NCBI GenBank assembly: GCA_014650475.1
Contig: BMVA01000009.1
Coordinates: forward strand, 186,001 to 250,000
DNA length: 64,000 nt
Reading direction: 5' to 3'
Source of the DNA: Streptomyces albogriseolus
GTDB taxonomy: Bacteria; Actinomycetota; Actinomycetes; Streptomycetales; Streptomycetaceae
The position numbers and the translations under genes were made by a program. Below, in pieces: positions 1 through 64,000 of this stretch; position 1 is the stretch's first letter; the number at the start of each line of letters is the position of its first letter. The notes below the pieces were generated by a model. It saw only the letters and a list, made by a program, of their open reading frames with translations. It did not search any database and was not told where the DNA came from.

Positions 1-191
1 GCCGCGAACACGTTCTTCAGGCGGCGCTGCTCGTCCACCTCCGCCTTGCACTTGGCGCAGGTGGCGACGTGCGCCAGTACGCGCTCACGCGCGTCATGAC
101 CGAGCTCCCCGTCCACAAGGGCGGCGAGCCGGTCTCCCAGATGATGCTCCGCGAGGTGCCCCTCGGGGGACTTCGGCAGTGAACTGCTCAC
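1..191 (-). CDS. Zinc-binding anti-sigma factor (partial; C-terminus lies off the left edge)
   Basis: The first ~63 codons of an anti-sigma factor start at a GTG (complement of 189-191) that overlaps the TGA of the sigma gene upstream in a GTGA, so the two are translationally coupled. The visible N-terminus contains HVATCAKC, the H-x3-C-x2-C signature of the ZAS (zinc-associated anti-sigma) fold, after a short helix ([20 protein letters not shown]). Family knowledge: such proteins hold an ECF sigma factor inactive and are often redox- or envelope-responsive. By position it matches mycobacterial RseA, the partner of SigE. Most of the protein is not visible, so a transmembrane segment cannot be judged. 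Confidence 0.85.
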
Positions 192-961
192 GCGCTCGCG
201 CCCCCTCCCCCCAGTGCGGGGACACGCGGCACGAAGGAGGGGCGGTCCGCGCGCGCCTTGGGTGAACGGTGCGCGAGGGCCTTGCGCAGCTGGGAGCGGC
301 CGCGGTGGATACGGGACCGCACGGTGCCGAGCTTCACGCCCAGGGTGGCCGCGATCTCCTCGTACGACAGTCCTTCGATGTCGCACAGGACGACGGCGGC
401 GCGGAACTCCGGGGCGAGCGTGTCGAGGGCCTGCTGGACGTCCGCGTCGAAGTGCGCGTCGTTGAAGACCTGCTGCGGCGAGGGCTCCTTGCTGGCCAGC
501 CGCTCGGCCGCGTCCTCGCCGAGCGCGTCGAAGCGGATGCGCTGCTTGCGGCGGACCATGTCCAGGAAGAGGTTCGTGGTGATGCGGTGCAGCCAGCCCT
601 CGAAGGTGCCCGGCGTGTACGTCGACAGGGAGCGGAAGACACGGACGAAGACCTCCTGCGTGAGGTCCTCGGCGTCGTGCTGGTTGCCCGTGAGACGGTA
701 GGCGAGCCGGTACACCCGGCCGCTGTGCATGCTGACGATCTCCTCCCACGTGGGCGGAGTCCACGCCTGCCCGTCCGCGTCGCCGGAGAAGGTCGCGGTC
801 TGGGCCGGGTCGCCGGCGCGGTCATGGTCAGCAGCGGTGTTGTTCACAGATTTCGGCCTGCCCGCCGACCCGAGGAAGCGCCGCAGCACTCCCGCACGAT
901 CCACAGGCGCAGCCGCACCTCCCCTGTCGGCTCTGGTGGTGTCCAGTGGAGCCCCTACCAT
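188..961 (-). CDS. ECF-family RNA polymerase sigma factor (mycobacterial SigE type)
   Basis: The 257-residue protein starts at ATG 961, preceded by GAGGTGG at good spacing; a longer open frame upstream looks non-coding. A variable ~75-residue N-terminal extension is followed by sigma region 2 (about 80-145; [20 protein letters not shown], then the DMVRRKQR-type -10 recognition helix) and sigma region 4 (about 183-235; [21 protein letters not shown] helix-turn-helix). The stop overlaps the start of a ZAS anti-sigma gene. The divergent neighbour is an O-methyltransferase, the same arrangement as M. tuberculosis Rv1220c-sigE-rseA. It is therefore probably an envelope/oxidative stress sigma. It is not the S. 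coelicolor protein conventionally called SigE, which belongs to a different locus. A matching ECF promoter lies upstream. Confidence 0.93.
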
Positions 962-1109
962 AGCCACCTCGCCCGTTAGCTCCGGATAAGCGGTTTTACG
1001 AGAATTTGATTCGGGCTGCCACGGCTCGTACGGCTGCGTCTGCACTTGCTCGGCGTCCGCGTCCACTCCTCGCCCCCCTTCCCGGCACGCGCCTCTCTCT
1101 TCCCTCTTT

Positions 1110-1136
1110 GAACGACTGGTCCCATCTGCGGGTTCC
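1110..1136 (-). promoter_or_regulatory. Candidate ECF-type (autoregulatory) promoter of the sigma gene
   Basis: On the minus strand GGAACC (complement of 1131-1136) is followed after 16 bases by CGTT (complement of 1111-1114). This is the -35/-10 pattern (GGAAC...CGTT) recognised by SigE/SigH-like group IV sigma factors. It would start transcription near 1103, leaving a leader of about 140 nt before ATG 961. Known ECF systems frequently transcribe their own gene in this way. The elements are seen; their use is inferred. Confidence 0.55.
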
Positions 1137-1189
1137 CGACGCCAACGGATACAGTCACGCCCAGGCAACCACGGGGACAGGAGAGGGTC

Positions 1190-1822
1190 ATTACCGCCAA
1201 CCGGCAGACGAGCTGGGCGTTCGCCGACGCCTATGTCGCCGAGGACGAGGCGCTGCTCCGGGCCCGCGACCGGGCCCGCGAGGCAGGCCTGCGCTCGGTG
1301 TCGCCCGGCACGGGCGCGGCCCTGCGGTTGCTCGCCGCCAGCGTGGACGCCAAGGCGGTCGCGGAGATCGGCACCGGCTGCGGCGTGTCGGGGATCCATC
1401 TCCTGCACGGCATGCGCCCGGACGGGGTGCTGACCACGGTCGACCAGGAGCCGGAGCACCAGCAGTCGGCCCGGCAGGCCTTCCGTGAGGCCGGTTTCGC
1501 CGGCAACCGGGCCCGTTTCATCCCCGGCCCGGCACTGGACGTGCTGCCGCGTCTCGCGGACTCGGGCTACGACCTGGTGTTCTGCGACGGTGACCGGCAG
1601 GAGTACCAGGACTATCTCGCCGAATCGTTGCGCCTTCTGCGCCCTGGAGGCCTGGTCGCCTTCGAAGGCCTCTTCGCGAACGGACGCACCGTGGACTCCG
1701 GCCCCCAGCCGACGGAGGTGCTGCGGCTGCGGGAGCTGGTGCGGGCCGTTCGCGAGAGCCAGGAGCTGGTGTCGTCGCTGCTGCCCGTGGGGGACGGGCT
1801 GCTGTGCGCCGTGAAGCGGTGA
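1190..1822 (+). CDS. Class I SAM-dependent O-methyltransferase with an apparent ATT start codon
   Basis: Homologous in layout to Rv1220c beside mycobacterial sigE. The Rossmann motif I is [11 protein letters not shown], followed by [11 protein letters not shown] (motif II) and YDLVFCDGD (motif III), typical of the O-methyltransferase_3 family. The first canonical start in frame is GTG 1298. Conserved-looking family sequence ([20 protein letters not shown]) extends upstream of it, and AGGAG at 1179-1183 sits exactly 6 bases before ATT 1190. No ATG, GTG, TTG or CTG occurs in this frame between the stop at 1109-1111 and 1298 before the conserved region. I therefore place the start at ATT, giving 210 residues. 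The substrate cannot be told from the sequence. Confidence 0.85.
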
Positions 1823-1890
1823 CCGGCCTTGGCGCCGCATCTCGCTGACGCCGGTTCTCCCCCGGCCTTCCGCCGGACGTGGGCGCAAAC

Positions 1891-1926
1891 AGCCGCCCCG
1901 GCACCGCGTGCGGCACCGGGGCGGCT
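1891..1926. terminator. Bidirectional hairpin terminator
   Basis: Arms GCCGCCCCGG and CCGGGGCGGC (1892-1901 and 1916-1925, extended by an A/T pair) enclose a 14-base loop. It lies between the convergent methyltransferase and DUF3117 genes. Confidence 0.7.
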
Positions 1927-1949
1927 GAAAGGGTATGGTCGCTTGCGCG

Positions 1950-2117
1950 TCAGCCGACGACCTTCTTGAGGGCGTCGCCGAGCGCGTCGGCCTCGTCCGG
2001 GGTCAGCTCGACGACGAGCCGACCGCCGCCTTCGAGCGGAACGCGCATGACGATGCCCCGCCCCTCCTTGGTCACCTCGAGCGGGCCATCACCCGTCCGC
2101 GGCTTCATGGCCGCCAT
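1950..2117 (-). CDS. DUF3117 small protein
   Basis: This 55-residue protein begins [20 protein letters not shown] and ends in ALKKVVG, the full length of the DUF3117 family, which is nearly universal in actinobacteria. AGGAAGGGG lies just before ATG 2117; longer in-frame openings upstream have no support. The sequence suggests a small beta-rich fold ([20 protein letters not shown]) followed by one helix. No function has been established. The M. tuberculosis counterpart (Rv1211) is next to tagA, and here too it lies in the same block as tag. It is transcribed alone, against the methyltransferase. Confidence 0.9.
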
Positions 2118-2497
2118 GCTCGTTCCCCTTCCTGAAACCCAGCTCAACCGTCTAAGCCGACGGCCCACTGAAGGGCACCTGCGGTCCTCGAAGCAGGACA
2201 CACGCCACCGGCATCGAACACATTGCTTCCAGGCCATTATCCCGCATGGCGGGACCCGATGACCAACATCAGTAGGCATCGCTTGGGCAACGCACGCGAG
2301 CAAAACCACTCAATTCGGCGATGTGGCTGCCATACTGCGCGCTCGCATGGACATTCGGGCGCCGGAATCCCGACACAATTGTTTGACGCAGGTCACACCG
2401 AGGCCGTCCGCCGGGACCCCTGAACTGGGTCATGCTGTCCTCCGGAAGAGGATGTACCCACCAGTACGTCCCGAGCCGCACACGGAGGGATACGACC
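2118..2497. other. Intergenic region with divergent promoters, no gene seen
   Basis: About 380 bases between the DUF3117 gene and the crotonase gene. It is less GC-rich than its surroundings. On the minus strand TTGGTC (complement of 2261-2266) and GATAAT (complement of 2236-2241) are 19 bases apart, a possible promoter for DUF3117. On the plus strand TTGACG at 2383-2388 could be a -35 box for the crotonase gene, but I see no convincing -10. Short open frames here lack ribosome sites and codon bias. Confidence 0.4.
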
Positions 2498-3301
2498 ATG
2501 GCCGACACCGTGCTCTACGAGGTGAGCGACGGACTCGCGACGATCACGCTGAACCGCCCCGAGGCGATGAACGCGCTGAACGTCGCGGCGAAGGTCGCCC
2601 TCCGGGACGCGGTCAGGGCCGCCGCGGACGACGACGCCGTACGGGCCGTGCTGCTGACCGCGGCCGGGGAGCGGGCGTTCTGCGTCGGGCAGGACCTCAA
2701 GGAGCACATCGGGCTGCTGGCCGCCGACCGGGAGAACGGCTCGGGGCTGACCATGTCCACGGTGCGCGAGCACTACAACCCGATCGTGAAGGCCATCGCC
2801 GGTGCGCCGAAGCCGGTGGTCGCTGCCGTGAACGGGGTGGCGGCGGGCGCCGGGTTCGGGTTCGCGCTCGCCGCGGACTACCGGATCGTCGCGGAGACGG
2901 CGGCGTTCAACACGTCGTTCGCCGGGGTCGCGCTGACCGCGGACTCCGGGATCTCCTGGACGCTGCCGCGGGTGATCGGTCCGAGCCGTGCGACGGATCT
3001 GCTGCTGTTCCCGCGCACCATCTCCGCGCAGGAGGCGTACGAGCTGGGGATCGCCCATCGGGTGGTGCCGGCGGGTGAGCTGCGGGCGGAGGCCGAGAAG
3101 GTGGCGCGGGCGCTGGCCCAGGGGCCGACGGTGGCGTACGCGGCGCTGAAGGAGTCCGTGGCGTACGGGTTGAGCCACTCGCTGGAGGAGACGCTGGAGA
3201 AGGAGGACGAGCTGCAGACGCGGGCCGGGTCCTCCGAGGACCACGCGATTGCGGTGCGGGCGTTCGTGAACAAGGAGAAGCCGGAGTACTTGGGGCGGTG
3301 A
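2498..3301 (+). CDS. Enoyl-CoA hydratase/isomerase family protein (PaaG-like)
   Basis: The 267-residue crotonase-fold protein starts at ATG 2498 after GGAGGGA. The oxyanion-hole segments are AFCVGQDLKEH (about residues 65-75) and GVAAGAGFGFALAADYRI (about 112-130). The segment LTADSGISWTLPRVIG carries an Asp-Ser-Gly where classical hydratases have a different acidic pair. This resembles PaaG, the 1,2-epoxyphenylacetyl-CoA isomerase, more than a beta-oxidation hydratase. No other phenylacetate genes are nearby, so the substrate stays open. It is monocistronic, ending in a strong hairpin. Confidence 0.85.
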   Translation: MADTVLYEVSDGLATITLNRPEAMNALNVAAKVALRDAVRAAADDDAVRAVLLTAAGERAFCVGQDLKEHIGLLAADRENGSGLTMSTVREHYNPIVKAIAGAPKPVVAAVNGVAAGAGFGFALAADYRIVAETAAFNTSFAGVALTADSGISWTLPRVIGPSRATDLLLFPRTISAQEAYELGIAHRVVPAGELRAEAEKVARALAQGPTVAYAALKESVAYGLSHSLEETLEKEDELQTRAGSSEDHAIAVRAFVNKEKPEYLGR

Positions 3302-3304
3302 GGC

Positions 3305-3357
3305 GGGGTCGCGGGGTGCGCGTCCGGTGTGGCTGAGCGCGCAGTTCCCCGCGCCCC
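3305..3357. terminator. Long imperfect hairpin between convergent genes
   Basis: The arm at 3305-3322 pairs with 3338-3357 (small bulges only). The right arm contains GCGCAGTTCCCCGCGCCCC, a motif recurrently seen in Streptomyces intergenic hairpins. It separates the crotonase gene from tag and can serve both. Confidence 0.6.
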
Positions 3358-3358
3358 T

Positions 3359-3952
3359 TCAGGGTGTCGTTCTTGCCGCGCAGGTCTTCAGGTGGTCGTT
3401 GACCAGGCCGCAGGCCTGCATCAGGGCGTAGGCCGTGGTGGGGCCGATGAAGCGGAGGCCTCGCTTCTTGAGGGTCTTGGAGAGGGTCGTGGACTCCTCC
3501 GTCACCGCGGGGACGTCGGCGAGGGTGCGGGGGGCGGGGCGGGCGGCCGGCTCGGGGGCGTGGGACCAGATCAGGGCGTCCAGTTCGCCGGGCTCCCAGC
3601 CGGCCAGCACCCGCGCGTTGGCCAGCGTGGCGTCGATCTTGGCGCGGTTGCGGATGATGCCGGTGTCGGTGAGCAGCCGTTCGCGGTCGGCGTCGGTGAA
3701 CTCGGCGACGTCGGCGATCCGGAAGCCCGCGAAGGCGGCGCGGAAGCCGGGGCGGCGGCGCAGGATCGTGATCCACGACAGTCCGGACTGGAACGCCTCC
3801 AGGCTGAGGCGCTCGAAGAGGGCGTCGTCGCCGTGCACCGGGCGGCCCCACTCCTCGTCGTGGTAGGCGAGGTAGTCCGGGGCGGACAGCGCCCAGGGGC
3901 AGCGCGACAGGCCGTCCGGACCGAGCGGCGCCTCGGCTGCGGGGTCGCTCAC
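3359..3952 (-). CDS. tag: DNA-3-methyladenine glycosylase I
   Basis: The 197-residue base-excision-repair enzyme removes 3-methyladenine from alkylated DNA. The zinc 'snap' ligands of E. coli Tag are all present: Cys in SRCPWA, His in YHDEEWG, and the C-terminal His and Cys in NDHLKTC. The catalytic-region Glu lies in LEAFQSGLSWITIL and the helix-hairpin-helix-like segment in KKRGLRFIGPTTAYALMQA. The GTG start at 3952 overlaps the TGA of the DivIVA-domain gene upstream (GTGA), so the two are co-translated. The same pairing occurs in mycobacteria (Rv1209-tagA). Confidence 0.95.
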   Translation of the reverse strand: MSDPAAEAPLGPDGLSRCPWALSAPDYLAYHDEEWGRPVHGDDALFERLSLEAFQSGLSWITILRRRPGFRAAFAGFRIADVAEFTDADRERLLTDTGIIRNRAKIDATLANARVLAGWEPGELDALIWSHAPEPAARPAPRTLADVPAVTEESTTLSKTLKKRGLRFIGPTTAYALMQACGLVNDHLKTCAARTTP

Positions 3953-4308
3953 CGCTGATCGTCCTCCGGGTGCGGGGCGGGCTTGTCCAGGGAGCGGTGC
4001 GCGGCGGCGCGGGCGCCGGCCAGCGCGGACTCCAGCTCGGCGATCCGGACGTCCCGCTCGGCGAGCTCGGCGGCGAGGCGGCCGAGGGCGTCGTCCACGT
4101 CCGCCATGCGGTAGCCGCGGGCGGCGAGCGGGAAGCGCAGGCGGTCGACGTCCGCGCGGCTGACCGGGCGGTCCGGCGGCAGGGAGTCCTGGAGCCGCTC
4201 CGGCGCCGCCTCGGGCAGCGGGGCGTTGTCGCCGCCGCCCACCACGGCGAGGGTCACCGCGCCCACCACGACGGCCAGCGCGACGACCAGGAACAGGAAC
4301 ATAACCAT
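3949..4308 (-). CDS. DivIVA-domain small membrane protein
   Basis: This 119-residue protein has an N-terminal membrane helix (MVMFLFLVVALAVVVGAVTL), a short linker, and a segment RFPLAARGYRMADVDDALGR followed by a heptad-rich helix (LAAELAERDVRIAELESALA). The latter matches the DivIVA N-terminal domain and the start of its coiled coil. Family knowledge: DivIVA-like proteins localise at curved or polar membranes. This one lacks the long coiled coil of polar-growth DivIVA. ATG 4308 is preferred over the second ATG at 4302; the ribosome site is weak. It is divergent from folP and coupled to tag. Confidence 0.8.
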   Translation of the reverse strand: MVMFLFLVVALAVVVGAVTLAVVGGGDNAPLPEAAPERLQDSLPPDRPVSRADVDRLRFPLAARGYRMADVDDALGRLAAELAERDVRIAELESALAGARAAAHRSLDKPAPHPEDDQR

Positions 4309-4440
4309 CGCCGGGGCCCCCACGGTCGGATGAGTCGGAGTCGGATGTGTGGCTCCGATCGTGCCATGCGAGTCTGACAGTCGGGACCGCCGGGCGGACG
4401 GAGGCGGCCCGGACGGCCGGACGAGGAGAGGTTCCAGGGG

Positions 4441-5301
4441 ATGCTCAGGCTGGGCAGGCGGGAATTCGCACCGCACGAGCGGGTGATCATGGCGATCGTG
4501 AACCGGACCCCGGACTCCTTCTACGACCAGGGTGCCACCTTCCACGACGAGCCGGCGCTCGCGCGTGTGGAGCAGGCGGTGGCCGAGGGGGCCGCGATCA
4601 TCGACATCGGCGGGGTGAAGGCGGGGCCCGGCGAGGAGGTCTCGGCCGAGGAGGAGGTGCGGCGGACGGCCGGTTTCGTGGCCGAGGTGCGCCGCCGCTT
4701 CCCGGACGTGGTGATCAGCGTGGACACCTGGCGGCACGAGGTCGGCGAGGCCGTGTGCGAGGCGGGCGCGGACGTGCTGAACGACGCGTGGGGCGGGGTG
4801 GACCCGCGTCTGGCGGAGGTGGCCGCCCGGTACGGCGCCGGGCTGGTGTGCACGCACGCGGGCGGGGCCGAGCCGCGGACCCGGCCGCACCGGGTGACGT
4901 ACGACGACGTGATGGCGGACATCCTCGACGTGACCGTGGGGCTGGCCGAGCGGGCGGTGGCCGTGGGGGTGCCGCGCGAGTCGGTGATGATCGACCCGGG
5001 GCACGACTTCGGGAAGAACACCCGGCACAGCCTGGAGGCGACCCGGCGGCTCGGGGAGATGGTGGCCACCGGCTGGCCGGTGCTGGTGTCGCTGTCCAAC
5101 AAGGACTTCGTCGGCGAGACGCTGGACCGTCCCGTGAAGGAGCGGGTGGTGGGGACGCTCGCGACGACGGCGGTGTCGGCGTGGCTGGGCGCCCGGGTGT
5201 ACCGGGTGCACGAGGTCGCCGAGACCCGTCAGGTGCTGGACATGGTGTCGTCGATCGCCGGGGACCGGGAGCCGACGGTGGCGCGGCGAGGGCTGGCGTA
5301 G
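4441..5301 (+). CDS. folP: Dihydropteroate synthase-like protein, FolP2 type
   Basis: The 286-residue TIM-barrel protein is homologous to dihydropteroate synthase. Motif 1 reads MAIVNRTPDSFYDQG (canonical GILNVTPDSFSDGG). The second, pABA/pyrophosphate-loop motif reads IIDIGGVKAGPG where the canonical enzyme has GGESTRPG, so the conserved Ser-Thr-Arg is missing. The lysine motif is SNKDFVGE instead of SRKxFIG, while the final RVHEV is kept. This divergence and the context (LOG gene, DivIVA-domain gene, tag) match mycobacterial FolP2, reported not to act as a dihydropteroate synthase. Start ATG 4441 follows GAGGAGAGG. Its true reaction is unknown. Confidence 0.8.
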   Translation: MLRLGRREFAPHERVIMAIVNRTPDSFYDQGATFHDEPALARVEQAVAEGAAIIDIGGVKAGPGEEVSAEEEVRRTAGFVAEVRRRFPDVVISVDTWRHEVGEAVCEAGADVLNDAWGGVDPRLAEVAARYGAGLVCTHAGGAEPRTRPHRVTYDDVMADILDVTVGLAERAVAVGVPRESVMIDPGHDFGKNTRHSLEATRRLGEMVATGWPVLVSLSNKDFVGETLDRPVKERVVGTLATTAVSAWLGARVYRVHEVAETRQVLDMVSSIAGDREPTVARRGLA

Positions 5302-5306
5302 GGGAG

Positions 5307-5341
5307 GCGGGGCGGCTGGGTCGTCGCCCCGGCCGCCCCGC
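5307..5341. terminator. Bidirectional hairpin terminator
   Basis: Arms GCGGGGCGGC (5307-5316) and GCCGCCCCGC (5332-5341) are fully complementary. They lie between the convergent folP and LOG-family genes. Confidence 0.7.
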
Positions 5342-5347
5342 GGGCCT

Positions 5348-6106
5348 CTAGCGGCCCGCTTCCTTGGAGACCAGGGCCACGGCCTCGTCCACGTCGTCCG
5401 TGACGTGGAACAGCAGCAGGTCCTTCTCGGCCGCCTTGCCCTGGCCGATCACCGTGGAGCGCAGCCAGTCGACGAGGCCGCCCCAGTACTCCGTGCCGAA
5501 CAGCACGATGGGGAACTGGGTGACCTTCTGGGTCTGCACCAGGGTGAGCGCCTCGAAGAGCTCGTCGAGCGTGCCGAGGCCGCCGGGCAGGACCACGAAG
5601 CCCTGCGCGTACTTGACGAACATCATCTTCCGGACGAAGAAGTACCGGAAGTTCAGACCGATGTCGACGTACTGGTTCAGGCCCTGCTCGAAGGGCAGCT
5701 CGATGCCCAGACCGACGGAAAGACCGCCGGCCTCGAGCGCCCCCTTGTTCGCCGCCTCCATGGCGCCCGGGCCGCCGCCGGTGATGACCGCGAAGCCCGC
5801 CTCGACCAGACCGCGGCCGAGCCGCACCCCGGCGTCGTACTCGGGCGAGTCCGCGGGGGTGCGGGCGGAGCCGAAGACGCTGATCGCGGAGGGGAGTTCG
5901 GCCAGGGTGCCGAAGCCCTCGATGAACTCCGACTGGATGCGCAGCACCCGCCAGGGGTCGGTGTGCACCCAGTCGCTCGGCGCGCGCTCGTCCAGCAGCC
6001 GCTGGTCGGTGGTGCTGGAACCCACCTGACCGCGCCGGCGGAGGACCGGCCCCAGGCGCTTCTCCTCCGGCGGCTGCCGCTTCCCCTCAGGGTTGCCCGT
6101 AGCCAT
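5348..6106 (-). CDS. LOG-family (lysine decarboxylase-like) nucleotide phosphoribohydrolase
   Basis: The 252-residue Rossmann-fold protein carries the LOG signature PGGLGTLDE preceded by RKMMFVKYAQGFVVL, plus the nucleotide-binding GGGPGAMEAANKGALEAG. LOG enzymes hydrolyse cytokinin riboside monophosphates or other nucleoside monophosphates to base plus ribose 5-phosphate; databases often mislabel them as lysine decarboxylases. The extra ~45-residue N-terminal region puts it with the Rv1205 type. ATG 6106 follows GGAGGGAG. It lies between dapE and folP as in mycobacteria. The cellular substrate is not evident. Confidence 0.88.
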   Translation of the reverse strand: MATGNPEGKRQPPEEKRLGPVLRRRGQVGSSTTDQRLLDERAPSDWVHTDPWRVLRIQSEFIEGFGTLAELPSAISVFGSARTPADSPEYDAGVRLGRGLVEAGFAVITGGGPGAMEAANKGALEAGGLSVGLGIELPFEQGLNQYVDIGLNFRYFFVRKMMFVKYAQGFVVLPGGLGTLDELFEALTLVQTQKVTQFPIVLFGTEYWGGLVDWLRSTVIGQGKAAEKDLLLFHVTDDVDEAVALVSKEAGR

Positions 6107-6142
6107 GTGCGCTCCCTCCGTTTGCCAGGTCGTACCGCCTCA

Positions 6143-6156
6143 GCGTAGATCTACGC
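6143..6156. promoter_or_regulatory. Perfect 14-bp palindrome upstream of the LOG gene
   Basis: GCGTAGATCTACGC lies 37 bases before the LOG gene start, in the 120-base gap after dapE. Its position fits an operator or a promoter -10 region of the LOG gene. No regulator is identifiable. Confidence 0.35.
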
Positions 6157-6226
6157 GGGTTACGTGCGGGGGACGTCAGCATGTCCACGGAAGAGCGTTC
6201 CAAACGCGGTGCCGCCCGTACGGGGG

Positions 6227-7306
6227 TCACGCGGTCAGCCAGGACCGCAGCCGCTCCTCCCCCGCGAGGATCTTGGCGGTGTCGACGCGCTCGTCCCGCT
6301 TGTGGGCCAGGTGGGGGTTGCCGGGGCCGTAGTTCACGGCGGGGACGCCCAGCGCGGAGAAGCGGGAGACGTCGGTCCAGCCGTACTTGGGCTGCGGGGT
6401 GCCGCCGACCGCCTCGATGAAGGCCGCCGCGGCCGGGTGGGACAGGCCGGGCAGGGCCGCGCCGCTGTGGTCGTCGACGACGAACTCGGTGACGCCGCAG
6501 TCGGCGAAGACCTCCCGGACGTGCGCCAGGGCCTCCTCCTCGCTGCGGTCGGGGGCGTAGCGGAAGTTCACGGTGACGACGCACTCGTCGGGGATGACGT
6601 TGCCGGCGACGCCTCCGGAGATGCCGACCGCGTTGAGGCCCTCGCGGTACTCCAGCCCGTCGATGACCGGCCACCGGGGCTCGTAGGCGGCGAGGCGCTG
6701 GAGGATGGGGGCGGCGGCGTGGATGGCGTTGGAGCCCATCCAGCCGCGCGCGGAGTGGGCGCGCTCGCCGGAGGTCTTCAGCAGCACCCGCAGGGTGCCC
6801 TGGCAGCCGCCCTCGACCTGGCCGTCCGAGGGCTCCAGGAGGACCGCGAAGTCGGCCTCCAGCCAGTCGGGGTGCGCCTCGGCGACGTGCTTCAGGCCGT
6901 TGAGGTCGGCGGAGACCTCCTCGTTGTCGTAGAAGACGAAGGTGAGGTCGCGGTTGGGCTCGGGAACGGTGGCCGCGATGCGCAGCTGGACGGCGACGCC
7001 CGCCTTCATGTCGCAGGTGCCGCAGCCCCACAGGACGCCGTCCTCGTCGAGGCGCGAGGGCACGTTGCCGGCGATCGGGACCGTGTCGATGTGGCCGGCC
7101 AGGACCACCCGCTCCGGGCGGCCCAGCCGGGTGCGGGCCACGACGTTGTTGCCGTGCCGGTCGACCGTCAGGTGCGGCAGCGTGCGCAGCGCCGTCTCGA
7201 TGGCGTCCGCCAGCGGCTTCTCGGTGCCGCTCTCGGAGGGGAAGTCGACGAGCTGCGCGGTGAGGCGCGCGGCGTCCAGCGTGAGGTCAAGCGGGGTGTC
7301 GGCCAT
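6227..7306 (-). CDS. dapE: N-succinyl-L,L-diaminopimelate desuccinylase
   Basis: The 359-residue M20-family metallohydrolase produces L,L-diaminopimelate and succinate, the penultimate step to meso-DAP for lysine and peptidoglycan. Metal ligands and catalytic residues are visible: His/Asp in AGHIDTVP, the bridging Asp in GTCDMKAG, the general-base Glu pair in FYDNEEV, and the C-terminal His in NPHLAHKRDE. The lid/dimerisation domain with GERAHSARGWMGSNAIH is present. It starts at ATG 7306. It is divergent from a secreted cell-envelope protein. dapC, an earlier step of the same succinylase pathway, is 1.7 kb away. Confidence 0.93.
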   Translation of the reverse strand: MADTPLDLTLDAARLTAQLVDFPSESGTEKPLADAIETALRTLPHLTVDRHGNNVVARTRLGRPERVVLAGHIDTVPIAGNVPSRLDEDGVLWGCGTCDMKAGVAVQLRIAATVPEPNRDLTFVFYDNEEVSADLNGLKHVAEAHPDWLEADFAVLLEPSDGQVEGGCQGTLRVLLKTSGERAHSARGWMGSNAIHAAAPILQRLAAYEPRWPVIDGLEYREGLNAVGISGGVAGNVIPDECVVTVNFRYAPDRSEEEALAHVREVFADCGVTEFVVDDHSGAALPGLSHPAAAAFIEAVGGTPQPKYGWTDVSRFSALGVPAVNYGPGNPHLAHKRDERVDTAKILAGEERLRSWLTA

Positions 7307-7390
7307 GCCGTCGACCCTAGCGCGGGCGGGCCCCGGCCCACTGTCCGCACCCGGCTCACACCGGAACGTACTCTCCAGTACCTTGTACGC

Positions 7391-8377
7391 GTGCCAGAGC
7401 CGTCCCCCACTCCCCAGCGCAAGCGCCGTGGCCGTCTGCTCCGCTGCGGCGCGGCCTTCGCGGTGCTGTCAGCGGTCGCCGGATACCTCGTGGTGCAGTA
7501 CGTCACCGGAGGCACGGGCGGCCCCGGCTGCAAGGTCGTGTCCGGCAAGGGCGACGGGGCGACCTACGAGTTCTCCCCCGAGCAGGCGGTGAACGCGGCG
7601 ACGATCACCGCCGTGGGCACCGCGCGCGAGCTGCCCGAGCGGGCCGTGACGATCGCGCTGGCGACCGCCCTCCAGGAGTCGGCGCTGCGCAACATCGACT
7701 ACGGCGACCGTGACTCGCTGGGCCTGTTCCAGCAGCGCCCCTCGCAGGGCTGGGGCACGCCGCGGCAGATCATGGACCCGGCGTACGCGTCGGAGAAGTT
7801 CTACGAGCACCTGGAGAAGGTGCCGGGCTACACGCGGCTGCCGCTCACCGTGGCGGCGCAGAAGGTGCAGCGCAGCGGTTTCCCGCAGGCGTACGCCAAG
7901 CACGAGCCGGACGCGACGCTGCTGGCCGCCGCCCTCACCGGGCGCTCGGGGGCGACGCTGACCTGCGACGGCCGTCCCGCGGCGACCCGGGCGAAGGGCG
8001 CGGACGCGGTACGGGCCGCGTTGGCCCGGGACTTCGGGCGGGACGTGCTGAAGCCGGCGGGCGCCGAGGTGGACGACGCCACGGGGCAGACCCCCGCGCC
8101 GGACGCCCCCGGCACGGAAGCGGAACCCGGCGACGGCACCGTGACGCTGCCCGTCACCACCGTCTCCAGCGACCGGCGGGACGCCGGGGCGCGGGGCTGG
8201 CAGCTGGCCCACTGGGCCGTGGCCAACGCCTCCGAGCTGCACATACGGAGTGTGTCCTACGCCGGCCGGGAGTGGGTCGCCGGGCACACCGACAGCCAGT
8301 GGCGGCCGGTGGACGGCAAGGGGTCGGCGGGCCCGGGCGGGGAAGCGGAAGCGGTCCGGATCACCACCGGTCAGTAG
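7391..8377 (+). CDS. Membrane-anchored lysozyme-like cell-envelope protein
   Basis: The 328-residue protein starts at GTG 7391 without a clear ribosome site, so it may be leaderless. After a basic segment (QRKRRGRLLR) comes a signal-anchor helix (about residues 17-35). The region ALATALQESALRNIDYGDRD and GLFQQRPSQGWGTPRQIMD resembles lysozyme/transglycosylase-like domains, with Glu in LQES as the plausible catalytic acid. A Pro/Glu-rich linker leads to a C-terminal domain (RGWQLAHWAVANASELHIRS) shared by many actinobacterial secreted proteins. Databases sometimes call such proteins 'heavy metal transporter', which nothing here supports. A role in peptidoglycan turnover is an inference. Confidence 0.75.
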   Translation: MPEPSPTPQRKRRGRLLRCGAAFAVLSAVAGYLVVQYVTGGTGGPGCKVVSGKGDGATYEFSPEQAVNAATITAVGTARELPERAVTIALATALQESALRNIDYGDRDSLGLFQQRPSQGWGTPRQIMDPAYASEKFYEHLEKVPGYTRLPLTVAAQKVQRSGFPQAYAKHEPDATLLAAALTGRSGATLTCDGRPAATRAKGADAVRAALARDFGRDVLKPAGAEVDDATGQTPAPDAPGTEAEPGDGTVTLPVTTVSSDRRDAGARGWQLAHWAVANASELHIRSVSYAGREWVAGHTDSQWRPVDGKGSAGPGGEAEAVRITTGQ

Positions 8378-8514
8378 CCCGGGGTGTTCCCGTGCAGGCG
8401 TGCGGGTGATCACCCGGAGGCGTTGGACGGGTCCGACATTGCGCCGCATTGCCGACTCTTTGCCGGACACGCGCGCAACCTTCGTGGCGGTCGGGCGGTA
8501 ATCAGTGCGTCCGG

Positions 8515-8536
8515 CCGGCCGGTCATGACCGGCCGG
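8515..8536. promoter_or_regulatory. Perfect 22-bp palindrome upstream of a secreted-protein gene
   Basis: A dyad with core GGCCGGTCATGACCGGCC, extended by two more pairs on each side, ends 32 bases before the ATG of the next gene. With no loop it fits an operator better than a terminator, although as RNA it could also fold in the leader. Confidence 0.45.
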
Positions 8537-8568
8537 ACACCATCGTTGTCTGCCGTCGAAGGAGCACC

Positions 8569-8907
8569 ATGTCCCTCCCCCTGACCCGTCGGATCGCCCG
8601 TGCCGCGCTGCTCGTCGCTGCGGGAGCGGCCGCCGGGGTCGGTGCGGCCGGTTCCGCGAGCGCGGCGCCGGCGCTTCCGTCCGCCCCGAACCTCGGGCTG
8701 AGCGCCCTGGACGGTGCGCCCGGCAAGACCGTGGACAACGTGACGCGGGGCGTCGGCAAGACCACCCCGGACGCGACCGAGGTGGCCCCGGCCGCGGGCA
8801 CCACCGTGAAGAAGGCCGTGCCGGTGGTGAAGGAGCTGCCGACCGACTCCCTCGGCAAGGGCGGCCCCGCCAAGAAGCTGCCGGTCAAGGGCCTGCCCCT
8901 CGGCTGA
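8569..8907 (+). CDS. Small secreted protein of unknown function
   Basis: The 112-residue protein has a clear Sec signal peptide: SLPLTRRIARAALLVAAGAA and a likely cleavage after GSASA-AP. The mature part is rich in Pro, Lys, Val and Thr (TTVKKAVPVVKELPTDSLGK, KLPVKGLPLG) with no cysteine and no recognisable domain. ATG 8569 follows GAAGGAG. It is a single-gene unit ending in a very strong terminator and preceded by a 22-bp perfect palindrome. I do not recognise the family. Confidence 0.75.
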   Translation: MSLPLTRRIARAALLVAAGAAAGVGAAGSASAAPALPSAPNLGLSALDGAPGKTVDNVTRGVGKTTPDATEVAPAAGTTVKKAVPVVKELPTDSLGKGGPAKKLPVKGLPLG

Positions 8908-8937
8908 CCCCTCCGCCGAAGGCGACCCCCGGCGAAA

Positions 8938-8976
8938 CCGAAGGGGCCCGGGACCTCTCCCCCCGGGCCCCTTCGG
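8938..8976. terminator. Strong bidirectional terminator
   Basis: A perfect 15-bp stem (CCGAAGGGGCCCGGG at 8938-8952, complement at 8962-8976) with a 9-base loop lies between the secreted-protein gene and convergent dapC. Confidence 0.8.
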
Positions 8977-9003
8977 CGTGCCTGAGGCGGTCTCGGGGTG
9001 CGG

Positions 9004-10101
9004 TCAGGCGGTCAGGCGGGCGACCGCGGCGCGGACCCGTTCGTCCGTCGCGGTCAGGGCCACGCGGACGAAGCGGTCGCCGGCGGGGCCGTAGAAGTCG
9101 CCGGGGGCGACCAGGATGCCGCGGTCGGCGAGGTGGGCGACGGTGTCCCAGCAGGACTCGTCGCGCGTGGCCCACAGGTAGAGGCTGGCCTCGCTGTGCT
9201 CGATGCGGAAGCCGTGGGCGAGCAGCGCGTCGCGCAGGGCGGTGCGGCGGGCCGCGTACCGCTCGCGCTGGACGCGGACGTGCTCGTCGTCGCCGAGGGC
9301 CGCCACCACGGCCGCCTGGGTCGGCGCCGGGGTCATCATGCCGCCGTGCTTGCGGATCTCCAGCAGCGGGCCGAGCACGGCCGGGTCGCCGGCCAGGAAC
9401 GCGGCGCGGTAGCCGGCCAGGTTGGACCGCTTGGACAGGGAGTGGACGGCGACGACGCCGTCGTAGGAGCCGCCGTTGACGTCCGGGTGGAGCACCGAGA
9501 CCGGGTCGGCCTCCCAGCCGAGCTCGATGTAGCACTCGTCGGACAGGACGAGGACGCCGTGCTCGCGGGCCCAGGCGACCATCCGGGTCAGCTCCTCCTT
9601 GGAGAGCACCCGGCCCGTCGGGTTGGACGGCGAGTTGAGCCACAGCAGCTTCAGCCGCGAGGGGTCCAGCTCGGTCGGGTCGTCGTACGCCACGTGCTCG
9701 GCGCGCGCCAGGCGGGCGCCGACCTCGTACGTCGGGTAGGCCAGGCGGGGGAAGGCGACCTGGTCGCCGGGGCCGAGACCGAGCTGGGTGGGGAGCCAGG
9801 CGACGAGTTCCTTGGAGCCGACGACCGGCAGGACGTGCCGGTGGGTCACCTCGCGGGCGCCGAGCCGGTGCTCCACCCAGCGGGTGAGCGCGTCCCGCAG
9901 TTCCGGGGTGCCCCACACCGTGGGGTAGCCCGGCGAGTCCGCCGCGGCGATCAGCGCCTTCTGGATGTGCTCGGGCACCGGGTCGACGGGCGTGCCGACC
10001 GAGAGGTCGACGATGCCGTCGGGGTGCGCTGCGGCCGTCTTCTTGTACGGCTCCAGCTTGTCCCAGGGGAAGGCGGGCAGCCGGTCGGAGACTGCGGACA
10101 C
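9004..10101 (-). CDS. dapC: Succinyldiaminopimelate aminotransferase
   Basis: The 365-residue class I/II PLP-dependent aminotransferase converts N-succinyl-2-amino-6-ketopimelate to N-succinyl-L,L-DAP with glutamate as donor. Fold-type I landmarks are present: SPSNPTGRVLSKEEL (cofactor Asn), LSDECYIELGW (Asp/Tyr), the Schiff-base Lys in VHSLSKRSNLAGYR, and the carboxylate-binding Arg in RFVRVALT. GTG 10101 is the start. It lies just downstream of fdxA with a stem-loop between, the same pair as Rv1177-Rv1178 in mycobacteria. Function is assigned from family and from dapE in the same block. Confidence 0.88.
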   Translation of the reverse strand: MSAVSDRLPAFPWDKLEPYKKTAAAHPDGIVDLSVGTPVDPVPEHIQKALIAAADSPGYPTVWGTPELRDALTRWVEHRLGAREVTHRHVLPVVGSKELVAWLPTQLGLGPGDQVAFPRLAYPTYEVGARLARAEHVAYDDPTELDPSRLKLLWLNSPSNPTGRVLSKEELTRMVAWAREHGVLVLSDECYIELGWEADPVSVLHPDVNGGSYDGVVAVHSLSKRSNLAGYRAAFLAGDPAVLGPLLEIRKHGGMMTPAPTQAAVVAALGDDEHVRVQRERYAARRTALRDALLAHGFRIEHSEASLYLWATRDESCWDTVAHLADRGILVAPGDFYGPAGDRFVRVALTATDERVRAAVARLTA

Positions 10102-10137
10102 GGGGGATGGCTCACTTTCTGGTACGGCAAACGCCTC

Positions 10138-10169
10138 GGTCCCGTACGGCGCACGGGCCGTACGGGACC
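10138..10169 (-). terminator. Stem-loop between fdxA and dapC
   Basis: A perfect 13-bp stem (GGTCCCGTACGGC at 10138-10150, complement at 10157-10169) with a 6-base loop lies between the two co-directional genes. It may terminate or attenuate read-through from fdxA, so dapC probably also needs its own promoter. Confidence 0.55.
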
Positions 10170-10206
10170 AGGGCGGCGCGTCGGTGCGGGGCCGCCTGCG
10201 GGGCTG

Positions 10207-10524
10207 CTACGCCTGCGGCGGCAGCGCGGCGATGAACGGGTGGTCCCGCTCGATCAGACCGAGCTTGCTGGCGCCGCCCGGGGAGCCGAGCTCGTCGAAG
10301 AACTCGACGTTCGCCTTGTAGTAGTCCTTCCACTCCTCCGGAGTGTCGTCCTCGTAGAAGATGGCCTCGACCGGGCAGACCGGTTCACAGGCGCCGCAGT
10401 CGACGCATTCGTCCGGGTGGATGTACAAGGACCGCCGGCCCTCGTAGATGCAGTCGACCGGGCACTCCTCGATGCACGCCTTGTCCTTGACGTCGACACA
10501 AGGCTGCGCGATGACGTAGGTCAC
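10207..10524 (-). CDS. fdxA: 7Fe ferredoxin ([3Fe-4S][4Fe-4S])
   Basis: The 105-residue protein begins TYVIAQPCVDVKDKACIEEC and has the second cluster motif CVDCGACEPVCPVEAI. The first motif has the spacing of a [3Fe-4S] site (C-x7-C-x3-CP) and the second is a classic CxxCxxCxxxCP. This is the actinobacterial FdxA/FdxC type, a soluble low-potential electron carrier for P450s and other oxidoreductases. GTG 10524 follows a strong GAGGAGG. It is divergent from the GNAT gene. Confidence 0.95.
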   Translation of the reverse strand: MTYVIAQPCVDVKDKACIEECPVDCIYEGRRSLYIHPDECVDCGACEPVCPVEAIFYEDDTPEEWKDYYKANVEFFDELGSPGGASKLGLIERDHPFIAALPPQA

Positions 10525-10664
10525 GCTGTCGTTCCTCCTCGATAGGGCGCTGGCGGGCCTCCTCAGGCTCCGCCGCCTGGCGCGCGGGAGCGCGGCGTCG
10601 TCGATGCCCGCCCCTAGTATCTCCGTTCCGGAGCATGATCCGAACAGGAGGGGTGAACTGACCT

Positions 10665-11753
10665 GTGGAAATCTCAGCCGCCGGGCGCCTCGAGGTCCGT
10701 ATCACCGCTGCTGACGTGGGAAAACGGGTCTCCGTAAGGAGCTTGATCGAACATGGTCCCTCGGGTGAGAAGTTCACCGACACGGTCGGGGTTCTCACAT
10801 CATGGGACAACGGTGTGTTGCGGATCACAAGGAAGAGCGGCGAACGTGTTCGCGTCGCCGAGTCCGCGCTGGTCGCGGGCAAGGTGGTGCCCGCCGCCCC
10901 GGCGCGTCGGCGTGGCCCCGCCGCCTCCTACGAGGAGCTGGCGCGGGTGGCCGCGCGCGGCTGGCGGCCGGTGGAGAGCAAGCGGCTCGGCGCGTGGGAG
11001 CTGCGGGCGGCAGCGGGTTTCACCCGGCGGGCCAACTCCGTGCTGCCGCTGGGCGACCCGGGCCTGCCGCTCGACGACGCGCTGACGGCCGTACGCCGCT
11101 GGTACGCGGGCCGGGGGCTGCCGGCGTACATGCAGACCGCGACGGGCGCGGAGGGCACGCAGGAGCTGCTGTGCGCGGAGCTGGAGAAGCGCGGGTGGGT
11201 CCGCGAGGTGACCGCCGAGCTGTGGACGGGCGCTCTGGCCCCGGTCGCCGACCTGGGCGACGGCTCCTCCGGGGTGCTGCTGTCCCGGGACGCGGACGAG
11301 GCGTGGCTGGCGCGGTACCAGCGCAAGGGCATGAGCGAGGTGGCCCTGCGGGTGCTGGGCGCGGGCTCCCCGGGCGACCCGGTCCCGGGTGAGCCGTCGG
11401 TGTGGTTCGCGACCGTGCCGGGCGCGCCGGGCGCCGCGGCGCCGGCCGCGATCGGGCGGTGTGTCGTGGACGGCCGCTGGGCCGGGTTCGCGGCGGTCGA
11501 GGTGGATCCGGCGCGGCGGCGGGAGGGCCTGGCCACGGCCGTGATGGCGGCGCTGGCCGTCCGTGCGCTGGAGGAGGGCGCCTCGGCGGCCTGGCTTCAG
11601 GTCGAGACGGACAACGAGGGCGCGCGGGTGCTGTACGACCGTCTGGGCTTCGCCCCGCACCACGCGTACCACCACTACCGCGCGCCGGAGGGGACCGCAT
11701 CGGAAGGATCCGCTCCGGATTCATCGGTCCCGGCGGGTGACGGGGCGCCGTGA
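10665..11753 (+). CDS. GNAT-family N-acetyltransferase with an N-terminal beta-barrel domain
   Basis: A 362-residue protein. The first ~75 residues (ITAADVGKRVSVRSLIEHG, then VLTSWDNGVLRITRKSGERV) look like a small SH3/Sm-like barrel, as described for Rv0428c-type acetyltransferases. The C-terminal ~130 residues form a GNAT fold with the acetyl-CoA signature RRREGLATAVMAALA and the terminal strand VETDNEGARVLYDRLGFAP. GTG 10665 is preceded by AGGAGGGG at a somewhat long spacing. Its stop overlaps the next gene's GTG (GTGA). The substrate is unknown. Confidence 0.82.
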   Translation: MEISAAGRLEVRITAADVGKRVSVRSLIEHGPSGEKFTDTVGVLTSWDNGVLRITRKSGERVRVAESALVAGKVVPAAPARRRGPAASYEELARVAARGWRPVESKRLGAWELRAAAGFTRRANSVLPLGDPGLPLDDALTAVRRWYAGRGLPAYMQTATGAEGTQELLCAELEKRGWVREVTAELWTGALAPVADLGDGSSGVLLSRDADEAWLARYQRKGMSEVALRVLGAGSPGDPVPGEPSVWFATVPGAPGAAAPAAIGRCVVDGRWAGFAAVEVDPARRREGLATAVMAALAVRALEEGASAAWLQVETDNEGARVLYDRLGFAPHHAYHHYRAPEGTASEGSAPDSSVPAGDGAP

Positions 11754-12634
11754 GCGGGCACGAACCGGGTATGCGCTCCCCCTGTCCCCCGCCGCCCGGG
11801 CGCTCCGCCGAACTGCGCGAGCGGTTCGCCGAGGAGGCCCGCTGCGAGCGGCCCGGCCTGTCCGCGCTGTGTCTGCTGGTGGCCGCGGAGGGCGACGGCA
11901 CGCTGGACGAGGCGGGCATGGACGCGGTGGAGATCGAACTGGACCGGCTGGCGGGCGAGCTGCCGCACCGGCCGGGCTCGCCGCACGCCTGGGCGGTGGC
12001 GCTGCGGGACCTGCTGGGCGAGCGGTACGGCTTCCACGGCCTGCCGCACGACTACCGGCGGCTGGAGTCCTCGCTGCTGCACGAGGTGCTGCGGCGCCGG
12101 CGCGGGCTGCCGATCCTGCTGTCGGTGGTGTGGATCGAGGTGGCCCGGCGGGCGGGCGCGCCGGTGTACGGCGTGGCGCTGCCCGGGCACTTCGTCGTGG
12201 GCTTCGGCGACCCGGGCGGGGCGGGCGCCGGGCAGGTGCTGGCCGACCCGTTCGACGGGGGCCGGGTGCTGACGGGACCGGACGCCGAGCTGCTGGTCGC
12301 CGGGGCCACCGGAGGCCCGCTGGAGCCGTCCATGCTGGCCCCGGCGGGGACGCTGGAGGTGGTCGCGCGCATCCTGAACAACGTCCGTGCCTGGGCGGCG
12401 ACCCGCCCCGAGCGCACCGACGTCGGCCTGTGGGCGCTGGACGTCGCCCTGCTCCTCCCGTCCCGCCCGGCCCGCCTGCGCTACGAGCGCGCCCAGCTCC
12501 TCGTGCAGCGCGGCGAGTTCACGGCGGGCGCGGCCGAACTGGAGGCGTACGCGGACGTCGTCGCGGCGGTCGACCAGGCGGCCGCGGACCGCATCCGCGG
12601 GGAGGCGCTGGCCGCGCGCGCCCTGCTCAACTGA
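11750..12634 (+). CDS. SirB1-family protein (transglutaminase-like plus TPR-like tail)
   Basis: A 294-residue protein. Its central part (FHGLPHDYRRLESSLLHEVL, then RRRGLPILLSVVWIEVARRA and GVALPGHFVVGF) matches the SirB1/Transglut_core2 family. The C-terminus (LPSRPARLRYERAQLLVQRG, EFTAGAAELEAYADVV) resembles a TPR. The usual transglutaminase cysteine is not obvious, as in many family members, so activity is doubtful. GTG 11750 overlaps the GNAT stop; an in-frame ATG at 11771 is an alternative. The function of this widespread family is unclear. The gene ends at a bidirectional terminator. Confidence 0.8.
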   Translation: MSGHEPGMRSPCPPPPGRSAELRERFAEEARCERPGLSALCLLVAAEGDGTLDEAGMDAVEIELDRLAGELPHRPGSPHAWAVALRDLLGERYGFHGLPHDYRRLESSLLHEVLRRRRGLPILLSVVWIEVARRAGAPVYGVALPGHFVVGFGDPGGAGAGQVLADPFDGGRVLTGPDAELLVAGATGGPLEPSMLAPAGTLEVVARILNNVRAWAATRPERTDVGLWALDVALLLPSRPARLRYERAQLLVQRGEFTAGAAELEAYADVVAAVDQAAADRIRGEALAARALLN

Positions 12635-12695
12635 GACGGCGCGGACGGCCGCCTGCATTCCTGCCTGCCGACGCCCGCCGCCTCGACGATCCGAT

Positions 12696-12727
12696 CGGCG
12701 CCGCACGGAGGGTTCCGTGCGGCGCCG
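12696..12727. terminator. Bidirectional terminator
   Basis: A perfect 14-bp stem (CGGCGCCGCACGGA at 12696-12709, complement at 12714-12727) around a GGGT tetraloop lies between convergent genes. Confidence 0.8.
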
Positions 12728-12746
12728 CCGTCGTCGTCCGCCGGGA

Positions 12747-14948
12747 TCAGCTCGCGTTCGTCTCGATGACGGCCGTACGGTCGGTCTTGCTGACCAGCGC
12801 CTGGCGGAGGGCGCCGTAGACGTCCTGCGGGGTGACGGGGGTCTTCTCGCCGTTGCCCCGGGTGATGAGAACGTCGTCGAAGGCCTGGCCGTACAGGTCC
12901 TCCAGGGCCTTCAGGTCGGGCTTCTCGACGAGCTTGCCGTTGACCGCCTCGACGCGCAGGAACTTCCACAGCGACTTCTCGGGGCTCATCGGCACCGAGT
13001 GCGCCGGGTCGGTCTGCACGGTGACCCGGTCGGACATGGCGGGCTCGGCGAACTCCTTCATCATCCGGTCGACCTCGGCCTTGGTGACCTTCGGCTGCTG
13101 GGTCGTCGTCGGGACGTTCACCGCGGCGGCGGTGCCGGTCTCCACCTGCGTGCGGTACGCGGCGGCGACCACGTCGGCCGCCTTGGCGACGTCGACGCCC
13201 TTGCCCGCCTGCGGGTACACCGGGACGGCCTTGCCGGACTCGAACGTGATCGAGCCCTCCTTGACCGTGCCGGCGCCTCCGGCGGCGTCCTCCAGGGCGG
13301 CCTGGAGCTTCTCCTGGTCGACCGGGATCTCCGGCTCCACGACCCGCGACTGGCCGAACAGCGAGCCGATCACGTTGACCGGGTTGTAGTCGCTGGTGGC
13401 GGCCTTGCCGACGGTGGCGTCGATGTCGACCTGGAGACCGGCGTTGTCCGGCTGGAGTTCGAAGGTCTTGCCGTCCACGGACAGCTTGAGCGGCTTGTCG
13501 AGCCGCCCGTCGAGCGCGCCGTCGAGCTTCTTCACGGCCTCGTCGCGGGTGCCGCCGCCGATCTCGATGCCGAGCACCGTGGTGCCCTTGGGCACGTCGG
13601 AACGGTTCATCAGCAGGCCCGCGCCGTAGGCGACACCGGCGACGAGGACGACGCCGGTGGCGAGGAGGACCAGCTTGCTGCGGCCCTTCTTCTTCGGCGC
13701 CTTGGCGGAGCTCGCCGGGGGCGGGCTCACCGGCTCGGGCAGCTTGGGCGGGGTGTGCGGGCCGGGGGCGTTCGGGCCCATGCCGGGCGCGTCGAAGGAG
13801 GCGCTCGGCGGGATCACCGGGATGCCGCTGGTCACGGTGTGCCCGGAGACGTTGTCGTGGCGCGGGAAGCCGGGGTCGCCGGGCACGGCCGGCTTCTGCG
13901 GGGTGAGGATCGCGGTGTCGTCGCTCAGTCCGCCGCCGGGGACCGCGTGCGAGCCGGTGCGTTCCTCCGTGAAGGGCGCGCCGCCCCCCGGCGGGGTCAT
14001 CGGGCCGTCGCCGGTGACCGGGCCGCCGGTGGGCCCTGAGGGGGCCTGGGGGCCGCCCGGACGCCCGGGTCCGGGCACAGGGGCCCCCGGGCGGGCGCCG
14101 GGGCCGCCGGGGCCGCGCTGCGGGCCGCCCTCGGCGTCGTCGGCGAAGTACGGCAGGTCGTCGCGGCGGGGTTCGCCGCCGCGGTCGGCGCGGTTGCCGC
14201 CGGGAGCGCCGGCCAGCGCCTCGGTCACGTCGAAGGAGCCGGTGCCGCCGCCGTGCCCGGGAGCCACGGGCCCGCCGGTCGCACCGGTCGCGCCGGTGGG
14301 TCCGGGCGCCTTCGGGCCGCCGGGGCGGGGTCCGCCCGGCGCGCCCATGGAGCCGACCACGCCGCCGGGCCGTCCTGCGCCGGGTCGGGCGCCGTTCGGG
14401 GCGGACGGGCCGCCCGGCGCCTTGGGCGCGGCGCCCGACGGGCCGCCCGACGGCGCACCGGGAGCTGCGCCGGACGGCGCGCCGGAAGTGCCGGGCGCGG
14501 GCGCGCCGTTGGCCGCGCCGCCGGCCTGACCGGGCTTGGCCGGCGCGGACTTGCGGGGCGCGAACCAGTCGCTCGCGGGCTTGTCCCCGGCGGCGGGCCT
14601 GTCGGCCGTCTCGGGCCGCGCGGGCGGCTCGACCGGGTCGGCGGCGGGAGCGGCGGGAGCGGGCCCGGCGGCTGCCTCGGTGTCGGCGGCCGCCTTCTTG
14701 CTCTCCGCGTCCGTGACGGGCTTGCGCACGACGACCGGCGGAATCGGGCGCGACCCGGGGATGTTGATCCGGATCCGGGTCGTCAGCGTGGTCTCGGTCT
14801 TGCGTTCCTCCGGCCGCGCGGCCGAACGGCCCGCGTCCGTGCCCTCGTCCGGAATCGCCGGGATCCCGTAGGGCGGGGTGCCCGACGGGTAGGCGGCTCC
14901 GCCGCGCCCGTTGGGCCCGGAGGACGGAGTGTCAGTTTCACGACTCAA
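12747..14948 (-). CDS. Large membrane protein with collagen-like cytoplasmic region and extracellular PG-binding-like domains
   Basis: A 733-residue protein starting at TTG 14948 (GGGAG upstream; no better start in frame). Roughly the first 430 residues are disordered, rich in Pro, Gly and Ala with many Gly-x-x repeats (GGPRPGGPKAPGPTGATGAT). A single membrane helix (LVLLATGVVLVAGVAYGAGL) follows, then about 280 extracellular residues with two repeats of the type GGGTRDEAVKKLDGALDGRL and LQPDNAGLQVDIDATVGKA, resembling PG_binding_4/YoaR-VanW-associated domains. This implies contact with peptidoglycan. It is transcribed downstream of the DUF6113/mshB pair. Confidence 0.8.
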   Translation of the reverse strand: MSRETDTPSSGPNGRGGAAYPSGTPPYGIPAIPDEGTDAGRSAARPEERKTETTLTTRIRINIPGSRPIPPVVVRKPVTDAESKKAAADTEAAAGPAPAAPAADPVEPPARPETADRPAAGDKPASDWFAPRKSAPAKPGQAGGAANGAPAPGTSGAPSGAAPGAPSGGPSGAAPKAPGGPSAPNGARPGAGRPGGVVGSMGAPGGPRPGGPKAPGPTGATGATGGPVAPGHGGGTGSFDVTEALAGAPGGNRADRGGEPRRDDLPYFADDAEGGPQRGPGGPGARPGAPVPGPGRPGGPQAPSGPTGGPVTGDGPMTPPGGGAPFTEERTGSHAVPGGGLSDDTAILTPQKPAVPGDPGFPRHDNVSGHTVTSGIPVIPPSASFDAPGMGPNAPGPHTPPKLPEPVSPPPASSAKAPKKKGRSKLVLLATGVVLVAGVAYGAGLLMNRSDVPKGTTVLGIEIGGGTRDEAVKKLDGALDGRLDKPLKLSVDGKTFELQPDNAGLQVDIDATVGKAATSDYNPVNVIGSLFGQSRVVEPEIPVDQEKLQAALEDAAGGAGTVKEGSITFESGKAVPVYPQAGKGVDVAKAADVVAAAYRTQVETGTAAAVNVPTTTQQPKVTKAEVDRMMKEFAEPAMSDRVTVQTDPAHSVPMSPEKSLWKFLRVEAVNGKLVEKPDLKALEDLYGQAFDDVLITRGNGEKTPVTPQDVYGALRQALVSKTDRTAVIETNAS

Positions 14949-15142
14949 GGCAGGTTCTCCCGGTTGGCTCCGCCGCCCGTCACGACCTCACGGTGGGGGT
15001 CCTCCCAGCTCGGGCGAGGCCGAGGGTTCGAGGGAGGCTCGGCGGCGCGCACCACCTTACTGGCCAGATCCGGCCCGTATCCCAGTACCGCCGGGGAAAC
15101 CCACACCGGACCATCACGCCCTTGGCACGGCGAAGTGGTACG

Positions 15143-15556
15143 TCACTTGCGAAGTCGGGCGGGATCCCCGTCCGGTTGCTTCCCGGGTCCGAAGGTGGCG
15201 CAGATCACAGCCACGGCGATGCCGCCGAGCAGGAAGAGATAGGAGCCGCTGCCCGCGGCGAACAGGAAGTCGCCCTCCGGACGGCTGACCGTGAGCAGGA
15301 CGACGGTGATCATCCAGCCGGCGGCGACGGCGATCCCGCCGGACCGGCTTCGGGTCAGCCGCGCCGCCCCGAGCACGGTTCCGGCCTCGCCGGCCAGGGC
15401 GAGCAGCAGCCCGCCGGGGAACCACGCGGGCTGGACCAGCGCCCCGGCGGCGCCGACCAGGGCTCCGAGCACCAGCAGTCCGAACAGGGCGGCGGCGCGC
15501 CCCGGGGACGGCGGGCGCAGAGGCTGCGCCATCAGGGGCGCGCGGTCGCCGCTCAC
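15143..15556 (-). CDS. Four-helix membrane protein (DUF6113-like)
   Basis: The 137-residue protein is mostly hydrophobic with about four membrane helices ([72 protein letters not shown]). The GTG start overlaps the mshB stop (GTGA), so it is translationally coupled to mycothiol biosynthesis. A membrane protein also follows mshB in mycobacteria (Rv1171). The function is unknown; the conserved coupling hints at a link to mycothiol but does not show one. Confidence 0.8.
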
Positions 15557-16419
15557 GACGCCTCTCCCGCGCCGACGCCCGCGAAGAGGTCGTCCTCCCG
15601 GCCGGCGGGGCGTCCGCCGCGCACCAGCTCGTAGTACTCGGTGGTGAACAGCGGCTGCGCGAGCTCGTTGGACAGCACGAAGTACGGCTGGTCGGCGACG
15701 GTGATCTGGGTGACGTGGGCGCGCATCGCGGCGGCCTTCGCGCCGGCGTACGCGGTGCCGTCGACGGCGGTGGTGATCCGCTCGTCGTCGACCACTCCGG
15801 GGACGTCCCCCACCGAGGCGGACTTGTCGAAGGGCAGGTCGGGCAGGTCGCGCTCCAGCCGGGCGAACGCCTCCTCGGCCACGGAGCGCGGCACGCGGTT
15901 CCAGTAGACCTTGGGCACGTCCCAGCCGCGCTCGGCGGCCAGCTCGACGCCGCGCATGGCGACGCGGTGGGCCTGGATGTGGTCGGGGTGCCCGTAGCCG
16001 CCGTTGTCGTCGTAGGTGACCAGCACCTGCGGGCGGACCTCGAGGATCACCTCGGCGAGCAGCCCGGCGGCCTGGTCTACGTCGGCCTGCCAGAAGCAGC
16101 CGGGGTCGTCGTTGTCGGGCAGCCCCATCATCCCGGAGTCGCTGTACCGCCCGGCCCCGCCGAGCAGCCGGAAGTCCGTGACGCCGAGCGCCGCCATGGC
16201 CTCCCGCAGCTCGCCCAGCCGGTGTCCGCCGAGAGCGGCGCCGCTGAGGTGCCGCAGCTCGGGCGGGATGACCTCGCCGCGCTCACCGAGGGTGCAGGTG
16301 ACCAGCGTCACATGGGTGCCCTCGGTCGCGTAACGCGCCATGGTCGCGCCGTTGTTGATCGACTCGTCGTCCGGGTGCGCGTGCACCAGCATCAGACGCC
16401 GAGCGGGCAGTTCCGTCAT
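15553..16419 (-). CDS. mshB: GlcNAc-Ins deacetylase, mycothiol biosynthesis
   Basis: The 288-residue zinc deacetylase of the LmbE/PIG-L family removes acetate from 1-O-(2-acetamido-2-deoxy-glucopyranosyl)-myo-inositol. The zinc motif AHPDDE is at the N-terminus ([15 protein letters not shown]) and the third ligand His in [12 protein letters not shown]. Mycothiol-specific features include [19 protein letters not shown] 16419 follows GGTGGAG; an in-frame GTG three codons upstream is possible. The S. coelicolor orthologue is SCO5126 by my recollection. It is the first gene of a pair with the DUF6113-like gene. Confidence 0.95.
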
Positions 16420-16528
16420 GGGCTCCACCCTATGCGGCGCGGGGCGCGACCGGCGGCCCCGTCCGGCCGCGCGGGGTGCGGGCCGGGGGGCTTGGAGGGG
16501 TGCTTTCTCCCCGAGTTCTCGGTTCCTT

Positions 16529-16999
16529 TCAGCCGCCGGCGTCACCGGAGCGCGAGGAGTCGGGTTCCGGTGGCGGCGTGAGGTCGATCTCCGCCCACAC
16601 CGTCTTGCGCGGATGCCGGCCCTCGGCGACTCCCCAGCGGTCGGCGAGGACGTCCACCAGCAGCAGCCCGCGGCCGCACTCCGCGGCACCGTCCGGCTCG
16701 CGCAGCACCGGGCGCCGATCGCCCCGTGTGTCGGTGACCTCGACACGGAGCGTGGCCCCGACCACGTAGAGCGTCAGCCGGAAGCTGCGGCCCGGGACGC
16801 GGCCGTGGGTGGCCGCGTTGGCGGCGAGTTCGGCGACGACCTGGCCGGCCGTCTCGTGAGGGATCCCCCAGCTCCTGAGCGTGTCCACGGCAAGCAGACG
16901 GGCGAGACGCGCACCGCGCGGGGTGGACGACAGCAGCAGGCTGACGTGGCGCACCTGGCCTTCGGGGCGGATCCCCGGGAGAGCGATTTTCTGATTCAC
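16529..16999 (-). CDS. ATP-binding protein with HATPase_c (anti-sigma/serine kinase-like) domain
   Basis: A 156-residue protein. The N box is [13 protein letters not shown] and the G1/G2-like segments are [12 protein letters not shown] and [17 protein letters not shown]. This is the SpoIIAB/RsbW-like ATP-binding fold that is very abundant in Streptomyces. GTG 16999 starts the gene. It is divergent from an XRE/DUF5753-DUF397 pair, the standard 'abaA/whiJ-type' arrangement in this genus, where the small ATP-binding protein is thought to act with the paired regulator. Which sigma or anti-sigma partner it binds cannot be read. Confidence 0.85.
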
Positions 17000-17029
17000 G
17001 TGACTCAGCGTGGCCGAACGGCCGTACCG

Positions 17030-17058
17030 TGATGAGTGATCGCGGCGCTGCGTAGAGT
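17030..17058 (+). promoter_or_regulatory. Candidate promoter of the XRE operon
   Basis: TGATGA (17030-17035) and TAGAGT (17053-17058) are separated by 17 bases in the divergent intergenic space, about 100 bases before ATG 17156. The -10 is good and the -35 is weak. Confidence 0.35.
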
Positions 17059-17155
17059 GACCGTCCACCGTGTGTCCGGGGGTGTCCGGACTGTCGGCCG
17101 GGCCGCTCACGCAGGAGCCGCGACCACGGAACGGCACCACGGAGGGGCACACACC

Positions 17156-18040
17156 ATGTCGGTGAACGGTGAGGCGGTACGGGTCGGGCCCGTGACGGAC
17201 CAGGCGGACGAGCCGGGCTGGGAGGTGGACCCGGACGACGACTGGGCGCTGGCCGTGGTGGCCACCGTCGGACGGCAGTTGAGGCTCCGGCGGGAGGCCG
17301 CGGGCCTGCGCGTGCCGGAGTTCGCGGTGGCCGTCGGGTACGGCGAGGACCTCGTCTACAAGATCGAGAGCGGCAAGCGGATCCCGCGCCCCGAGTACCT
17401 GGACACGGCGGACGACGTCCTGGGCGCCGGCGGCCTCGTCGCCGCGATGAAGGAGGACGTGAGGAAGGTCCGGTACCCGAAGAAGGTGCGGGATCTCGCA
17501 CAGATGGAGGCGCGGGCGGTCGAGCTTCAGCTCTACGACCCCGTGAACCTTCACGGGCTGCTGCAGACGCCCGAGTACGCCCGCGCCCTGTTCCGCATGC
17601 GGCGACCGCGGTACGCGGAGGAGGAGATCGAACGCGGTGTGGCGGCGCGCACGGCCCGCAAGGCGGTCTTCGACCGCGACTCGGCGCCCGAGCTGAGCTT
17701 CGTCCAGGACGAGTGGACGCTCCGACGACGCCTCGGCGGCCGGGAAGTCGTCCGCGCGCAACTCGCGCACCTGCTGACCGTCGCTCAGTTGCCCAACGTC
17801 GAGATCCAGGTCATGCCGATGGACCGTGAGGAGCACGCCGGGGCGGACGGCGGGATCGAGGTGCTGAAGTTCGAGGACGGGACAGCGGTCGGCCGCTCCC
17901 CCGCAGTGGCCGGCGGCCGTCCGGTCACCGATCCACGGCAGCTCCGTATCCTGGAACTGCGCTATGGCATCATCCGGGCGCAGGCGCTCACTCCACTCGA
18001 GTCGACCGCCTTCATCGAGCGGCTGTTGGGGGAGACATGA
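17156..18040 (+). CDS. XRE-family regulator with DUF5753 (WhiJ-like)
   Basis: A 294-residue protein. The helix-turn-helix lies at about residues 33-95 (LRLRREAAGLRVPEFAVAVG, then DLVYKIESGKRIPRPEYLD). The C-terminal two thirds are a DUF5753 domain, recognised by LLQTPEYARALF, RMRRPRYAEEEIERGVAARTARKA, LSFVQDEWTLRR and VEIQVMPMDREEHAG. ATG 17156 follows GGAGGGG. The stop overlaps the start of a DUF397 gene in ATGA. Members such as WhiJ influence development, with the DUF397 partner relieving repression. Confidence 0.92.
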   Translation: MSVNGEAVRVGPVTDQADEPGWEVDPDDDWALAVVATVGRQLRLRREAAGLRVPEFAVAVGYGEDLVYKIESGKRIPRPEYLDTADDVLGAGGLVAAMKEDVRKVRYPKKVRDLAQMEARAVELQLYDPVNLHGLLQTPEYARALFRMRRPRYAEEEIERGVAARTARKAVFDRDSAPELSFVQDEWTLRRRLGGREVVRAQLAHLLTVAQLPNVEIQVMPMDREEHAGADGGIEVLKFEDGTAVGRSPAVAGGRPVTDPRQLRILELRYGIIRAQALTPLESTAFIERLLGET

Positions 18041-18231
18041 CCCGCGAACTGGTGTGGTTCAAGAGCAGCTACAGCAGCGGAGCCGAGACCGACTCCTGCG
18101 TCGAGATCGCCACGGAACCCTCCACCGTCCACGTCCGCGACTCCAAGACCACCGACGGCCCCCGCCTCGTCTTCACCCCGGCCGCGTGGGCCGGCTTCCT
18201 CACCTCCGCGGGCGCCGACGGTCCGGCGTGA
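18037..18231 (+). CDS. DUF397 small partner protein
   Basis: The 64-residue protein has the complete DUF397 signature: LVWFKSSYSSGAETDSCVEI, then VHVRDSKTTDGPRL and FTPAAWAGFL. It is coupled to the XRE gene upstream by ATGA. Family knowledge: these small proteins are obligate neighbours of DUF5753 regulators and are thought to modulate them, in a way reminiscent of toxin-antitoxin pairs. Its stop in turn overlaps the GTG of a third gene. Confidence 0.93.
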   Translation: MTRELVWFKSSYSSGAETDSCVEIATEPSTVHVRDSKTTDGPRLVFTPAAWAGFLTSAGADGPA

Positions 18232-18653
18232 GGTCGCTGCGGCGCTGGGCCGGGGACACGGCCGGGCTTCTGCTCGTGTTCACGGTCGTGGGGCTCACCC
18301 GTCTCTTCCCGCCGAAGTGGAAGCTGAGGCGGATCGCCGTCTCCGCCGAGGTGCGGGCGGAGCGGGAGGCGGCCGAGAGGAAGTTGCTCGCCCGCGTACG
18401 GGAGATAGAAGCGGGCGTGCCGTGGCTGAGGCCGCTCGACGTCGTGATCCACGACCGGGACGCCGTGGCGGAGATCCACCGCTCGTTCCCGCCGCCGGAC
18501 GGTCTGTCCGCCGACGGGATCAGCGAGTCGCTGCGCTGGGACACGGACGAGCGGAAGGTCGCCCCCGCCGTCTCGCACAACCCCCTATGGGCTCGCGTCA
18601 CCTGGCGCAGCATGTGGGGCCTGTACGGGCAGGCGTACTACACGGTCGCCTGA
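18228..18653 (+). CDS. Membrane-anchored hypothetical protein coupled to the XRE/DUF397 pair
   Basis: A 141-residue protein starting at GTG 18228, which overlaps the DUF397 stop (GTGA). A basic N-terminus (RSLRRWAGD) precedes one hydrophobic helix (TAGLLLVFTVVGLTRLFP). A charged helix follows (VSAEVRAEREAAERKLLARV), then a soluble region ending in WRSMWGLYGQAYYTVA. I recognise no domain. The double overlap makes it a third cistron of the regulator operon, which is not part of the usual two-gene module. Confidence 0.7.
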   Translation: MRSLRRWAGDTAGLLLVFTVVGLTRLFPPKWKLRRIAVSAEVRAEREAAERKLLARVREIEAGVPWLRPLDVVIHDRDAVAEIHRSFPPPDGLSADGISESLRWDTDERKVAPAVSHNPLWARVTWRSMWGLYGQAYYTVA

Positions 18654-18687
18654 GGGAACACGGACAGGTCCCGCGCCCGCGGACTCC

Positions 18688-20127
18688 TCACGCGTCCTTG
18701 AGGCTCGGGAACGGCTGGTCCGCCTCCAGCTCGAACGCCAGCTCCAGCAAGGTGCGTTCGGCGCCCGGGCGGCCGGAGAACATCACGCCGACGGGGAGGC
18801 CGTCCGCCGTCGTGGACGCGGCCGGGAGGGAGATCGACGGGGTGCCGACGACGTTGTTGACCGGGGTGAACGCCACGTAGGCGAGGATGCGTTCGATCAG
18901 CGTGGCGTACGGGACGGACGGGCTGAGGTGGCCCAGCGGCGGGGTGGTGTGGGCCAGCACGGGGGACAGGATGACGTCCAGGCCGCGGAACGCCGCCGCG
19001 TACGCCTCCCGCGTCCGCCTCAGCCGCCGCAGCACACCCGGCGTACGCCGCCAGTTGGCGACGTAGGTGGCGCGCAGGCCGCGGCTCAGGCCGTCCATGC
19101 GGTGGCGGTCGAACTCCGCGCCCATGGTGCGTCCCGTGGCGCCGATGAGGAACGACAGCAGGCCCCAGTAGGTGAGGAAGTCCTCGGTGAAGCGCGGGTC
19201 GACGGCCAGCTCCACCGAGGTCACCGTGTGGCCCAGCCGCTCCAGCCGCCGGGCCGTTTCGGTGACGGCCGCGCGGGTGGCGTCGTCGGTGCGGGCGCCG
19301 TTCGGGGAGTCGACGAGGAGCCCGATCCGCAGCCGGCGGTCGGCGGGGCCCTCGACGAGGCCGAGGGCGGGCAGCTTCGGGTTGCGGTGGTGCAGCTCCG
19401 CCGCCGCGAGGAAGGCCGCGCTGTCCCGCACCGTACGGCTCACGAGGCCGTCGACCACGATGTCGATGGGCAGTTGGCGGCCCTGCGCGTTCGGCACGGT
19501 CCGGCCCCGGGTCGGCTTGAGGCCGACGAGGCCGCAGCAGGCGGCCGGGATGCGGATGGAGCCGCCGCCGTCGTTGGCGTGCGCGACCGGCACGGCGCCC
19601 GCGGCGACCAGGGCCGCGCTGCCGCCGGAGGAACCGCCCGCCGAATGACCGGTGTTCCACGGATTGCGGACCGGCGGGCCCTCCTCGAACTCGGTGGTGG
19701 GGCTGAAGCCGAACTCGGGCAGCCGTGTCTTGCCGAGCACCGTGACGCCCGTGCTCAGCAGCTGGCGGGTGAACGCGGCGTGCCGCCGGGCCGGACGCGG
19801 CACGAAGGCGGCGCTGCCGTGGCCCGTGGGCAGACCCGCGACGTCGGTGTTGTCCTTCACGAGGGTGGGCACCCCGGCGAACGCGCCGCCACCGTCCCCC
19901 TGAGGGGCCGGGACGTCGAGGTGCACCTGGACGGCGTCGAGCCGGGCGTCGGCGTCCCGGACCCGGGCCGCCGCGTCCCGTGCGACCTCGGCGGGGCTCA
20001 CCTCGCCCCGCCGGATCGCCGCGGCGAGGCCCACGGCGTCCAGGTCGCCCAGGGCGTCGTCGCGGAAGACGTGGACCCTGGTCCGCTCCTGCTCGCGTCC
20101 CTGGCTCTGTTCCTCGGAAGTCGTCAC
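18688..20127 (-). CDS. Amidase (amidase-signature family)
   Basis: The 479-residue amidase has the full Lys-cisSer-Ser catalytic triad: Lys in PTLVKDNTDVAGLPT, the glycine/serine-rich motif GHSAGGSSGGSAALVAAGA with the cis-Ser, and the nucleophile in DGGGSIRIPA. Amidase-signature enzymes hydrolyse carboxamides or act as GatA-type subunits; no gatB/gatC is nearby, so this is a free-standing amidase. GTG 20127 follows GGCGGAG. No signal peptide is seen. The substrate is undetermined. Confidence 0.9.
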   Translation of the reverse strand: MTTSEEQSQGREQERTRVHVFRDDALGDLDAVGLAAAIRRGEVSPAEVARDAAARVRDADARLDAVQVHLDVPAPQGDGGGAFAGVPTLVKDNTDVAGLPTGHGSAAFVPRPARRHAAFTRQLLSTGVTVLGKTRLPEFGFSPTTEFEEGPPVRNPWNTGHSAGGSSGGSAALVAAGAVPVAHANDGGGSIRIPAACCGLVGLKPTRGRTVPNAQGRQLPIDIVVDGLVSRTVRDSAAFLAAAELHHRNPKLPALGLVEGPADRRLRIGLLVDSPNGARTDDATRAAVTETARRLERLGHTVTSVELAVDPRFTEDFLTYWGLLSFLIGATGRTMGAEFDRHRMDGLSRGLRATYVANWRRTPGVLRRLRRTREAYAAAFRGLDVILSPVLAHTTPPLGHLSPSVPYATLIERILAYVAFTPVNNVVGTPSISLPAASTTADGLPVGVMFSGRPGAERTLLELAFELEADQPFPSLKDA

Positions 20128-20215
20128 CGTCGGCTCCGCCCTGCGCGCGTGGATGCTGGCCCGCCCATCATTGCTTACCGACGGGTAACACGCGAGAGGC
20201 CGGCGACGGCCGCGC

Positions 20216-20410
20216 TCAGAAGTTGAGGCTGCCGATCATCCCCGCGATGTTGGTGGTGACTTCGTTGATCGTGGGCGCGATCGTCGACGAGGCCAGGTAG
20301 AAGCCGAGCAGCATGCACACGATCGCGTGCCCTGCCTTCAGACCCGACTTCTTGATCAGCAGGAAGACGACGATCGCCAGCAGCACCACCGCCGAAATCG
20401 AGAGTGCCAC
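20216..20410 (-). CDS. Small two-helix membrane protein
   Basis: The 64-residue protein starts at GTG 20410 after a perfect GGAGGTGA. One long hydrophobic helix (ALSISAVVLLAIVVFLLI) is followed by a Lys pair and a second one (HAIVCMLLGFYLASSTIAP), then TINEVTTNIAGMIGSLNF. The cysteine lies in the second helix. I do not recognise the function. The strong ribosome site and hydrophobic pattern make it a real gene. It lies divergent from the peptidase gene. Confidence 0.75.
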   Translation of the reverse strand: MALSISAVVLLAIVVFLLIKKSGLKAGHAIVCMLLGFYLASSTIAPTINEVTTNIAGMIGSLNF

Positions 20411-20585
20411 GGCGGCTCACCTCCAAGGATCCCAGGGCGCGGGGGGCAGGAAAATGGGGGCAGTACGTCCACACAGCAGGCAGCAGGTTCCTACCCACTA
20501 TGTGCTAACGATCATAACTATCCGTACGTGCGCATCGATCGGCGCACGGCCGCACAAGGGGGCGCATGGCCAATATGGTCAGGGC

Positions 20586-22724
20586 ATGACGACCGAGACG
20601 GACTCCTTCCCCCGGCGGCACGCCCGCACCCTCCGCTTCACCCTCGGCGCGCCGCGTTCCTTCAGCGTGGCGCCCGACGGCTCACGAGTCGTGTTCCTCC
20701 GCTCCGGCTCCGGCACGGACCGGGCCAACGCCCTCTGGGTGCTCGACACGGACGGGGGCGGGGAGCGCGTGGCCGCCGACCCGCGCGCCCTCCTGGGCGG
20801 CGCGTCCGAGCGGCTCTCCGCCGAGGAGCGCGCGCGGCGCGAACGCAGCCGCGAGGGAGGCGCGGGCATCGTCGGCTACGCCACCGACGCGGCGGTGGAG
20901 TTGGCGGCTTTCGCCTTGTCAGGGCGGCTTTTCACGGCCGAGCTGAGGGCCGGCACGGCACGCGAACTGCCCACGCCCGGACCGGTGATCGACCCCCGTC
21001 CGTCCCCCGACGGACGGCATGTCGCGTACGTCGCACAGGGCGCCCTGCGGGTGGTCTCGGCGGAAGGGGCGGACGACCGCGCGCTCACCACCCCCGAGGC
21101 GGAGGACGTCGCCTACGGTCTGGCGGAGTTCGTCGCGGCCGAGGAGATGAGCCGTTCGCGCGGCTTCTGGTGGTCCCCGGAGTCGGACCGGCTGCTGGTG
21201 GCGCGGGTGGACGACACGCCGGTGCGGCGGTGGTGGATCTCCGACCCGGCCCACCCGGACCGTGAGCCGCACCCCGTCCGCTACCCGGCGGCCGGCACCC
21301 CGAACGCGGACGTACGGCTGTTCGTCGTGGACCTCGCGGGGGCGCGCACGGAGGTCTCCTGGGACCGCGCTCGCTACCCGTATCTGGCGCGAGTGCACTG
21401 GTCAGCGGCGGGTGCCCCGCTGCTGCTCGTACAGGCGCGCGACCAGCGGGCGCAGCTGATCCTGGCCGTCGACCCGGACACCGGGGCGACCCGGATGGTG
21501 CACGCCGACGAAGATCCGGATTGGCTGGAACTTTTCCCCGGTGTGCCCTGCTGGAGCCCCTCAGGACAGCTGGTCCGGATCGCCGACGAGGGGGGCACCC
21601 GGCGCCTCGCCGTGGGTGAACGGCCGCTCACCGGACCGCAGTTGCACATCCGTGCGGTCCTCGACGTCTCGGCCGACGACGTGCTGGTCGCGGCGTCGGC
21701 GGGCGCGGAGGCGGCCACTCCGGAGATCGGCGAGGTGCATGTCTACCGGGTGAACGAACTGGGCGTGGAGCGCGTCTCCGAGGAGCCCGGCGTGCACACC
21801 GCGGTGCGCTCGGGAGGGGTCACGGTGCTGGTCTCGGCGACCCTGGACCGGCCAGGTTCACGGGTGCGGGTGCTCCGTGACGGGAAACAGACGGCGACTG
21901 TCCCCAGTCACGCCGAAGACCCCGGTTTGTCCCCCCGCGTGACGCTGACACAGGGGGGCGCACGCCGCATCCCGTGCGCCGTGCTTATGCCTCGGGACTA
22001 CGCCGGTGACACCCCTCTGCCGGTGCTCATGGACCCCTACGGTGGTCCGCACGGCCAGCGGGTCACGGCCGCCCACAACCCGCACCTGACCTCCCAGTGG
22101 TTCGCCGACCAGGGCTTCGCGGTGATCGTCGCCGACGGACGCGGCACCCCGGGACGCTCCCCCGCCTGGGAGAAGTCCGTCAAGGACGACATCGCGGCCG
22201 TCGTCCTCCAGGACCAGGTCGACGCGCTCCAGGCGCTGGCCGGGGACTTCCCGCTCGACCTGGACCGGGTCGCGATCCGCGGCTGGTCCTTCGGCGGCTA
22301 CCTGGCCGCCCTCGCCGCGCTGCGCCGCCCCGACGTGTTCCACGCGGCCGTCGTCGGCGCCCCGGTCACCGATCTGCGCCTGTACGACACCCACTACCAG
22401 GAGCGCTACCTCGGGCACCCGGACGAGCAGCCGGAGGTCTACCGCCGCAACTCGCTGATCGACGACGCGGGCCTGGTCGACGCGGCCGAGCAGCACCGGC
22501 CCATGATGATCATCCATGGCCTCGCGGACGACAACGTGGTGGTCGCCCACTCCCTGCGGCTGTCCTCCGCCCTGCTCGCGGCCGGCCGTCCGCACGAGGT
22601 GCTGCCGCTGTCCGGCGTCACGCACATGACGCCGCAGGAGGAGGTCGCCGAGAACCTGCTCCGCCTCCAGCTCGGCTTCCTCAAGCGCGCCCTGTCCCTC
22701 CCGGACACCTCCGCCACGCGTTAA
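20586..22724 (+). CDS. Dipeptidyl peptidase IV-like S9B serine peptidase
   Basis: A 712-residue cytoplasmic-looking peptidase: N-terminal beta-propeller (about 1-440), then an alpha/beta-hydrolase domain. The nucleophile is Ser in RGWSFGGYLAAL (about 567), Asp is in IHGLADDNVVVAH (about 646) and His in SGVTHMTPQEE (about 678). The propeller segment EFVAAEEMSRSRGFWWSPES carries the Glu-Glu pair that binds the substrate amino terminus in DPP IV, supporting removal of N-terminal dipeptides. ATG 20586 is chosen. There is no signal peptide. It is convergent with the two oligopeptide importers, suggesting intracellular digestion of imported peptides (inference). Confidence 0.92.
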   Translation: MTTETDSFPRRHARTLRFTLGAPRSFSVAPDGSRVVFLRSGSGTDRANALWVLDTDGGGERVAADPRALLGGASERLSAEERARRERSREGGAGIVGYATDAAVELAAFALSGRLFTAELRAGTARELPTPGPVIDPRPSPDGRHVAYVAQGALRVVSAEGADDRALTTPEAEDVAYGLAEFVAAEEMSRSRGFWWSPESDRLLVARVDDTPVRRWWISDPAHPDREPHPVRYPAAGTPNADVRLFVVDLAGARTEVSWDRARYPYLARVHWSAAGAPLLLVQARDQRAQLILAVDPDTGATRMVHADEDPDWLELFPGVPCWSPSGQLVRIADEGGTRRLAVGERPLTGPQLHIRAVLDVSADDVLVAASAGAEAATPEIGEVHVYRVNELGVERVSEEPGVHTAVRSGGVTVLVSATLDRPGSRVRVLRDGKQTATVPSHAEDPGLSPRVTLTQGGARRIPCAVLMPRDYAGDTPLPVLMDPYGGPHGQRVTAAHNPHLTSQWFADQGFAVIVADGRGTPGRSPAWEKSVKDDIAAVVLQDQVDALQALAGDFPLDLDRVAIRGWSFGGYLAALAALRRPDVFHAAVVGAPVTDLRLYDTHYQERYLGHPDEQPEVYRRNSLIDDAGLVDAAEQHRPMMIIHGLADDNVVVAHSLRLSSALLAAGRPHEVLPLSGVTHMTPQEEVAENLLRLQLGFLKRALSLPDTSATR

Positions 22725-22805
22725 CACCGGGGCAACTCACCGGAAGCGGTACCGATATACGGACAGGGAAAGCTGGTCAGCGTACGGCCGTGCGGGTGCC
22801 GTGAG

Positions 22806-22837
22806 CGGGCCGGGGTGCGCCATGTCACCCCGGCCCG
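22806..22837. terminator. Bidirectional terminator
   Basis: A perfect 12-bp stem (CGGGCCGGGGTG at 22806-22817, complement at 22826-22837) with an 8-base loop lies between the peptidase gene and the end of the first peptide-transporter operon. Confidence 0.75.
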
Positions 22838-22855
22838 TACCCGTTCAGGGCCGCA

Positions 22856-23890
22856 TCACTTCGGCCCGTCCTCGGCCGGCACCACGTGCTTCTCCTCCGC
22901 GAAGTGGCACGCCGAGGCGTGGGCCGCGGGTCCTCCCTCCAGCCACTCCGGCACCGCCAGCTGAGGCACCTCCACCGCGCACCGCTCCCGCGCCTTCCAG
23001 CAGCGGGTGCGGAACCGGCAGCCGGAGGGGATGTTCGTCGGCGACGGCACGTCCCCGGTGAGCACGATCCGCTCCCGGTGCTCCCGCGCCCGGGGGTCCG
23101 GCACGGGCACCGCGGACAGCAGCGCCTGCGTGTAGGGGTGCGTGGGATGGTCGTAGATCTCGGCGTCCGTGCCGGTCTCGACGATGCGGCCGAGGTACAT
23201 CACGCCGACCCGGTCGGAGATGTGCCGGACGATCGACAGGTCGTGCGCGATGAAGACGTAGGACAGGTCGAACTCGCTCTGCAGCCGGTCCATCAGATTG
23301 ATGACCTGCGCCTGCACCGACACGTCCAGCGCGGACACCGGCTCGTCGGCGACGATCACCTCGGGGCGCAGCGCCAGCCCCCGCGCGATGCCGATGCGCT
23401 GCCGCTGGCCGCCGGAGAACTGGTGCGGATAGCGGTTGATGTACTCCGGGTTCAGGCCCACCACGTCCAGCAGCTCCTGCACCCGGCGCCGCCGGTCCCC
23501 CTTGGGCGCCACCTCGGGGTGGATGTCGTACGGCTCCCCGACGATGTCGCCCACCGTCATCCGCGGGTTGAGCGAGGTGTACGGGTCCTGGAAGACCATC
23601 TGGATGTTGCGGCGCACCGCCTTGAGCGCCTTGCCGGACAGCCGGGTGATGTCCTCGCCCTTGTAGCGGATGGCGCCGGCCGTCGGCCGCTCCAGGTTGA
23701 CCAGCGTCTTGGCGACCGTCGACTTGCCGCAGCCGGACTCCCCCACGATGCCCAGCGTCTCGCCCGCGTCCAGACGGAAGTCCACGCCGTCGACCGCCTT
23801 CACGGCCCCGACCTGCTTGCGGAGGACGATGCCCCGGGTCAGCGGATAGTGCTTGACCAGGCCGCTGACCTCCAGGATCGGCTCAGCCAT
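22856..23890 (-). CDS. Oligopeptide ABC importer ATPase (OppF/DppF-like), operon 1
   Basis: The 344-residue nucleotide-binding subunit has Walker [11 protein letters not shown]-loop [11 protein letters not shown], signature [17 protein letters not shown], Walker [13 protein letters not shown] and the switch His in FIAHDLSIV. The C-terminal oligopeptide-transporter extension has four conserved cysteines ([14 protein letters not shown] and SACHF), the pattern that can bind an iron-sulphur cluster in some DppD/DppF proteins. It is the last gene of a five-gene operon and overlaps the preceding ATPase gene by 8 bp. The peptide specificity is not evident. Confidence 0.93.
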
Positions 23891-24857
23891 CCAGGCACTC
23901 CCTCCAGAAGTGGCAGGCGCTCCCGCGTGTGCCGGAGACCTCGTACAGCGGCGGGTCGTCGGTGGTGCACACGTCCCGGGCCAGCGGGCAGCGCGGGTGG
24001 AAGGGGCAGCCCGGCGGGATGCGGGTGAGATTGGGCGGCAGGCCCTTGATGGCGTACAGCTCCCGGCCCTTCTGGTCCAGGCGCGGGATGGAGTCCAGCA
24101 GGCCCCGGGTGTACGGGTGCGCCGGGGCCTTGTAGATGTCGTGCACCGGCGCCGACTCCACGATCCGCCCCGCGTACATCACGGCGATGCGGTCGGCGAC
24201 GTCGGCGACCACCCCCAGGTCGTGGGTGATGAGGATGAGCCCCATCCGGTACTCCCGCTGGAGCTCCGCGAGCAGCTCCATCACCTGGGCCTGGACGGTG
24301 ACGTCGAGGGCGGTGGTCGGCTCGTCGGCGATGATCAGCGCCGGCTCCAGGGCGATCGCCATCGCGATCATGATGCGCTGGCGCATGCCGCCGGAGAACT
24401 GGTGCGGGTACTGCCTCACCCGCTCCCGCGCGGCCGGGATGCGCACCCGGTCCATCAGCTCGACCGCCTTGGCCCGCGCGTCCTTGCGGGACATGCCCCG
24501 GTGCACGGTGAACATCTCGGCGAGCTGGTCGCCGACGGTGAGCACCGGGTTCAGGGCGGACAGCGCGTCCTGGAAGATCATCGCCATCTCGGCGCCCCGG
24601 ATCCGCCGGCGCTCCTCCTCCTTGAGCGTCAGCAGGTCCCACCCCTGGAAGACCACCTCGCCGCCGGTGACGCGTCCCGGCGGGGTGTCGAGGATGCCCA
24701 TGACCGCCTGCGCGGTCACCGACTTGCCGGAGCCGGACTCGCCCAGCACCGCCAGGGTCTCCCCCTCGTCCACTCCGTAGGTGACCCCGTTGACCGCCTT
24801 CGCCACCCCGTCCCGGGTCCGGAACTCCACGTGCAGGTCGCGCACTTCGAGCAGCAC
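23883..24857 (-). CDS. Oligopeptide ABC importer ATPase (OppD/DppD-like), operon 1
   Basis: The 324-residue ATPase has Walker [30 protein letters not shown], signature [18 protein letters not shown], Walker [14 protein letters not shown] and the switch His in LITHDLGVVADVADRIAVMY. The C-terminal Cys set (CPFHPRCPLARDVC, ACHF) is present. GTG 24857 lies 6 bases after the permease stop, and its own end overlaps the next ATPase gene. It forms a heterodimeric motor with that protein. Confidence 0.93.
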   Translation of the reverse strand: MLLEVRDLHVEFRTRDGVAKAVNGVTYGVDEGETLAVLGESGSGKSVTAQAVMGILDTPPGRVTGGEVVFQGWDLLTLKEEERRRIRGAEMAMIFQDALSALNPVLTVGDQLAEMFTVHRGMSRKDARAKAVELMDRVRIPAARERVRQYPHQFSGGMRQRIMIAMAIALEPALIIADEPTTALDVTVQAQVMELLAELQREYRMGLILITHDLGVVADVADRIAVMYAGRIVESAPVHDIYKAPAHPYTRGLLDSIPRLDQKGRELYAIKGLPPNLTRIPPGCPFHPRCPLARDVCTTDDPPLYEVSGTRGSACHFWRECLDG

Positions 24858-24863
24858 CGCGGC

Positions 24864-25841
24864 TCACCTCAGCTTCGGGTCGAGGGCGTCGCGCACCGCG
24901 TCGCCGAGCATGATGAACGCCAGGACCGTGACGGCCAGCGCCCCGGAGGGCCACAGCAGCGCGTGCGGGGCGTTGCGGATGTAAGGCGAGGCCGCGGAGA
25001 TGTCGATGCCCCAGGAGACGCTGGGCGGCTTCAGCCCGACCCCGAGGTACGACAGGGTCGCCTCCAGTGCGATGTAGGTGCCCAGCGCGATGGTCGCGAC
25101 GACGATGACCGGGGCGACCGCGTTGGGCGCGATGTGCCGCAGCAGCAGCCGGGAGTTGGAGGCGCCGAGCGCCCGCGCGGCCTGCACGTAGTCGTTCTGC
25201 TTGGCGGTGATGACGGCGCCGCGGGCGATGCGGGAGATCTGCGGCCAGCCGAGCAGCACGATGAAGCCGATGACCGGCCAGACGGTGTTGCTGGTGATGA
25301 CGGAGAGCAGCACCAGACCGCCGAGGACGACCGGGATGGCGAAGAAGACGTCGGTGATCCGGGACAGGACCGCGTCGGAGGTCCCGCCGAAGAACCCGGC
25401 GAGCGCGCCGAGCACGCTGCCGAGGACGGCGACCCCGAGGGTGGCGAGCACGCCGACCGCGACGGAGGTGCGGGCCCCGTACACGGTGCGGGTGTAGACG
25501 TCGCAGCCCTGCCCGTCGAAGCCGAAGGGGTGGCCGGGCTGGGAGCCCTCCTGCGCCTTGGCCAGGTCGCACTTCAGAGGGGAGCCGGAGGTGATCGCCG
25601 ACGGCCACAGGGAGATGAAGACCAGGAACAGGATGACCAGCGCGGACACGATGAAGACCGGGTTGCGGCGCAGGTCCCGCCAGGCGTCCGACCACAGCGA
25701 GCGCGGCCGGTCCTCCGGGCCGGCGCCGTCCGGTCCCGGCTTCTTCTCCAGGGTCTCGGCCTCGTCGACGCCCAGGTCCATGGCGCCGCCCATGCTGGTG
25801 CCCGCGACGGCGGCCTGGGGTTCGTGGTGACGGTCAGACAT
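24864..25841 (-). CDS. Oligopeptide ABC importer permease (OppC/DppC-like), operon 1
   Basis: The 325-residue inner-membrane permease has a soluble N-terminus, a first helix (VFIVSALVILFLVFISLWPS), and an OppC-type periplasmic loop before the helices of the transport core. The EAA loop for ATPase contact lies in VQAARALGASNSRLLLRHIAPNA. The C-terminus reads AFIMLGDAVRDALDPKLR, the usual OppC end. It overlaps the preceding permease gene by 8 bp. Confidence 0.92.
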   Translation of the reverse strand: MSDRHHEPQAAVAGTSMGGAMDLGVDEAETLEKKPGPDGAGPEDRPRSLWSDAWRDLRRNPVFIVSALVILFLVFISLWPSAITSGSPLKCDLAKAQEGSQPGHPFGFDGQGCDVYTRTVYGARTSVAVGVLATLGVAVLGSVLGALAGFFGGTSDAVLSRITDVFFAIPVVLGGLVLLSVITSNTVWPVIGFIVLLGWPQISRIARGAVITAKQNDYVQAARALGASNSRLLLRHIAPNAVAPVIVVATIALGTYIALEATLSYLGVGLKPPSVSWGIDISAASPYIRNAPHALLWPSGALAVTVLAFIMLGDAVRDALDPKLR

Positions 25842-26757
25842 AGCGGATCCTCGGGTCGAGCACGGCGTACAGGAGGTCGACGACGAGGTTGGCGACGAGG
25901 AAGACCAGCACCAGCACGGTGACGAAACCGACCACCGTCTGCGTGTTCTGCCGGAGGATGCCCTGGTAGAGCTGGTAGCCGACGCCGTGGATGTTGAAGA
26001 TCCGCTCGGTGACGATCGCCCCGCCCATCAGGAAGCCGATGTCGGCGCCGATGAACGTCACCACGGGGATCAGGGAGTTGCGCAGCAGGTGCCGGACGAC
26101 GACCCGGCGCCGGGGCAGGCCCTTGGCGATCGCTGTGCGGACGTAGTCGGAGCGGCGGTTCTCCGCGATGGAGGTGCGGGTCAGCCGGGTGACGTAGGCG
26201 AGGGACACCGACGCCAGCACCAGGCCGGGCAGGATCAGCTCGTCGAAGGGCGCCTCGGAGGACACCGAGGGCCGGATCCAGCCCCACTTCACGCCGAGCA
26301 GCAGCTGGAGCAGCAGACCGGTGACGAAGGTGGGCACGGAGATCACGACGAGGGTCAGCAGCAGCACCCCGGTGTCCACCGGCCGGCCCCGGCGCAGTCC
26401 GGTGACCACGCCGAGGGTGACGCCGATGACGATCTCGAAGAGGATCGCGATCAGGGTGAGCCGCACGGTGACGGGGAAGGCCGTCGCCATCAGCTCGGTG
26501 ACGTCCTGGCCGTTGAAGGCCGTGCCGAAGTCGCCGGTGAAGAGGTTCCCCATGTACGTCAGGTATTGCTGCCAGACCGGCTTGTCGAGGCCGAACTCCT
26601 GCTCGAGACGGGCGGCCGTCGCCGGGTCGCACTGCCGCTCGCCGCACAGTCCCGCGATGGGGTCGCCCATCACGTTGACCATGAGGAAGATCAGCAGCGT
26701 GGCCCCGATGAAGACCGGGATCATCTGGAGCAGCCGCCGGACGACGTAGCGCCCCAT
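25834..26757 (-). CDS. Oligopeptide ABC importer permease (OppB/DppB-like), operon 1
   Basis: The 307-residue permease begins GRYVVRRLLQMIPVFIGATL, the characteristic OppB N-terminus, with a large periplasmic loop (CGERQCDPATAARLEQEFGL). The EAA loop is in YVRTAIAKGLPRRRVVVRH, and it ends VVDLLYAVLDPRIRYV. The two cysteines in the loop could form a disulphide. ATG 26757 lies 6 bases after the binding-protein stop. It pairs with the OppC-like subunit. Confidence 0.92.
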   Translation of the reverse strand: MGRYVVRRLLQMIPVFIGATLLIFLMVNVMGDPIAGLCGERQCDPATAARLEQEFGLDKPVWQQYLTYMGNLFTGDFGTAFNGQDVTELMATAFPVTVRLTLIAILFEIVIGVTLGVVTGLRRGRPVDTGVLLLTLVVISVPTFVTGLLLQLLLGVKWGWIRPSVSSEAPFDELILPGLVLASVSLAYVTRLTRTSIAENRRSDYVRTAIAKGLPRRRVVVRHLLRNSLIPVVTFIGADIGFLMGGAIVTERIFNIHGVGYQLYQGILRQNTQTVVGFVTVLVLVFLVANLVVDLLYAVLDPRIRYV

Positions 26758-26763
26758 CGCGGA

Positions 26764-28386
26764 TCAGCTCACCTTGATCTGTTCGTACACGGGGACGCTG
26801 AAGGGGTTGAGCTTGACGTCGGAGAGCCGGTCGGACCAGCCGGCGCTGCCGTTCTGGTACCAGAGCGGGATCGCGGCCATGTTGTCGCGGACGACCTCCT
26901 CCGCCTGCTGGAACAGGTCGATGGCCTTGGCGGTGTCGGTCTCCTGGTTGGCGCGGTTCACCAGGTCGTCGAACTCCTTGTTGGACCACTTGCCGTCGTT
27001 GGAGGAGGCGTTGGTGTAGTACAGCGGCTGGAGGAAGTTCTGGATGAGCGGGTAGTCCATCTGCCAGCCGGAGCGGAACGGGCCCGGCATCTTGCGGTCG
27101 GTGATCTCGTTGCGGAAGTCGGCGAAGGTGCCCACCGGGGCGGCGGTGCACGCACGCTCGTCGTCCAGCGCGTTGTTGATGGAGTTGCAGACGGCGTTGA
27201 CCCATTCGCGGTGCGAGCCGGTGTCCGCGTTGAAGGTGATCGTCACCTTGCCGCCGGGGAGGCCGCCGCCCTCCTCGATCAGCTTCTTGGCCTCGTCGGG
27301 TTTGTACTCGCAGGCCTCCCCGCACAGGCCCGCCTGGTAGCCGCCGTCCTCGCCGAGGACGGGTGAGGTCCAGTCGGTGGCGGGGGTGCGGGTCTTCTGG
27401 AAGATCGTGTCGGTGATCTGCTTCCGGTCGATCGCCATGGACAGGCCCTTGCGGACCTTCTCCGAGCCCGCCTTGTTCCAGTCCGGGTCGTAGAACGGGA
27501 AGGCGAGGGTCTGGAGGATGCCGGCGGGGGTGTTGAGGTAGCGGTCGCCGAGGTCGGTCTTGACGTTCTTGAGCTGGGCGGCGGGGATGTCGTCCGCGAG
27601 GTCGAGGTTGCCGGCCAGCAGGTCGGTGTAGGCGGTGTTGGCGTCGGTGTAGACCTTCAGGTCGACGCCGCCGTTCTGCGCCTTGTCGTCGCCCGGGTAG
27701 TCGTCCCACCTGCGCAGCGACATCTGCGAGCCGCGGGTGTACGAGTCGACCAGGTAGGGCCCGTTGCCGACGGGCTTCTTCACCCAGGCGTCGTGGTCGT
27801 CGAAGAACGCCCGCGGCAGCGGGACGAAGGCGTTGTAGCCGAGGGTGTCGGGGAAGGTGGAGAACTTCTGGGTGAGCTTGACGGTGAAGGTGCGCTCGCC
27901 GGTGACCTTCAGCCCGGACAGGGTGTCCGCGGTCTGCTCGCCCTCCTCGGGGTGCACCTGGTCGTAGCCCTCGATGTAGCCGAAGAAGTAGGCGTTGCGC
28001 TGGTTGTTGCGCAGGCTCGCGCCGTAGTTCCAGGCGTCCACGAAGGACTGGGCGGTGACCTTCTCGCCGTTGCTGAAGGTCCAGCCGTCCTTGACCGTGA
28101 TGGTGAAGTTCTGGGAGTCGGTGGTCTCGATCTTCTCGGCGAGCATGTCCTGCGCCTCGCCGGTCTCCGGGTGGTACCGCTTCAGGCCCCGGAAGATCAT
28201 GTCGAGGACCTTGCCGCCCTGCACCTCGTTGGTGTTCGACGGCTCCAGCGGGTTCTGCGGGTCGCCCCAGGAGGCGCTCAGCACGGCCCCCGAGTCGCCG
28301 CTGCCTCCCCCGCCGCCGCACCCCGCCGTGGCGAGGGCGAGCGCCGTCGCGCAGACGGCCCACCTGGCGTGCGTCATGGTGCGCAT
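26764..28386 (-). CDS. Peptide-binding lipoprotein of an ABC importer (SBP family 5), operon 1
   Basis: The 540-residue solute-binding protein starts at ATG 28386, after GAGGAGG; a longer open frame upstream lacks support. The lipoprotein signal (RWAVCATALALATAGC) places the lipidated Cys at about residue 20, followed by a Gly-rich tether. SBP-family-5 landmarks are NTNEVQGGKVLDMIFRGLKR, YTRGSQMSLRRWDDY and VRKGLSMAIDRKQI. It is the first gene of a five-gene operon in S. coelicolor order (SCO5117-5121 as I recall). The bound peptide is unknown. Confidence 0.92.
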   Translation of the reverse strand: MRTMTHARWAVCATALALATAGCGGGGGSGDSGAVLSASWGDPQNPLEPSNTNEVQGGKVLDMIFRGLKRYHPETGEAQDMLAEKIETTDSQNFTITVKDGWTFSNGEKVTAQSFVDAWNYGASLRNNQRNAYFFGYIEGYDQVHPEEGEQTADTLSGLKVTGERTFTVKLTQKFSTFPDTLGYNAFVPLPRAFFDDHDAWVKKPVGNGPYLVDSYTRGSQMSLRRWDDYPGDDKAQNGGVDLKVYTDANTAYTDLLAGNLDLADDIPAAQLKNVKTDLGDRYLNTPAGILQTLAFPFYDPDWNKAGSEKVRKGLSMAIDRKQITDTIFQKTRTPATDWTSPVLGEDGGYQAGLCGEACEYKPDEAKKLIEEGGGLPGGKVTITFNADTGSHREWVNAVCNSINNALDDERACTAAPVGTFADFRNEITDRKMPGPFRSGWQMDYPLIQNFLQPLYYTNASSNDGKWSNKEFDDLVNRANQETDTAKAIDLFQQAEEVVRDNMAAIPLWYQNGSAGWSDRLSDVKLNPFSVPVYEQIKVS

Positions 28387-28524
28387 GGGTGCCTCCTCGT
28401 GCCCGGGTCCCTTACCGGGCCAGCCTGGAAGCGGGGGCCCCGGCGCGCACGCCCGCCGGGGCCGTACGGGTCGAAGATCCACCGGACGGGCTCACGGGCC
28501 CGTTCCCGCGCCCGCGACGCGAAA

Positions 28525-28562
28525 GGACCGGGGGCGGGAGGGTGTCCTCCCGCCCCCGGTCC
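28525..28562. terminator. Strong terminator after bldKE
   Basis: A perfect 17-bp stem (GGACCGGGGGCGGGAGG at 28525-28541, complement at 28546-28562) with a GTGT loop lies 31 bases after the bldKE stop. It separates the bldK operon from operon 1, which therefore needs its own promoter in the 28387-28524 space. Confidence 0.8.
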
Positions 28563-28592
28563 TCGGGGCCGTGCGTCCTGAAGGAGAGGGGG

Positions 28593-29717
28593 TCAGCCCT
28601 TGGGGACGTCCCCGTCCTTCTCCAGCGCCTTCAGGGCCGGGTCCATCACGACGTCCTCGGAGCGCGCCTCGATGCTGGGCTCCTCCGGGAAGTGGCAGGC
28701 CGTCAGGTGGTTCTCGCGGTTGCCGGAGATCTGCACCAGCGGAGGCTCCTCCGTGGCGCACTTGTCCTGCGCCTTCCAGCACCGGGTGCGGAACCGGCAG
28801 CCGGACGGCGGCGAGATCGGCGAGGGGACGTCACCGGCGAGGCGGATGCGCTCGCGGTTCTCCGTCTCGTCGTCCATGGCCACCTCGGGCACGGCCGAGA
28901 GCAGGGCGTGGGTGTAGGGGTGCCGCGGGCGGTTGTAGATGGAGTCGCGGTCGCCGACCTCGACCACCTTGCCCAGGTACATGACGGCCACGCGCTGCGA
29001 GAAGTGCCGCACGACGGCGAGGTCGTGGGCGATGAAGAGGAAGGCGATGCCCATCTCTTCCTGGACCTTCTGCAGCAGGTTGACGACCTGCGCCTGGATC
29101 GACACGTCGAGCGCGGAGACCGGCTCGTCCGCCACGATCAGCTTCGGGTTGAGCGCGAGCGCCCGGGCGACGCCGATGCGCTGGCGCTGGCCGCCGGAGA
29201 ACTCGTGCGGGAAGCGGTTGTAGTGCTCGGGGTTCAGGCCGACGAGCTCGAGCAGCTCGCGGACCCGCTTCTCCCGGCCGCCCGCGGGGTTGATCCCGTT
29301 GACCTCCATCGGCGACTTGATGATCGTGCCGACGGTCTGCCGCGGGTTCAGCGAGGAGTACGGGTCCTGGAAGATCATCTGGATCTCGGACCGCACGGGC
29401 GCCAACTGCTTGCGCTTGGCGTGCGTGATGTCCTGGCCCGCGTACTCGATCTTTCCGCCGGTCGGCTCCAGGAGCCGGGTGATGAGCCGGCCGGTGGTCG
29501 ACTTGCCGCAGCCCGACTCACCCACCAGTCCGACGCTTTCGCCGACGCCGACGGTCAGGTCGACGTTGTCGACCGCCTGGACGGCGCCGACCTTCCGCTT
29601 GATCGGAAAGCCGCCGTAGATCGGGAAGTGCTTGGTCAGGCCCTCCACCTTCAGCAGCGCCTCGGTGGACGCGCCGGTGGAGCCCTGCTGTGCGGGGAGG
29701 GTGAGGTTGTCGCTCAT
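28593..29717 (-). CDS. bldKE: BldK oligopeptide importer ATPase, OppF-like
   Basis: The 374-residue ATPase has Walker [34 protein letters not shown], signature [18 protein letters not shown], Walker [14 protein letters not shown] and FIAHDLAVVRHFSQRV. The C-terminal Cys cluster [14 protein letters not shown] and TACHF is present. It is the last gene of the bldK operon and lies 15 bases after bldKD. In S. coelicolor BldK imports an extracellular oligopeptide signal needed for aerial growth; orthology is inferred from gene order and family. Confidence 0.9.
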   Translation of the reverse strand: MSDNLTLPAQQGSTGASTEALLKVEGLTKHFPIYGGFPIKRKVGAVQAVDNVDLTVGVGESVGLVGESGCGKSTTGRLITRLLEPTGGKIEYAGQDITHAKRKQLAPVRSEIQMIFQDPYSSLNPRQTVGTIIKSPMEVNGINPAGGREKRVRELLELVGLNPEHYNRFPHEFSGGQRQRIGVARALALNPKLIVADEPVSALDVSIQAQVVNLLQKVQEEMGIAFLFIAHDLAVVRHFSQRVAVMYLGKVVEVGDRDSIYNRPRHPYTHALLSAVPEVAMDDETENRERIRLAGDVPSPISPPSGCRFRTRCWKAQDKCATEEPPLVQISGNRENHLTACHFPEEPSIEARSEDVVMDPALKALEKDGDVPKG

Positions 29718-29732
29718 GTCTCGGATCTCTCC

Positions 29733-30794
29733 CTAGCGCAGCCGGGGCTGGATCGTGTCGATGAATATGGTCTGCTTCTGCTCCGCCGTCAGGTGGCAGG
29801 CAGCGGCACGGCCCTCGCCGAGCGCCGGGCGCTCGGTGCTGCAGCGGTTGCCCGACACCTTGTCCGTGAAGGCGCAGCGCGGGTGGAAGGGGCAGCCGGA
29901 GGGCGGGTTCAGCAGGCTGGGCGGCGATCCGGGGATCGGGTTGAGCGCCTGCGAGGTGTCGCCGCCGAGGCGCGGCATCGAGCTGAGCAGGCCCCAGGTG
30001 TAGGGGTGCTTGGGCTCGCGCAGCACTTCGCGGACGCTGCCGCGCTCCACGGCCCGGCCCGAGTACATCACCAGCAGGTCGTCGGCCATGTCGGAGATGA
30101 CGCCGAGGTCGTGGGTGATGAAGATGATCGCGGATCCGAACTCCTGCTGGAGGTCCTTGAGCAGGTCGAGGATCTGCGCCTGGACCGTCACGTCCAGGGC
30201 CGTGGTCGGCTCGTCGGCGATCAGCAGGTCGGGGTCGCAGACCAGCGCCATGGCGATCATGGCGCGCTGGCGCATACCGCCGGAGAACTGGTGCGGGTAG
30301 TCGTCCACACGGGTCCTGGGCTGCGGGATGCCGACCTTGGTCAGCATCTCGATCGCCCGCTCCCGGGCCTCCCTCTTGGAGGCGCCGGTGTGCTTCATGA
30401 ACGGCTCGGCGATCTGCCGGCCCACCGTGTAGTACGGCGAGAGCGCCGTCAGCGGGTCCTGGAAGATCATCGCGACCTTGTTGCCGCGGAGCTTCTCCAT
30501 CTCCTTCTCGGAGGCGGTGACCAGGTCGCGCCCCTCGAGGATGATCTCGCCCTCGACGGTGGTGCTCTTGGGGTTGTGCAGACCGAGGACGGTCAGGTTG
30601 GTCACGGACTTGCCGGAGCCCGATTCGCCCACGATGCCGAGGGTCTTGCCGCGCTCGACGTCGAAGGACAGTCCGTCGACCGCCTTGACGATGCCGTCCT
30701 CGGTGGAGAACCGCACCCGCAGGTCGCGGACCGAGAGGAAGGAGCCAGGCCCGGTCGGGGCCTTGTCGCCTTCGGTCTTGGTCAGTGTGGTCAC
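29733..30794 (-). CDS. bldKD: BldK oligopeptide importer ATPase, OppD-like
   Basis: The 353-residue ATPase has Walker [33 protein letters not shown], signature [17 protein letters not shown], Walker [14 protein letters not shown] and [20 protein letters not shown]. The C-terminal domain keeps Cys residues ([21 protein letters not shown]). It begins 10 bases after bldKC and partners with bldKE as the transport motor. Confidence 0.9.
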
Positions 30795-30804
30795 GGTGTT
30801 TCTC

Positions 30805-31782
30805 CTAGCTGAGCCGCACGCGCGGGTCGATGTATGCGTACGCGAGGTCGACGATGATGTTCAGGATCAGGATGAAGAACGCCCCGAACAGCATGATGCC
30901 CATCGTCAGCGGCAGGTCCTTGGTCAGCGAGGAGTCGACCGCGAGCCGGCCGAGGCCGGGCAGGTCGAAGGTGAACTCCGTGACGACCGCGCCCGCGAGC
31001 AGGGCGCTGAGGTCGATGCCGAGGATGGTGACGATCGGGATGAGGGAGCCGCGCCAGGCGTAGCGGAAGAAGACGTACCGCTGCGACATGCCCTTGGCGC
31101 GCGCGGTGCGGACGTGCTCCTCCTGCAGTTGCTCGATCATGGTCGAGCGCGACATACGCGTGTACTGGGCGGTGAAGATGGTGGCCATCACGACCCAGGG
31201 GATGAGCAGTCCGAGGGCCCAGGTGCCCGGGTTCTCGGTGAACGGGTGGTACTTGGGGTTCTCCATGATGCCGGAGCTGTAGACCAGGATGCCCAGGACG
31301 ATCGGTCCGAGCAGGTAGATCTGGAACGAGCTCAGCACGATCGAGGCGCCGGAGACGACCTTGTCGACCACGGTGCCGCGCTTCCAGGCGGCGAGCAGAC
31401 CCGAACCGAGGCCCAGGGTCAGGAAGATCACCAGACCGCCGACGGTCAGCGACAGCGTCAGCGGGAAGCGGTCGACGATGGAGTCCCAGACGAAGTTGCC
31501 GCTGTCGAAGGAGACACCCAGGCACGGCGCGGAGCAGTGCCCCTGCGGGAAGTCACGCCCGGCCACGATCCCCGTCATGAACTCCCAGAACTGGGTGGTG
31601 ATGGGCTTGTCCAGGCCCAGGTTCTCGCGGATCACCGCGAGGTTCTCGGGCGAGCAGTTCTTGCCGCAGGACAGCGCAGCGAAGTCCTGAGGAACTGTGT
31701 AGAACAGGAAGAACGTGAAGGCGCCGATCAGGAACATGATGACGACGGCGCCGATCAGCCTGCGGATGAGGAACTGAAGCAT
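30805..31782 (-). CDS. bldKC: BldK oligopeptide importer permease, OppB-like
   Basis: The 325-residue permease begins LQFLIRRLIGAVVIMFLIGA. A periplasmic segment with two Cys pairs (SCGKNCSPENLAV and GHCSAPCLGVSF) precedes the remaining helices. The EAA loop is HVRTARAKGMSQRYVFFRYA, and it ends IIVDLAYAYIDPRVRLS. It is separated from bldKB by a 105-base gap that contains a strong hairpin. Confidence 0.9.
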   Translation of the reverse strand: MLQFLIRRLIGAVVIMFLIGAFTFFLFYTVPQDFAALSCGKNCSPENLAVIRENLGLDKPITTQFWEFMTGIVAGRDFPQGHCSAPCLGVSFDSGNFVWDSIVDRFPLTLSLTVGGLVIFLTLGLGSGLLAAWKRGTVVDKVVSGASIVLSSFQIYLLGPIVLGILVYSSGIMENPKYHPFTENPGTWALGLLIPWVVMATIFTAQYTRMSRSTMIEQLQEEHVRTARAKGMSQRYVFFRYAWRGSLIPIVTILGIDLSALLAGAVVTEFTFDLPGLGRLAVDSSLTKDLPLTMGIMLFGAFFILILNIIVDLAYAYIDPRVRLS

Positions 31783-31831
31783 GGCGGGTGAATGCTCTCT
31801 TCGAAACGCGGCGGCAGGGAGGGGGAACCGT

Positions 31832-31869
31832 CCGCGGGGGTGCGCTCCGCCTGGCGCACACCCCCGCGG
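31832..31869 (-). terminator. Intra-operon hairpin between bldKB and bldKC
   Basis: An 11-bp perfect stem (CCGCGGGGGTG at 31832-31842, complement at 31859-31869), with further inner pairing (CGC/GCG), lies 17 bases after the bldKB stop and 50 bases before bldKC. Such hairpins 3' of binding-protein genes commonly stabilise that part of the message or partly terminate it, giving excess binding protein over permease. That role is inferred here. Confidence 0.6.
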
Positions 31870-31886
31870 TCAGCCGAGCTGACGGG

Positions 31887-33689
31887 TTACGGCTGCTTCA
31901 GGTACAGGTCGTTGATGTCGATGTAGCTCGACTCGGTGCTGTACTTGGCGCCACCGATGTTCGATCCGTAGAGCTGGATCTGCTTCGAGTAGTAGACCGG
32001 AGCAGCCGGGTTGATCTCCTCCACGATGCGCTTGTGAGCCTGCTCCCAGGTCTTGGCGGCCTCTTCCGGCTCCTGCGTCAGGGCCTTCTTGATGAGGTCG
32101 TTGACCTGCTTGTCGTTGATGTGCGAGTAGTTCGACGCACCGTCCTGGATGAGCTCACCGTCGTACACGGGGGTGATGACCGTGGACGCCGACGGCCAGT
32201 CCTGGCCCCAGCCGGTCATGTAGATGTCGTACGGGTTGTCCAGCTTGCCGACCTGCTCGTAGAAGCTGGCCCGGTCGATCTCCTTGGCCTGGACGTCGAA
32301 GCCGATCTTGCCCAGGGCGTCCTTGATGATGACCTGCTGGGCCTGGCCGCGCGGCGTGTTGGAGTAGGCGTAGGTGAGCTTCGTGCCCTCCTTGACACCC
32401 GCCTCCTTCAGCAGCTGCTTGGCCTTCTCGATGTCGCCGTTGGGCTTCTTCAGCTTGCCGAACGGGTCGTACGTCGGGTCGAAGTTCGGCAGGGTCGGGG
32501 CGAGCAGACCGCCGGCGACCTCACCGCCGTAGCGGCCACCGTCCGCCTGGACCATGGACTGGTTCGGGATGGCGTAGGTGATCGCGTCACGGATCTTCTT
32601 GTCCTTGACGCGGTCGAGGTTGAAGGTGAGCTGCCACACGTAGGGCTGGTAGCCCTGGACGGTGCGCTTCTTGGCGTCCGGGTCGCTGATGACCGTGGAC
32701 AGCTGCGCCGGGTCGACCGAGTCCGTGAACTGGATGGCGTTCTTGGCCTCGCCCTGGTCGGCGATCAGACGCTTGGTCTGGCTGGGCTGGTCGATCGTCG
32801 AGGTGAAGTTGTAGCCGTCGACGTACTGGTGGCGCACCGAGTCCGTCTTCGGGTCCCACTGGTCGTTCTTGACCAGCTTCATCGACTTGCCGGCCTTGTA
32901 CTCGGCGATCTTGTAGGGGCCGAGCGCCGCCGGGGCGTCGTCGTACTTCTCCTTCGTGTCCTGCTTCTGGGGCACGATGGCGTAACCGGCCATGGCCAGG
33001 GCCTGCGGGAGGTCCGGGCGCGGCTGGTCGAAGTGGAAGACGACCGTCTTGTCGTCCGGGGTCTCCAGCACGGAGTCCGGCAGGTGCTTGCCCTTGTAGG
33101 GGCCGTCCGGCAGCGCCTTGCGGTAGTCGTTGCCCGAGAGCCACGACTGGACGTAGGTCGGACCGTCGAAGATGACCTTCGAGTACATGCGCTCGATGGT
33201 GTGGCGGACGTCGGCCGAGGTGATGACGTTGCCGTCCTCGTCCTTGATGCCGTCCTTGAGCGTGAACGTCCAGGTCTTGCCGCCGTCGGAGGACTTGCCG
33301 GAGTCGGTGGCGATGTCACCGACGACCGTCAGGTTGCCCTTCTCGTCCTCCTGGAAGTTCGTCAGGCCGCGGTGGACCAGGTTGGCGAACTGCCCGGCGT
33401 CGCTGACGTAGATCTGAGCCGGGTCCATGTGGGACAGGTCCGACTGCATGTAGACGTTGATGAAACCGCCGGACTTGGCTCCGGGGACCTCCTCGGCGGG
33501 GCCGGTGGAGGCGGCGGCGTCACCGTACGCGACAGGGTCCTGCTGCTCGGCGGCGTCCTTCTGGGACTTCGCGTCGCTCTTGCCCTTGCCGCCGCCGTTG
33601 TCGTTGCCGGAGCAGCCGGTGAGGGCCAGAGAGCCGGCCACGATGGCCACGGCGATGGCGCGCGCGGTCCGCGTTCTGATGGGCTTCAT
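31887..33689 (-). CDS. bldKB: BldK oligopeptide-binding lipoprotein
   Basis: The 600-residue SBP-family-5 lipoprotein has signal sequence RAIAVAIVAGSLALTGC with the lipid-carrying Cys at about residue 26 and a Gly/Lys-rich tether (GNDNGGGKGKSDAK). Family landmarks include VYMQSDLSHMDPAQIYVSDA, GQFANLVHRGLTNF and WGQDWPSASTVITPVYDGE. ATG 33689 is chosen; AGGTAGGTG lies upstream. It lies between the permease gene bldKA and a hairpin followed by bldKC. In S. coelicolor BldKB captures the morphogenetic peptide; the ligand here is assumed similar. Confidence 0.92.
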   Translation of the reverse strand: MKPIRTRTARAIAVAIVAGSLALTGCSGNDNGGGKGKSDAKSQKDAAEQQDPVAYGDAAASTGPAEEVPGAKSGGFINVYMQSDLSHMDPAQIYVSDAGQFANLVHRGLTNFQEDEKGNLTVVGDIATDSGKSSDGGKTWTFTLKDGIKDEDGNVITSADVRHTIERMYSKVIFDGPTYVQSWLSGNDYRKALPDGPYKGKHLPDSVLETPDDKTVVFHFDQPRPDLPQALAMAGYAIVPQKQDTKEKYDDAPAALGPYKIAEYKAGKSMKLVKNDQWDPKTDSVRHQYVDGYNFTSTIDQPSQTKRLIADQGEAKNAIQFTDSVDPAQLSTVISDPDAKKRTVQGYQPYVWQLTFNLDRVKDKKIRDAITYAIPNQSMVQADGGRYGGEVAGGLLAPTLPNFDPTYDPFGKLKKPNGDIEKAKQLLKEAGVKEGTKLTYAYSNTPRGQAQQVIIKDALGKIGFDVQAKEIDRASFYEQVGKLDNPYDIYMTGWGQDWPSASTVITPVYDGELIQDGASNYSHINDKQVNDLIKKALTQEPEEAAKTWEQAHKRIVEEINPAAPVYYSKQIQLYGSNIGGAKYSTESSYIDINDLYLKQP

Positions 33690-33789
33690 GATGCCGATGC
33701 ACCTACCTGTCGTTAGTTGTCCACGAGTGCTGCCTGACGGTCCGGTCACCCGGCACGGGGGCGGCAGCTCCCCCACCACCAATGGACGG

Positions 33790-34830
33790 TTAGCGTCCGG
33801 TCTTGGGGTCGAAAGCGTCCCGGACGGAGTCTCCGAGAAGGTTGAAGGCGAGAACGAAGGTCACCAGCGCCACGCCCGGGAAGAACATGAACATCGGGTC
33901 CTGCTCGTACACGTCGGCGCCGACGGCGAACATCCGGCCCCAGTCGGGGGTCGGCTCGACGAAGCCGACACCGATGAACGAGAGGAAGGCGATGGTGAGG
34001 ATCGTGCTGGGGAGGATGTAGGTGGCCTGCACCAGGATCGGGGTGACGATGTTCGGCAGGATCTCCTTGCGCACGATGCGCCAGGGAGAAGCACCGGACA
34101 CCTTGGCCGCCTCCACGAACTCCCTCTCCGCCAGCGACAGTACGGAACTGCGCACCAGACGGGCCAGGCCCATCCAGCCGAGGAACCACATCACCAGGAT
34201 GATCGCCACGGCCCGCAGATAGGTGGGGGTCTCGTCCGCGGGAGAGACGAACATGGCGGTCACGACGGGCATGAAGGCGATGAAGAACAGCTGGCTCGGG
34301 AAGGCCAGGAAGAAGTCCGTGACCCGTCCCAGCCAGTAGTCCACCCGGCCGCCGAAGTACCCGCTGACCATGCCGATGATCACGCCCGTCACCACACACA
34401 GCGTGGTGACGACCACGGCCATGTAGAGCGAGGTCCGCATGCCGTAGAGCAGCATCGTGAACACGTCACGGCCGAGCTTGGGCTCCACGCCGAACCAGAA
34501 GTCGCCCGACATGCCGCCGAAGGAACCGGTCGGCATGGCGAAGTCGTCCAGGAGGAAGGGATACTCCGGCTCCTGGGCGTACAGCGTGTAGGGGTTCTTC
34601 CCGTAGAGCTTCGCGATGAGCGGGGCACAAGCGGCGACCACGAAGAAGAAAATCACTACGCACGCGGAGACGACCCCGGTACGGTCGCGCTTGAAGCGCT
34701 GCCACATCAACTGGCCGGGGGACCGACCCTCGGGCTGCTTCTCGCCCTTGGCGACTTCGTCGGCCGCCGTGAGCTCGGGGTCCAAGACAGCCGCGGACCC
34801 GGAGTCCTCGGCCTTAGTTGGACTGGTCAT
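33790..34830 (-). CDS. bldKA: BldK oligopeptide importer permease, OppC-like (first gene of the operon)
   Basis: A 346-residue permease. The N-terminal cytoplasmic region (TSPTKAEDSGSAAVLDPELT) precedes the first helix (VVSACVVIFFFVVAACAPLI) and a periplasmic OppC loop. The EAA loop is EFVEAAKVSGASPWRIVRKE, and it ends FNLLGDSVRDAFDPKTGR. Starting the operon with the C-type permease ahead of the binding protein distinguishes bldK from operon 1. ATG 34830 follows GGGGGAC. An unusually AT-rich leader lies upstream. Confidence 0.9.
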   Translation of the reverse strand: MTSPTKAEDSGSAAVLDPELTAADEVAKGEKQPEGRSPGQLMWQRFKRDRTGVVSACVVIFFFVVAACAPLIAKLYGKNPYTLYAQEPEYPFLLDDFAMPTGSFGGMSGDFWFGVEPKLGRDVFTMLLYGMRTSLYMAVVVTTLCVVTGVIIGMVSGYFGGRVDYWLGRVTDFFLAFPSQLFFIAFMPVVTAMFVSPADETPTYLRAVAIILVMWFLGWMGLARLVRSSVLSLAEREFVEAAKVSGASPWRIVRKEILPNIVTPILVQATYILPSTILTIAFLSFIGVGFVEPTPDWGRMFAVGADVYEQDPMFMFFPGVALVTFVLAFNLLGDSVRDAFDPKTGR

Positions 34831-35320
34831 CGTGTTCGTCCCCCGGGGGGTTGGAGAGTTGAGCGCAGCGCAGATACCGGCGGGTTCTGCGGTTTGGGGG
34901 AACTTTCGCCAAGAGAGTCAACGCGCGTCAAGGGCGTACGACATAGGGATCTCCCTACCGTCGTTTTTTTGAGGAAATATTGCAGAGATCGACACCTGCG
35001 CGCGCTTGACACCTCTGAATTGAATGCGGCAATCCGGACATTTGGTGCGCGTTTTTGGTTTACATGTCCGAAACCCGCATGCGGGATCACCGATATCCGA
35101 ACGAGATGTTGCGTTTGCCGGAAGCACGTGCAACCGCCCGGTGACGTCCCCCGCCCCCGGACGCCGGGCGTCCCGGACCCCGGCCCTCCGGCGCGCGCGG
35201 GCGTAGTGGCGGCGGCCCCGTACCATGGAGTCAGGCCGAGGCGTGTCCAGCCCGGCAGGGCCCTCGCACCACAGACGTCTGCGGCGGGCAACCTTCACCA
35301 CCTCCGGGAGTACGCCTTTC
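34831..35320. other. Divergent bldK/typA regulatory region with an AT-rich island
   Basis: About 490 bases without a convincing gene. Between roughly 34900 and 35110 GC is clearly below the surroundings and includes a run of seven T (34964-34970) and GGAAATATTGC. Plus-strand TTGACA at 35007-35012 is a good -35 for typA but lacks a clear -10. On the minus strand two TTGAC-type boxes (CCTTGACGCG and GTTGACTCTC, complement of about 34916-34934) may serve bldK. Open frames across it have no ribosome sites and poor codon bias. Confidence 0.45.
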
Positions 35321-37237
<1,917 letters not shown>

Positions 37238-37251
37238 TCACCGCACCGCGC

Positions 37252-37300
37252 ACGCGACGCGGCCCGGCGCCCCTGATGGGGGCGCCGGGCCGCGTCGCGT
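37252..37300. terminator. Very strong bidirectional terminator
   Basis: A perfect 22-bp stem (37252-37273 with 37279-37300) around a 5-base loop, containing CGGCCCGGCGCCCC on the left arm, lies between convergent typA and the lipoprotein gene. Confidence 0.85.
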
Positions 37301-37318
37301 TTCCGGGCGGGCCGGTGG

Positions 37319-39556
37319 TCAGCTCCCGGAGGACGACTCACCGCTCTTCGCCCCCGGGGACCCCTCCGATCCCTGCGCCGACTTCTTCAGGAAACCCATG
37401 TCCTCGTAGACGGGGGTGGCGAAGCCGAAGGCGCCGGCGTTGGCGAGGTTCTCGCGGGCCGCGACGAGCTGCGGGCGCTGGTAGAGGGGGATGGAGCCGG
37501 CCGCCGCCCAGATCCGGGAGTCGGCCTTGCGGATCAGCTCGCGCCGCTCGGAGTCGTCGAGGGTGGCGATGGCCTGGTCGAAGAGCTGGTCGACCTGGTC
37601 GGTGCCGACCCGCGTCCAGTTCTGCTCCACGTTCAGCGAGCCGTCGGCGGCCGGGACCGGCTTGGAGTAGACCGGGCGGGCGTCGGTGGCGGGGAAGGCG
37701 GTGGCGGGCCAGGAGTAGAGGGCCAGGTCGAAGTCGCCGGACGCGATGTGGTCCTTGAAGTAGCTGTCGTTGTCGACCTTGGAGACGTCGGTGCGGATGC
37801 CGATCCTCTCGAGCATCTTCGCGATCCGGCCGGCCACGGTCTCCAGCGTCTTGGAGCCCGGCCCCGACGGCAGCACGAACCGCAGCACCAGCGCCTTGCC
37901 GTCCTTGGCGACCGGGGCGGTGTCGGCGCGGGCCGGGGCCGCGGTGCCCTTGGGGGCGTAGGCCCCGGCGGGGGTGCCGCCCTGCTTCAGCCGGCCGGTG
38001 CCGGTGCCGGAGTCGTGCGGGGCCTTGCCGTCGCCGTCGTTCTTGCCGTCGTCCTCGCCGACGATGTACGTGCCGTCGCCGCCGTCGCCGTCGCCGCCGC
38101 CCCCGGAGCCGCCGGACTCGTCCTTGTCGGCCTCGGAGCCGGCCGCCTCCTCGCCCTCGTCCTTCTTCGCGTCCTTCTTCTCCTCCTTTTCCTCCTCCAC
38201 CGGGCCGCCCGGCACCCACCCGGCGTCCGAGAGAAGCGCCCGGGCCTCCTTGGCGTCCGGCTTGCCGAGGGCGCCGCTGCCGTCGGCGTAGGCGGCCTGG
38301 CCGGACAGCGCGAGGTGGCTGCCGACGGGCTCGGCGGGCAGGCCGAGCGGTTTCAGCACGGCCCCGGCGATGTCCTCGCGGTCCAGGGCGCGGGCCACGG
38401 CGCGGCGGACCCGCTCGTCGGACAGGGGGCCCTCGGCGCCGTTCAGGGCGAGCTGGGTGTACACGGGCTCCAGCGACTTGCGCACCTCGAAGCCGCCGAG
38501 CGCCTTCTGCTGCCGGGCGTACTTCTCGGCCTTCTCGCGCAGCTTCTCGCGGGCGGAGATCTCCTCGTCGGCCGCGTCCTCGTCGGAGCCGTTGGCGACC
38601 GCCCAGGAGCGCAGCGCGTCCGCGGCGGAGCGGTCGGCCTCGGGGCCCATCAGGGGCGTGTTCCCGTCCTGCGGCAGGGCGGCGACCGTGACGCGCCGGG
38701 CGGCCTCGGGATCGATCTCGGCCAGGTCGAGGGTGCCGTCGCTGAGCGCGGAGACGCGCTTGTCGTGCGGCACGGCGCGCAGCACGATCTTCTGCAGCTT
38801 GGCGGACCTGCCCCACCAGCGCGGATTGCGGGCGAGGACGACCTCGTCCTCCTCGGTGTCCATCGTGTCCACCGTGAACGGCCCGGCGGTGACCTTGAGC
38901 TTCTTGCGCGCCCCGTCGTTGAAGGAGTCCGGGGTGCCCATGACCTCCTTGGGGTAGAGGGGGCTGAACAGCGACTTCCAGTCGGCGTAGGGGCGGCTGA
39001 AGGTGACCTTGACCTCGAGGTCGTTCTTGCCCCGCTCGACCTTCTCGATGCGGTCGTAGCCGGCGTTGCGGGCGGTCCAGTAGGCGGTGTCCTTGCCGGA
39101 CAGGGCGCGCCACTGGGCCGCGAAGTCGGCGGCGCCGATCTCCCGGCCGTCGCTCCAGACGGCCTGCTGGGCGAGCCGGTAGACGACCACCTGCTTGGGC
39201 TCGGTGTCGACGACCTCGGCGGAGGCCAGGTAGTCGGGGTTGCGCACGGCCCGGCCCCGGCCGTCCGTGCGGTACATCGACGGCAGGACGGCCTCGGCGA
39301 TCCGGGCGGTGGTGGTGTCGGCGTCGGCCTGGAAGGTGTTCAGGGTGTCCGGGACGGTGTCCACGGCCCAGCGCAGGGTCCCGCCGTCGGCGATGTCGGA
39401 CCGGTCGGCGCCCGCGACGTCCGCGCCCGCGAGGGGCTTGCCCGCGTGGTCATCGGAGGAGCCGCATCCGGCCAGGGCGGGCACCGTGAGCATGCCGGCG
39501 GTGAGGAAGGCGACCGAGCGCAGGACAGCGCGCGGGCCGATGCCGTCGTGGGACAT
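37319..39556 (-). CDS. Orphan SBP-family-5 lipoprotein, LpqW-like
   Basis: A 745-residue lipoprotein: signal RSVAFLTAGMLTVPALAGC, lipid Cys at about residue 31, then an SBP-family-5 fold (GGTLRWAVDTVPDTLNTFQA near the start, DERVRRAVARALDREDIAGA centrally). At about residues 450-545 there is a low-complexity acidic and glycine-rich insert (EEEKEEKKDAKKDEGEEAAG, SGGSGGGGDGDGGDG). No permease or ATPase genes are adjacent. Position next to typA matches M. tuberculosis lpqW, a binding-protein fold without a transporter that regulates mannolipid biosynthesis. ATG 39556 follows GGAGGTATCC. Ligand and role in Streptomyces are unknown. Confidence 0.8.
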   Translation of the reverse strand: MSHDGIGPRAVLRSVAFLTAGMLTVPALAGCGSSDDHAGKPLAGADVAGADRSDIADGGTLRWAVDTVPDTLNTFQADADTTTARIAEAVLPSMYRTDGRGRAVRNPDYLASAEVVDTEPKQVVVYRLAQQAVWSDGREIGAADFAAQWRALSGKDTAYWTARNAGYDRIEKVERGKNDLEVKVTFSRPYADWKSLFSPLYPKEVMGTPDSFNDGARKKLKVTAGPFTVDTMDTEEDEVVLARNPRWWGRSAKLQKIVLRAVPHDKRVSALSDGTLDLAEIDPEAARRVTVAALPQDGNTPLMGPEADRSAADALRSWAVANGSDEDAADEEISAREKLREKAEKYARQQKALGGFEVRKSLEPVYTQLALNGAEGPLSDERVRRAVARALDREDIAGAVLKPLGLPAEPVGSHLALSGQAAYADGSGALGKPDAKEARALLSDAGWVPGGPVEEEKEEKKDAKKDEGEEAAGSEADKDESGGSGGGGDGDGGDGTYIVGEDDGKNDGDGKAPHDSGTGTGRLKQGGTPAGAYAPKGTAAPARADTAPVAKDGKALVLRFVLPSGPGSKTLETVAGRIAKMLERIGIRTDVSKVDNDSYFKDHIASGDFDLALYSWPATAFPATDARPVYSKPVPAADGSLNVEQNWTRVGTDQVDQLFDQAIATLDDSERRELIRKADSRIWAAAGSIPLYQRPQLVAARENLANAGAFGFATPVYEDMGFLKKSAQGSEGSPGAKSGESSSGS

Positions 39557-39866
39557 CTCTGGATACCTCCGGAAAGCCGCGGGCTGGTGATCACACTTGG
39601 TATGGGGCGTTCATCCGATGTATGCGGCCCACTGAAGAGGAAAGGGTTCTGCGATCCCGGGCGACACGGCGGCCACGGGCGCCAAGCCCACCCGTGCGGC
39701 GCAACGCACCCGGCGCCACGCGGCTTCGCACCGGACGATGCATCCATGCGCCTCGGCCAATCGATGCACATCCCTTCCCAGCGCAAGGTGTGACGCGCAA
39801 CACTCGCAGGCGCATGACCGTTGCACCGCCTTGGGCCAGAAGGACCCGTGGAAGTGAGGTCACGTC
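39557..39866. other. Divergent promoter region between the LpqW-like gene and the sdh operon
   Basis: About 310 bases with no supported gene. It contains two near-copies of an ATCGATGCA-like element (around 39736 and 39761). No promoter hexamers are strong enough to name. Confidence 0.35.
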
Positions 39867-40160
39867 ATGTCCGTGCACGATGAACTGACGACCGTCCAGC
39901 GCTGCCTCGACGACCTGGTGAGGTCGGTGGGGCGGCTGGAGAAGCAGCTGGGCAGCGGCAGTCTGGAGATCCGCCGCGTCCGCTCCGACACCAACCACCT
40001 GCGCGAGAGCCTCGCGCTGCTCCGGGAGACCGCCGTCGCCGCGGCGGGCCCGGCCCAGCGGCCCGACCTCGTGACCATCTCCGACGCCCCCTACGACCCG
40101 TCGCTGTGGGTGGACACCGACGACGAGGGTCTCGGCGCCCGCGACCGCCACGCCCCCTGA
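39867..40160 (+). CDS. Small coiled-coil protein preceding sdhCAB
   Basis: A 97-residue hydrophilic protein starting at ATG 39867 after AGTGAGGT. The first ~65 residues form heptad-type helices (LTTVQRCLDDLVRSVGRLEK, then RVRSDTNHLRESLALLRETA). The acidic tail reads SDAPYDPSLWVDTDDEG. No known domain. It is co-directional with sdhC and 61 bases before it, so it probably belongs to the same transcript. A small hypothetical gene in this slot also precedes some type-1 actinobacterial Sdh operons. Confidence 0.75.
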   Translation: MSVHDELTTVQRCLDDLVRSVGRLEKQLGSGSLEIRRVRSDTNHLRESLALLRETAVAAAGPAQRPDLVTISDAPYDPSLWVDTDDEGLGARDRHAP

Positions 40161-40221
40161 CCCCCGCCCGACCGCCGCCCCGCCGACCTGGCACCCCCCG
40201 ACCCCTACCGGAGTGGACGAC

Positions 40222-41055
40222 GTGGCCACTGGTACGGAACCCCCTGCGACCGAACCCGAGCGCCGCGGCGGCGTGAGATCCGGCACGCGCGCCGCGATCT
40301 CCGCCCCGCACCTGCGGACCGACCGCTGGTGGCTGGCCCCGGCCGCCACCGCGGCCGGACTGCTCGCCTTCGTCGTCTACTCGACCTGGCGGGCCTTCGC
40401 AGGCGCGGACTACTACGCGGCGCCGTACGTGTCGCCGTTCTACTCGCCGTGCCTCGCGGAGAACTGCGAGCCGATGCGCGGCGGCCCGAACTGGGAACTC
40501 TTCGGCGGCTGGTGGGGCATCTCGCCGGCGATCATCATCCTGATCTTCCCGCTCGGCTTCCGGCTGACCTGCTACTACTACCGCAAGGCCTACTACCGGA
40601 GCTTCTGGGCGTCCCCGCCGGCCTGCGCGGTCGCCGAACCGCACGGGAAGTACACCGGCGAGACCCGCTTCCCGCTGATCCTGCAGAACGTCCACCGGTA
40701 CTTCTTCTACGCGGCGCTGCTGGTCGCCTGCGTGCTGAGCTGGGACACCGTGCTCGCCTTCCGCGACGAGAACTACGCGTGGGGCCACATGGGGCTCGGC
40801 ACCCTGGTGTTCCTGGTCAACATCGTCCTGATCTGGGCGTACACCGTCTCCTGCCACTCCTGCCGGCACATCGTCGGCGGCAAGCTGAAGCACTTCTCGA
40901 AGCATCCGGTGCGCTACCGGATGTGGCAGTGGGTGAGCCGGCTGAACGCCCGGCACATGCAGCTCGCCTGGGCCTCGCTGCTCAGCGTGGCGCTCGCCGA
41001 CTTCTACGTCTACCTCGTCGCGTCCGGTGTCTTCGACGATCCGCGCTTCTTCTAG
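40222..41055 (+). CDS. sdhC: Succinate dehydrogenase membrane subunit (single-subunit actinobacterial type)
   Basis: A 277-residue protein with five or so membrane helices (LAPAATAAGLLAFVVYSTWR; GISPAIIILIFPLGFRLTCY; FFYAALLVACVLSW; GLGTLVFLVNIVLIWAYTVS; LAWASLLSVALADFYVYLVA). His residues in LQNVHRYFFYA and AWGHMGLG are candidate haem ligands. It belongs to the one-membrane-subunit type, as in mycobacterial Sdh1, rather than SdhC+SdhD. GTG 40222 is preferred to GTG 40213 because GGAG then has correct spacing. A CHSCRH motif lies in the cytoplasmic loop. Confidence 0.87.
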   Translation: MATGTEPPATEPERRGGVRSGTRAAISAPHLRTDRWWLAPAATAAGLLAFVVYSTWRAFAGADYYAAPYVSPFYSPCLAENCEPMRGGPNWELFGGWWGISPAIIILIFPLGFRLTCYYYRKAYYRSFWASPPACAVAEPHGKYTGETRFPLILQNVHRYFFYAALLVACVLSWDTVLAFRDENYAWGHMGLGTLVFLVNIVLIWAYTVSCHSCRHIVGGKLKHFSKHPVRYRMWQWVSRLNARHMQLAWASLLSVALADFYVYLVASGVFDDPRFF

Positions 41056-41070
41056 CTGGGGGCCTTATTC

Positions 41071-43005
41071 ATGTCCGTGGTCGACCGACAGGAGTGGGAC
41101 GTCGTCGTGGTCGGGGCCGGCGGCGCCGGTCTGCGCGCCGCGATCGAGGCGCGCGAGCGGGGCGCCCGTACGGCCGTGATCTGCAAGTCGCTGTTCGGCA
41201 AGGCGCACACCGTGATGGCGGAGGGCGGCATCGCGGCGGCGATGGGCAACGTCAACTCCGGCGACAACTGGCAGGTGCACTTCCGCGACACCATGCGCGG
41301 CGGGAAGTTCCTCAACCAGTGGCGGATGGCCGAGCTGCACGCCCAGGAGGCGCCCGCCCGGGTATGGGAGCTGGAGACCTGGGGCGCGCTGTTCGACCGG
41401 ACGCAGGACGGCCGGATCTCCCAGCGCAACTTCGGCGGCCACGAGTACCCGCGCCTGGCGCACGTCGGCGACCGCACCGGCCTGGAGCTGATCCGCACCC
41501 TCCAGCAGAAGATCGTCGCCCTCCAGCAGGAGGACCACGCCGAGACCGGCGACCACGAGTCCCGGCTGAAGGTCTTCCAGGAGTGCACGGTCACCCGGGT
41601 GCTGAAGGACGGCGACGAGGTCAGCGGGGTCTTCGGCTACGAACGCGAGTCCGGCCGCTTCTTCGTCCTGGAGGCGCCTGCGGTGGTGATCGCCACCGGC
41701 GGCATCGGCAAGTCCTTCAAGGTCACCTCGAACTCGTGGGAGTACACGGGTGACGGGCACGCGCTGGCGCTGCTCGCGGGCGCGCCGCTGCTCAACATGG
41801 AGTTCGTGCAGTTCCACCCCACGGGGATGGTCTGGCCGCCGTCGGTGAAGGGCATCCTCGTCACCGAGTCGGTGCGCGGCGACGGCGGGGTGCTGCGCAA
41901 CTCCGAGGGCAAGCGGTTCATGTTCGACTACGTCCCGGACGTCTTCAAGGAGAAGTACGCGCAGTCCGAGGAGGAGGCGGACCGCTGGTACGACGACCCG
42001 GACCACAACCGCCGCCCGCCCGAGCTGCTCCCCCGCGACGAGGTCGCCCGCGCCATCAACGCCGAGGTCAAGGCGGGCCGCGGCTCCCCGCACGGCGGGG
42101 TGTTCCTGGACGTGTCCACGCGGATGCCGGCGGAGGTGATCAAGCGCCGGCTGCCGTCGATGTACCACCAGTTCAAGGAGCTGGCGGACGTCGACATCAC
42201 GGCCGAGCCGATGGAGGTCGGCCCGACCTGCCACTACGTGATGGGCGGCATCGCGGTCGACTCCGACTCGGCGGCGGCTCGCGGGGTGCCGGGGCTGTTC
42301 GCGGCCGGTGAGGTCGCGGGCGGCATGCACGGTTCCAACCGGCTGGGCGGCAACTCGCTGTCCGACCTGCTGGTCTTCGGCCGCCGGGCGGGCCGGCACG
42401 CGGCGGACCACGCGAGCACCCGGGCCGGGGCGCGGCCCCGCGCGGACGAGGCCCAGGTCGACGCGGCGGCGGCCGAGGCGCTGCGCCCCTTCTCCGCGGA
42501 GGGCGAGGAGCCGGCCGACGGCCCGCCGGAGAACCCGTACACGCTGCACCAGGAGCTCCAGCAGACGATGAACGACCTGGTCGGCATCATCCGCCGGGAG
42601 CACGAGATGCGGCAGGCCCTGCAGAGGCTCGCCGAGCTGCGGGCGCGGGCCCGGCGCGCGGGAGTGGAGGGCCACCGGCAGTTCAACCCGGGCTGGCACC
42701 TCGCGCTGGACCTGCGGAACATGCTGCTGGTCAGCGAGTGCGTGGCCCGCGCGGCGCTGGAGCGCACCGAGTCGCGGGGCGGCCACACCCGCGAGGACCA
42801 CGCCGCCATGGACCGCGCCTGGCGCAACGTCAACCTGCTGTGCGCGCTGACCGACCCCAGCGGTGGTCTCGCCGCCACCGACGCGGTGCGCGGGCAGATC
42901 ACCCTGACCCGTGAGACCACCGAACCCATCCGCCCCGACCTGCTGGCCCTCTTCGAGAAGGACGAGCTGGTCAAGTACCTGGCCGAAGAGGAGCTCTACG
43001 AGTGA
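41071..43005 (+). CDS. sdhA: Succinate dehydrogenase/fumarate reductase flavoprotein subunit
   Basis: The 644-residue flavoprotein has the FAD-binding motif VVVVGAGGAGLRAAIEARER, the covalent-FAD His in KAHTVMAEGGIAAAMGN, the substrate-domain segments QFHPTGMVWPPSVKGILVTE and RGDGGVLRN, and the catalytic-site SNRLGGNSLSDLLVFGRRAG. It oxidises succinate to fumarate. Its stop overlaps the GTG of sdhB (GTGA) and it begins 15 bases after sdhC, so the three genes form a tight operon. Confidence 0.95.
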   Translation: MSVVDRQEWDVVVVGAGGAGLRAAIEARERGARTAVICKSLFGKAHTVMAEGGIAAAMGNVNSGDNWQVHFRDTMRGGKFLNQWRMAELHAQEAPARVWELETWGALFDRTQDGRISQRNFGGHEYPRLAHVGDRTGLELIRTLQQKIVALQQEDHAETGDHESRLKVFQECTVTRVLKDGDEVSGVFGYERESGRFFVLEAPAVVIATGGIGKSFKVTSNSWEYTGDGHALALLAGAPLLNMEFVQFHPTGMVWPPSVKGILVTESVRGDGGVLRNSEGKRFMFDYVPDVFKEKYAQSEEEADRWYDDPDHNRRPPELLPRDEVARAINAEVKAGRGSPHGGVFLDVSTRMPAEVIKRRLPSMYHQFKELADVDITAEPMEVGPTCHYVMGGIAVDSDSAAARGVPGLFAAGEVAGGMHGSNRLGGNSLSDLLVFGRRAGRHAADHASTRAGARPRADEAQVDAAAAEALRPFSAEGEEPADGPPENPYTLHQELQQTMNDLVGIIRREHEMRQALQRLAELRARARRAGVEGHRQFNPGWHLALDLRNMLLVSECVARAALERTESRGGHTREDHAAMDRAWRNVNLLCALTDPSGGLAATDAVRGQITLTRETTEPIRPDLLALFEKDELVKYLAEEELYE

Positions 43006-43769
43006 GCAGCTACGAGGCCCGCTTCAAGGTGTGGCGCGGGGACGTCGACGGAGGCGGCCTGGAGGACTTCCGCGTCGAGGTGAACGACGGCGAGGTGGTC
43101 CTCGACATCGTCCACCGGCTCCAGGCCACCCAGGCCCCCGACCTCGCCGTGCGCTGGAACTGCAAGGCCGGCAAGTGCGGTTCGTGCTCGGCGGAGATCA
43201 ACGGGCGCCCCCGGCTGATGTGCATGACGCGCATGTCGGTGTTCGACCGCGAGGAGACGGTCACCGTGACCCCGCTGCGGGCGTTCCCGGTGATCCGGGA
43301 CCTGGTGACGGACGTCGGCTTCAACTACACCAAGGCGCGCCAGATCCCGGCGTTCGTGCCGCCGGCCGGGGTGGGTCCGGGCGAGTACCGGATGATGCAG
43401 GAGGACGTGGACCGCTCGCAGGAGTTCCGCAAGTGCATCGAGTGCTTCCTGTGCCAGGACGTCTGCCATGTGGTCCGCGACCACGAGGAGAACAAACCGG
43501 CGTTCGCCGGTCCGCGCTTCCTGATGCGGGTCGCCGAGCTGGACATGCACCCGCTGGACGCCGCCGAGGAGTCCGGCCTGGACCGCAAGCGCACGGCCCA
43601 GGACGAACACGGCCTCGGCTACTGCAACATCACCAAGTGCTGCACGGAGGTCTGCCCCGAGGGCATCAAGATCACGGACAACGCGCTGATCCCCATGAAG
43701 GAGCGCGGGGTGGACCGCAAGTACGACCCCCTGGTGTGGCTGGGCGACAAGATCCGCCGCCGGTCCTGA
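43002..43769 (+). CDS. sdhB: Succinate dehydrogenase iron-sulphur subunit
   Basis: The 255-residue protein has the [2Fe-2S] motif CKAGKCGSCSAEINGRPRLMC (in two parts: CKAGKCGSC, then C after 11 residues). The second set is CIECFLCQDVCH and the third CNITKCCTEVCPEGI, giving the [4Fe-4S] and [3Fe-4S] centres. It passes electrons from FAD to the membrane quinone site. It is coupled to sdhA by a GTGA overlap. Its end is only 4 bases from the end of the convergent GH18-like gene, with no room for a shared terminator. Confidence 0.95.
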   Translation: MSSYEARFKVWRGDVDGGGLEDFRVEVNDGEVVLDIVHRLQATQAPDLAVRWNCKAGKCGSCSAEINGRPRLMCMTRMSVFDREETVTVTPLRAFPVIRDLVTDVGFNYTKARQIPAFVPPAGVGPGEYRMMQEDVDRSQEFRKCIECFLCQDVCHVVRDHEENKPAFAGPRFLMRVAELDMHPLDAAEESGLDRKRTAQDEHGLGYCNITKCCTEVCPEGIKITDNALIPMKERGVDRKYDPLVWLGDKIRRRS

Positions 43770-43773
43770 CGGG

Positions 43774-44970
43774 TCAGCGGACCCAGCCGTCCTCGAACTC
43801 CTTCCAGTTGGTCTCCGACGCCGCGAAGTCGATGTACGGGGCGAGACCGAAGAGTTCGCGGTCGGGGTCGGTGCGGGACAGGCCGAGGCGGGCGCCCCGG
43901 ACGGCGGCGGCGACCGTTTCGGCATGACCCCAGTGGCTGGGGTTGTTCTCGTAGTAGAAGGGCAGGCCCATCAGCAGGTGGGTGGTGGGCGGGGTGACCT
44001 CCAGGGCGAGGGAGGTCTGCTGGGCCACGTATCCGCCGTAGGTGCTCTCGAAGAGGCGCGCGGTGTCGTACGACATCACGGCGATCTGGTCGACGCGCCG
44101 CGCCACCTGGCCGAAGAACTTCTGGGACCACCACTTGGGGTGGTCGGCGACGAGGCCCGCGACGGAGTGGAGATGCGGCAGCGGGTCGATCTGGTGGGCG
44201 GCCACGGACAGCTGCGCGTCCCGCTCGCGGGTGAGTTCCCGCAGGTCGTCCAGCAGGTCGAGGTAGTTCCCGTCGCCGGAGTGCAGGGGCTCCAGGTCCA
44301 GGTGGACGCCCTCGTAGCCGGTGTCGAGGACCTGGCCGGCGCTGCGCACCACCTCGGCGCGGGCGGCGGCGTCGCTCAGCTCCAGCCCCTCGGGGCCGCC
44401 GTTGGCGAGGACGTCCCCGAGGAACGCCTGGACGCGGACCCCGGGCAGCTCCCGGTGCACGGCGTCGATGAACCAACGGGCGCGCGGATACAGCGACTCG
44501 GGCAGGGTGCCGTCGTGCTCCAGCGGCCCGGTGTGGACGTACAGGTCCCGGACGCCGGTGTCCTTGAGACGGCGCGCGAGGGCGGTGACGTCGGCGTCCT
44601 TCTTGCGTCCGTCGACCCAGGCGTGGCCGAGCCACATGGCGTCCCGGTCGCGGGTGTGGGTGCCGTCGGCCGGGTCGCCCATGTAGTTGACCCGCAGCGT
44701 CGTCTCGACGGCGAGGAGCGGCACGATCAGCACCAGCGCGAGCACGAGGGCGATGCGTCCGACGCGGCGCACCCAGGGTCTGCGGCGCTTCTTCCCGGAC
44801 TCGGGCGCGGGTTCGGGCGTGGCCGGCGTGACGTCCGTGTGCGCGTCCGTACCGGTCGCCCCGTCCCGCGACTCCGCGTGGTCCATGCCGCCGTTCCCCT
44901 CGTCGTCGGATGTTGGGGGTGAGGACGAGGGGAAGGGGTGGTGCGGTTGCGCCCGTGACGTCATGATCAC
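43774..44970 (-). CDS. Membrane-anchored glycoside hydrolase family 18-like protein
   Basis: A 398-residue protein. A disordered acidic N-terminus is followed by KKRRRPWVRRVGR and one membrane helix (ALVLALVLIVPLLAVETTL), with the rest outside the cell. The barrel contains YEGVHLDLEPL, close to the GH18 DxxDxDxE strand with the catalytic Glu, plus VDQIAVMSYDTARL and HLLMGLPFYYE, typical late strands of GH18/chitinase-like barrels. This suggests a glycan-acting or lectin-like enzyme at the cell surface. GTG 44970 fits a GGTGA site; ATG 44964 is the alternative. Confidence 0.72.
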   Translation of the reverse strand: MIMTSRAQPHHPFPSSSPPTSDDEGNGGMDHAESRDGATGTDAHTDVTPATPEPAPESGKKRRRPWVRRVGRIALVLALVLIVPLLAVETTLRVNYMGDPADGTHTRDRDAMWLGHAWVDGRKKDADVTALARRLKDTGVRDLYVHTGPLEHDGTLPESLYPRARWFIDAVHRELPGVRVQAFLGDVLANGGPEGLELSDAAARAEVVRSAGQVLDTGYEGVHLDLEPLHSGDGNYLDLLDDLRELTRERDAQLSVAAHQIDPLPHLHSVAGLVADHPKWWSQKFFGQVARRVDQIAVMSYDTARLFESTYGGYVAQQTSLALEVTPPTTHLLMGLPFYYENNPSHWGHAETVAAAVRGARLGLSRTDPDRELFGLAPYIDFAASETNWKEFEDGWVR

Positions 44971-44997
44971 GAAGGGTCACCGCCGGGTCGCCGGGCG

Positions 44998-47637
44998 TCA
45001 GAACAGGCTGAGCAGCGCCTCCGCCGGGTCGGTGAGGCCGGTGTCGGCCCCGGGCAGCGGCAGTTCGAACCACACCGTCTTGCCCCGCGGCGTACGGCGT
45101 GAGCCCCAGGCGGCGCTCAGCAGGCCGACGAGCTGGAGGCCGCGGCCGCCCTCGTCGGTGTCGCGGGCGCGCCGCCGGCGGGGCTGGACCAGGCCGGAGT
45201 CCCAGACCTCGCAGACCAGGGTGCGGTCCAGCAGCAGCCGGAGTCTGATCTCCCCCTCGCCGTACCGCAGGGCGTTGGTGACGAGTTCGCTGACCAGCAG
45301 CTCCGTGGTGTCGACCAGCGGCTCCATGTCCCAGGCGAGGAGCTGGGCGCGCGCGTACTCGCGGGCCCGGCCCACGCTGCGCGGCTCGCGCGGCAGGGTC
45401 CAGTCGCCCACGGAGTCGGCGGGCAGGCCCTGTACACGTGCCATCAGCAGCGCGATGTCGTCCTCGCCGTGATGGGTGTCGAGCGTGTTGAGGACGTGGT
45501 CGCAGACGTCCTCCAGCGGGGCGGACGGGTCGGTGAGCGCGCCCACGAACGCCTGGAGGCCCTCGTCGAGGGGGTGGTCGCGGCTTTCGACCAGTCCATC
45601 CGTGTAGAGCGCCAGCAGGGCGCCCTCGGGCAGCTCGACCTCCACCTCCTCGAAGGGCTCCCCGCCGACGCCGAGCGGCATGCCGGGCGGCACGTCGAGC
45701 ATCAGCGCGTTCTCACCCGGCTCGACCAGGACGGGCGGCAGATGGCCCGCGTTGGCGAAGGTGCAGCGGCGGGTGACGGAGTCGTAGACGGCGTAGACAC
45801 AGGTGGCCAGGTAGACCTCGGAGAGGTCCGCCTCGCGCGGGCGGCGGGCGGCGCGGGTGGCCTGCTGGACGCCTCCCGCGAACGCCTGGGAGGGCCCACC
45901 GGGCGCACCGAGTCCGCGGGCGATCTCGTCCAGCTGGCCCAGCACCTCGGCCGGTTCGAGGTCGAGCTGTGCCAGCGTCCGTACGGCGGTGCGCAGTTCG
46001 CCCATGGCGACGGCGGCGCGCAGGCCGCGGCCCATGACGTCGCCGACGACCAGCGCCGTGCGGTGGCCGGGCAGTTCGATGACGTCGAACCAGTCGCCGC
46101 CGACCTCGCCGGTGCGGCCGCTGGCCGCGTTGCCGGGCAGGTAGCGGCAGGCGATGTCCAGGCCGGACGCCTCCGGGTCGCCGGGCGGGAGCAGGGAGCG
46201 CTGCAATATCAGCGCGCGTTCGTGCTCGCGGCGGTAGAGGCGGGCGTTGTCGATGCAGACGGCGGCGCGGGCGGCCAGTTCCACGGCGAGGTCGCGGTCG
46301 CGGTCGCCGAACGGCTCGCTGCCCTTGGTGCGGGCGAACTGGGCGAGGCCCACCACGGTGTCGTGGGCGACCATCGGCACCGCGAGCGTGGACTGCACCA
46401 GGCCGCCGTCCTCGCCGGGCACGCTCTGCGGGCGGGCGGTGCGCAGGGCGTCCGCGCAGGGCGAGTTGAACGGGTAGTGGTGGACGGCGCCCAGCTTCAC
46501 CGGCTCCCCGGTGCCGCTGATGGGCCCGTCGGACACGGCGCTGGCGAAGGCGACCCGGCGCACCTCGGCGCTGCCGTCGGCGAGGCCGGGCGGGGTCTCG
46601 TCGCCGGCCAGCAGCCCCTGGTAGAGGTCGACGGTGGCCAGGTCGCAGAAGCCGGGCACGACCACGTCGAGCAGTTCGCGCGCGGTGGTCTCCAGGTCGA
46701 GGGAGTTGCCGATGCGCGCGCCGGCCTCGTTCAGCAGGGCGAGATTGCGCCGCGCGGCGGCGGCCTCGCGGGCGGCGGCGCGGCGGGCGGTGATGTCGAT
46801 GCCCAGCCAGGCGATGCCGATGGGACGGCCGCTGCCGCTGTGCACACGATAGAGGTTGACGGACCAGTGGCGGCGCTCGTCGGAGCCGGGGATGAACCCG
46901 GTGACGTGCATGTCCGTGATCGACTCCCCGGTCTCCAGCACCCTGCGCAGGGTCGCCGCGACCCGCTCGGCCTCGCCGCGCGGCAGGTAGTCGTGGACGC
47001 CCTTGCCGCGGTGGTCGTCGGGTGTGCCGCCGAAGAGGGACGCGAACCGCTCGTTGGCGCGGCGGACCCGCAGGTCCCGGTCGATCAGCACGAACCCGAA
47101 GGGAGATTGGCCGAATATGGCCTGCGAGGCGGCCAGATCCGTCTCGATACGGCGCAGGGTGCGGACGTCGACGACGATGCAGACGGCGGCCTTCTCGCCC
47201 GCCTCGGTCCGCGTCGGCATGACGTAGACCTCGGCGATGCCCTCGCGGTCGCGGTCGTCCCCGGCCAGGTGGGCGGGCAGCCGGAACGGCACCACTCCGG
47301 TCCACTCGCGGCCGTCGAGGATCTCGGCCATCTTGCGCTGGCCGCGCTCCCTGCGGACGGGCTCGAGGAACGCCTCGATGGGGTCCGCGCCGACGGCGCG
47401 CTCCGCGGGGATGCCGAAGAGCTGCTCGGCGCGCAGGCTCCACTGGTCGACCAGCCCGTCGGGGCCGATCGAGAAGGACGCGACCTTGATGTAGTCGTAC
47501 ATGGAGCCGGGCGGGGCGGTCTGCCACATGGCGTCACCGGACGGAGCATCGCCGGACAGGAGGCCGTCGGCGGCCTCGTCCCTCGAGCCGCCCGACGAGT
47601 CCTCGGACTCCGTGGCCTTCGCTGGTATCTCGCTCAC
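44998..47637 (-). CDS. PAS-PAS-GAF-SpoIIE phosphatase fused to a HATPase_c domain
   Basis: An 879-residue signalling protein starting at GTG 47637 (GGAGGGG upstream). Order: two PAS domains (about 55-290; YIKVASFSIGPDGLVDQWSL and IFGQSPFGFVLIDRDLRVRR), GAF (about 310-470), SpoIIE/PP2C phosphatase (about 490-730; GEVGGDWFDVIELPGHRTAL, VVGDVMGRGLRAAVAMGELR, YTDGLVESRDHPLDEGL), and a C-terminal HATPase_c (ELLVSELVTNALRYGEGEIR and GGRGLQLVGLLSAAWGSR). Such proteins act as anti-anti-sigma phosphatase and anti-sigma kinase in one chain. The sensed signal and partner are unknown. Confidence 0.92.
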   Translation of the reverse strand: MSEIPAKATESEDSSGGSRDEAADGLLSGDAPSGDAMWQTAPPGSMYDYIKVASFSIGPDGLVDQWSLRAEQLFGIPAERAVGADPIEAFLEPVRRERGQRKMAEILDGREWTGVVPFRLPAHLAGDDRDREGIAEVYVMPTRTEAGEKAAVCIVVDVRTLRRIETDLAASQAIFGQSPFGFVLIDRDLRVRRANERFASLFGGTPDDHRGKGVHDYLPRGEAERVAATLRRVLETGESITDMHVTGFIPGSDERRHWSVNLYRVHSGSGRPIGIAWLGIDITARRAAAREAAAARRNLALLNEAGARIGNSLDLETTARELLDVVVPGFCDLATVDLYQGLLAGDETPPGLADGSAEVRRVAFASAVSDGPISGTGEPVKLGAVHHYPFNSPCADALRTARPQSVPGEDGGLVQSTLAVPMVAHDTVVGLAQFARTKGSEPFGDRDRDLAVELAARAAVCIDNARLYRREHERALILQRSLLPPGDPEASGLDIACRYLPGNAASGRTGEVGGDWFDVIELPGHRTALVVGDVMGRGLRAAVAMGELRTAVRTLAQLDLEPAEVLGQLDEIARGLGAPGGPSQAFAGGVQQATRAARRPREADLSEVYLATCVYAVYDSVTRRCTFANAGHLPPVLVEPGENALMLDVPPGMPLGVGGEPFEEVEVELPEGALLALYTDGLVESRDHPLDEGLQAFVGALTDPSAPLEDVCDHVLNTLDTHHGEDDIALLMARVQGLPADSVGDWTLPREPRSVGRAREYARAQLLAWDMEPLVDTTELLVSELVTNALRYGEGEIRLRLLLDRTLVCEVWDSGLVQPRRRRARDTDEGGRGLQLVGLLSAAWGSRRTPRGKTVWFELPLPGADTGLTDPAEALLSLF

Positions 47638-47903
47638 GCGAACCGTCCCCTCCAGCTCACCGCGTCCGGCACCGGTCACCGGGGGCGGCTGCCCGCAGTA
47701 TCCAGCACTACGGCGCCGCGCAACACGGTGTTCACGATCACAGCACGGTCCCGATGCTTTTCGGTCCACACCGTGAGAACACTTCCAGTCTTCTAACCAG
47801 CGGACACGCCGTCGAATCCCCGGTTCGACAACCGTCATGGACGGTTACCGGTCAGGAGGTACGACGAGGGCCCGCGCAGACCTGCGAACGGCCGTGCGGG
47901 ATC

Positions 47904-48356
47904 TCACCCGGGGACCGCGAGTTCGCACCACACCGTTTTCCCGTGCGGCCCCGACCGGTGCCCCCAGCGACGGGAGGAGAGGGCCAGGAGCCGGAGCCCG
48001 CGCCCGCTCTCGTCGTCGGGCCGGGCGTCGCGTTCGTGCGGTGGTTCGGGGACCGGGTCGGACACCTCGACGAGCAGCACCCCGGTCCGTCCTGCGGGCC
48101 GGGTGAGGCAGACGCCGACGGGTCCGGTGGCGTGCCGCAGGGCGTTGGTGACGAGCTCGCTGACCAGCAGCTCCGCGAGATCCGCGACGCCGTCCAGCTC
48201 CCAGCGGGCGAGCTGTTCGCGCACGGCGCGACGGGCGGCCCGGACCGCGTTCGGGTCCGCGGCGAAGGTCCACGTGGCCCGGTCGCCGTCGGTGTCGGTC
48301 ACGCGGATCACCTCCCCGCCGAGCGAGTCAGGCAGTCCGACCGTGTCCGGTTTCAT
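47904..48356 (-). CDS. ATP-binding protein, HATPase_c domain
   Basis: A 150-residue protein with N box LAELLVSELVTNALRHATG, VEVSDPVPEPPHER and SGRGLRLLALSSRRWGHR, then GKTVWCELAVPG. This is a stand-alone RsbW/SpoIIAB-like domain similar in sequence to the C-terminal domain of the phosphatase next door. ATG 48356 has no good ribosome site; upstream in-frame GTG codons could be used instead. It may share the partner-switching circuit of the neighbour (inference). Confidence 0.8.
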   Translation of the reverse strand: MKPDTVGLPDSLGGEVIRVTDTDGDRATWTFAADPNAVRAARRAVREQLARWELDGVADLAELLVSELVTNALRHATGPVGVCLTRPAGRTGVLLVEVSDPVPEPPHERDARPDDESGRGLRLLALSSRRWGHRSGPHGKTVWCELAVPG

Positions 48357-48491
48357 GTGGTCAATAGCCACATACCCGATATCCCGGACGGAGTACCGCG
48401 CACAACGGCGTGAGGCGCGCACCCTGCGCGCGGGCACCTGCCCACGGCGCGCTCATGGGTCGTCATCTCACGGCGTTGCGCCGGGATCGCC

Positions 48492-48905
48492 TCACGCGCC
48501 GTCGTGTGATCCGAGGTGGATGAGTGTGTCGCGCACGGCAGGCACGTCGTGCGCGATCCAGTCGACGTCCCAGACGCGGTCGGGGGCGAGCCACCGCAGC
48601 TCGTCGTGGTCCTGGAGAGGGCGCGGGGCGGCGGACCCCGGTCGCAGGCGGGCGGTCCACACCTGCATGACGTACGGCGTCCGCAGCGGCCACTGGCCCG
48701 GGACGCGCTCCCCGGCCTCGGCGTCGACGCCGAGCTCCTCGCGCAACTCGCGCACGACGGCGGCGTCCGGAGCCTCACCCGGTTCGACCTTGCCGCCGGG
48801 GAGCTCCCAGAGCCCGGCCAGCTCGGCGGGCGCACTCCTGCGGGCGGCGAGAAGCCGCCCCTCGTGCCACAGGGCGGCACCGACCACCACGATCCGCTCG
48901 CTCAT
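48492..48905 (-). CDS. NUDIX hydrolase (MutT-like)
   Basis: The 137-residue protein has a complete Nudix box, starting GGKVEPGEAPDAAVVREL and ending REELGV. The N-terminal RIVVVGAALWHEGRLLAARR and the ELAGLWELPGG before the box are typical of MutT-type (d)NTP pyrophosphohydrolases that sanitise 8-oxo-dGTP. Substrate specificity cannot be proven from the sequence. ATG 48905 is used. Confidence 0.9.
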   Translation of the reverse strand: MSERIVVVGAALWHEGRLLAARRSAPAELAGLWELPGGKVEPGEAPDAAVVRELREELGVDAEAGERVPGQWPLRTPYVMQVWTARLRPGSAAPRPLQDHDELRWLAPDRVWDVDWIAHDVPAVRDTLIHLGSHDGA

Positions 48906-48960
48906 GCGCCGGAGCCTACGGGAGACGGGCTGGTGCGCCGGGGCCGGATCCGCCGGCGGG

Positions 48961-49149
48961 TCAGCTGACGGTGGAGCCGTTCTGGCCGATGCGTTCGACC
49001 CAGTAGAGCTGCTTGTGTCCGCGGCCGTCGAGGCTGTCCGCGATCTTCTCGGCCTCGGCGCGTGTCGCGTAACGGCCCACCCGGTAGCGGTTGCCGTTGT
49101 CGTCCTGACGCACCACGAGCCAGGGAAGAGTCACCGTGCCGTCACTCAT
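48961..49149 (-). CDS. SPOR-domain-like small protein
   Basis: The 62-residue protein reads LPWLVVRQDDNGNRYRVGRY then ATRAEAEKIADSLDGRGHKQ, the beta-alpha-beta pattern of a SPOR-like repeat. It lacks a signal peptide or membrane helix, unlike cell-division SPOR proteins. GGAGGGGAGCG precedes ATG 49149. It is a common short protein in Streptomyces with no assigned role. Confidence 0.8.
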   Translation of the reverse strand: MSDGTVTLPWLVVRQDDNGNRYRVGRYATRAEAEKIADSLDGRGHKQLYWVERIGQNGSTVS

Positions 49150-49590
49150 CGCTCCCCTCCACGTGCCTTCCGCGACCTGTGCCGCGCCCCGCCCGGTAAG
49201 GAAATGGCAGTCCGCATATGCCCGAGCCTACGCCTTACCTTCACTGAGCGAATACGCCTTTTCACGAACAGGCACGCAACCGGCCAGCACGGAGGGGGCG
49301 CACAGTGGCGGATGCGCCGTGCGCCGGGGGCGACATGTCCGGTCAGCGCCGTATGGCCGTCCTCGCCCTGCTCCTGTGGCGACCTGCGAGAACGGCCAAA
49401 TCCCTTCGCCCGTCATCCCGGCGCGGGCCGAGCCCCACGCCGGAGCGGAGCCAGGACGCGGGGCGCGAAGGGGAGCGCGAGGGGGCGATGGGGTGGCTGG
49501 GGAGGCGCGGACGCCCTTGGCGGGCGACGAAGAGGGGCGACACGTCGGTGCGGGCCCCCGGGCAGGCGCACGGTGCGCCCGCAGCGCTTC
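49150..49590. other. Intergenic region containing only a doubtful small frame
   Basis: About 440 bases between the SPOR-like gene and the GntR gene. Apart from the weak candidate at 49305-49640 I see no RNA gene, palindrome or repeat. Confidence 0.4.
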
Positions 49591-49640
49591 CTACTTCACC
49601 GGCAGGTGGTACGCCGCCCGGTACCGGTCCGCCGGGATGA
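49305..49640 (+). CDS. Doubtful 111-residue hypothetical protein
   Basis: GTG 49305 is preceded at 7 bases by GGAGGGGG, a very good ribosome site, and the first codons (ADAPCAGGDMSGQRRMAVLA, LLLWRP) have normal Streptomyces third-position bias. Further on the frame becomes Arg/Pro/Gly-rich, typical of chance open frames, and its end overlaps the convergent GntR gene by 50 bases. It may be a short or decayed gene, or an accident. Confidence 0.3.
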   Translation: MADAPCAGGDMSGQRRMAVLALLLWRPARTAKSLRPSSRRGPSPTPERSQDAGREGEREGAMGWLGRRGRPWRATKRGDTSVRAPGQAHGAPAALPTSPAGGTPPGTGPPG

Positions 49641-50343
49641 CCACGTCCGCCGTCTCCACCGGGCGTCCCGACGCGAAGTACGTGCGCTGGATGACCAGGA
49701 CGACGTGGCCGGGCACGCCGCCCAGCAGCACCAGCTCCTCCGCGAGGCCGGGCCTCGCGCCGACCTCCTCCGTGACGTTGTCCACGATGACGTCGATCGC
49801 GCGCATGCGCTCGACCACGCCCATGCCGCCCAGCGGGCCCTCCTCGGGCAGCATCACCGGCGTGCGCCCGGTGAGGGCGAGCGGCTCCCACGACGTGGAG
49901 AGCATCATCGGCTCGCCGGCCTCCCGGAAGAGGTACTTCGTGCGCATCACACGGTCCCCCGGGTCGATGCCCAGCCGCTGGGCGATCGACGCGCTCGCGC
50001 CCGTCTGCTCGCTGCTGGACTCCCATGTGCCGCGCACGCCGACGTCGGCCTGCTCCTGCCGGAACGGCGTCGCCCCCCGCTCCGGGCGGAACCCGGACCG
50101 GGCGACCCGCCGCGGCACGGGCCGCTCCCGCACATACGTCCCCGACCCCGAGCGGCCCTCGACGAGCCCCTCGGCCATCAGCACCTTGCGCGCCTCCAGC
50201 GCGACCGTGTCCGAGACGCCGTACTCCTCGCGGATGCGGGCCTGGGAGGGAAGCCGGGTGTGGGGCGGCAGCTGACCGTCGACGATCTTCTTGCGGAGAT
50301 CACCCGCGACGCGCAGGTACGCCGGCTGCTCACCGAATGTCAC
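49591..50343 (-). CDS. GntR/HutC-family transcriptional regulator
   Basis: A 250-residue protein. The winged helix-turn-helix is at about residues 8-75 (YLRVAGDLRKKIVDGQLPPH, then LPSQARIREEYGVSDTVALE and GRSGSGTYV). The UTRA effector domain (about 105-245) is recognised by QRLGIDPGDRVMRTKYLFRE and VIQRTYFASGRPVETADVVI. GTG 50343 follows GGGAG. The effector is likely a small phosphorylated sugar or similar ligand, but this subgroup also includes plasmid-type regulators. No target operon is adjacent. Confidence 0.9.
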   Translation of the reverse strand: MTFGEQPAYLRVAGDLRKKIVDGQLPPHTRLPSQARIREEYGVSDTVALEARKVLMAEGLVEGRSGSGTYVRERPVPRRVARSGFRPERGATPFRQEQADVGVRGTWESSSEQTGASASIAQRLGIDPGDRVMRTKYLFREAGEPMMLSTSWEPLALTGRTPVMLPEEGPLGGMGVVERMRAIDVIVDNVTEEVGARPGLAEELVLLGGVPGHVVLVIQRTYFASGRPVETADVVIPADRYRAAYHLPVK

Positions 50344-50490
50344 TGGCCGCTCCCATCAGGTTGTACAGACAGCAACAGAGTGGCAACCCTGGGTTGTCCG
50401 AAGCAAGCGCAGGCCAGAGAATCACTCGATGTGATGACTTCTGCCGTGGAAGGGCTTTACGCAGGCACTTTCTCCCCGCTATGGAGGCGC

Positions 50491-51663
50491 TCACACCTCC
50501 ATCTCACCGGCTTCCGGCGCCCGCTCGATCTCCTCGTCGTAAGCGGGCGGTGAGGTCGCCAACCCCAAAGCTTCGCGCACGGTGATCGACAGGGAGGGGT
50601 CGGTCGCGTCCCAGGCCTCCTCCTCACGGATCCAGTAGGAGTCCGGGGCGGCGGTCCCCGCGGCCCGCCCCCAGGCGGCCCGCGCCTCGCCCAGGTCCGC
50701 GATCAGCTCGTCCACCGGCTCCCGCGCCTTCTCCGGCCACGTGTGTGCGCGCAGCAGCCGCACCTGCTCGGTGACGGCCTCCTCGACCTGCCCGGCCCAC
50801 TCCCGGTCGTCGCTCACGTCGTCGTCGGGGTAGTCGGACGCGGGCACCTCGTCCAGCGCGGCGTTGAGCACCTCGGCCGCCTCGAGATAGGCGAGCTGAT
50901 GGACGTCGAGGGTGGTCGCGTCCTTGCGCAGCGACCCGCTGAAGCGGGACCCGTCCTCGCGGCCGAGCACACAGGCGACGGAGCGGTCGCCCAAGCTCCA
51001 GCTCTGCTCGGACGGGGCGAAGTAGTAGACGCCGATCTCCTCCGGCAGGGACCAGCCGTCCATGACGTAGGCGCTCCGCCGCTCGTAGCAGCGGTCCTCG
51101 CTCAGCTCGACGAGGCTGTCGTCGCCGGGGAAGTCACTCCCGGGCACGGCGACGAGGGCGAAGACCTCGCCGTCGTGCTCGTCGGCGCAGTCCACCGTGA
51201 GGGCCTCGGTGGTCCAGCCCTCCAGTCCGCCGGGCGAGGTGAAGCAGTCGCCCGTGCGCAGGGACAGGACGCTGTCGGAGCGTGCCCCGTTCCTGAAACC
51301 CTCCCAGAACGCCGACGCGCCACCGGTGACGAGCGCCGCTGTCCACAGCGCCAGCCCGAGCGACGAGAGCGTGACGCCCGCGACCGCCATCCCCTTCCCG
51401 CGCTCGCCCCGCCGTTTGATCTGCGACAGCGCGATCAGCCCCAGCACCAGTCCCACGGCGGGCAGGAAGCAGAGCACTCCGAAGACCAGGGCGGCGATGG
51501 CGACACCGTTGACGGCGGCGGGCGGCCGGGGCCCGTACGGCCCGTACAGGCCGTAGGGGAAGTACGGCGCGGGACCGGGCGCACCCTGGTGGGGGAAGTA
51601 CGGCGGCTGGGCGCCGCCTTCGGACTGCGGCCCGGCGGGCGGAGGTATCGACACGAGGCGCAT
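50491..51663 (-). CDS. DUF4190/septum-formation-domain membrane protein
   Basis: The 390-residue protein has an N-terminal Pro/Tyr/Gly-rich segment (PPPAGPQSEGGAQPPYFPHQ) and two membrane helices (VNGVAIAALVFGVLCFLPAV; GMAVAGVTLSSLGLALWTAA) with QIKRRGERGKG between them, as in DUF4190. An extracellular domain containing RTGDCFTSPGGLEGWTTEAL and VDCADEHDGEVFALV matches the 'septum formation' domain family with paired cysteines. ATG 51663 is chosen; the ribosome site is poor and a GTG-GTG start further upstream is possible. Confidence 0.75.
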   Translation of the reverse strand: MRLVSIPPPAGPQSEGGAQPPYFPHQGAPGPAPYFPYGLYGPYGPRPPAAVNGVAIAALVFGVLCFLPAVGLVLGLIALSQIKRRGERGKGMAVAGVTLSSLGLALWTAALVTGGASAFWEGFRNGARSDSVLSLRTGDCFTSPGGLEGWTTEALTVDCADEHDGEVFALVAVPGSDFPGDDSLVELSEDRCYERRSAYVMDGWSLPEEIGVYYFAPSEQSWSLGDRSVACVLGREDGSRFSGSLRKDATTLDVHQLAYLEAAEVLNAALDEVPASDYPDDDVSDDREWAGQVEEAVTEQVRLLRAHTWPEKAREPVDELIADLGEARAAWGRAAGTAAPDSYWIREEEAWDATDPSLSITVREALGLATSPPAYDEEIERAPEAGEMEV

Positions 51664-51761
51664 CGTAGGCGGACGATGACGGGCCCCGCCCCCGGGGATG
51701 CTCCCGGGAGCGGGGCGCCGGCCCGCCGGACCGGCCGGTGTCACCACCGCCGTGGATGCGC

Positions 51762-52973
<1,212 letters not shown>

Positions 52974-53395
52974 GGAGGGTTCCTCCTCAATCGGTGGTGC
53001 GCGTTCATGTGGGGGGTGGTGCGGTGACGCACGGGCACGTGCAGCCCTGTATGTCGAGAGCATGACAAAGGGCCGTCGGGCCCGTGTGCGTCAGCCGAAA
53101 GATTGAGGGTTCCACAGGAATTGCACAAGGGCGCCTCGGCGACCTACGGACCTCGCCGCTCCGATTCGGACACCGGACGCCCGGTCCGGCCGCGTACGGC
53201 CGCGTACGGCCGTCCCGGCACAGACACGGCACAGCCGACCCATGGACTCCCCGCCCACCCCCGTTAACATGTTCGAACTCACGACGGATGTCCTCATTCA
53301 CCGGCTGTCCACCGAAAGCCCCTGTCCTCCCGCGCGATGCGCCACTTGCCCGCGAAGCCACCTGCCCGCAACCGAATCACCAGGCGAACCAGTTG
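52974..53395. other. Divergent intergenic region between protease and PAP2-like genes
   Basis: About 420 bases with no supported gene. A GTTCGAAC palindrome near 53272 inside a locally AT-richer stretch (GTTAACATGTTCGAACTCAC) is the only notable element. It could belong to a promoter or operator for the PAP2-like gene. Confidence 0.35.
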
Positions 53396-54889
53396 ATGAC
53401 CGAACCCACTCGAATACCGCCGCGGGACGACCGCGGGACGCAGCCCGCCCCGTGGCGCCGGCCCCGCGTGATCCTGTGGACCGCGGCGGGCGTGGTGACC
53501 CTGGGCTTCCTCGTCGCCCTGGAGATCGTGGCGCGCGGCTACGGCTTCTCGGGGCCGATCACCGAACAGTCGCGGGAGGTGATCTTCGCCCCCGAGTCGG
53601 GGCCGCTGCTCTACGGCGGCCTGGCGCTGACGATGGTGGTGCTCACCTGGCGGCAGCGGCTGATCGCGCTGGGCGTCGCCGCGGGCGTGGACATCGTCTT
53701 CTTCCTGGTGCGGTGGGTGCTCGACGCCGACATGAACTTCGGCAACGGCGCGCTGTGGGTGGTCCTGGGCGTCGCGGTCCTCGGCCTCACGCGCCGCACC
53801 GGCCACGAACGGACACTGCTGCTCAAGGGCACCGGCCTGGGCCTGCTGCTGGTGGCCGGCCACAAGACCGGCGACACCTGGCTGCTCATCACCTCGAAGA
53901 CCCGCGCGACCGTCCTCGACGCGTACGTGGCCGCCGCGGACCACGCCCTGGCCGACCCGTCGTGGCTGGTGGGCCGTTTCCTGAACGCGACCGCGCCGGT
54001 CAGCACGGGCATCCTGCACGTCGTCTACGGCCAGCTCCCGCTCGCCGCCGCCCTCGTCGGCCTCTACCAGCTGCGCCGGGTGGCGGTGGAGCGCCGCTTC
54101 CCCGCCCACCACCTGGTGCGCACGTTCCTGATGATCGGTCTGCTCGGCCCCGCCATCTACATGATCTTCCCGGTGGTCGGCCCCGTCTTCGCGTACGGCA
54201 CGGACGGCGGCGCCTGGGCGACGGCCAACCTCTGGCCGGACACCCTGCCGCCCGTCACCGACCCGCGGCCGATCCCGTTCGACGGCATCACCCCGCGCAA
54301 CTGCATGCCCAGCCTGCACACCGCGTGGGCCGTCACCCTCTTCGTCCACTCCCGCGACGGCTCCCGGGCGATGCGCTGGGCGGGCACCTTCTGGCTGGTC
54401 GGCACCCTCACGGCGACCCTGGGCTTCGGCTACCACTACGGCGCCGACCTGCTCGCCGGCGTGGTCTTCGCCCTGACCATCGAGACGGCGATGCGCTGCT
54501 CCGCCCACGGCTGGGACCGCGCGGGCGTCCGCCTGGTCGCCCTCGGCACGACGGTCTTCGCCGCCCTGCTGGCCTCGTACCGCTGGCTCCCCACGGAGAT
54601 GGCCGCCCGCCCCTGGCTGTTCGGCCCGCTCCTGCTGCTGGTGACGGGCGCGGTGATCTACGCGTACGTGCGGACGGCGCGGGCGGCGCGGGCGGCGCGT
54701 GAGCGTGAGCCGAAGCCGGAGGTGCCGGGGCAGCGGCCGGCACCGGAGGCGGAGGAGTCGGCGGAACCGGCGGACCCCACGGATGCGGCTGGGGCGGCCG
54801 AGGCTGCGACGACCGGGACCGGCACGACGATCGGGACCGGCACGACCGGGGAGTCCGGCGCGACGGACGCGAAGCCGGAGCTGGTCTGA
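53396..54889 (+). CDS. PAP2-superfamily integral membrane protein (inositol-phosphotransferase-like)
   Basis: A 497-residue polytopic protein with about ten hydrophobic helices. The PAP2/Aur1-type motifs are NCMPSLHTAWAVTLF (C2-like, with His) and LGFGYHYGADLLAGVVFALT (C3-like His...Asp). Such enzymes transfer or hydrolyse lipid-linked phosphates at the membrane. The C-terminal ~70 residues are hydrophilic and repetitive (GTGTTIGTGTTGESGATDA), apparently disordered. The start at ATG 53396 has a weak ribosome site. It is convergent with the M50 gene; membership in the peptide cluster is uncertain. Confidence 0.8.
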   Translation: MTEPTRIPPRDDRGTQPAPWRRPRVILWTAAGVVTLGFLVALEIVARGYGFSGPITEQSREVIFAPESGPLLYGGLALTMVVLTWRQRLIALGVAAGVDIVFFLVRWVLDADMNFGNGALWVVLGVAVLGLTRRTGHERTLLLKGTGLGLLLVAGHKTGDTWLLITSKTRATVLDAYVAAADHALADPSWLVGRFLNATAPVSTGILHVVYGQLPLAAALVGLYQLRRVAVERRFPAHHLVRTFLMIGLLGPAIYMIFPVVGPVFAYGTDGGAWATANLWPDTLPPVTDPRPIPFDGITPRNCMPSLHTAWAVTLFVHSRDGSRAMRWAGTFWLVGTLTATLGFGYHYGADLLAGVVFALTIETAMRCSAHGWDRAGVRLVALGTTVFAALLASYRWLPTEMAARPWLFGPLLLLVTGAVIYAYVRTARAARAAREREPKPEVPGQRPAPEAEESAEPADPTDAAGAAEAATTGTGTTIGTGTTGESGATDAKPELV

Positions 54890-54900
54890 GCGACGGCGCG

Positions 54901-56166
54901 TCACGTCCCGTGGCGCGCCACCGCTTCGGCGCGCCGGCGGGAGCGGTGGTCGCGCCACTTGGTGACCACCCAGAGGACGTTGACACCGCCGAGGGTGACC
55001 AGCACCGCCGCCGAGTCGGCGTATCCGGCGGGCGTGTTGCCGGGCGCCAGCCCCCGTACGGCGCGGGCCAGCAGGGCGATGTCGAGGGGCAGGGTCACGG
55101 CGGCCATGAACGCGAGACACGCGGCCGTGCCCACGACGAGGACGACGCTGTACACGCGGACCGCCCGGCGCTCGTGCCGGGGCAGCCGGGCGCTCGGGTC
55201 GTCCTCCCCCGCCGCCGTACGGGCGCCGGGACGCAGCGCGCGCAGCGCCCGGCGGTACCGGTACCGGGCGTAGGCGAGCCCGTCGCCGTACAGATCCCGG
55301 CAGCCGGTGAGGTCCTGCAGCACGAAGTACACGTCCGTCCGCGTGAACACCATGAACTGGAACGGCAGCGGCATCAGCGCGAGCAGCAGGGCGGCCGCCG
55401 ACAGCCGGTGGGCCGTGGACGCGGGATCGGTCGCGGCGAGGACCGGCACGAGCGCGGAGGCGACGGACAGGTTGAGCGCGATGCCCGCCAGGTAGGCCGT
55501 CAGCCGGTGGCGGCGCGGGGCGAGTTCGATGCCGCTGATGTCGGTCTGCATGACGAGGAACTGCAGACGCGTGCCGAGCCGCATCCGGCCCGGCACTCCG
55601 GCGGCGCGTGCGGTCACCAGATGGGCCAGTTCGTGGGCGAGCAGCAGCGTCCATCCGGCCGCCGCCCCGCTCAGCAGGACCACACTGCCGTGCGGGCTCC
55701 ACAGCAGGGCGCGGTAGCCCGGCAGCAGGCCGGGGCGGAGCAGCAGGGTGACGACGGCCGCCGCCGTCAGCACGGCGACGGCGACGGGGAGCACCGGATG
55801 CAGGGCGAACCGGACATGACGGGGGCGCAGCCACGGCAGCGAGGCGCGCGGCGGCGCCGGGTCGGGCAGCGGACGGTCGTCGATCCGCGCGACGAACCCG
55901 AGGGCGGCCAGGTCCGCGACGAAGTCCGCGATGTCGAACTCCTCGCCCGTGTCCGCGCGCAGCCGCTCCTGCGTCCGGGCCACGCTCAGCCCCTCGCCCA
56001 GCAGGCGCACGGCCCGCGCCCCGGCGGACGGCAGGGCGACGAAGGTGCGGGTCGCCATGCGTCCGACGATCCACTCGTCGCGGTCGCGCCGCATGGAGAG
56101 CTCGTGCAGCACGACGCGGGCGGCCGGCCCGACGCGGGGCGGCGTCCCGGCGGCGGTGTCCGTCAC
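54901..56166 (-). CDS. M50-type membrane metallopeptidase with an N-terminal PqqD-like domain
   Basis: A 421-residue protein. The first ~100 residues (VLHELSMRRDRDEWIVGRMA, ARTQERLRADTGEEFDIADF, VADLAALGFVARID) resemble a PqqD-type winged helix, the RiPP recognition element (RRE). Then come membrane helices with the zinc motif in LLLAHELAHLVTARAAG (about 176) and further M50-like helices (TAYLAGIALNLSVASALVPV). GTG 56166 overlaps the stop of the ThiF-like gene (GTGA), so the two are co-translated. The likely role is leader removal or processing at the membrane (inference). Confidence 0.8.
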   Translation of the reverse strand: MTDTAAGTPPRVGPAARVVLHELSMRRDRDEWIVGRMATRTFVALPSAGARAVRLLGEGLSVARTQERLRADTGEEFDIADFVADLAALGFVARIDDRPLPDPAPPRASLPWLRPRHVRFALHPVLPVAVAVLTAAAVVTLLLRPGLLPGYRALLWSPHGSVVLLSGAAAGWTLLLAHELAHLVTARAAGVPGRMRLGTRLQFLVMQTDISGIELAPRRHRLTAYLAGIALNLSVASALVPVLAATDPASTAHRLSAAALLLALMPLPFQFMVFTRTDVYFVLQDLTGCRDLYGDGLAYARYRYRRALRALRPGARTAAGEDDPSARLPRHERRAVRVYSVVLVVGTAACLAFMAAVTLPLDIALLARAVRGLAPGNTPAGYADSAAVLVTLGGVNVLWVVTKWRDHRSRRRAEAVARHGT

Positions 56167-57398
56167 CGGGTCTCCCCGTCCGGCGCGGTCACCGCCGGCA
56201 CCGTGCCGCAGGCGGGGCAGTCGTCGCGCCGCTCGGAGCGCTGCAGGACCGGGTCGCCCGGCAGCATGAGGTTGAGGCCGAAGCGGCAGCCGGGCGCGAC
56301 GGGCGGTATGCCGCACAGCAGGGTGAGCGCGGCATGGGCGAGCAGGCTGCCGGACAGGCCCGCGGTCACGGCGTTGACCGGGTTCCACGGCATGCGCGGC
56401 GACGCCACGTCCTCGTCCTGGCCGGGCCCGAGCCGCAGGTCGCGCCGCTCGGCCTCGGCGTCCCGCAGACACTGCCAGCAGGGGCCGCGGCCGGGGGCGA
56501 ACATGCCGACGCTGACCAGCGGCCCGCGGTAGCCCGCCTCGGCCCACGGGGTGCCGGTGGCCAGGCACACCCGGTTCGCCCATCCGCGGATCTCCGGGGG
56601 GCGGTCGGCGGCGAGGAGCAGCAGGTCGTACGGGGCGGACGCGGGCGCGCCGTCCGGGCGGTGCGGGTCCCGTGCGGGGTCGGGCGCCTGGGTCAGCAGG
56701 TCCTCCAGGTCGTCCGGGCCGCGCACCTCGCGGCGCTCCCCCGTGAGCGTGGTGTCCGTGTTCAGGGCGCGCAGCGCGGCCAGCGCCGCGTCGAGCTTGG
56801 GCCGGCCCAGGTCGTCCTCACGGAAGAGGGTCTGCCGGTTGAGGTTGGACAGTTCGACGACGTCCGGTTCGACGCAGTGCAGGTGTCCCACGCCGGACGC
56901 GACGAGGTCGCGGGCGGCCGCCCCGCCGGTGCCGCCGACGCCGACGAGCAGCACGCGGGCGCGGCGCAGCAGCGTCTGCGGCTCCCAGGAGCTGGCACGG
57001 GGCCGCAGGTCCATCCAGCGCATCAGGGTCATCCCCCTGCCGTAGCGCTCGCGTTCCCGCGCGGTCAGCTCCGCGGGCGGCGGGGCGCCGGCGTCCTCGA
57101 CGTAACCGGCCTCGGTCAGGTCGTCCATGGCCCCGGTGACGTCCTCGTCGTCCAGGGCGAGCCGGGGGTGGCGCCGGGTGACCTCGGCGACGACGTCGTC
57201 CGGTCCGCGCGTGCCGTCCATGGTCTCGACCAGGGTCCACACCCAGCCGTCGGGGTCGAGGATCTCGGCGCCGATGCCGTGGACGACGCTGCCGATCCGC
57301 ACGTTGCCGTCGGCCGTCCGGTAGGCCCGGTGCTCGGGCTTGATCCGGGGTCGCCGCATCGTCCGGACCGTGGCCCGGTCCGTGGTCCGCACCGTCAT
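56163..57398 (-). CDS. ThiF/E1-like adenylating enzyme with an N-terminal PqqD-like (RRE) domain
   Basis: A 411-residue protein. Residues ~14-100 (RRPRIKPEHRAYRTADGNVR, LVETMDGTRGPDDVVAEVTR, AMDDLTEAGYVED) match the PqqD-like RRE that binds precursor leaders. The ThiF fold follows: ATP-binding LLVGVGGTGGAAARDLVASG (about 152), then EPDVVELSNLNRQTLFREDD and GRPKLDAALAAL. Zinc cysteines occur as CWQC and CPAC. Such enzymes activate carboxylates by adenylation, as in microcin C7, pantocin and TOMM pathways. ATG 57398 is chosen with a weak ribosome site. Confidence 0.82.
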   Translation of the reverse strand: MTVRTTDRATVRTMRRPRIKPEHRAYRTADGNVRIGSVVHGIGAEILDPDGWVWTLVETMDGTRGPDDVVAEVTRRHPRLALDDEDVTGAMDDLTEAGYVEDAGAPPPAELTARERERYGRGMTLMRWMDLRPRASSWEPQTLLRRARVLLVGVGGTGGAAARDLVASGVGHLHCVEPDVVELSNLNRQTLFREDDLGRPKLDAALAALRALNTDTTLTGERREVRGPDDLEDLLTQAPDPARDPHRPDGAPASAPYDLLLLAADRPPEIRGWANRVCLATGTPWAEAGYRGPLVSVGMFAPGRGPCWQCLRDAEAERRDLRLGPGQDEDVASPRMPWNPVNAVTAGLSGSLLAHAALTLLCGIPPVAPGCRFGLNLMLPGDPVLQRSERRDDCPACGTVPAVTAPDGETR

Positions 57399-57527
57399 CT
57401 TCGCGCCAATCTCGCCGGTCTCAACTACCGCTCCTTCAACGCACATTGACAACGATTGCCCGGTCGGCGAACGCTGGCAAGGTCACATCTGGTCCTTCGC
57501 ACGGCAACGGACAACGGGAGGAACGGC

Positions 57528-57605
57528 ATGGCGAACAAGATCGAGATCCGTCCGCTGGACAAGAAGGAGACCACCGGCGACAGCGGTGGCAACGGCGGCA
57601 GCTGA
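57528..57605 (+). CDS. 25-residue putative RiPP precursor peptide
   Basis: The short frame starts at ATG 57528, six bases after a strong GGGAGGAA-type ribosome site. It reads MANKIEIRPLDKKE in the first 14 residues (leader-like, charged) and ends TTGDSGGNGGS (core-like, small residues). It lies 12 bases before the M14 peptidase gene and is divergent from two proteins with PqqD-like leader-binding domains. Third-position GC is high. This setting is that of a ribosomally made, modified peptide; the modification is unknown. Confidence 0.72.
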   Translation: MANKIEIRPLDKKETTGDSGGNGGS

Positions 57606-57617
57606 CGGCTGGTCAGG

Positions 57618-58913
57618 ATGAACCGCTACCTCACGGTCGCGGAGGTCTCGGCAGCGGCGCGGCGGCTGGTCTCCCGGTACCCGGGGGCCGGCCGTCTGCG
57701 CCGTGTCGGCACCTCCCGCGCGGGGCGTCCGCTGGAGATGCTGTCCGTCGGGCACGGGCCCGCGCACGTCCTGGTGGTCGCCCGGCCGCATCCCGACGAG
57801 CCGGTCGGCGCCGTCACCGCGCTCGCGCTGGCCGAGCGGGTGGCACGCGGCGACGGGCGCTCCCCTGCGACCGACCCGGCGCGCGTCACCTGGGACGTCG
57901 TGCTGTGCCTCGACCCGGACGGGGCGGCGCTGAGCGAGGGCATCGAGGAGGCGACGGCCGGTCCCGCGCCCGCCCTGGAGCGCTACTTCCGCGCCGCGTT
58001 CCGCCCGGTCGCGGCGGAGCAGCCCGAGTGGGCGCCGATCGAGTCGTCCCGGCTCCCGGAGAGCCAGGCCCTGTTCGACCTGATCGACGAGCGGCGCCCG
58101 GTCCTCCAGTGCTCCCTGCACGGCATCGAGGCCGGCGGCACCTTCGCCCAGCTGACGGGCGGCCTGCCGGGTTTCGCCGGGGGCTTCCACACGGCCGCCG
58201 CCGACCTCTCCGTCCCCGTCCAGCACGGCACCTTCGACGCCCTGTACTGGGAGAACCCCGCCCCCGGCGTCCATGTCCTGCCCCCGCCGGAGAACGCCGG
58301 GCGGCTGGCGGCCGGTTCCGAGAACATCGGCCGGTCCACATGGTGCGCACCCCAGCGGTACGGCGGTGTCACCGCGATCGTCGAGGTGCCCATGTGGGCG
58401 AGCGCCCTGGCCGACGACCCGTCCCCGCACCCCTACGCCGTACGCACCCTGCGCGGGCTGTCCCGGCTGGTGCGGGACGGGGGCGAGCAGGTGACCACGG
58501 TCCTCGACAAGGCGCGCGGCTTCCTGCCGCCGCCCGAGGAGAGCGCGCCCCGGCGCGTGCTGGAGTGGATGGCGGACGGCCTGTACGACCTGGTCGCCGA
58601 CTCCTGGCAGCCGCTGGCCCGGCAGGCCGCCGAGAGTGGGGGGCGCGTCACCACGGCCCAGGTCTGCGCCCTGGACGTGGTCGCCCGCCGCCAGCCGCTC
58701 CGCGCGGCCGGTCTCCTGCTGCGCCTGCTGTCGGCCACGGACGACCCCGCCGCACCCGCGCTCCACGACGAGCTGCACGCCCTGTTCACGGCCTGGTGCG
58801 AGGACTTCACCCACGCCCTGGGCCTGCGCTGGGTCCCGGTGCGCGACCAGGTGGACCTCCAGTCCCGTACGGCCCTGGCGGCGGCGGAGTGCGCGCTGCG
58901 CTCCGCGCGCTGA
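57618..58913 (+). CDS. M14-family zinc metallocarboxypeptidase
   Basis: A 431-residue protein. Zinc ligands are His and Glu in VARPHPDEPVG (HxxE, about 57) and His in LQCSLHGIE (about 167). The catalytic Glu is in TAIVEVPMW (about 254). Substrate-pocket segments are intact, so it should be active. There is no signal peptide, so it acts in the cytoplasm. It lies 12 bases after the 25-codon gene and is probably co-transcribed, suggesting that it trims the C-terminus of the small peptide (inference). M14 enzymes acting on RiPPs are known in other clusters. Confidence 0.82.
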   Translation: MNRYLTVAEVSAAARRLVSRYPGAGRLRRVGTSRAGRPLEMLSVGHGPAHVLVVARPHPDEPVGAVTALALAERVARGDGRSPATDPARVTWDVVLCLDPDGAALSEGIEEATAGPAPALERYFRAAFRPVAAEQPEWAPIESSRLPESQALFDLIDERRPVLQCSLHGIEAGGTFAQLTGGLPGFAGGFHTAAADLSVPVQHGTFDALYWENPAPGVHVLPPPENAGRLAAGSENIGRSTWCAPQRYGGVTAIVEVPMWASALADDPSPHPYAVRTLRGLSRLVRDGGEQVTTVLDKARGFLPPPEESAPRRVLEWMADGLYDLVADSWQPLARQAAESGGRVTTAQVCALDVVARRQPLRAAGLLLRLLSATDDPAAPALHDELHALFTAWCEDFTHALGLRWVPVRDQVDLQSRTALAAAECALRSAR

Positions 58914-59050
58914 GCGGGACCGGCGCACGGGTGGGCGCCACGCGGGGCCGCGATCGTCGTGGTCGACGGGCGTCCTGTGCGGGCCCGACCGGGCCCCGTT
59001 TCAGGTGCCGCGCCCGTCCCGGACCACGTTTTCTCGACGCGCGCGCGACA

Positions 59051-59215
59051 GGTGAGGTCCGTGAGGCCCTGCGGGAGCAGTCCCGGTTCGACTGGGAGGC
59101 GTTCCTCACCCACCGGGCCCGTGAGCTGCGCCTCGGCGGCCAGTTGACCGTCCTCGGCGGCGGCGGACGACGGGACGAGCGTGCGTGTGATGTTGCTGTG
59201 GACCGGCGGGTGTGA
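59051..59215 (+). pseudogene. Remnant of a SAM-dependent methyltransferase gene
   Basis: An isolated 54-codon stretch reads EVREALREQSRFDWEAFLTH then RARELRLGGQLTVLGGGG before the frame degenerates and stops. This resembles the internal 'DWxxFLxHRARELRPGGxLVVxGG' region of the SABATH-like methyltransferases common in Streptomyces. The preceding 130 bases and the following sequence lack the rest of the enzyme and there is no start with a ribosome site. The 58914-59235 gap holds nothing else I can identify. Confidence 0.45.
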
Positions 59216-59235
59216 GGCACGGGGTAGCCCGCCCC

Positions 59236-60669
59236 TCACAGCGGCCAGGCGGCCAGCAGATCACCGGGGCCGTAGACGGCGTCGAGCCCCTGACAGTCCA
59301 CTCCGCTCCGGGAGACCGCCACGACGGGGAGCGGCTGGTCGGTGAGGGCGGCGCGGTGACGGAGGAGCGCGGCGAGGTCGCGCCGGTCGAAGGGAGCCTG
59401 CTCCAGCCACTTGATGGAGCCGACGAAGAGCAGTTCCTTGGCGACGGGAGCGCGGTCGGCGCCCACGACATCGATCTCGACGTCGTTGGTACGGGTCCAG
59501 TAACCGCCCACCACGCGAGCCGCGGGCAGCTGGCCGTCGGGGAGCATCCGCGCCAAGGCTTCGCGGATCAGGGGTTCGACGGCCCGCCCCCGCCAGCTGG
59601 TCCAGTTCTCCCGGATGCGGGCCAGGGTCAGGTCGCCGCGTCCCCGCTCGATCTCGTCCATCGACGGGCCGAGCAGATGCAGCCAGAGCCGCAGATAGGG
59701 ATCGGTCACTCGATAGCGGCGGTCCTTCGACGGGCGCAGTGACACCGGCAGCTCCCCGGCGACGATCCGCTTCTCCATGAGCAGTTCCAGGGAGCGTTGC
59801 AGAGGGGTGGCTCCTATGCCGCCGGCCGCGCGGGCGATGTTGGTGAACGTCCGCTCGCCGCTGCCGACGGCGGCCAGCACCGCACGCGCCTGAGCCTGTG
59901 GGGGGAACTCCGCGGCCAATGATCGTTCGGCAGACACCAGCAGGGCGGACACCGGGTCGCTCAACGCCTCGCCGAGGAAGTCCCACAGGCCGGCACCATG
60001 GGGCCACTCTGCGCAGATCAGGGGCAGTCCGCCGGTGACCAGTGCGGCGTCGAAGGCCTCCGCCGGACCGAGCCCGAGCATCTGGCCCACCTCGGCCGGG
60101 TTGAGCGGACCCAGCACCATCTCCCGACCACGCTGGTGGAAGGGGCGCCCGTAGCTGTTCAGCGCCTCCATCATCGACAGGTCGGATCCGATGAGGATCA
60201 GCAGTACCGGCTTGGTCTCCAACACCCGGTCCCAGGCTCGTTGCAGCATGCCCTCGAAGGCGCCGTCCGGATCCATCAGGTACGGCACCTCGTCGATGAC
60301 GAGCACGCCGGCACGGTCGGTGGGCAGGGCCGCCGCGAGGACGTCGAACGCGTCGTCCCAGCTCTGCGGCCGTGCGGCGGCGACAAGACCCGCGGACGGC
60401 AAGGTGGACACCTGAGCGTCCCGAGCCAGCCGCGCCAGGTCGTCGGCCGGTGAGGCGCCCGTGGCCGCGTAGAACAGGAACGGCGCTCCGGAGCGCTCCG
60501 CGAACCGCTCGACCAGTCGCGACTTGCCCACGCGGCGCCGCCCACGCAGCATGACGCACCGCCCGGGCCGCTCGCCCCCCACTCCGGCCGTCACCTTCTG
60601 CAGCTCACGCTCCAGCGTCGCCATCTCGTGTCTGCGGCCCACGAAGTCCACCACGCTGCCTCCATTCAT
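59236..60669 (-). CDS. AAA-type ATPase with a C-terminal DUF234-like domain
   Basis: A 477-residue protein. After DFVGRRHEMATLERELQ comes Walker A in MLRGRRRVGKSRLVERF, Walker B in RAGVLVIDEVPYLMD and the sensor region LILIGSDLSMMEALNSYGRP. The C-terminal half has a winged-helix-like part (LQRSLELLMEKRIVAGELPV, YRVTDPYLRLWLHLL) and a nuclease-like end (NDVEIDVVGADRAPVAKELL, FVGSIKW), as in archaeal-type ATPases with DUF234. Many members sit in accessory DNA and may be defence-related, but no function is established. ATG 60669 has no ribosome site; three palindromic repeats occupy its place. Confidence 0.82.
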   Translation of the reverse strand: MNGGSVVDFVGRRHEMATLERELQKVTAGVGGERPGRCVMLRGRRRVGKSRLVERFAERSGAPFLFYAATGASPADDLARLARDAQVSTLPSAGLVAAARPQSWDDAFDVLAAALPTDRAGVLVIDEVPYLMDPDGAFEGMLQRAWDRVLETKPVLLILIGSDLSMMEALNSYGRPFHQRGREMVLGPLNPAEVGQMLGLGPAEAFDAALVTGGLPLICAEWPHGAGLWDFLGEALSDPVSALLVSAERSLAAEFPPQAQARAVLAAVGSGERTFTNIARAAGGIGATPLQRSLELLMEKRIVAGELPVSLRPSKDRRYRVTDPYLRLWLHLLGPSMDEIERGRGDLTLARIRENWTSWRGRAVEPLIREALARMLPDGQLPAARVVGGYWTRTNDVEIDVVGADRAPVAKELLFVGSIKWLEQAPFDRRDLAALLRHRAALTDQPLPVVAVSRSGVDCQGLDAVYGPGDLLAAWPL

Positions 60670-60708
60670 GTTACTAACACTCACGTTAGTAACATTGAGG
60701 TTAGCAAC
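60670..60708. repeat. Three 9-bp palindromes in 15-bp phase at the ATPase start
   Basis: GTTACTAAC (60670-60678), GTTAGTAAC (60685-60693) and GTTAGCAAC (60700-60708) follow the pattern GTTANNAAC and start exactly 15 bases apart. The first two are perfect palindromes around a central base. The block directly abuts the start codon, between that gene and the one upstream. It is AT-rich in a GC-rich setting. It could be an operator array, or encode pentapeptide repeats if translation starts further upstream. Confidence 0.7.
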
Positions 60709-60725
60709 ATCGTCGGATGCATTCC

Positions 60726-61220
60726 TCACATGACCGGGCGGTTGGCGGACGTGTACTCCTCGGCGACGTTGAAGACGCTGGCGCAGTGGGGGCACTCCGC
60801 GTGCCCGAAGAGGTGGGCGATGCCGTCGGCGAGGGAGCCCTGGCCGTCGCGGACGGCCGTCTCGTGCATCCGTCGCCCGACGCCGGAGAGGGCCGCGGGG
60901 TCCGCGGGCCTCAGCTCGCGCCGGTCCACGTCTCCGAGGTGCCAGTCCCGGATCGCCGAGTAGCGCCCGTACGCGCCGATGGCGATCGTCACGTCGACGG
61001 CGCAGTGCGGGCAGGCGACCCGGTAGAAGTCGTCCGAGAAGTCCCCCAGGACCGCGCTCCAGTGGTACTGCTGCTCGGTCGCCAGCAGAAAGCGGAAGCT
61101 CGCCAGGTAGTCGTCCGGCCGCGACCGCAGGTGCCGGTCGAGGATCTCGCGGAACGTCCTGATCGCGTGGGCGCAGCCCGGCAGCAGGTCGTCACAGCCG
61201 TGAGGGGACGGGACGCACAT
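60726..61220 (-). CDS. CPxC-containing hypothetical protein, possibly 5'-truncated
   Basis: From ATG 61220 the protein has 164 residues: CVPSPHGCDDLLPGCAHAIR, then FREILDRHLRSRPDDYLASF and two CPHC motifs (YRVACPHCAVDV and GHAECPHCASVF) that could hold zinc. Coding-like sequence seems to continue upstream in frame (DDAAALPLASHSARARGLAG) without a start until it runs into the ychF terminator, so an N-terminal repeat region may have been lost. No known domain. It is transcribed towards the ATPase. Confidence 0.55.
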   Translation of the reverse strand: MCVPSPHGCDDLLPGCAHAIRTFREILDRHLRSRPDDYLASFRFLLATEQQYHWSAVLGDFSDDFYRVACPHCAVDVTIAIGAYGRYSAIRDWHLGDVDRRELRPADPAALSGVGRRMHETAVRDGQGSLADGIAHLFGHAECPHCASVFNVAEEYTSANRPVM

Positions 61221-61326
61221 CACGATCAGCCCGGCGAGCCCGCGCGCCCGCGCACTGTGCGACGCGAGAGGCAGGGCGGCGGCATCGTCACCGAAGTCAG
61301 CACGCCGCGGACTCCGTACAGAACAC

Positions 61327-61368
61327 AAAGGCCGCCCGACCCGCTCCACCGCAGGTCGGACGGCCTTT
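61327..61368 (-). terminator. Terminator of ychF
   Basis: AAAGGCCGCCCGACC (61327-61341) pairs with GGTCGGACGGCCTTT (61354-61368) with a single mismatch, followed on the minus strand by a T-rich stretch. It lies 12 bases after the ychF stop. Confidence 0.75.
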
Positions 61369-61379
61369 CGCCGGACGTC

Positions 61380-62468
<1,089 letters not shown>

Positions 62469-62649
62469 GTTGCGACTTCCCGTACGTGAGGAGGGGGGCG
62501 AGGGCCGGCCGAGCGGCCGGCGTGGACCGATCCACCAGTCTACGGCGTGCCCACGGTCGGCCGGCCGCTGTGTCGAACGCCTGGCCGACGTCCGGATCCC
62601 GGCGTGTCTGACGGGCTGCCGAACACATAAAACGACCTAAGTTGGTCCA

Positions 62650-63282
62650 GTGGAGCAACACAGGACGCGACCCGCCCAGCACGGACCGCGACGCGAGCCG
62701 GCGCCTGGCCCGTCGGCGACCCCCCGTACGTCACGGCCGCACGGCCCGCCGCTGCCCCCGCAGGCGGGGCGGGCGGCGGGCGGCGGGGTCGCCCGGTCCC
62801 CGCGCGCCCAGCGGCCCCAGCGGCCGCCCGGACGCCGGCCCGCTCCCCCGCCCCCCGCGCGGCGCATTCGAGGGCCCCGGCTCACCGGGCTGGGCGGCGG
62901 ACTGTTCTGCGGGGGCGTGATGCTGGTGCTCGGGCTGCTCACGGAGGCGTTGTTCGGAGCCTCGCTCACCGTCTACGGGGTGCTGTTCCTGCCGGTGTGC
63001 GTGCTCACCGCGCTGTGGGTGCGCGAGGGGGACCTGCTCATCGCGCCCGTCGTGGTGCCGATCGCCTTCGCGGTGGGGCTGGCGCCGGTGGCCGACGAGG
63101 GCGACGGGAGCACGCCGGACCGGCTGATGGGCATGGTGACCGGCCTCGCCACCCAGGCGGGCTGGCTCTACGGCGGGACCCTGCTCGCGGGTGTGCTGGT
63201 GCTCGTCCGCCGGGTGCGGCGGGTCCGGACCGCCAACCGGCGGCTCGCCCGCAACCGGGGGGCGGGCAGGGCCGCGGTCTGA
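62650..63282 (+). CDS. DUF6542-like membrane protein with disordered N-terminus
   Basis: A 210-residue protein. The first ~80 residues are Pro/Arg-rich and disordered. Four membrane helices follow (GGLFCGGVMLVLGLLTEALF; LTVYGVLFLPVCVLTALWV; LLIAPVVVPIAFAVGLAPVA; WLYGGTLLAGVLVLVRRV), then a basic tail. The layout fits the DUF6542 proteins found beside ychF in Streptomyces. GTG 62650 has no clear ribosome site, so leaderless translation is possible. No function is known. Confidence 0.75.
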   Translation: MEQHRTRPAQHGPRREPAPGPSATPRTSRPHGPPLPPQAGRAAGGGVARSPRAQRPQRPPGRRPAPPPPARRIRGPRLTGLGGGLFCGGVMLVLGLLTEALFGASLTVYGVLFLPVCVLTALWVREGDLLIAPVVVPIAFAVGLAPVADEGDGSTPDRLMGMVTGLATQAGWLYGGTLLAGVLVLVRRVRRVRTANRRLARNRGAGRAAV

Positions 63283-63292
63283 CGATGACGGG

Positions 63293-63317
63293 GCCCCCGG
63301 CAGCGCGCCCCGGGGGC
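63293..63317. terminator. Bidirectional terminator
   Basis: GCCCCCGG (63293-63300) pairs with CCGGGGGC (63310-63317) between the membrane-protein gene and convergent ppgK. Confidence 0.6.
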
Positions 63318-63331
63318 TGCTCGGTATCCGC

Positions 63332-64000
63332 CTACACCCCCGTGGCCGCCCGCATCGCCGCCCCCACGATGCCCGCGTTGTTCTGCAGGTGGGCCGGGAC
63401 GATCTCCGCCCTGATGCCGTCGATCTTCGGCAGGAACTTGTGCGCCTTGCGGCTGACGCCGCCGCCGATGACGAACAGTTCGGGCGAGAACAGCATCTCC
63501 ACGTGGGTGAGGTACTTCTGCACCCGGCGCGCCCACTCGTCCCACGTCAGGTCGTGGTCCTCCTTGGCCTTGCTGGACGCCCGCTTCTCCGCGTCGTGGC
63601 CCTTCAGCTCCAGGTGGCCCAGCTCGGTGTTGGGGACGAGGACGCCGTCCACGAACAACGCGCTGCCGATGCCCGTGCCGAAGGTCAGCACGATCACCGT
63701 GCCCTTGCGGTGCCGTCCGGCGCCGAAGTGCATCTCGGCGACGCCGGCCGCGTCCGCGTCGTTGACCACCGTCACCGGCAGGCCGCCCAGGCGGTCGCCG
63801 AGCAGCACGCGCGCGTCGGTGTCGATCCAGCCCTTGTCGACGTTGGCCGCCGTGCGGATCGTGGCGCCGTCGGTGACGACGCCGGGGAAGGTGACGCCGA
63901 CCGGGCCGGTCCAGCCGAAGTGGTCGACGACCTGCTTCACCCCGTCGGCCACCGCGTCCGGCGTGGCCGGGTGGGGGGTGAGGACCTTGCAGCGCTCCTG
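63332..64000 (-). CDS. ppgK: Polyphosphate glucokinase (partial; N-terminus off the right edge)
   Basis: The last 222 residues of a ROK/PpgK-type kinase are visible. Motifs include VGVTFPGVVTDGATIRTAAN, VTVVNDADAAGVAEMHFGAG (catalytic Asp), the phosphate-binding LTFGTGIGSALFVDG, NTELGHLELKGHDAEKRASS and the terminal FVIGGGVSRKAHKFLP. The missing GTPE-like N-terminal phosphate motif lies outside the window. The enzyme phosphorylates glucose with polyphosphate (and often ATP). It agrees with SCO5059 in S. coelicolor by recollection. Confidence 0.92.
   Translation of the reverse strand, partial: QERCKVLTPHPATPDAVADGVKQVVDHFGWTGPVGVTFPGVVTDGATIRTAANVDKGWIDTDARVLLGDRLGGLPVTVVNDADAAGVAEMHFGAGRHRKGTVIVLTFGTGIGSALFVDGVLVPNTELGHLELKGHDAEKRASSKAKEDHDLTWDEWARRVQKYLTHVEMLFSPELFVIGGGVSRKAHKFLPKIDGIRAEIVPAHLQNNAGIVGAAMRAATGV

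Follow-up and report, generated by a model that had tools for sequence, protein, structure and literature searches.

A probable RiPP-type pathway built on a 25-residue peptide and an RRE-ThiF protein in Streptomyces albogriseolus and other actinomycetes

Streptomyces is a soil bacterium. A stretch of 64,000 nucleotides from Streptomyces albogriseolus (the window) was analyzed, and it contains a cluster of a short peptide gene, a ThiF gene, and two peptidase genes (Table 1). The M50 and ThiF genes share a GTGA overlap, and the M14 gene starts 12 bases 3' of the peptide stop. The short gene with its ribosome-binding site and the 12-base spacing, both claimed in a first-pass annotation, were confirmed base by base, and the divergent coupled ThiF/M50 pair described there was recovered. 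The start of the ThiF gene is uncertain; the longest frame (56163-57452) is open to TTG 57452, and the start is possibly ATG 57398. A purine-rich stretch similar to the ribosome-binding site of the peptide gene is present in all 21 aligned rows (the window and 20 relatives). The upstream stretch reaches the 5' end of the longest frame for ThiF. It contains TTGACA (57446-57451) and a GCTGGCAAGGTC element, which several relatives have in a nearly palindromic form (CTCTxGCAAGAG). The stretch may serve as a promoter or operator.

Table 1. Features of the peptide cluster, in positions of the window.
Feature	Position	Strand	Basis
M50 (site-2-type) peptidase with RRE-like N-terminus	54901..56166	-	HExxH and N-terminal profile
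RRE-ThiF adenylyltransferase	56163..57398	-	411 aa with the start at ATG 57398
Upstream stretch, TTGACA and GCTGGCAAGGTC element	57446..57487	.	alignment of 21 rows
Ribosome-binding site of the peptide gene, GGGAGG	57516..57521	+	read from the sequence
Precursor peptide, 25 residues, MANKIEIRPLDKKETTGDSGGNGGS	ATG 57528 to TGA 57605	+	checked base by base
M14 metallocarboxypeptidase-fold protein	57618..58913	+	Pfam M14, motifs, fold match

The ThiF protein matches Pfam ThiF with the E-value 1.3e-37. The closest proteins in the profile search were MccB (9.9e-33) and PaaA (1.3e-32), and ranks 1-26 of the fold comparison were all MccB or PaaA. Pfam PaaA-like_N matched the N-terminus with the E-value 0.0014 and 18.6 bits, below the family cut-off of 27, and an N-terminal profile of eight sequences matched the RRE of PaaA (5ff5) in PDB with the E-value 3.4e-4. 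GxGGxG, R188, Q189, K201, D265, and two CxxC pairs are invariant in 22 ThiF rows. The spacing of 13 between the R and the K is the same as that between Arg167 and Lys180 of EnfB, the residues given in PMC12250964. By sequence and fold, the protein combines an RRE with a complete adenylation domain, and adenylation is its predicted activity.

The ThiF fold is E1-type, and the peptide could be a tag or a sulfur-carrier-like modifier, whose small-residue C-terminus is joined to proteins or loaded with sulfur by ThiF and is processed or removed by M14. Gly is penultimate in 31 of the 50 peptide tails, as would suit such a modifier, but GG is absent from the end of most tails, and the top homologues of ThiF are MccB and PaaA, not E1s. 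The 24 PADLOC models matching ThiF (best 6.7e-15) are all E1-E2 and span only residues 155-255 or so. No gene for an E2, JAB, or beta-grasp protein stood out in the neighbourhood. This function is highly improbable. PADLOC found no match for M50 or M14, and with the E1-E2 matches limited to that segment, anti-phage or ubiquitin-like conjugation was rejected.

The M50 protein matches Pfam Peptidase_M50 with the E-value 0.0014 and 18.4 bits, below the cut-off of 27.2. It contains HELAH at residue 178, and HExxH is present in 27/27 aligned rows. A profile of 14 M50 N-termini showed the best match to the lasso RRE TbiB1 (0.0025); the next matches were to a designed protein (0.025), to TfuB1 (0.3), to a ribosomal protein (1.4), and to a member of the PqqD family (1.5). 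Pfam PqqD matched 6 of the 14 members weakly (best 0.0013), and the NCBIfam lasso PqqD model matched 3 (best 0.013); the N-terminus of the window's own M50 has no family match in Pfam or NCBIfam. When the N-termini of ThiF and M50 were compared with each other as profiles, the similarity did not reach significance (probability 6.5%). The M50 N-terminus appears to resemble an RRE, more weakly than the ThiF N-terminus does. PqqD-like N-termini had been proposed for both enzymes; the proposal stands for ThiF and is supported less strongly for M50.

The M14 protein was recognized by Pfam Peptidase_M14 (6.3e-9). The HxxE, SLH, and E(V/A)P motifs are present, the fold matches M14 enzymes at modest TM-scores, and a helical extension occupies the C-terminus (about residues 274-430). 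No LanB/LanM, YcaO, or radical-SAM class enzyme was found among the five window proteins with Pfam and NCBIfam.

The peptide consists of a leader of about residues 1-14 (the IxIRxLDxxE stretch), TT, and a small-residue tail. The leader motif of the family, [IV]xIRxL[DE]xxETT, is under purifying selection (pN/pS 0.21, 35 rows). Its R, L, E, and T are invariant in 26/26 diverse peptides, which were chosen by hand and do not include the one from locus L067, where Gln replaces the Glu. Tandem copies show 94% identity in the motif and 30% in the tail, and the motif is more similar than the tail in all 12 pairs; these pairs represent 8 loci, and of the 17 loci that encode several peptides, the remaining 9 duplicate or nearly duplicate these 8. 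A conserved leader and a divergent tail in tandem copies are the pattern expected of RiPP leader and core. The leader-like part and small-residue tail noted at first pass are borne out.

Of 50 tails, 44 have a length of 8 or 9 residues, and all 50 finish with one of N, S, A, G, T, D, E, or C. This is the expectation if the peptide end must enter a small pocket. Asp and Glu are absent from 20 of the 50 tails, and thus an acidic side chain in the tail is not required. Cys is found in 9 tails and Ser instead in most. A Ser/Cys nucleophile placed in every tail three residues past TT looked suggestive at first. However, the Cys positions vary between loci and Ser/Cys is missing from positions -8 to -5 in 5 of the 50 tails, and therefore such a nucleophile is retained only as a candidate. 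The tail residues are bland and alike between distant loci (SNSxGN, GGNGGS), unlike those of diversified antibiotics.

The first ThiF search revealed 34 relatives, and the peptide adjoins ThiF and M14 in all of them. With the peptide profile, matches were obtained in 37 of 392 Streptomyces genomes, a count that takes in degraded copies, and in 26 of 120 genomes (40 matches) from another actinomycete family (f19). Searching f19 by the peptide alone, ThiF was found within about 1.5 kb in 18 of 19 loci (L151-L169); 7 of the 19 were already known. A class-level search yielded 20 ThiF matches, 15 with a clear peptide. Among 70 distinct ThiF loci, 65 have the peptide beside ThiF (62 by pattern and 3 by eye), and co-occurrence of the small peptide with homologous loci, suggested as a check with the first-pass annotation, is observed. 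Five of the 70 have no clear peptide; no recognizable peptide is seen in L138-L140 and L136, where the ThiF match spans a stop, and the peptide of L135 is doubtful. Peptide matches in G714 and G956 were taken as chance, with no cluster genes nearby, and orphan peptides are present in G215, G435, and G493, each with ThiF elsewhere in the genome. That the peptide is a chance or unrelated small frame near the cluster genes is scarcely credible: nothing but its short length speaks for it, against the conservation beside ThiF and the purifying selection.

M50 is present in 51 of the 70 ThiF loci and missing in 19, M14 is present in 44 and missing in 26, and two closely related loci carry the peptide and ThiF alone. 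A DUF6879 gene is found in 13 loci, every one without M14. The recurrent unit is the peptide and RRE-ThiF, and M50 and M14 are each dispensable. Thus, the four-gene chain proposed earlier is one variant among several, and it was abandoned as a fixed pathway. Activation, M50 cleavage, and M14 trimming in that sequence is a hypothetical order.

In genomes with M14 and without ThiF (no match at 1e-30), the peptide is broken at the R or L or its frame is lost in 5 of 6 (G027 was counted on an M14 fragment only), compared with 0 of 65 peptides in the group with ThiF, a comparison biased towards intact motifs since the pattern for most of the 65 itself demands the R. The p-value is 5e-7, or 8e-5 if the five peptide-less ThiF loci are counted as losses. 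Adding G169, which has neither ThiF nor M14 and whose motif has one T-to-S change, as intact shifts these to 1.5e-6 and 2.4e-4. The motif is intact without ThiF in G370.

These genes probably encode a RiPP-type pathway, in which a carboxylate of the peptide is adenylated by RRE-ThiF and a peptidase, where present, acts in release. By homology, the leader would be bound by the RRE of ThiF, and the tail would thread into the neighbouring active site, as in IndF and its relatives, where ThiF would adenylate a peptide carboxylate using ATP. Given this scheme, the adenylated group is reasonably likely to be the C-terminal alpha-carboxylate; the invariant Glu of ETT, as in PaaA, is a less likely though appreciable candidate. 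An internal nucleophile, either the TT pair or a Ser/Cys that most tails carry at -8 to -5, would then attack, leading to a macrolactone or other cyclic product; alternatively, an outside amine would give a C-terminal derivative. M50, where present, may bind the same leader via its RRE-like domain and remove it, perhaps together with export. The C-terminus may be shortened by M14 for substrate preparation, follower trimming, or destruction of unmodified peptide. It is possible, if doubtful, that this is an undescribed actinomycete RiPP family in which a single RRE-ThiF closes a Ser/Cys side chain onto the C-terminus to produce small Gly/Asn/Ser-rich macrolactone or thiolactone signals, whose maturation or turnover would fall to M14, M50, or DUF6879 as alternatives.

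Conservation of the Glu and of the first Thr in ETT equals that of the presumed leader residues, an observation that goes against adenylation of the C-terminus. It would fit a PaaA-like modification of the Glu with the tail as follower only, against which L067 with its Gln speaks. In such a pantocin-like pathway, ThiF would activate the Glu side chain and cyclize it with a neighbour, and M14 would trim the follower to leave a very small ETT-derived product. PaaA, the only credible RRE relative found in PDB with the ThiF N-terminal profile, acts on an internal Glu and needs the follower (PMC12250964). The invariance of E and T in the chosen peptides and a carboxypeptidase partner suited to follower removal are consistent with this, as is a 2OG-Fe(II) oxygenase gene (Pfam AlkB-like family) just after the DUF6879 gene in L110, of the superfamily that also includes PaaB. 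A gene of the same size is present in L111. However, L067 retains ThiF, M14, and M50, different-tailed tandem copies would yield an identical product, and M14 is missing in over a third of the loci. This pathway is considered unlikely.

The peptide could also be a reused scaffold or carrier as in pearlins, with ThiF coupling a small molecule to its C-terminus and M50 or M14 releasing it. The high conservation of the peptide and the variation among loci (M50, M14, both, or neither) would agree with it. Pearlin pathways use two M50 enzymes, TglG and TmoG, to release C-terminal residues (PMC10885120), and EnfB is able to amidate the C-terminus of its peptide (PMC12250964). Coupling followed by release alone accomplishes nothing, however, and no tailoring enzyme or aminoacyl ligase was recognized among the five window proteins scanned, while two loci have neither peptidase. 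This role is very unlikely.

The first-pass view that the locus fits no common RiPP class was too strong, because RRE-ThiF RiPPs (microcin C, pantocin, GRC, enterofaecin, and IndA) are an established group (PMC12250964, PMC12150305). The features of such pathways are found here: an RRE fused to a ThiF/E1-like domain, conserved nucleotide/ATP-binding residues, and an adjacent precursor with a conserved leader and variable core (65/70 loci). The system is a variant within this known kind, and the motif is newly described here as far as searched.

With pantocin A (PaaA/PaaP), it shares the RRE-ThiF fusion, the same kind of N-terminal domain, a short precursor, and the predicted adenylation chemistry; the identity to PaaA in the structure match is 22-23%. 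The Glu-Glu core and 2OG oxygenase partner of pantocin A are not found: none of 57 distinct peptides has EE in the motif or after it, M14 and M50 are the partners instead, and the five window proteins include no 2OG oxygenase or exporter, unlike relative L110 with its oxygenase gene nearby. MccB/MccA of microcin C7 offers the best profile and fold match, with ATP-binding residues kept and a very short peptide. The C-terminal Asn of microcin C is absent from the window peptide, whose last residue is Ser, and Asn is terminal in only 14 of 50 tails; no exporter or MccF-like gene is among the five proteins scanned. IndF/IndA from Streptococcus and EnfB/EnfA from Enterococcus share RRE-ThiF and a precursor, and ind includes a peptidase. 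The EnfA leader motif (V/I)RKA resembles IRxL, and the IndA core EDTTNWYFI has TT before the nucleophile, comparable to the TT of this peptide family. In contrast, the window peptide has no aromatic core, the ind peptidase is M16, and the hosts here are actinomycetes. GrcB thiolactone RiPPs share RRE-ThiF, and the known GrcB case is a dehydrative ring closure between a carboxylate and Cys; here, no radical SAM is among the window proteins scanned, and most tails have Ser rather than Cys. Pearlins (TglG/TmoG) and epipeptides (EpeP) share an M50 enzyme acting on a ribosomal peptide, but no peptide aminoacyl-tRNA ligase or epimerase is among the five proteins.

No description of the leader motif and gene set was found in open-licence literature by exact motif or in titles and abstract starts among the matches listed. 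In the network of PMC12150305, the peptide family may be present as a node without a label. That survey counts 27,400 RRE-ThiF fusions, few of which have known substrates. For an actinomycete branch, the substrate motif is now defined, and dozens of natural variants and cases of natural loss are available, so a synthetic 25-mer and a single enzyme would suffice to assay the chemistry directly. What such peptides gain from an M14 carboxypeptidase and from the unexplained DUF6879 family is a further testable question.

Apart from the three enzyme families of the cluster, none of the neighbouring gene families recurs in over 12 of the 35 loci compared, so there is no sign of a dedicated transporter among these families, a minority of which were identified. 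Single loci have genes for ABC or EamA transporters in their vicinity.

The 25-residue peptide and the RRE-fused adenylyltransferase ThiF are well supported as the precursor and the enzyme of an RRE-ThiF-type RiPP system. The first-pass annotation had proposed a four-gene RiPP system, in which a short gene with a strong ribosome site closely precedes an M14 carboxypeptidase gene and diverges from coupled genes for ThiF and a site-2-type peptidase (M50). This layout was found as described in the window, whose host genome is 8.07 Mb. The elements upstream of the peptide possibly represent a promoter and operator.

Positions of the cluster and its flanking genes in the window
Feature	Position	Strand	Remark
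PAP2/DUF5933 protein	53084-54889		flanks cluster; present in 3 of 35 loci compared
M50	54901-56166	-	shares GTGA overlap with ThiF
ThiF	ends 56163; frame open up to TTG 57452	-	start uncertain; structure model begins at ATG 57398 (chosen start)
TTGACA, then near-palindrome	57446-57487		upstream of peptide, also in 20 relatives; CTCTxGCAAGAG in several relatives
Peptide MANKIEIRPLDKKETTGDSGGNGGS	57528-57605	+	25 codons, read from sequence; GGGAGG ribosome site
M14	57618-58913	+	12 bases past peptide stop
DUF234-type ATPase	59236-60795		flanks cluster; present in 3 of 35 loci compared
YchF-type GTPase	61380-62468		flanks cluster; present in 12 of 35 loci compared

A single ThiF scan of genome contigs revealed 34 first relatives, 33 from Streptomyces and one from Kitasatospora. 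At each of the 34 loci there is an M14 match together with a recognisable peptide, the latter recovered with the first pattern in 33 and with a wider pattern in L034, where the first motif residue is Met. The 12-codon leader motif shows a pN/pS of 0.21 in 35 rows (window included; loci L022 and L035 represented by their first peptide only); the codons vary but the encoded residue stays constant for the second Ile, Arg, Leu, Glu, the two Thr and the Ser in position 15. Among 97 places, 57 distinct peptides were recognized. Within IRxLxxxET, R, L, E and T are invariant in 26 diverse, hand-chosen peptides, a set outside which lies L067 with Gln for Glu. The tail is 8 or 9 residues long in 44 of 50 distinct tails, which consist to 79% of G, S, N, T, A or Q; Cys is found in nine. 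More than one peptide is encoded at 17 loci. In 12 tandem pairs from eight of these, the remaining ones being copies or near copies, identity is 94% in the motif versus 30% in the tail, and higher in the motif in every pair; this is the conserved leader and variable tail that the annotation had suggested looking for, along with co-occurrence of the peptide at homologous loci.

Co-occurrence was also observed among 70 deduplicated ThiF loci with a length of at least about 6 kb (window excluded; near-identical relatives such as L022 and L035 retained; four within 2.5 kb of an end). Sampling was not random, as many of these loci were retrieved with the window's ThiF. The peptide is accompanied by M14 and M50 in 30 loci, by M50 and DUF6879 in 12, by M14 in 11, by M50 in six and by DUF6879 in one, and stands without these partners in two close relatives (L096, L145). 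No pattern-matched peptide was found in eight; inspection recognized one in three of them (L052, L067, L037), and thus 65 of the 70 carry a peptide. M14 is present in 44, M50 in 51 and DUF6879 in 13, and M14 and DUF6879 share none of the 70 loci. DUF6879 (PF21806), named from Pfam matches of two members, is found in peptide-ThiF loci without M14 (L094, L095, L099, L100, L110, L112, L133, L137, L141-L144). The pairing of peptide and ThiF in the four-gene proposal therefore stood, while M50 and M14 are both dispensable. No peptide of this type is recognisable at the ThiF relatives L138, L139 and L140; L138 and L139 seem to have in common another flanking gene order and may act on another substrate.

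Seven genomes (G714 left out) have a peptide match but no ThiF at 1e-30. At the peptide place, six of these carry M14 (G132, G136, G027, G370, G292, G222), seen as a fragment only in G027. The peptides of G132, G136 and G027 carry Leu10 to Pro and further changes, and differ from the window peptide by 7.5, 9 and 6 nonsynonymous substitutions (0 and 2 in the controls L002 and L003). That of G292 has no start codon ahead of the motif, that of G222 has lost its frame, and that of G370 looks intact despite the absence of ThiF. The peptide is degraded in five of these six, versus R or L changed in 0 of 65 ThiF-bearing loci (p = 5e-7, or 8e-5 with the five ThiF loci lacking a clear peptide scored as losses), a comparison that favours intact motifs since most of the 65 peptides came from a pattern demanding R. 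The seventh genome, G169, has neither ThiF nor M14 and a nearly intact peptide; scoring it as intact gives p = 1.5e-6 and 2.4e-4, respectively. Full-length M14 persists in G132 and G136, so M14 may serve another purpose, or else the losses happened recently. Orphan peptides MAQKIEIRPLDKKETTGDSNSQGA were found in G215, G435 and G493, away from those genomes' own ThiF locus. Orphan copies lie in a conserved position close to a GNAT acetyltransferase gene (L097 8041, L101 7691, L109 7794), with the ThiF locus elsewhere in the genome.

In overlapping genome samples, matches to the peptide profile came from 37 of 392 Streptomyces genomes (a count that takes in the window genome and several degraded copies), 18 of 245 at the order level, 12 of 394 at the class level (including G714, which looks like chance, and the G222 remnant) and 26 of 120 genomes from a different actinomycete family, f19. 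At the phylum level a wider profile matched 2 of 246, one being the window genome and the other probably a chance match. ThiF lies within about 1.5 kb of the peptide match in 18 of the 19 loci L151-L169, the best 19 of 40 f19 matches, seven of whose places were already known from other searches. The ThiF profile at the class level (1e-40) gave 20 matches in 13 of 394 genomes, 15 with a clear peptide. Relatives in the plasmid collection, from Streptomyces, Actinacidiphila, Nocardia and Nonomuraea, each have a peptide.

The best solved relatives of the ThiF profile are the RRE-ThiF enzymes MccB and PaaA, which also account for all of structure matches 1-26 of the ThiF model (mean pLDDT 81). R188, Q189, K201 and D265, counterparts of the ATP-using residues described for EnfB and IndF in PMC12250964 and PMC12150305, are invariant, as are two CxxC pairs. 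PqqD-like N-termini had been assigned to both enzymes; that of ThiF matches the PaaA RRE, and that of M50 is probably an RRE. The latter is graded so because the best match of its profile is the lasso RRE TbiB1 (0.0025), followed by a designed protein (0.025), and the window's own M50 N-terminus searched alone gave no family match. The zinc and catalytic motifs of M14 are kept in 29, 34 and 34 of 35 rows, several with shortened starts. Its model (pLDDT 90) matches M14 carboxypeptidases with modest TM-scores, and residues 274-430 are predicted to form a helical C-terminal extension past the M14 fold.

By homology, the RRE would present the leader, bringing the C-terminus to the adenylation site, a scheme based on PMC12150305 and PMC12250964. 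A PaaA-like route via the motif Glu is possible, given its invariance in the chosen peptides and a 2OG-Fe(II) oxygenase gene downstream of DUF6879 in L110 (11357-12007), but L067 has Gln at this residue. Activation at the C-terminus is favoured, because the tail length is narrow and the last residue is small. In this scheme, a nucleophile would then close the ring. Since M14 and M50 are dispensable, roles in maturation or turnover, replaceable by other cell enzymes, are suggested for them.

M50 enzymes occur in epipeptide and pearlin pathways according to PMC10885120, in which M14 does not occur. The literature examined gave no description of M14, M50 or DUF6879 as partners of RRE-ThiF RiPPs, and literature searches found no report of the peptide motif. 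An M1 aminopeptidase gene adjoins the M14-peptide place in L022 (3664-6243); L103 has a gene resembling it by eye (9362-11941), and L104 and L105 have genes of equal size. This neighbour may help to trim the leader, or the site may be a common point of insertion. An ABC transporter pair lies near the peptide in L094 (5866-7742), and an EamA transporter adjoins it in L103 (6893-7894).
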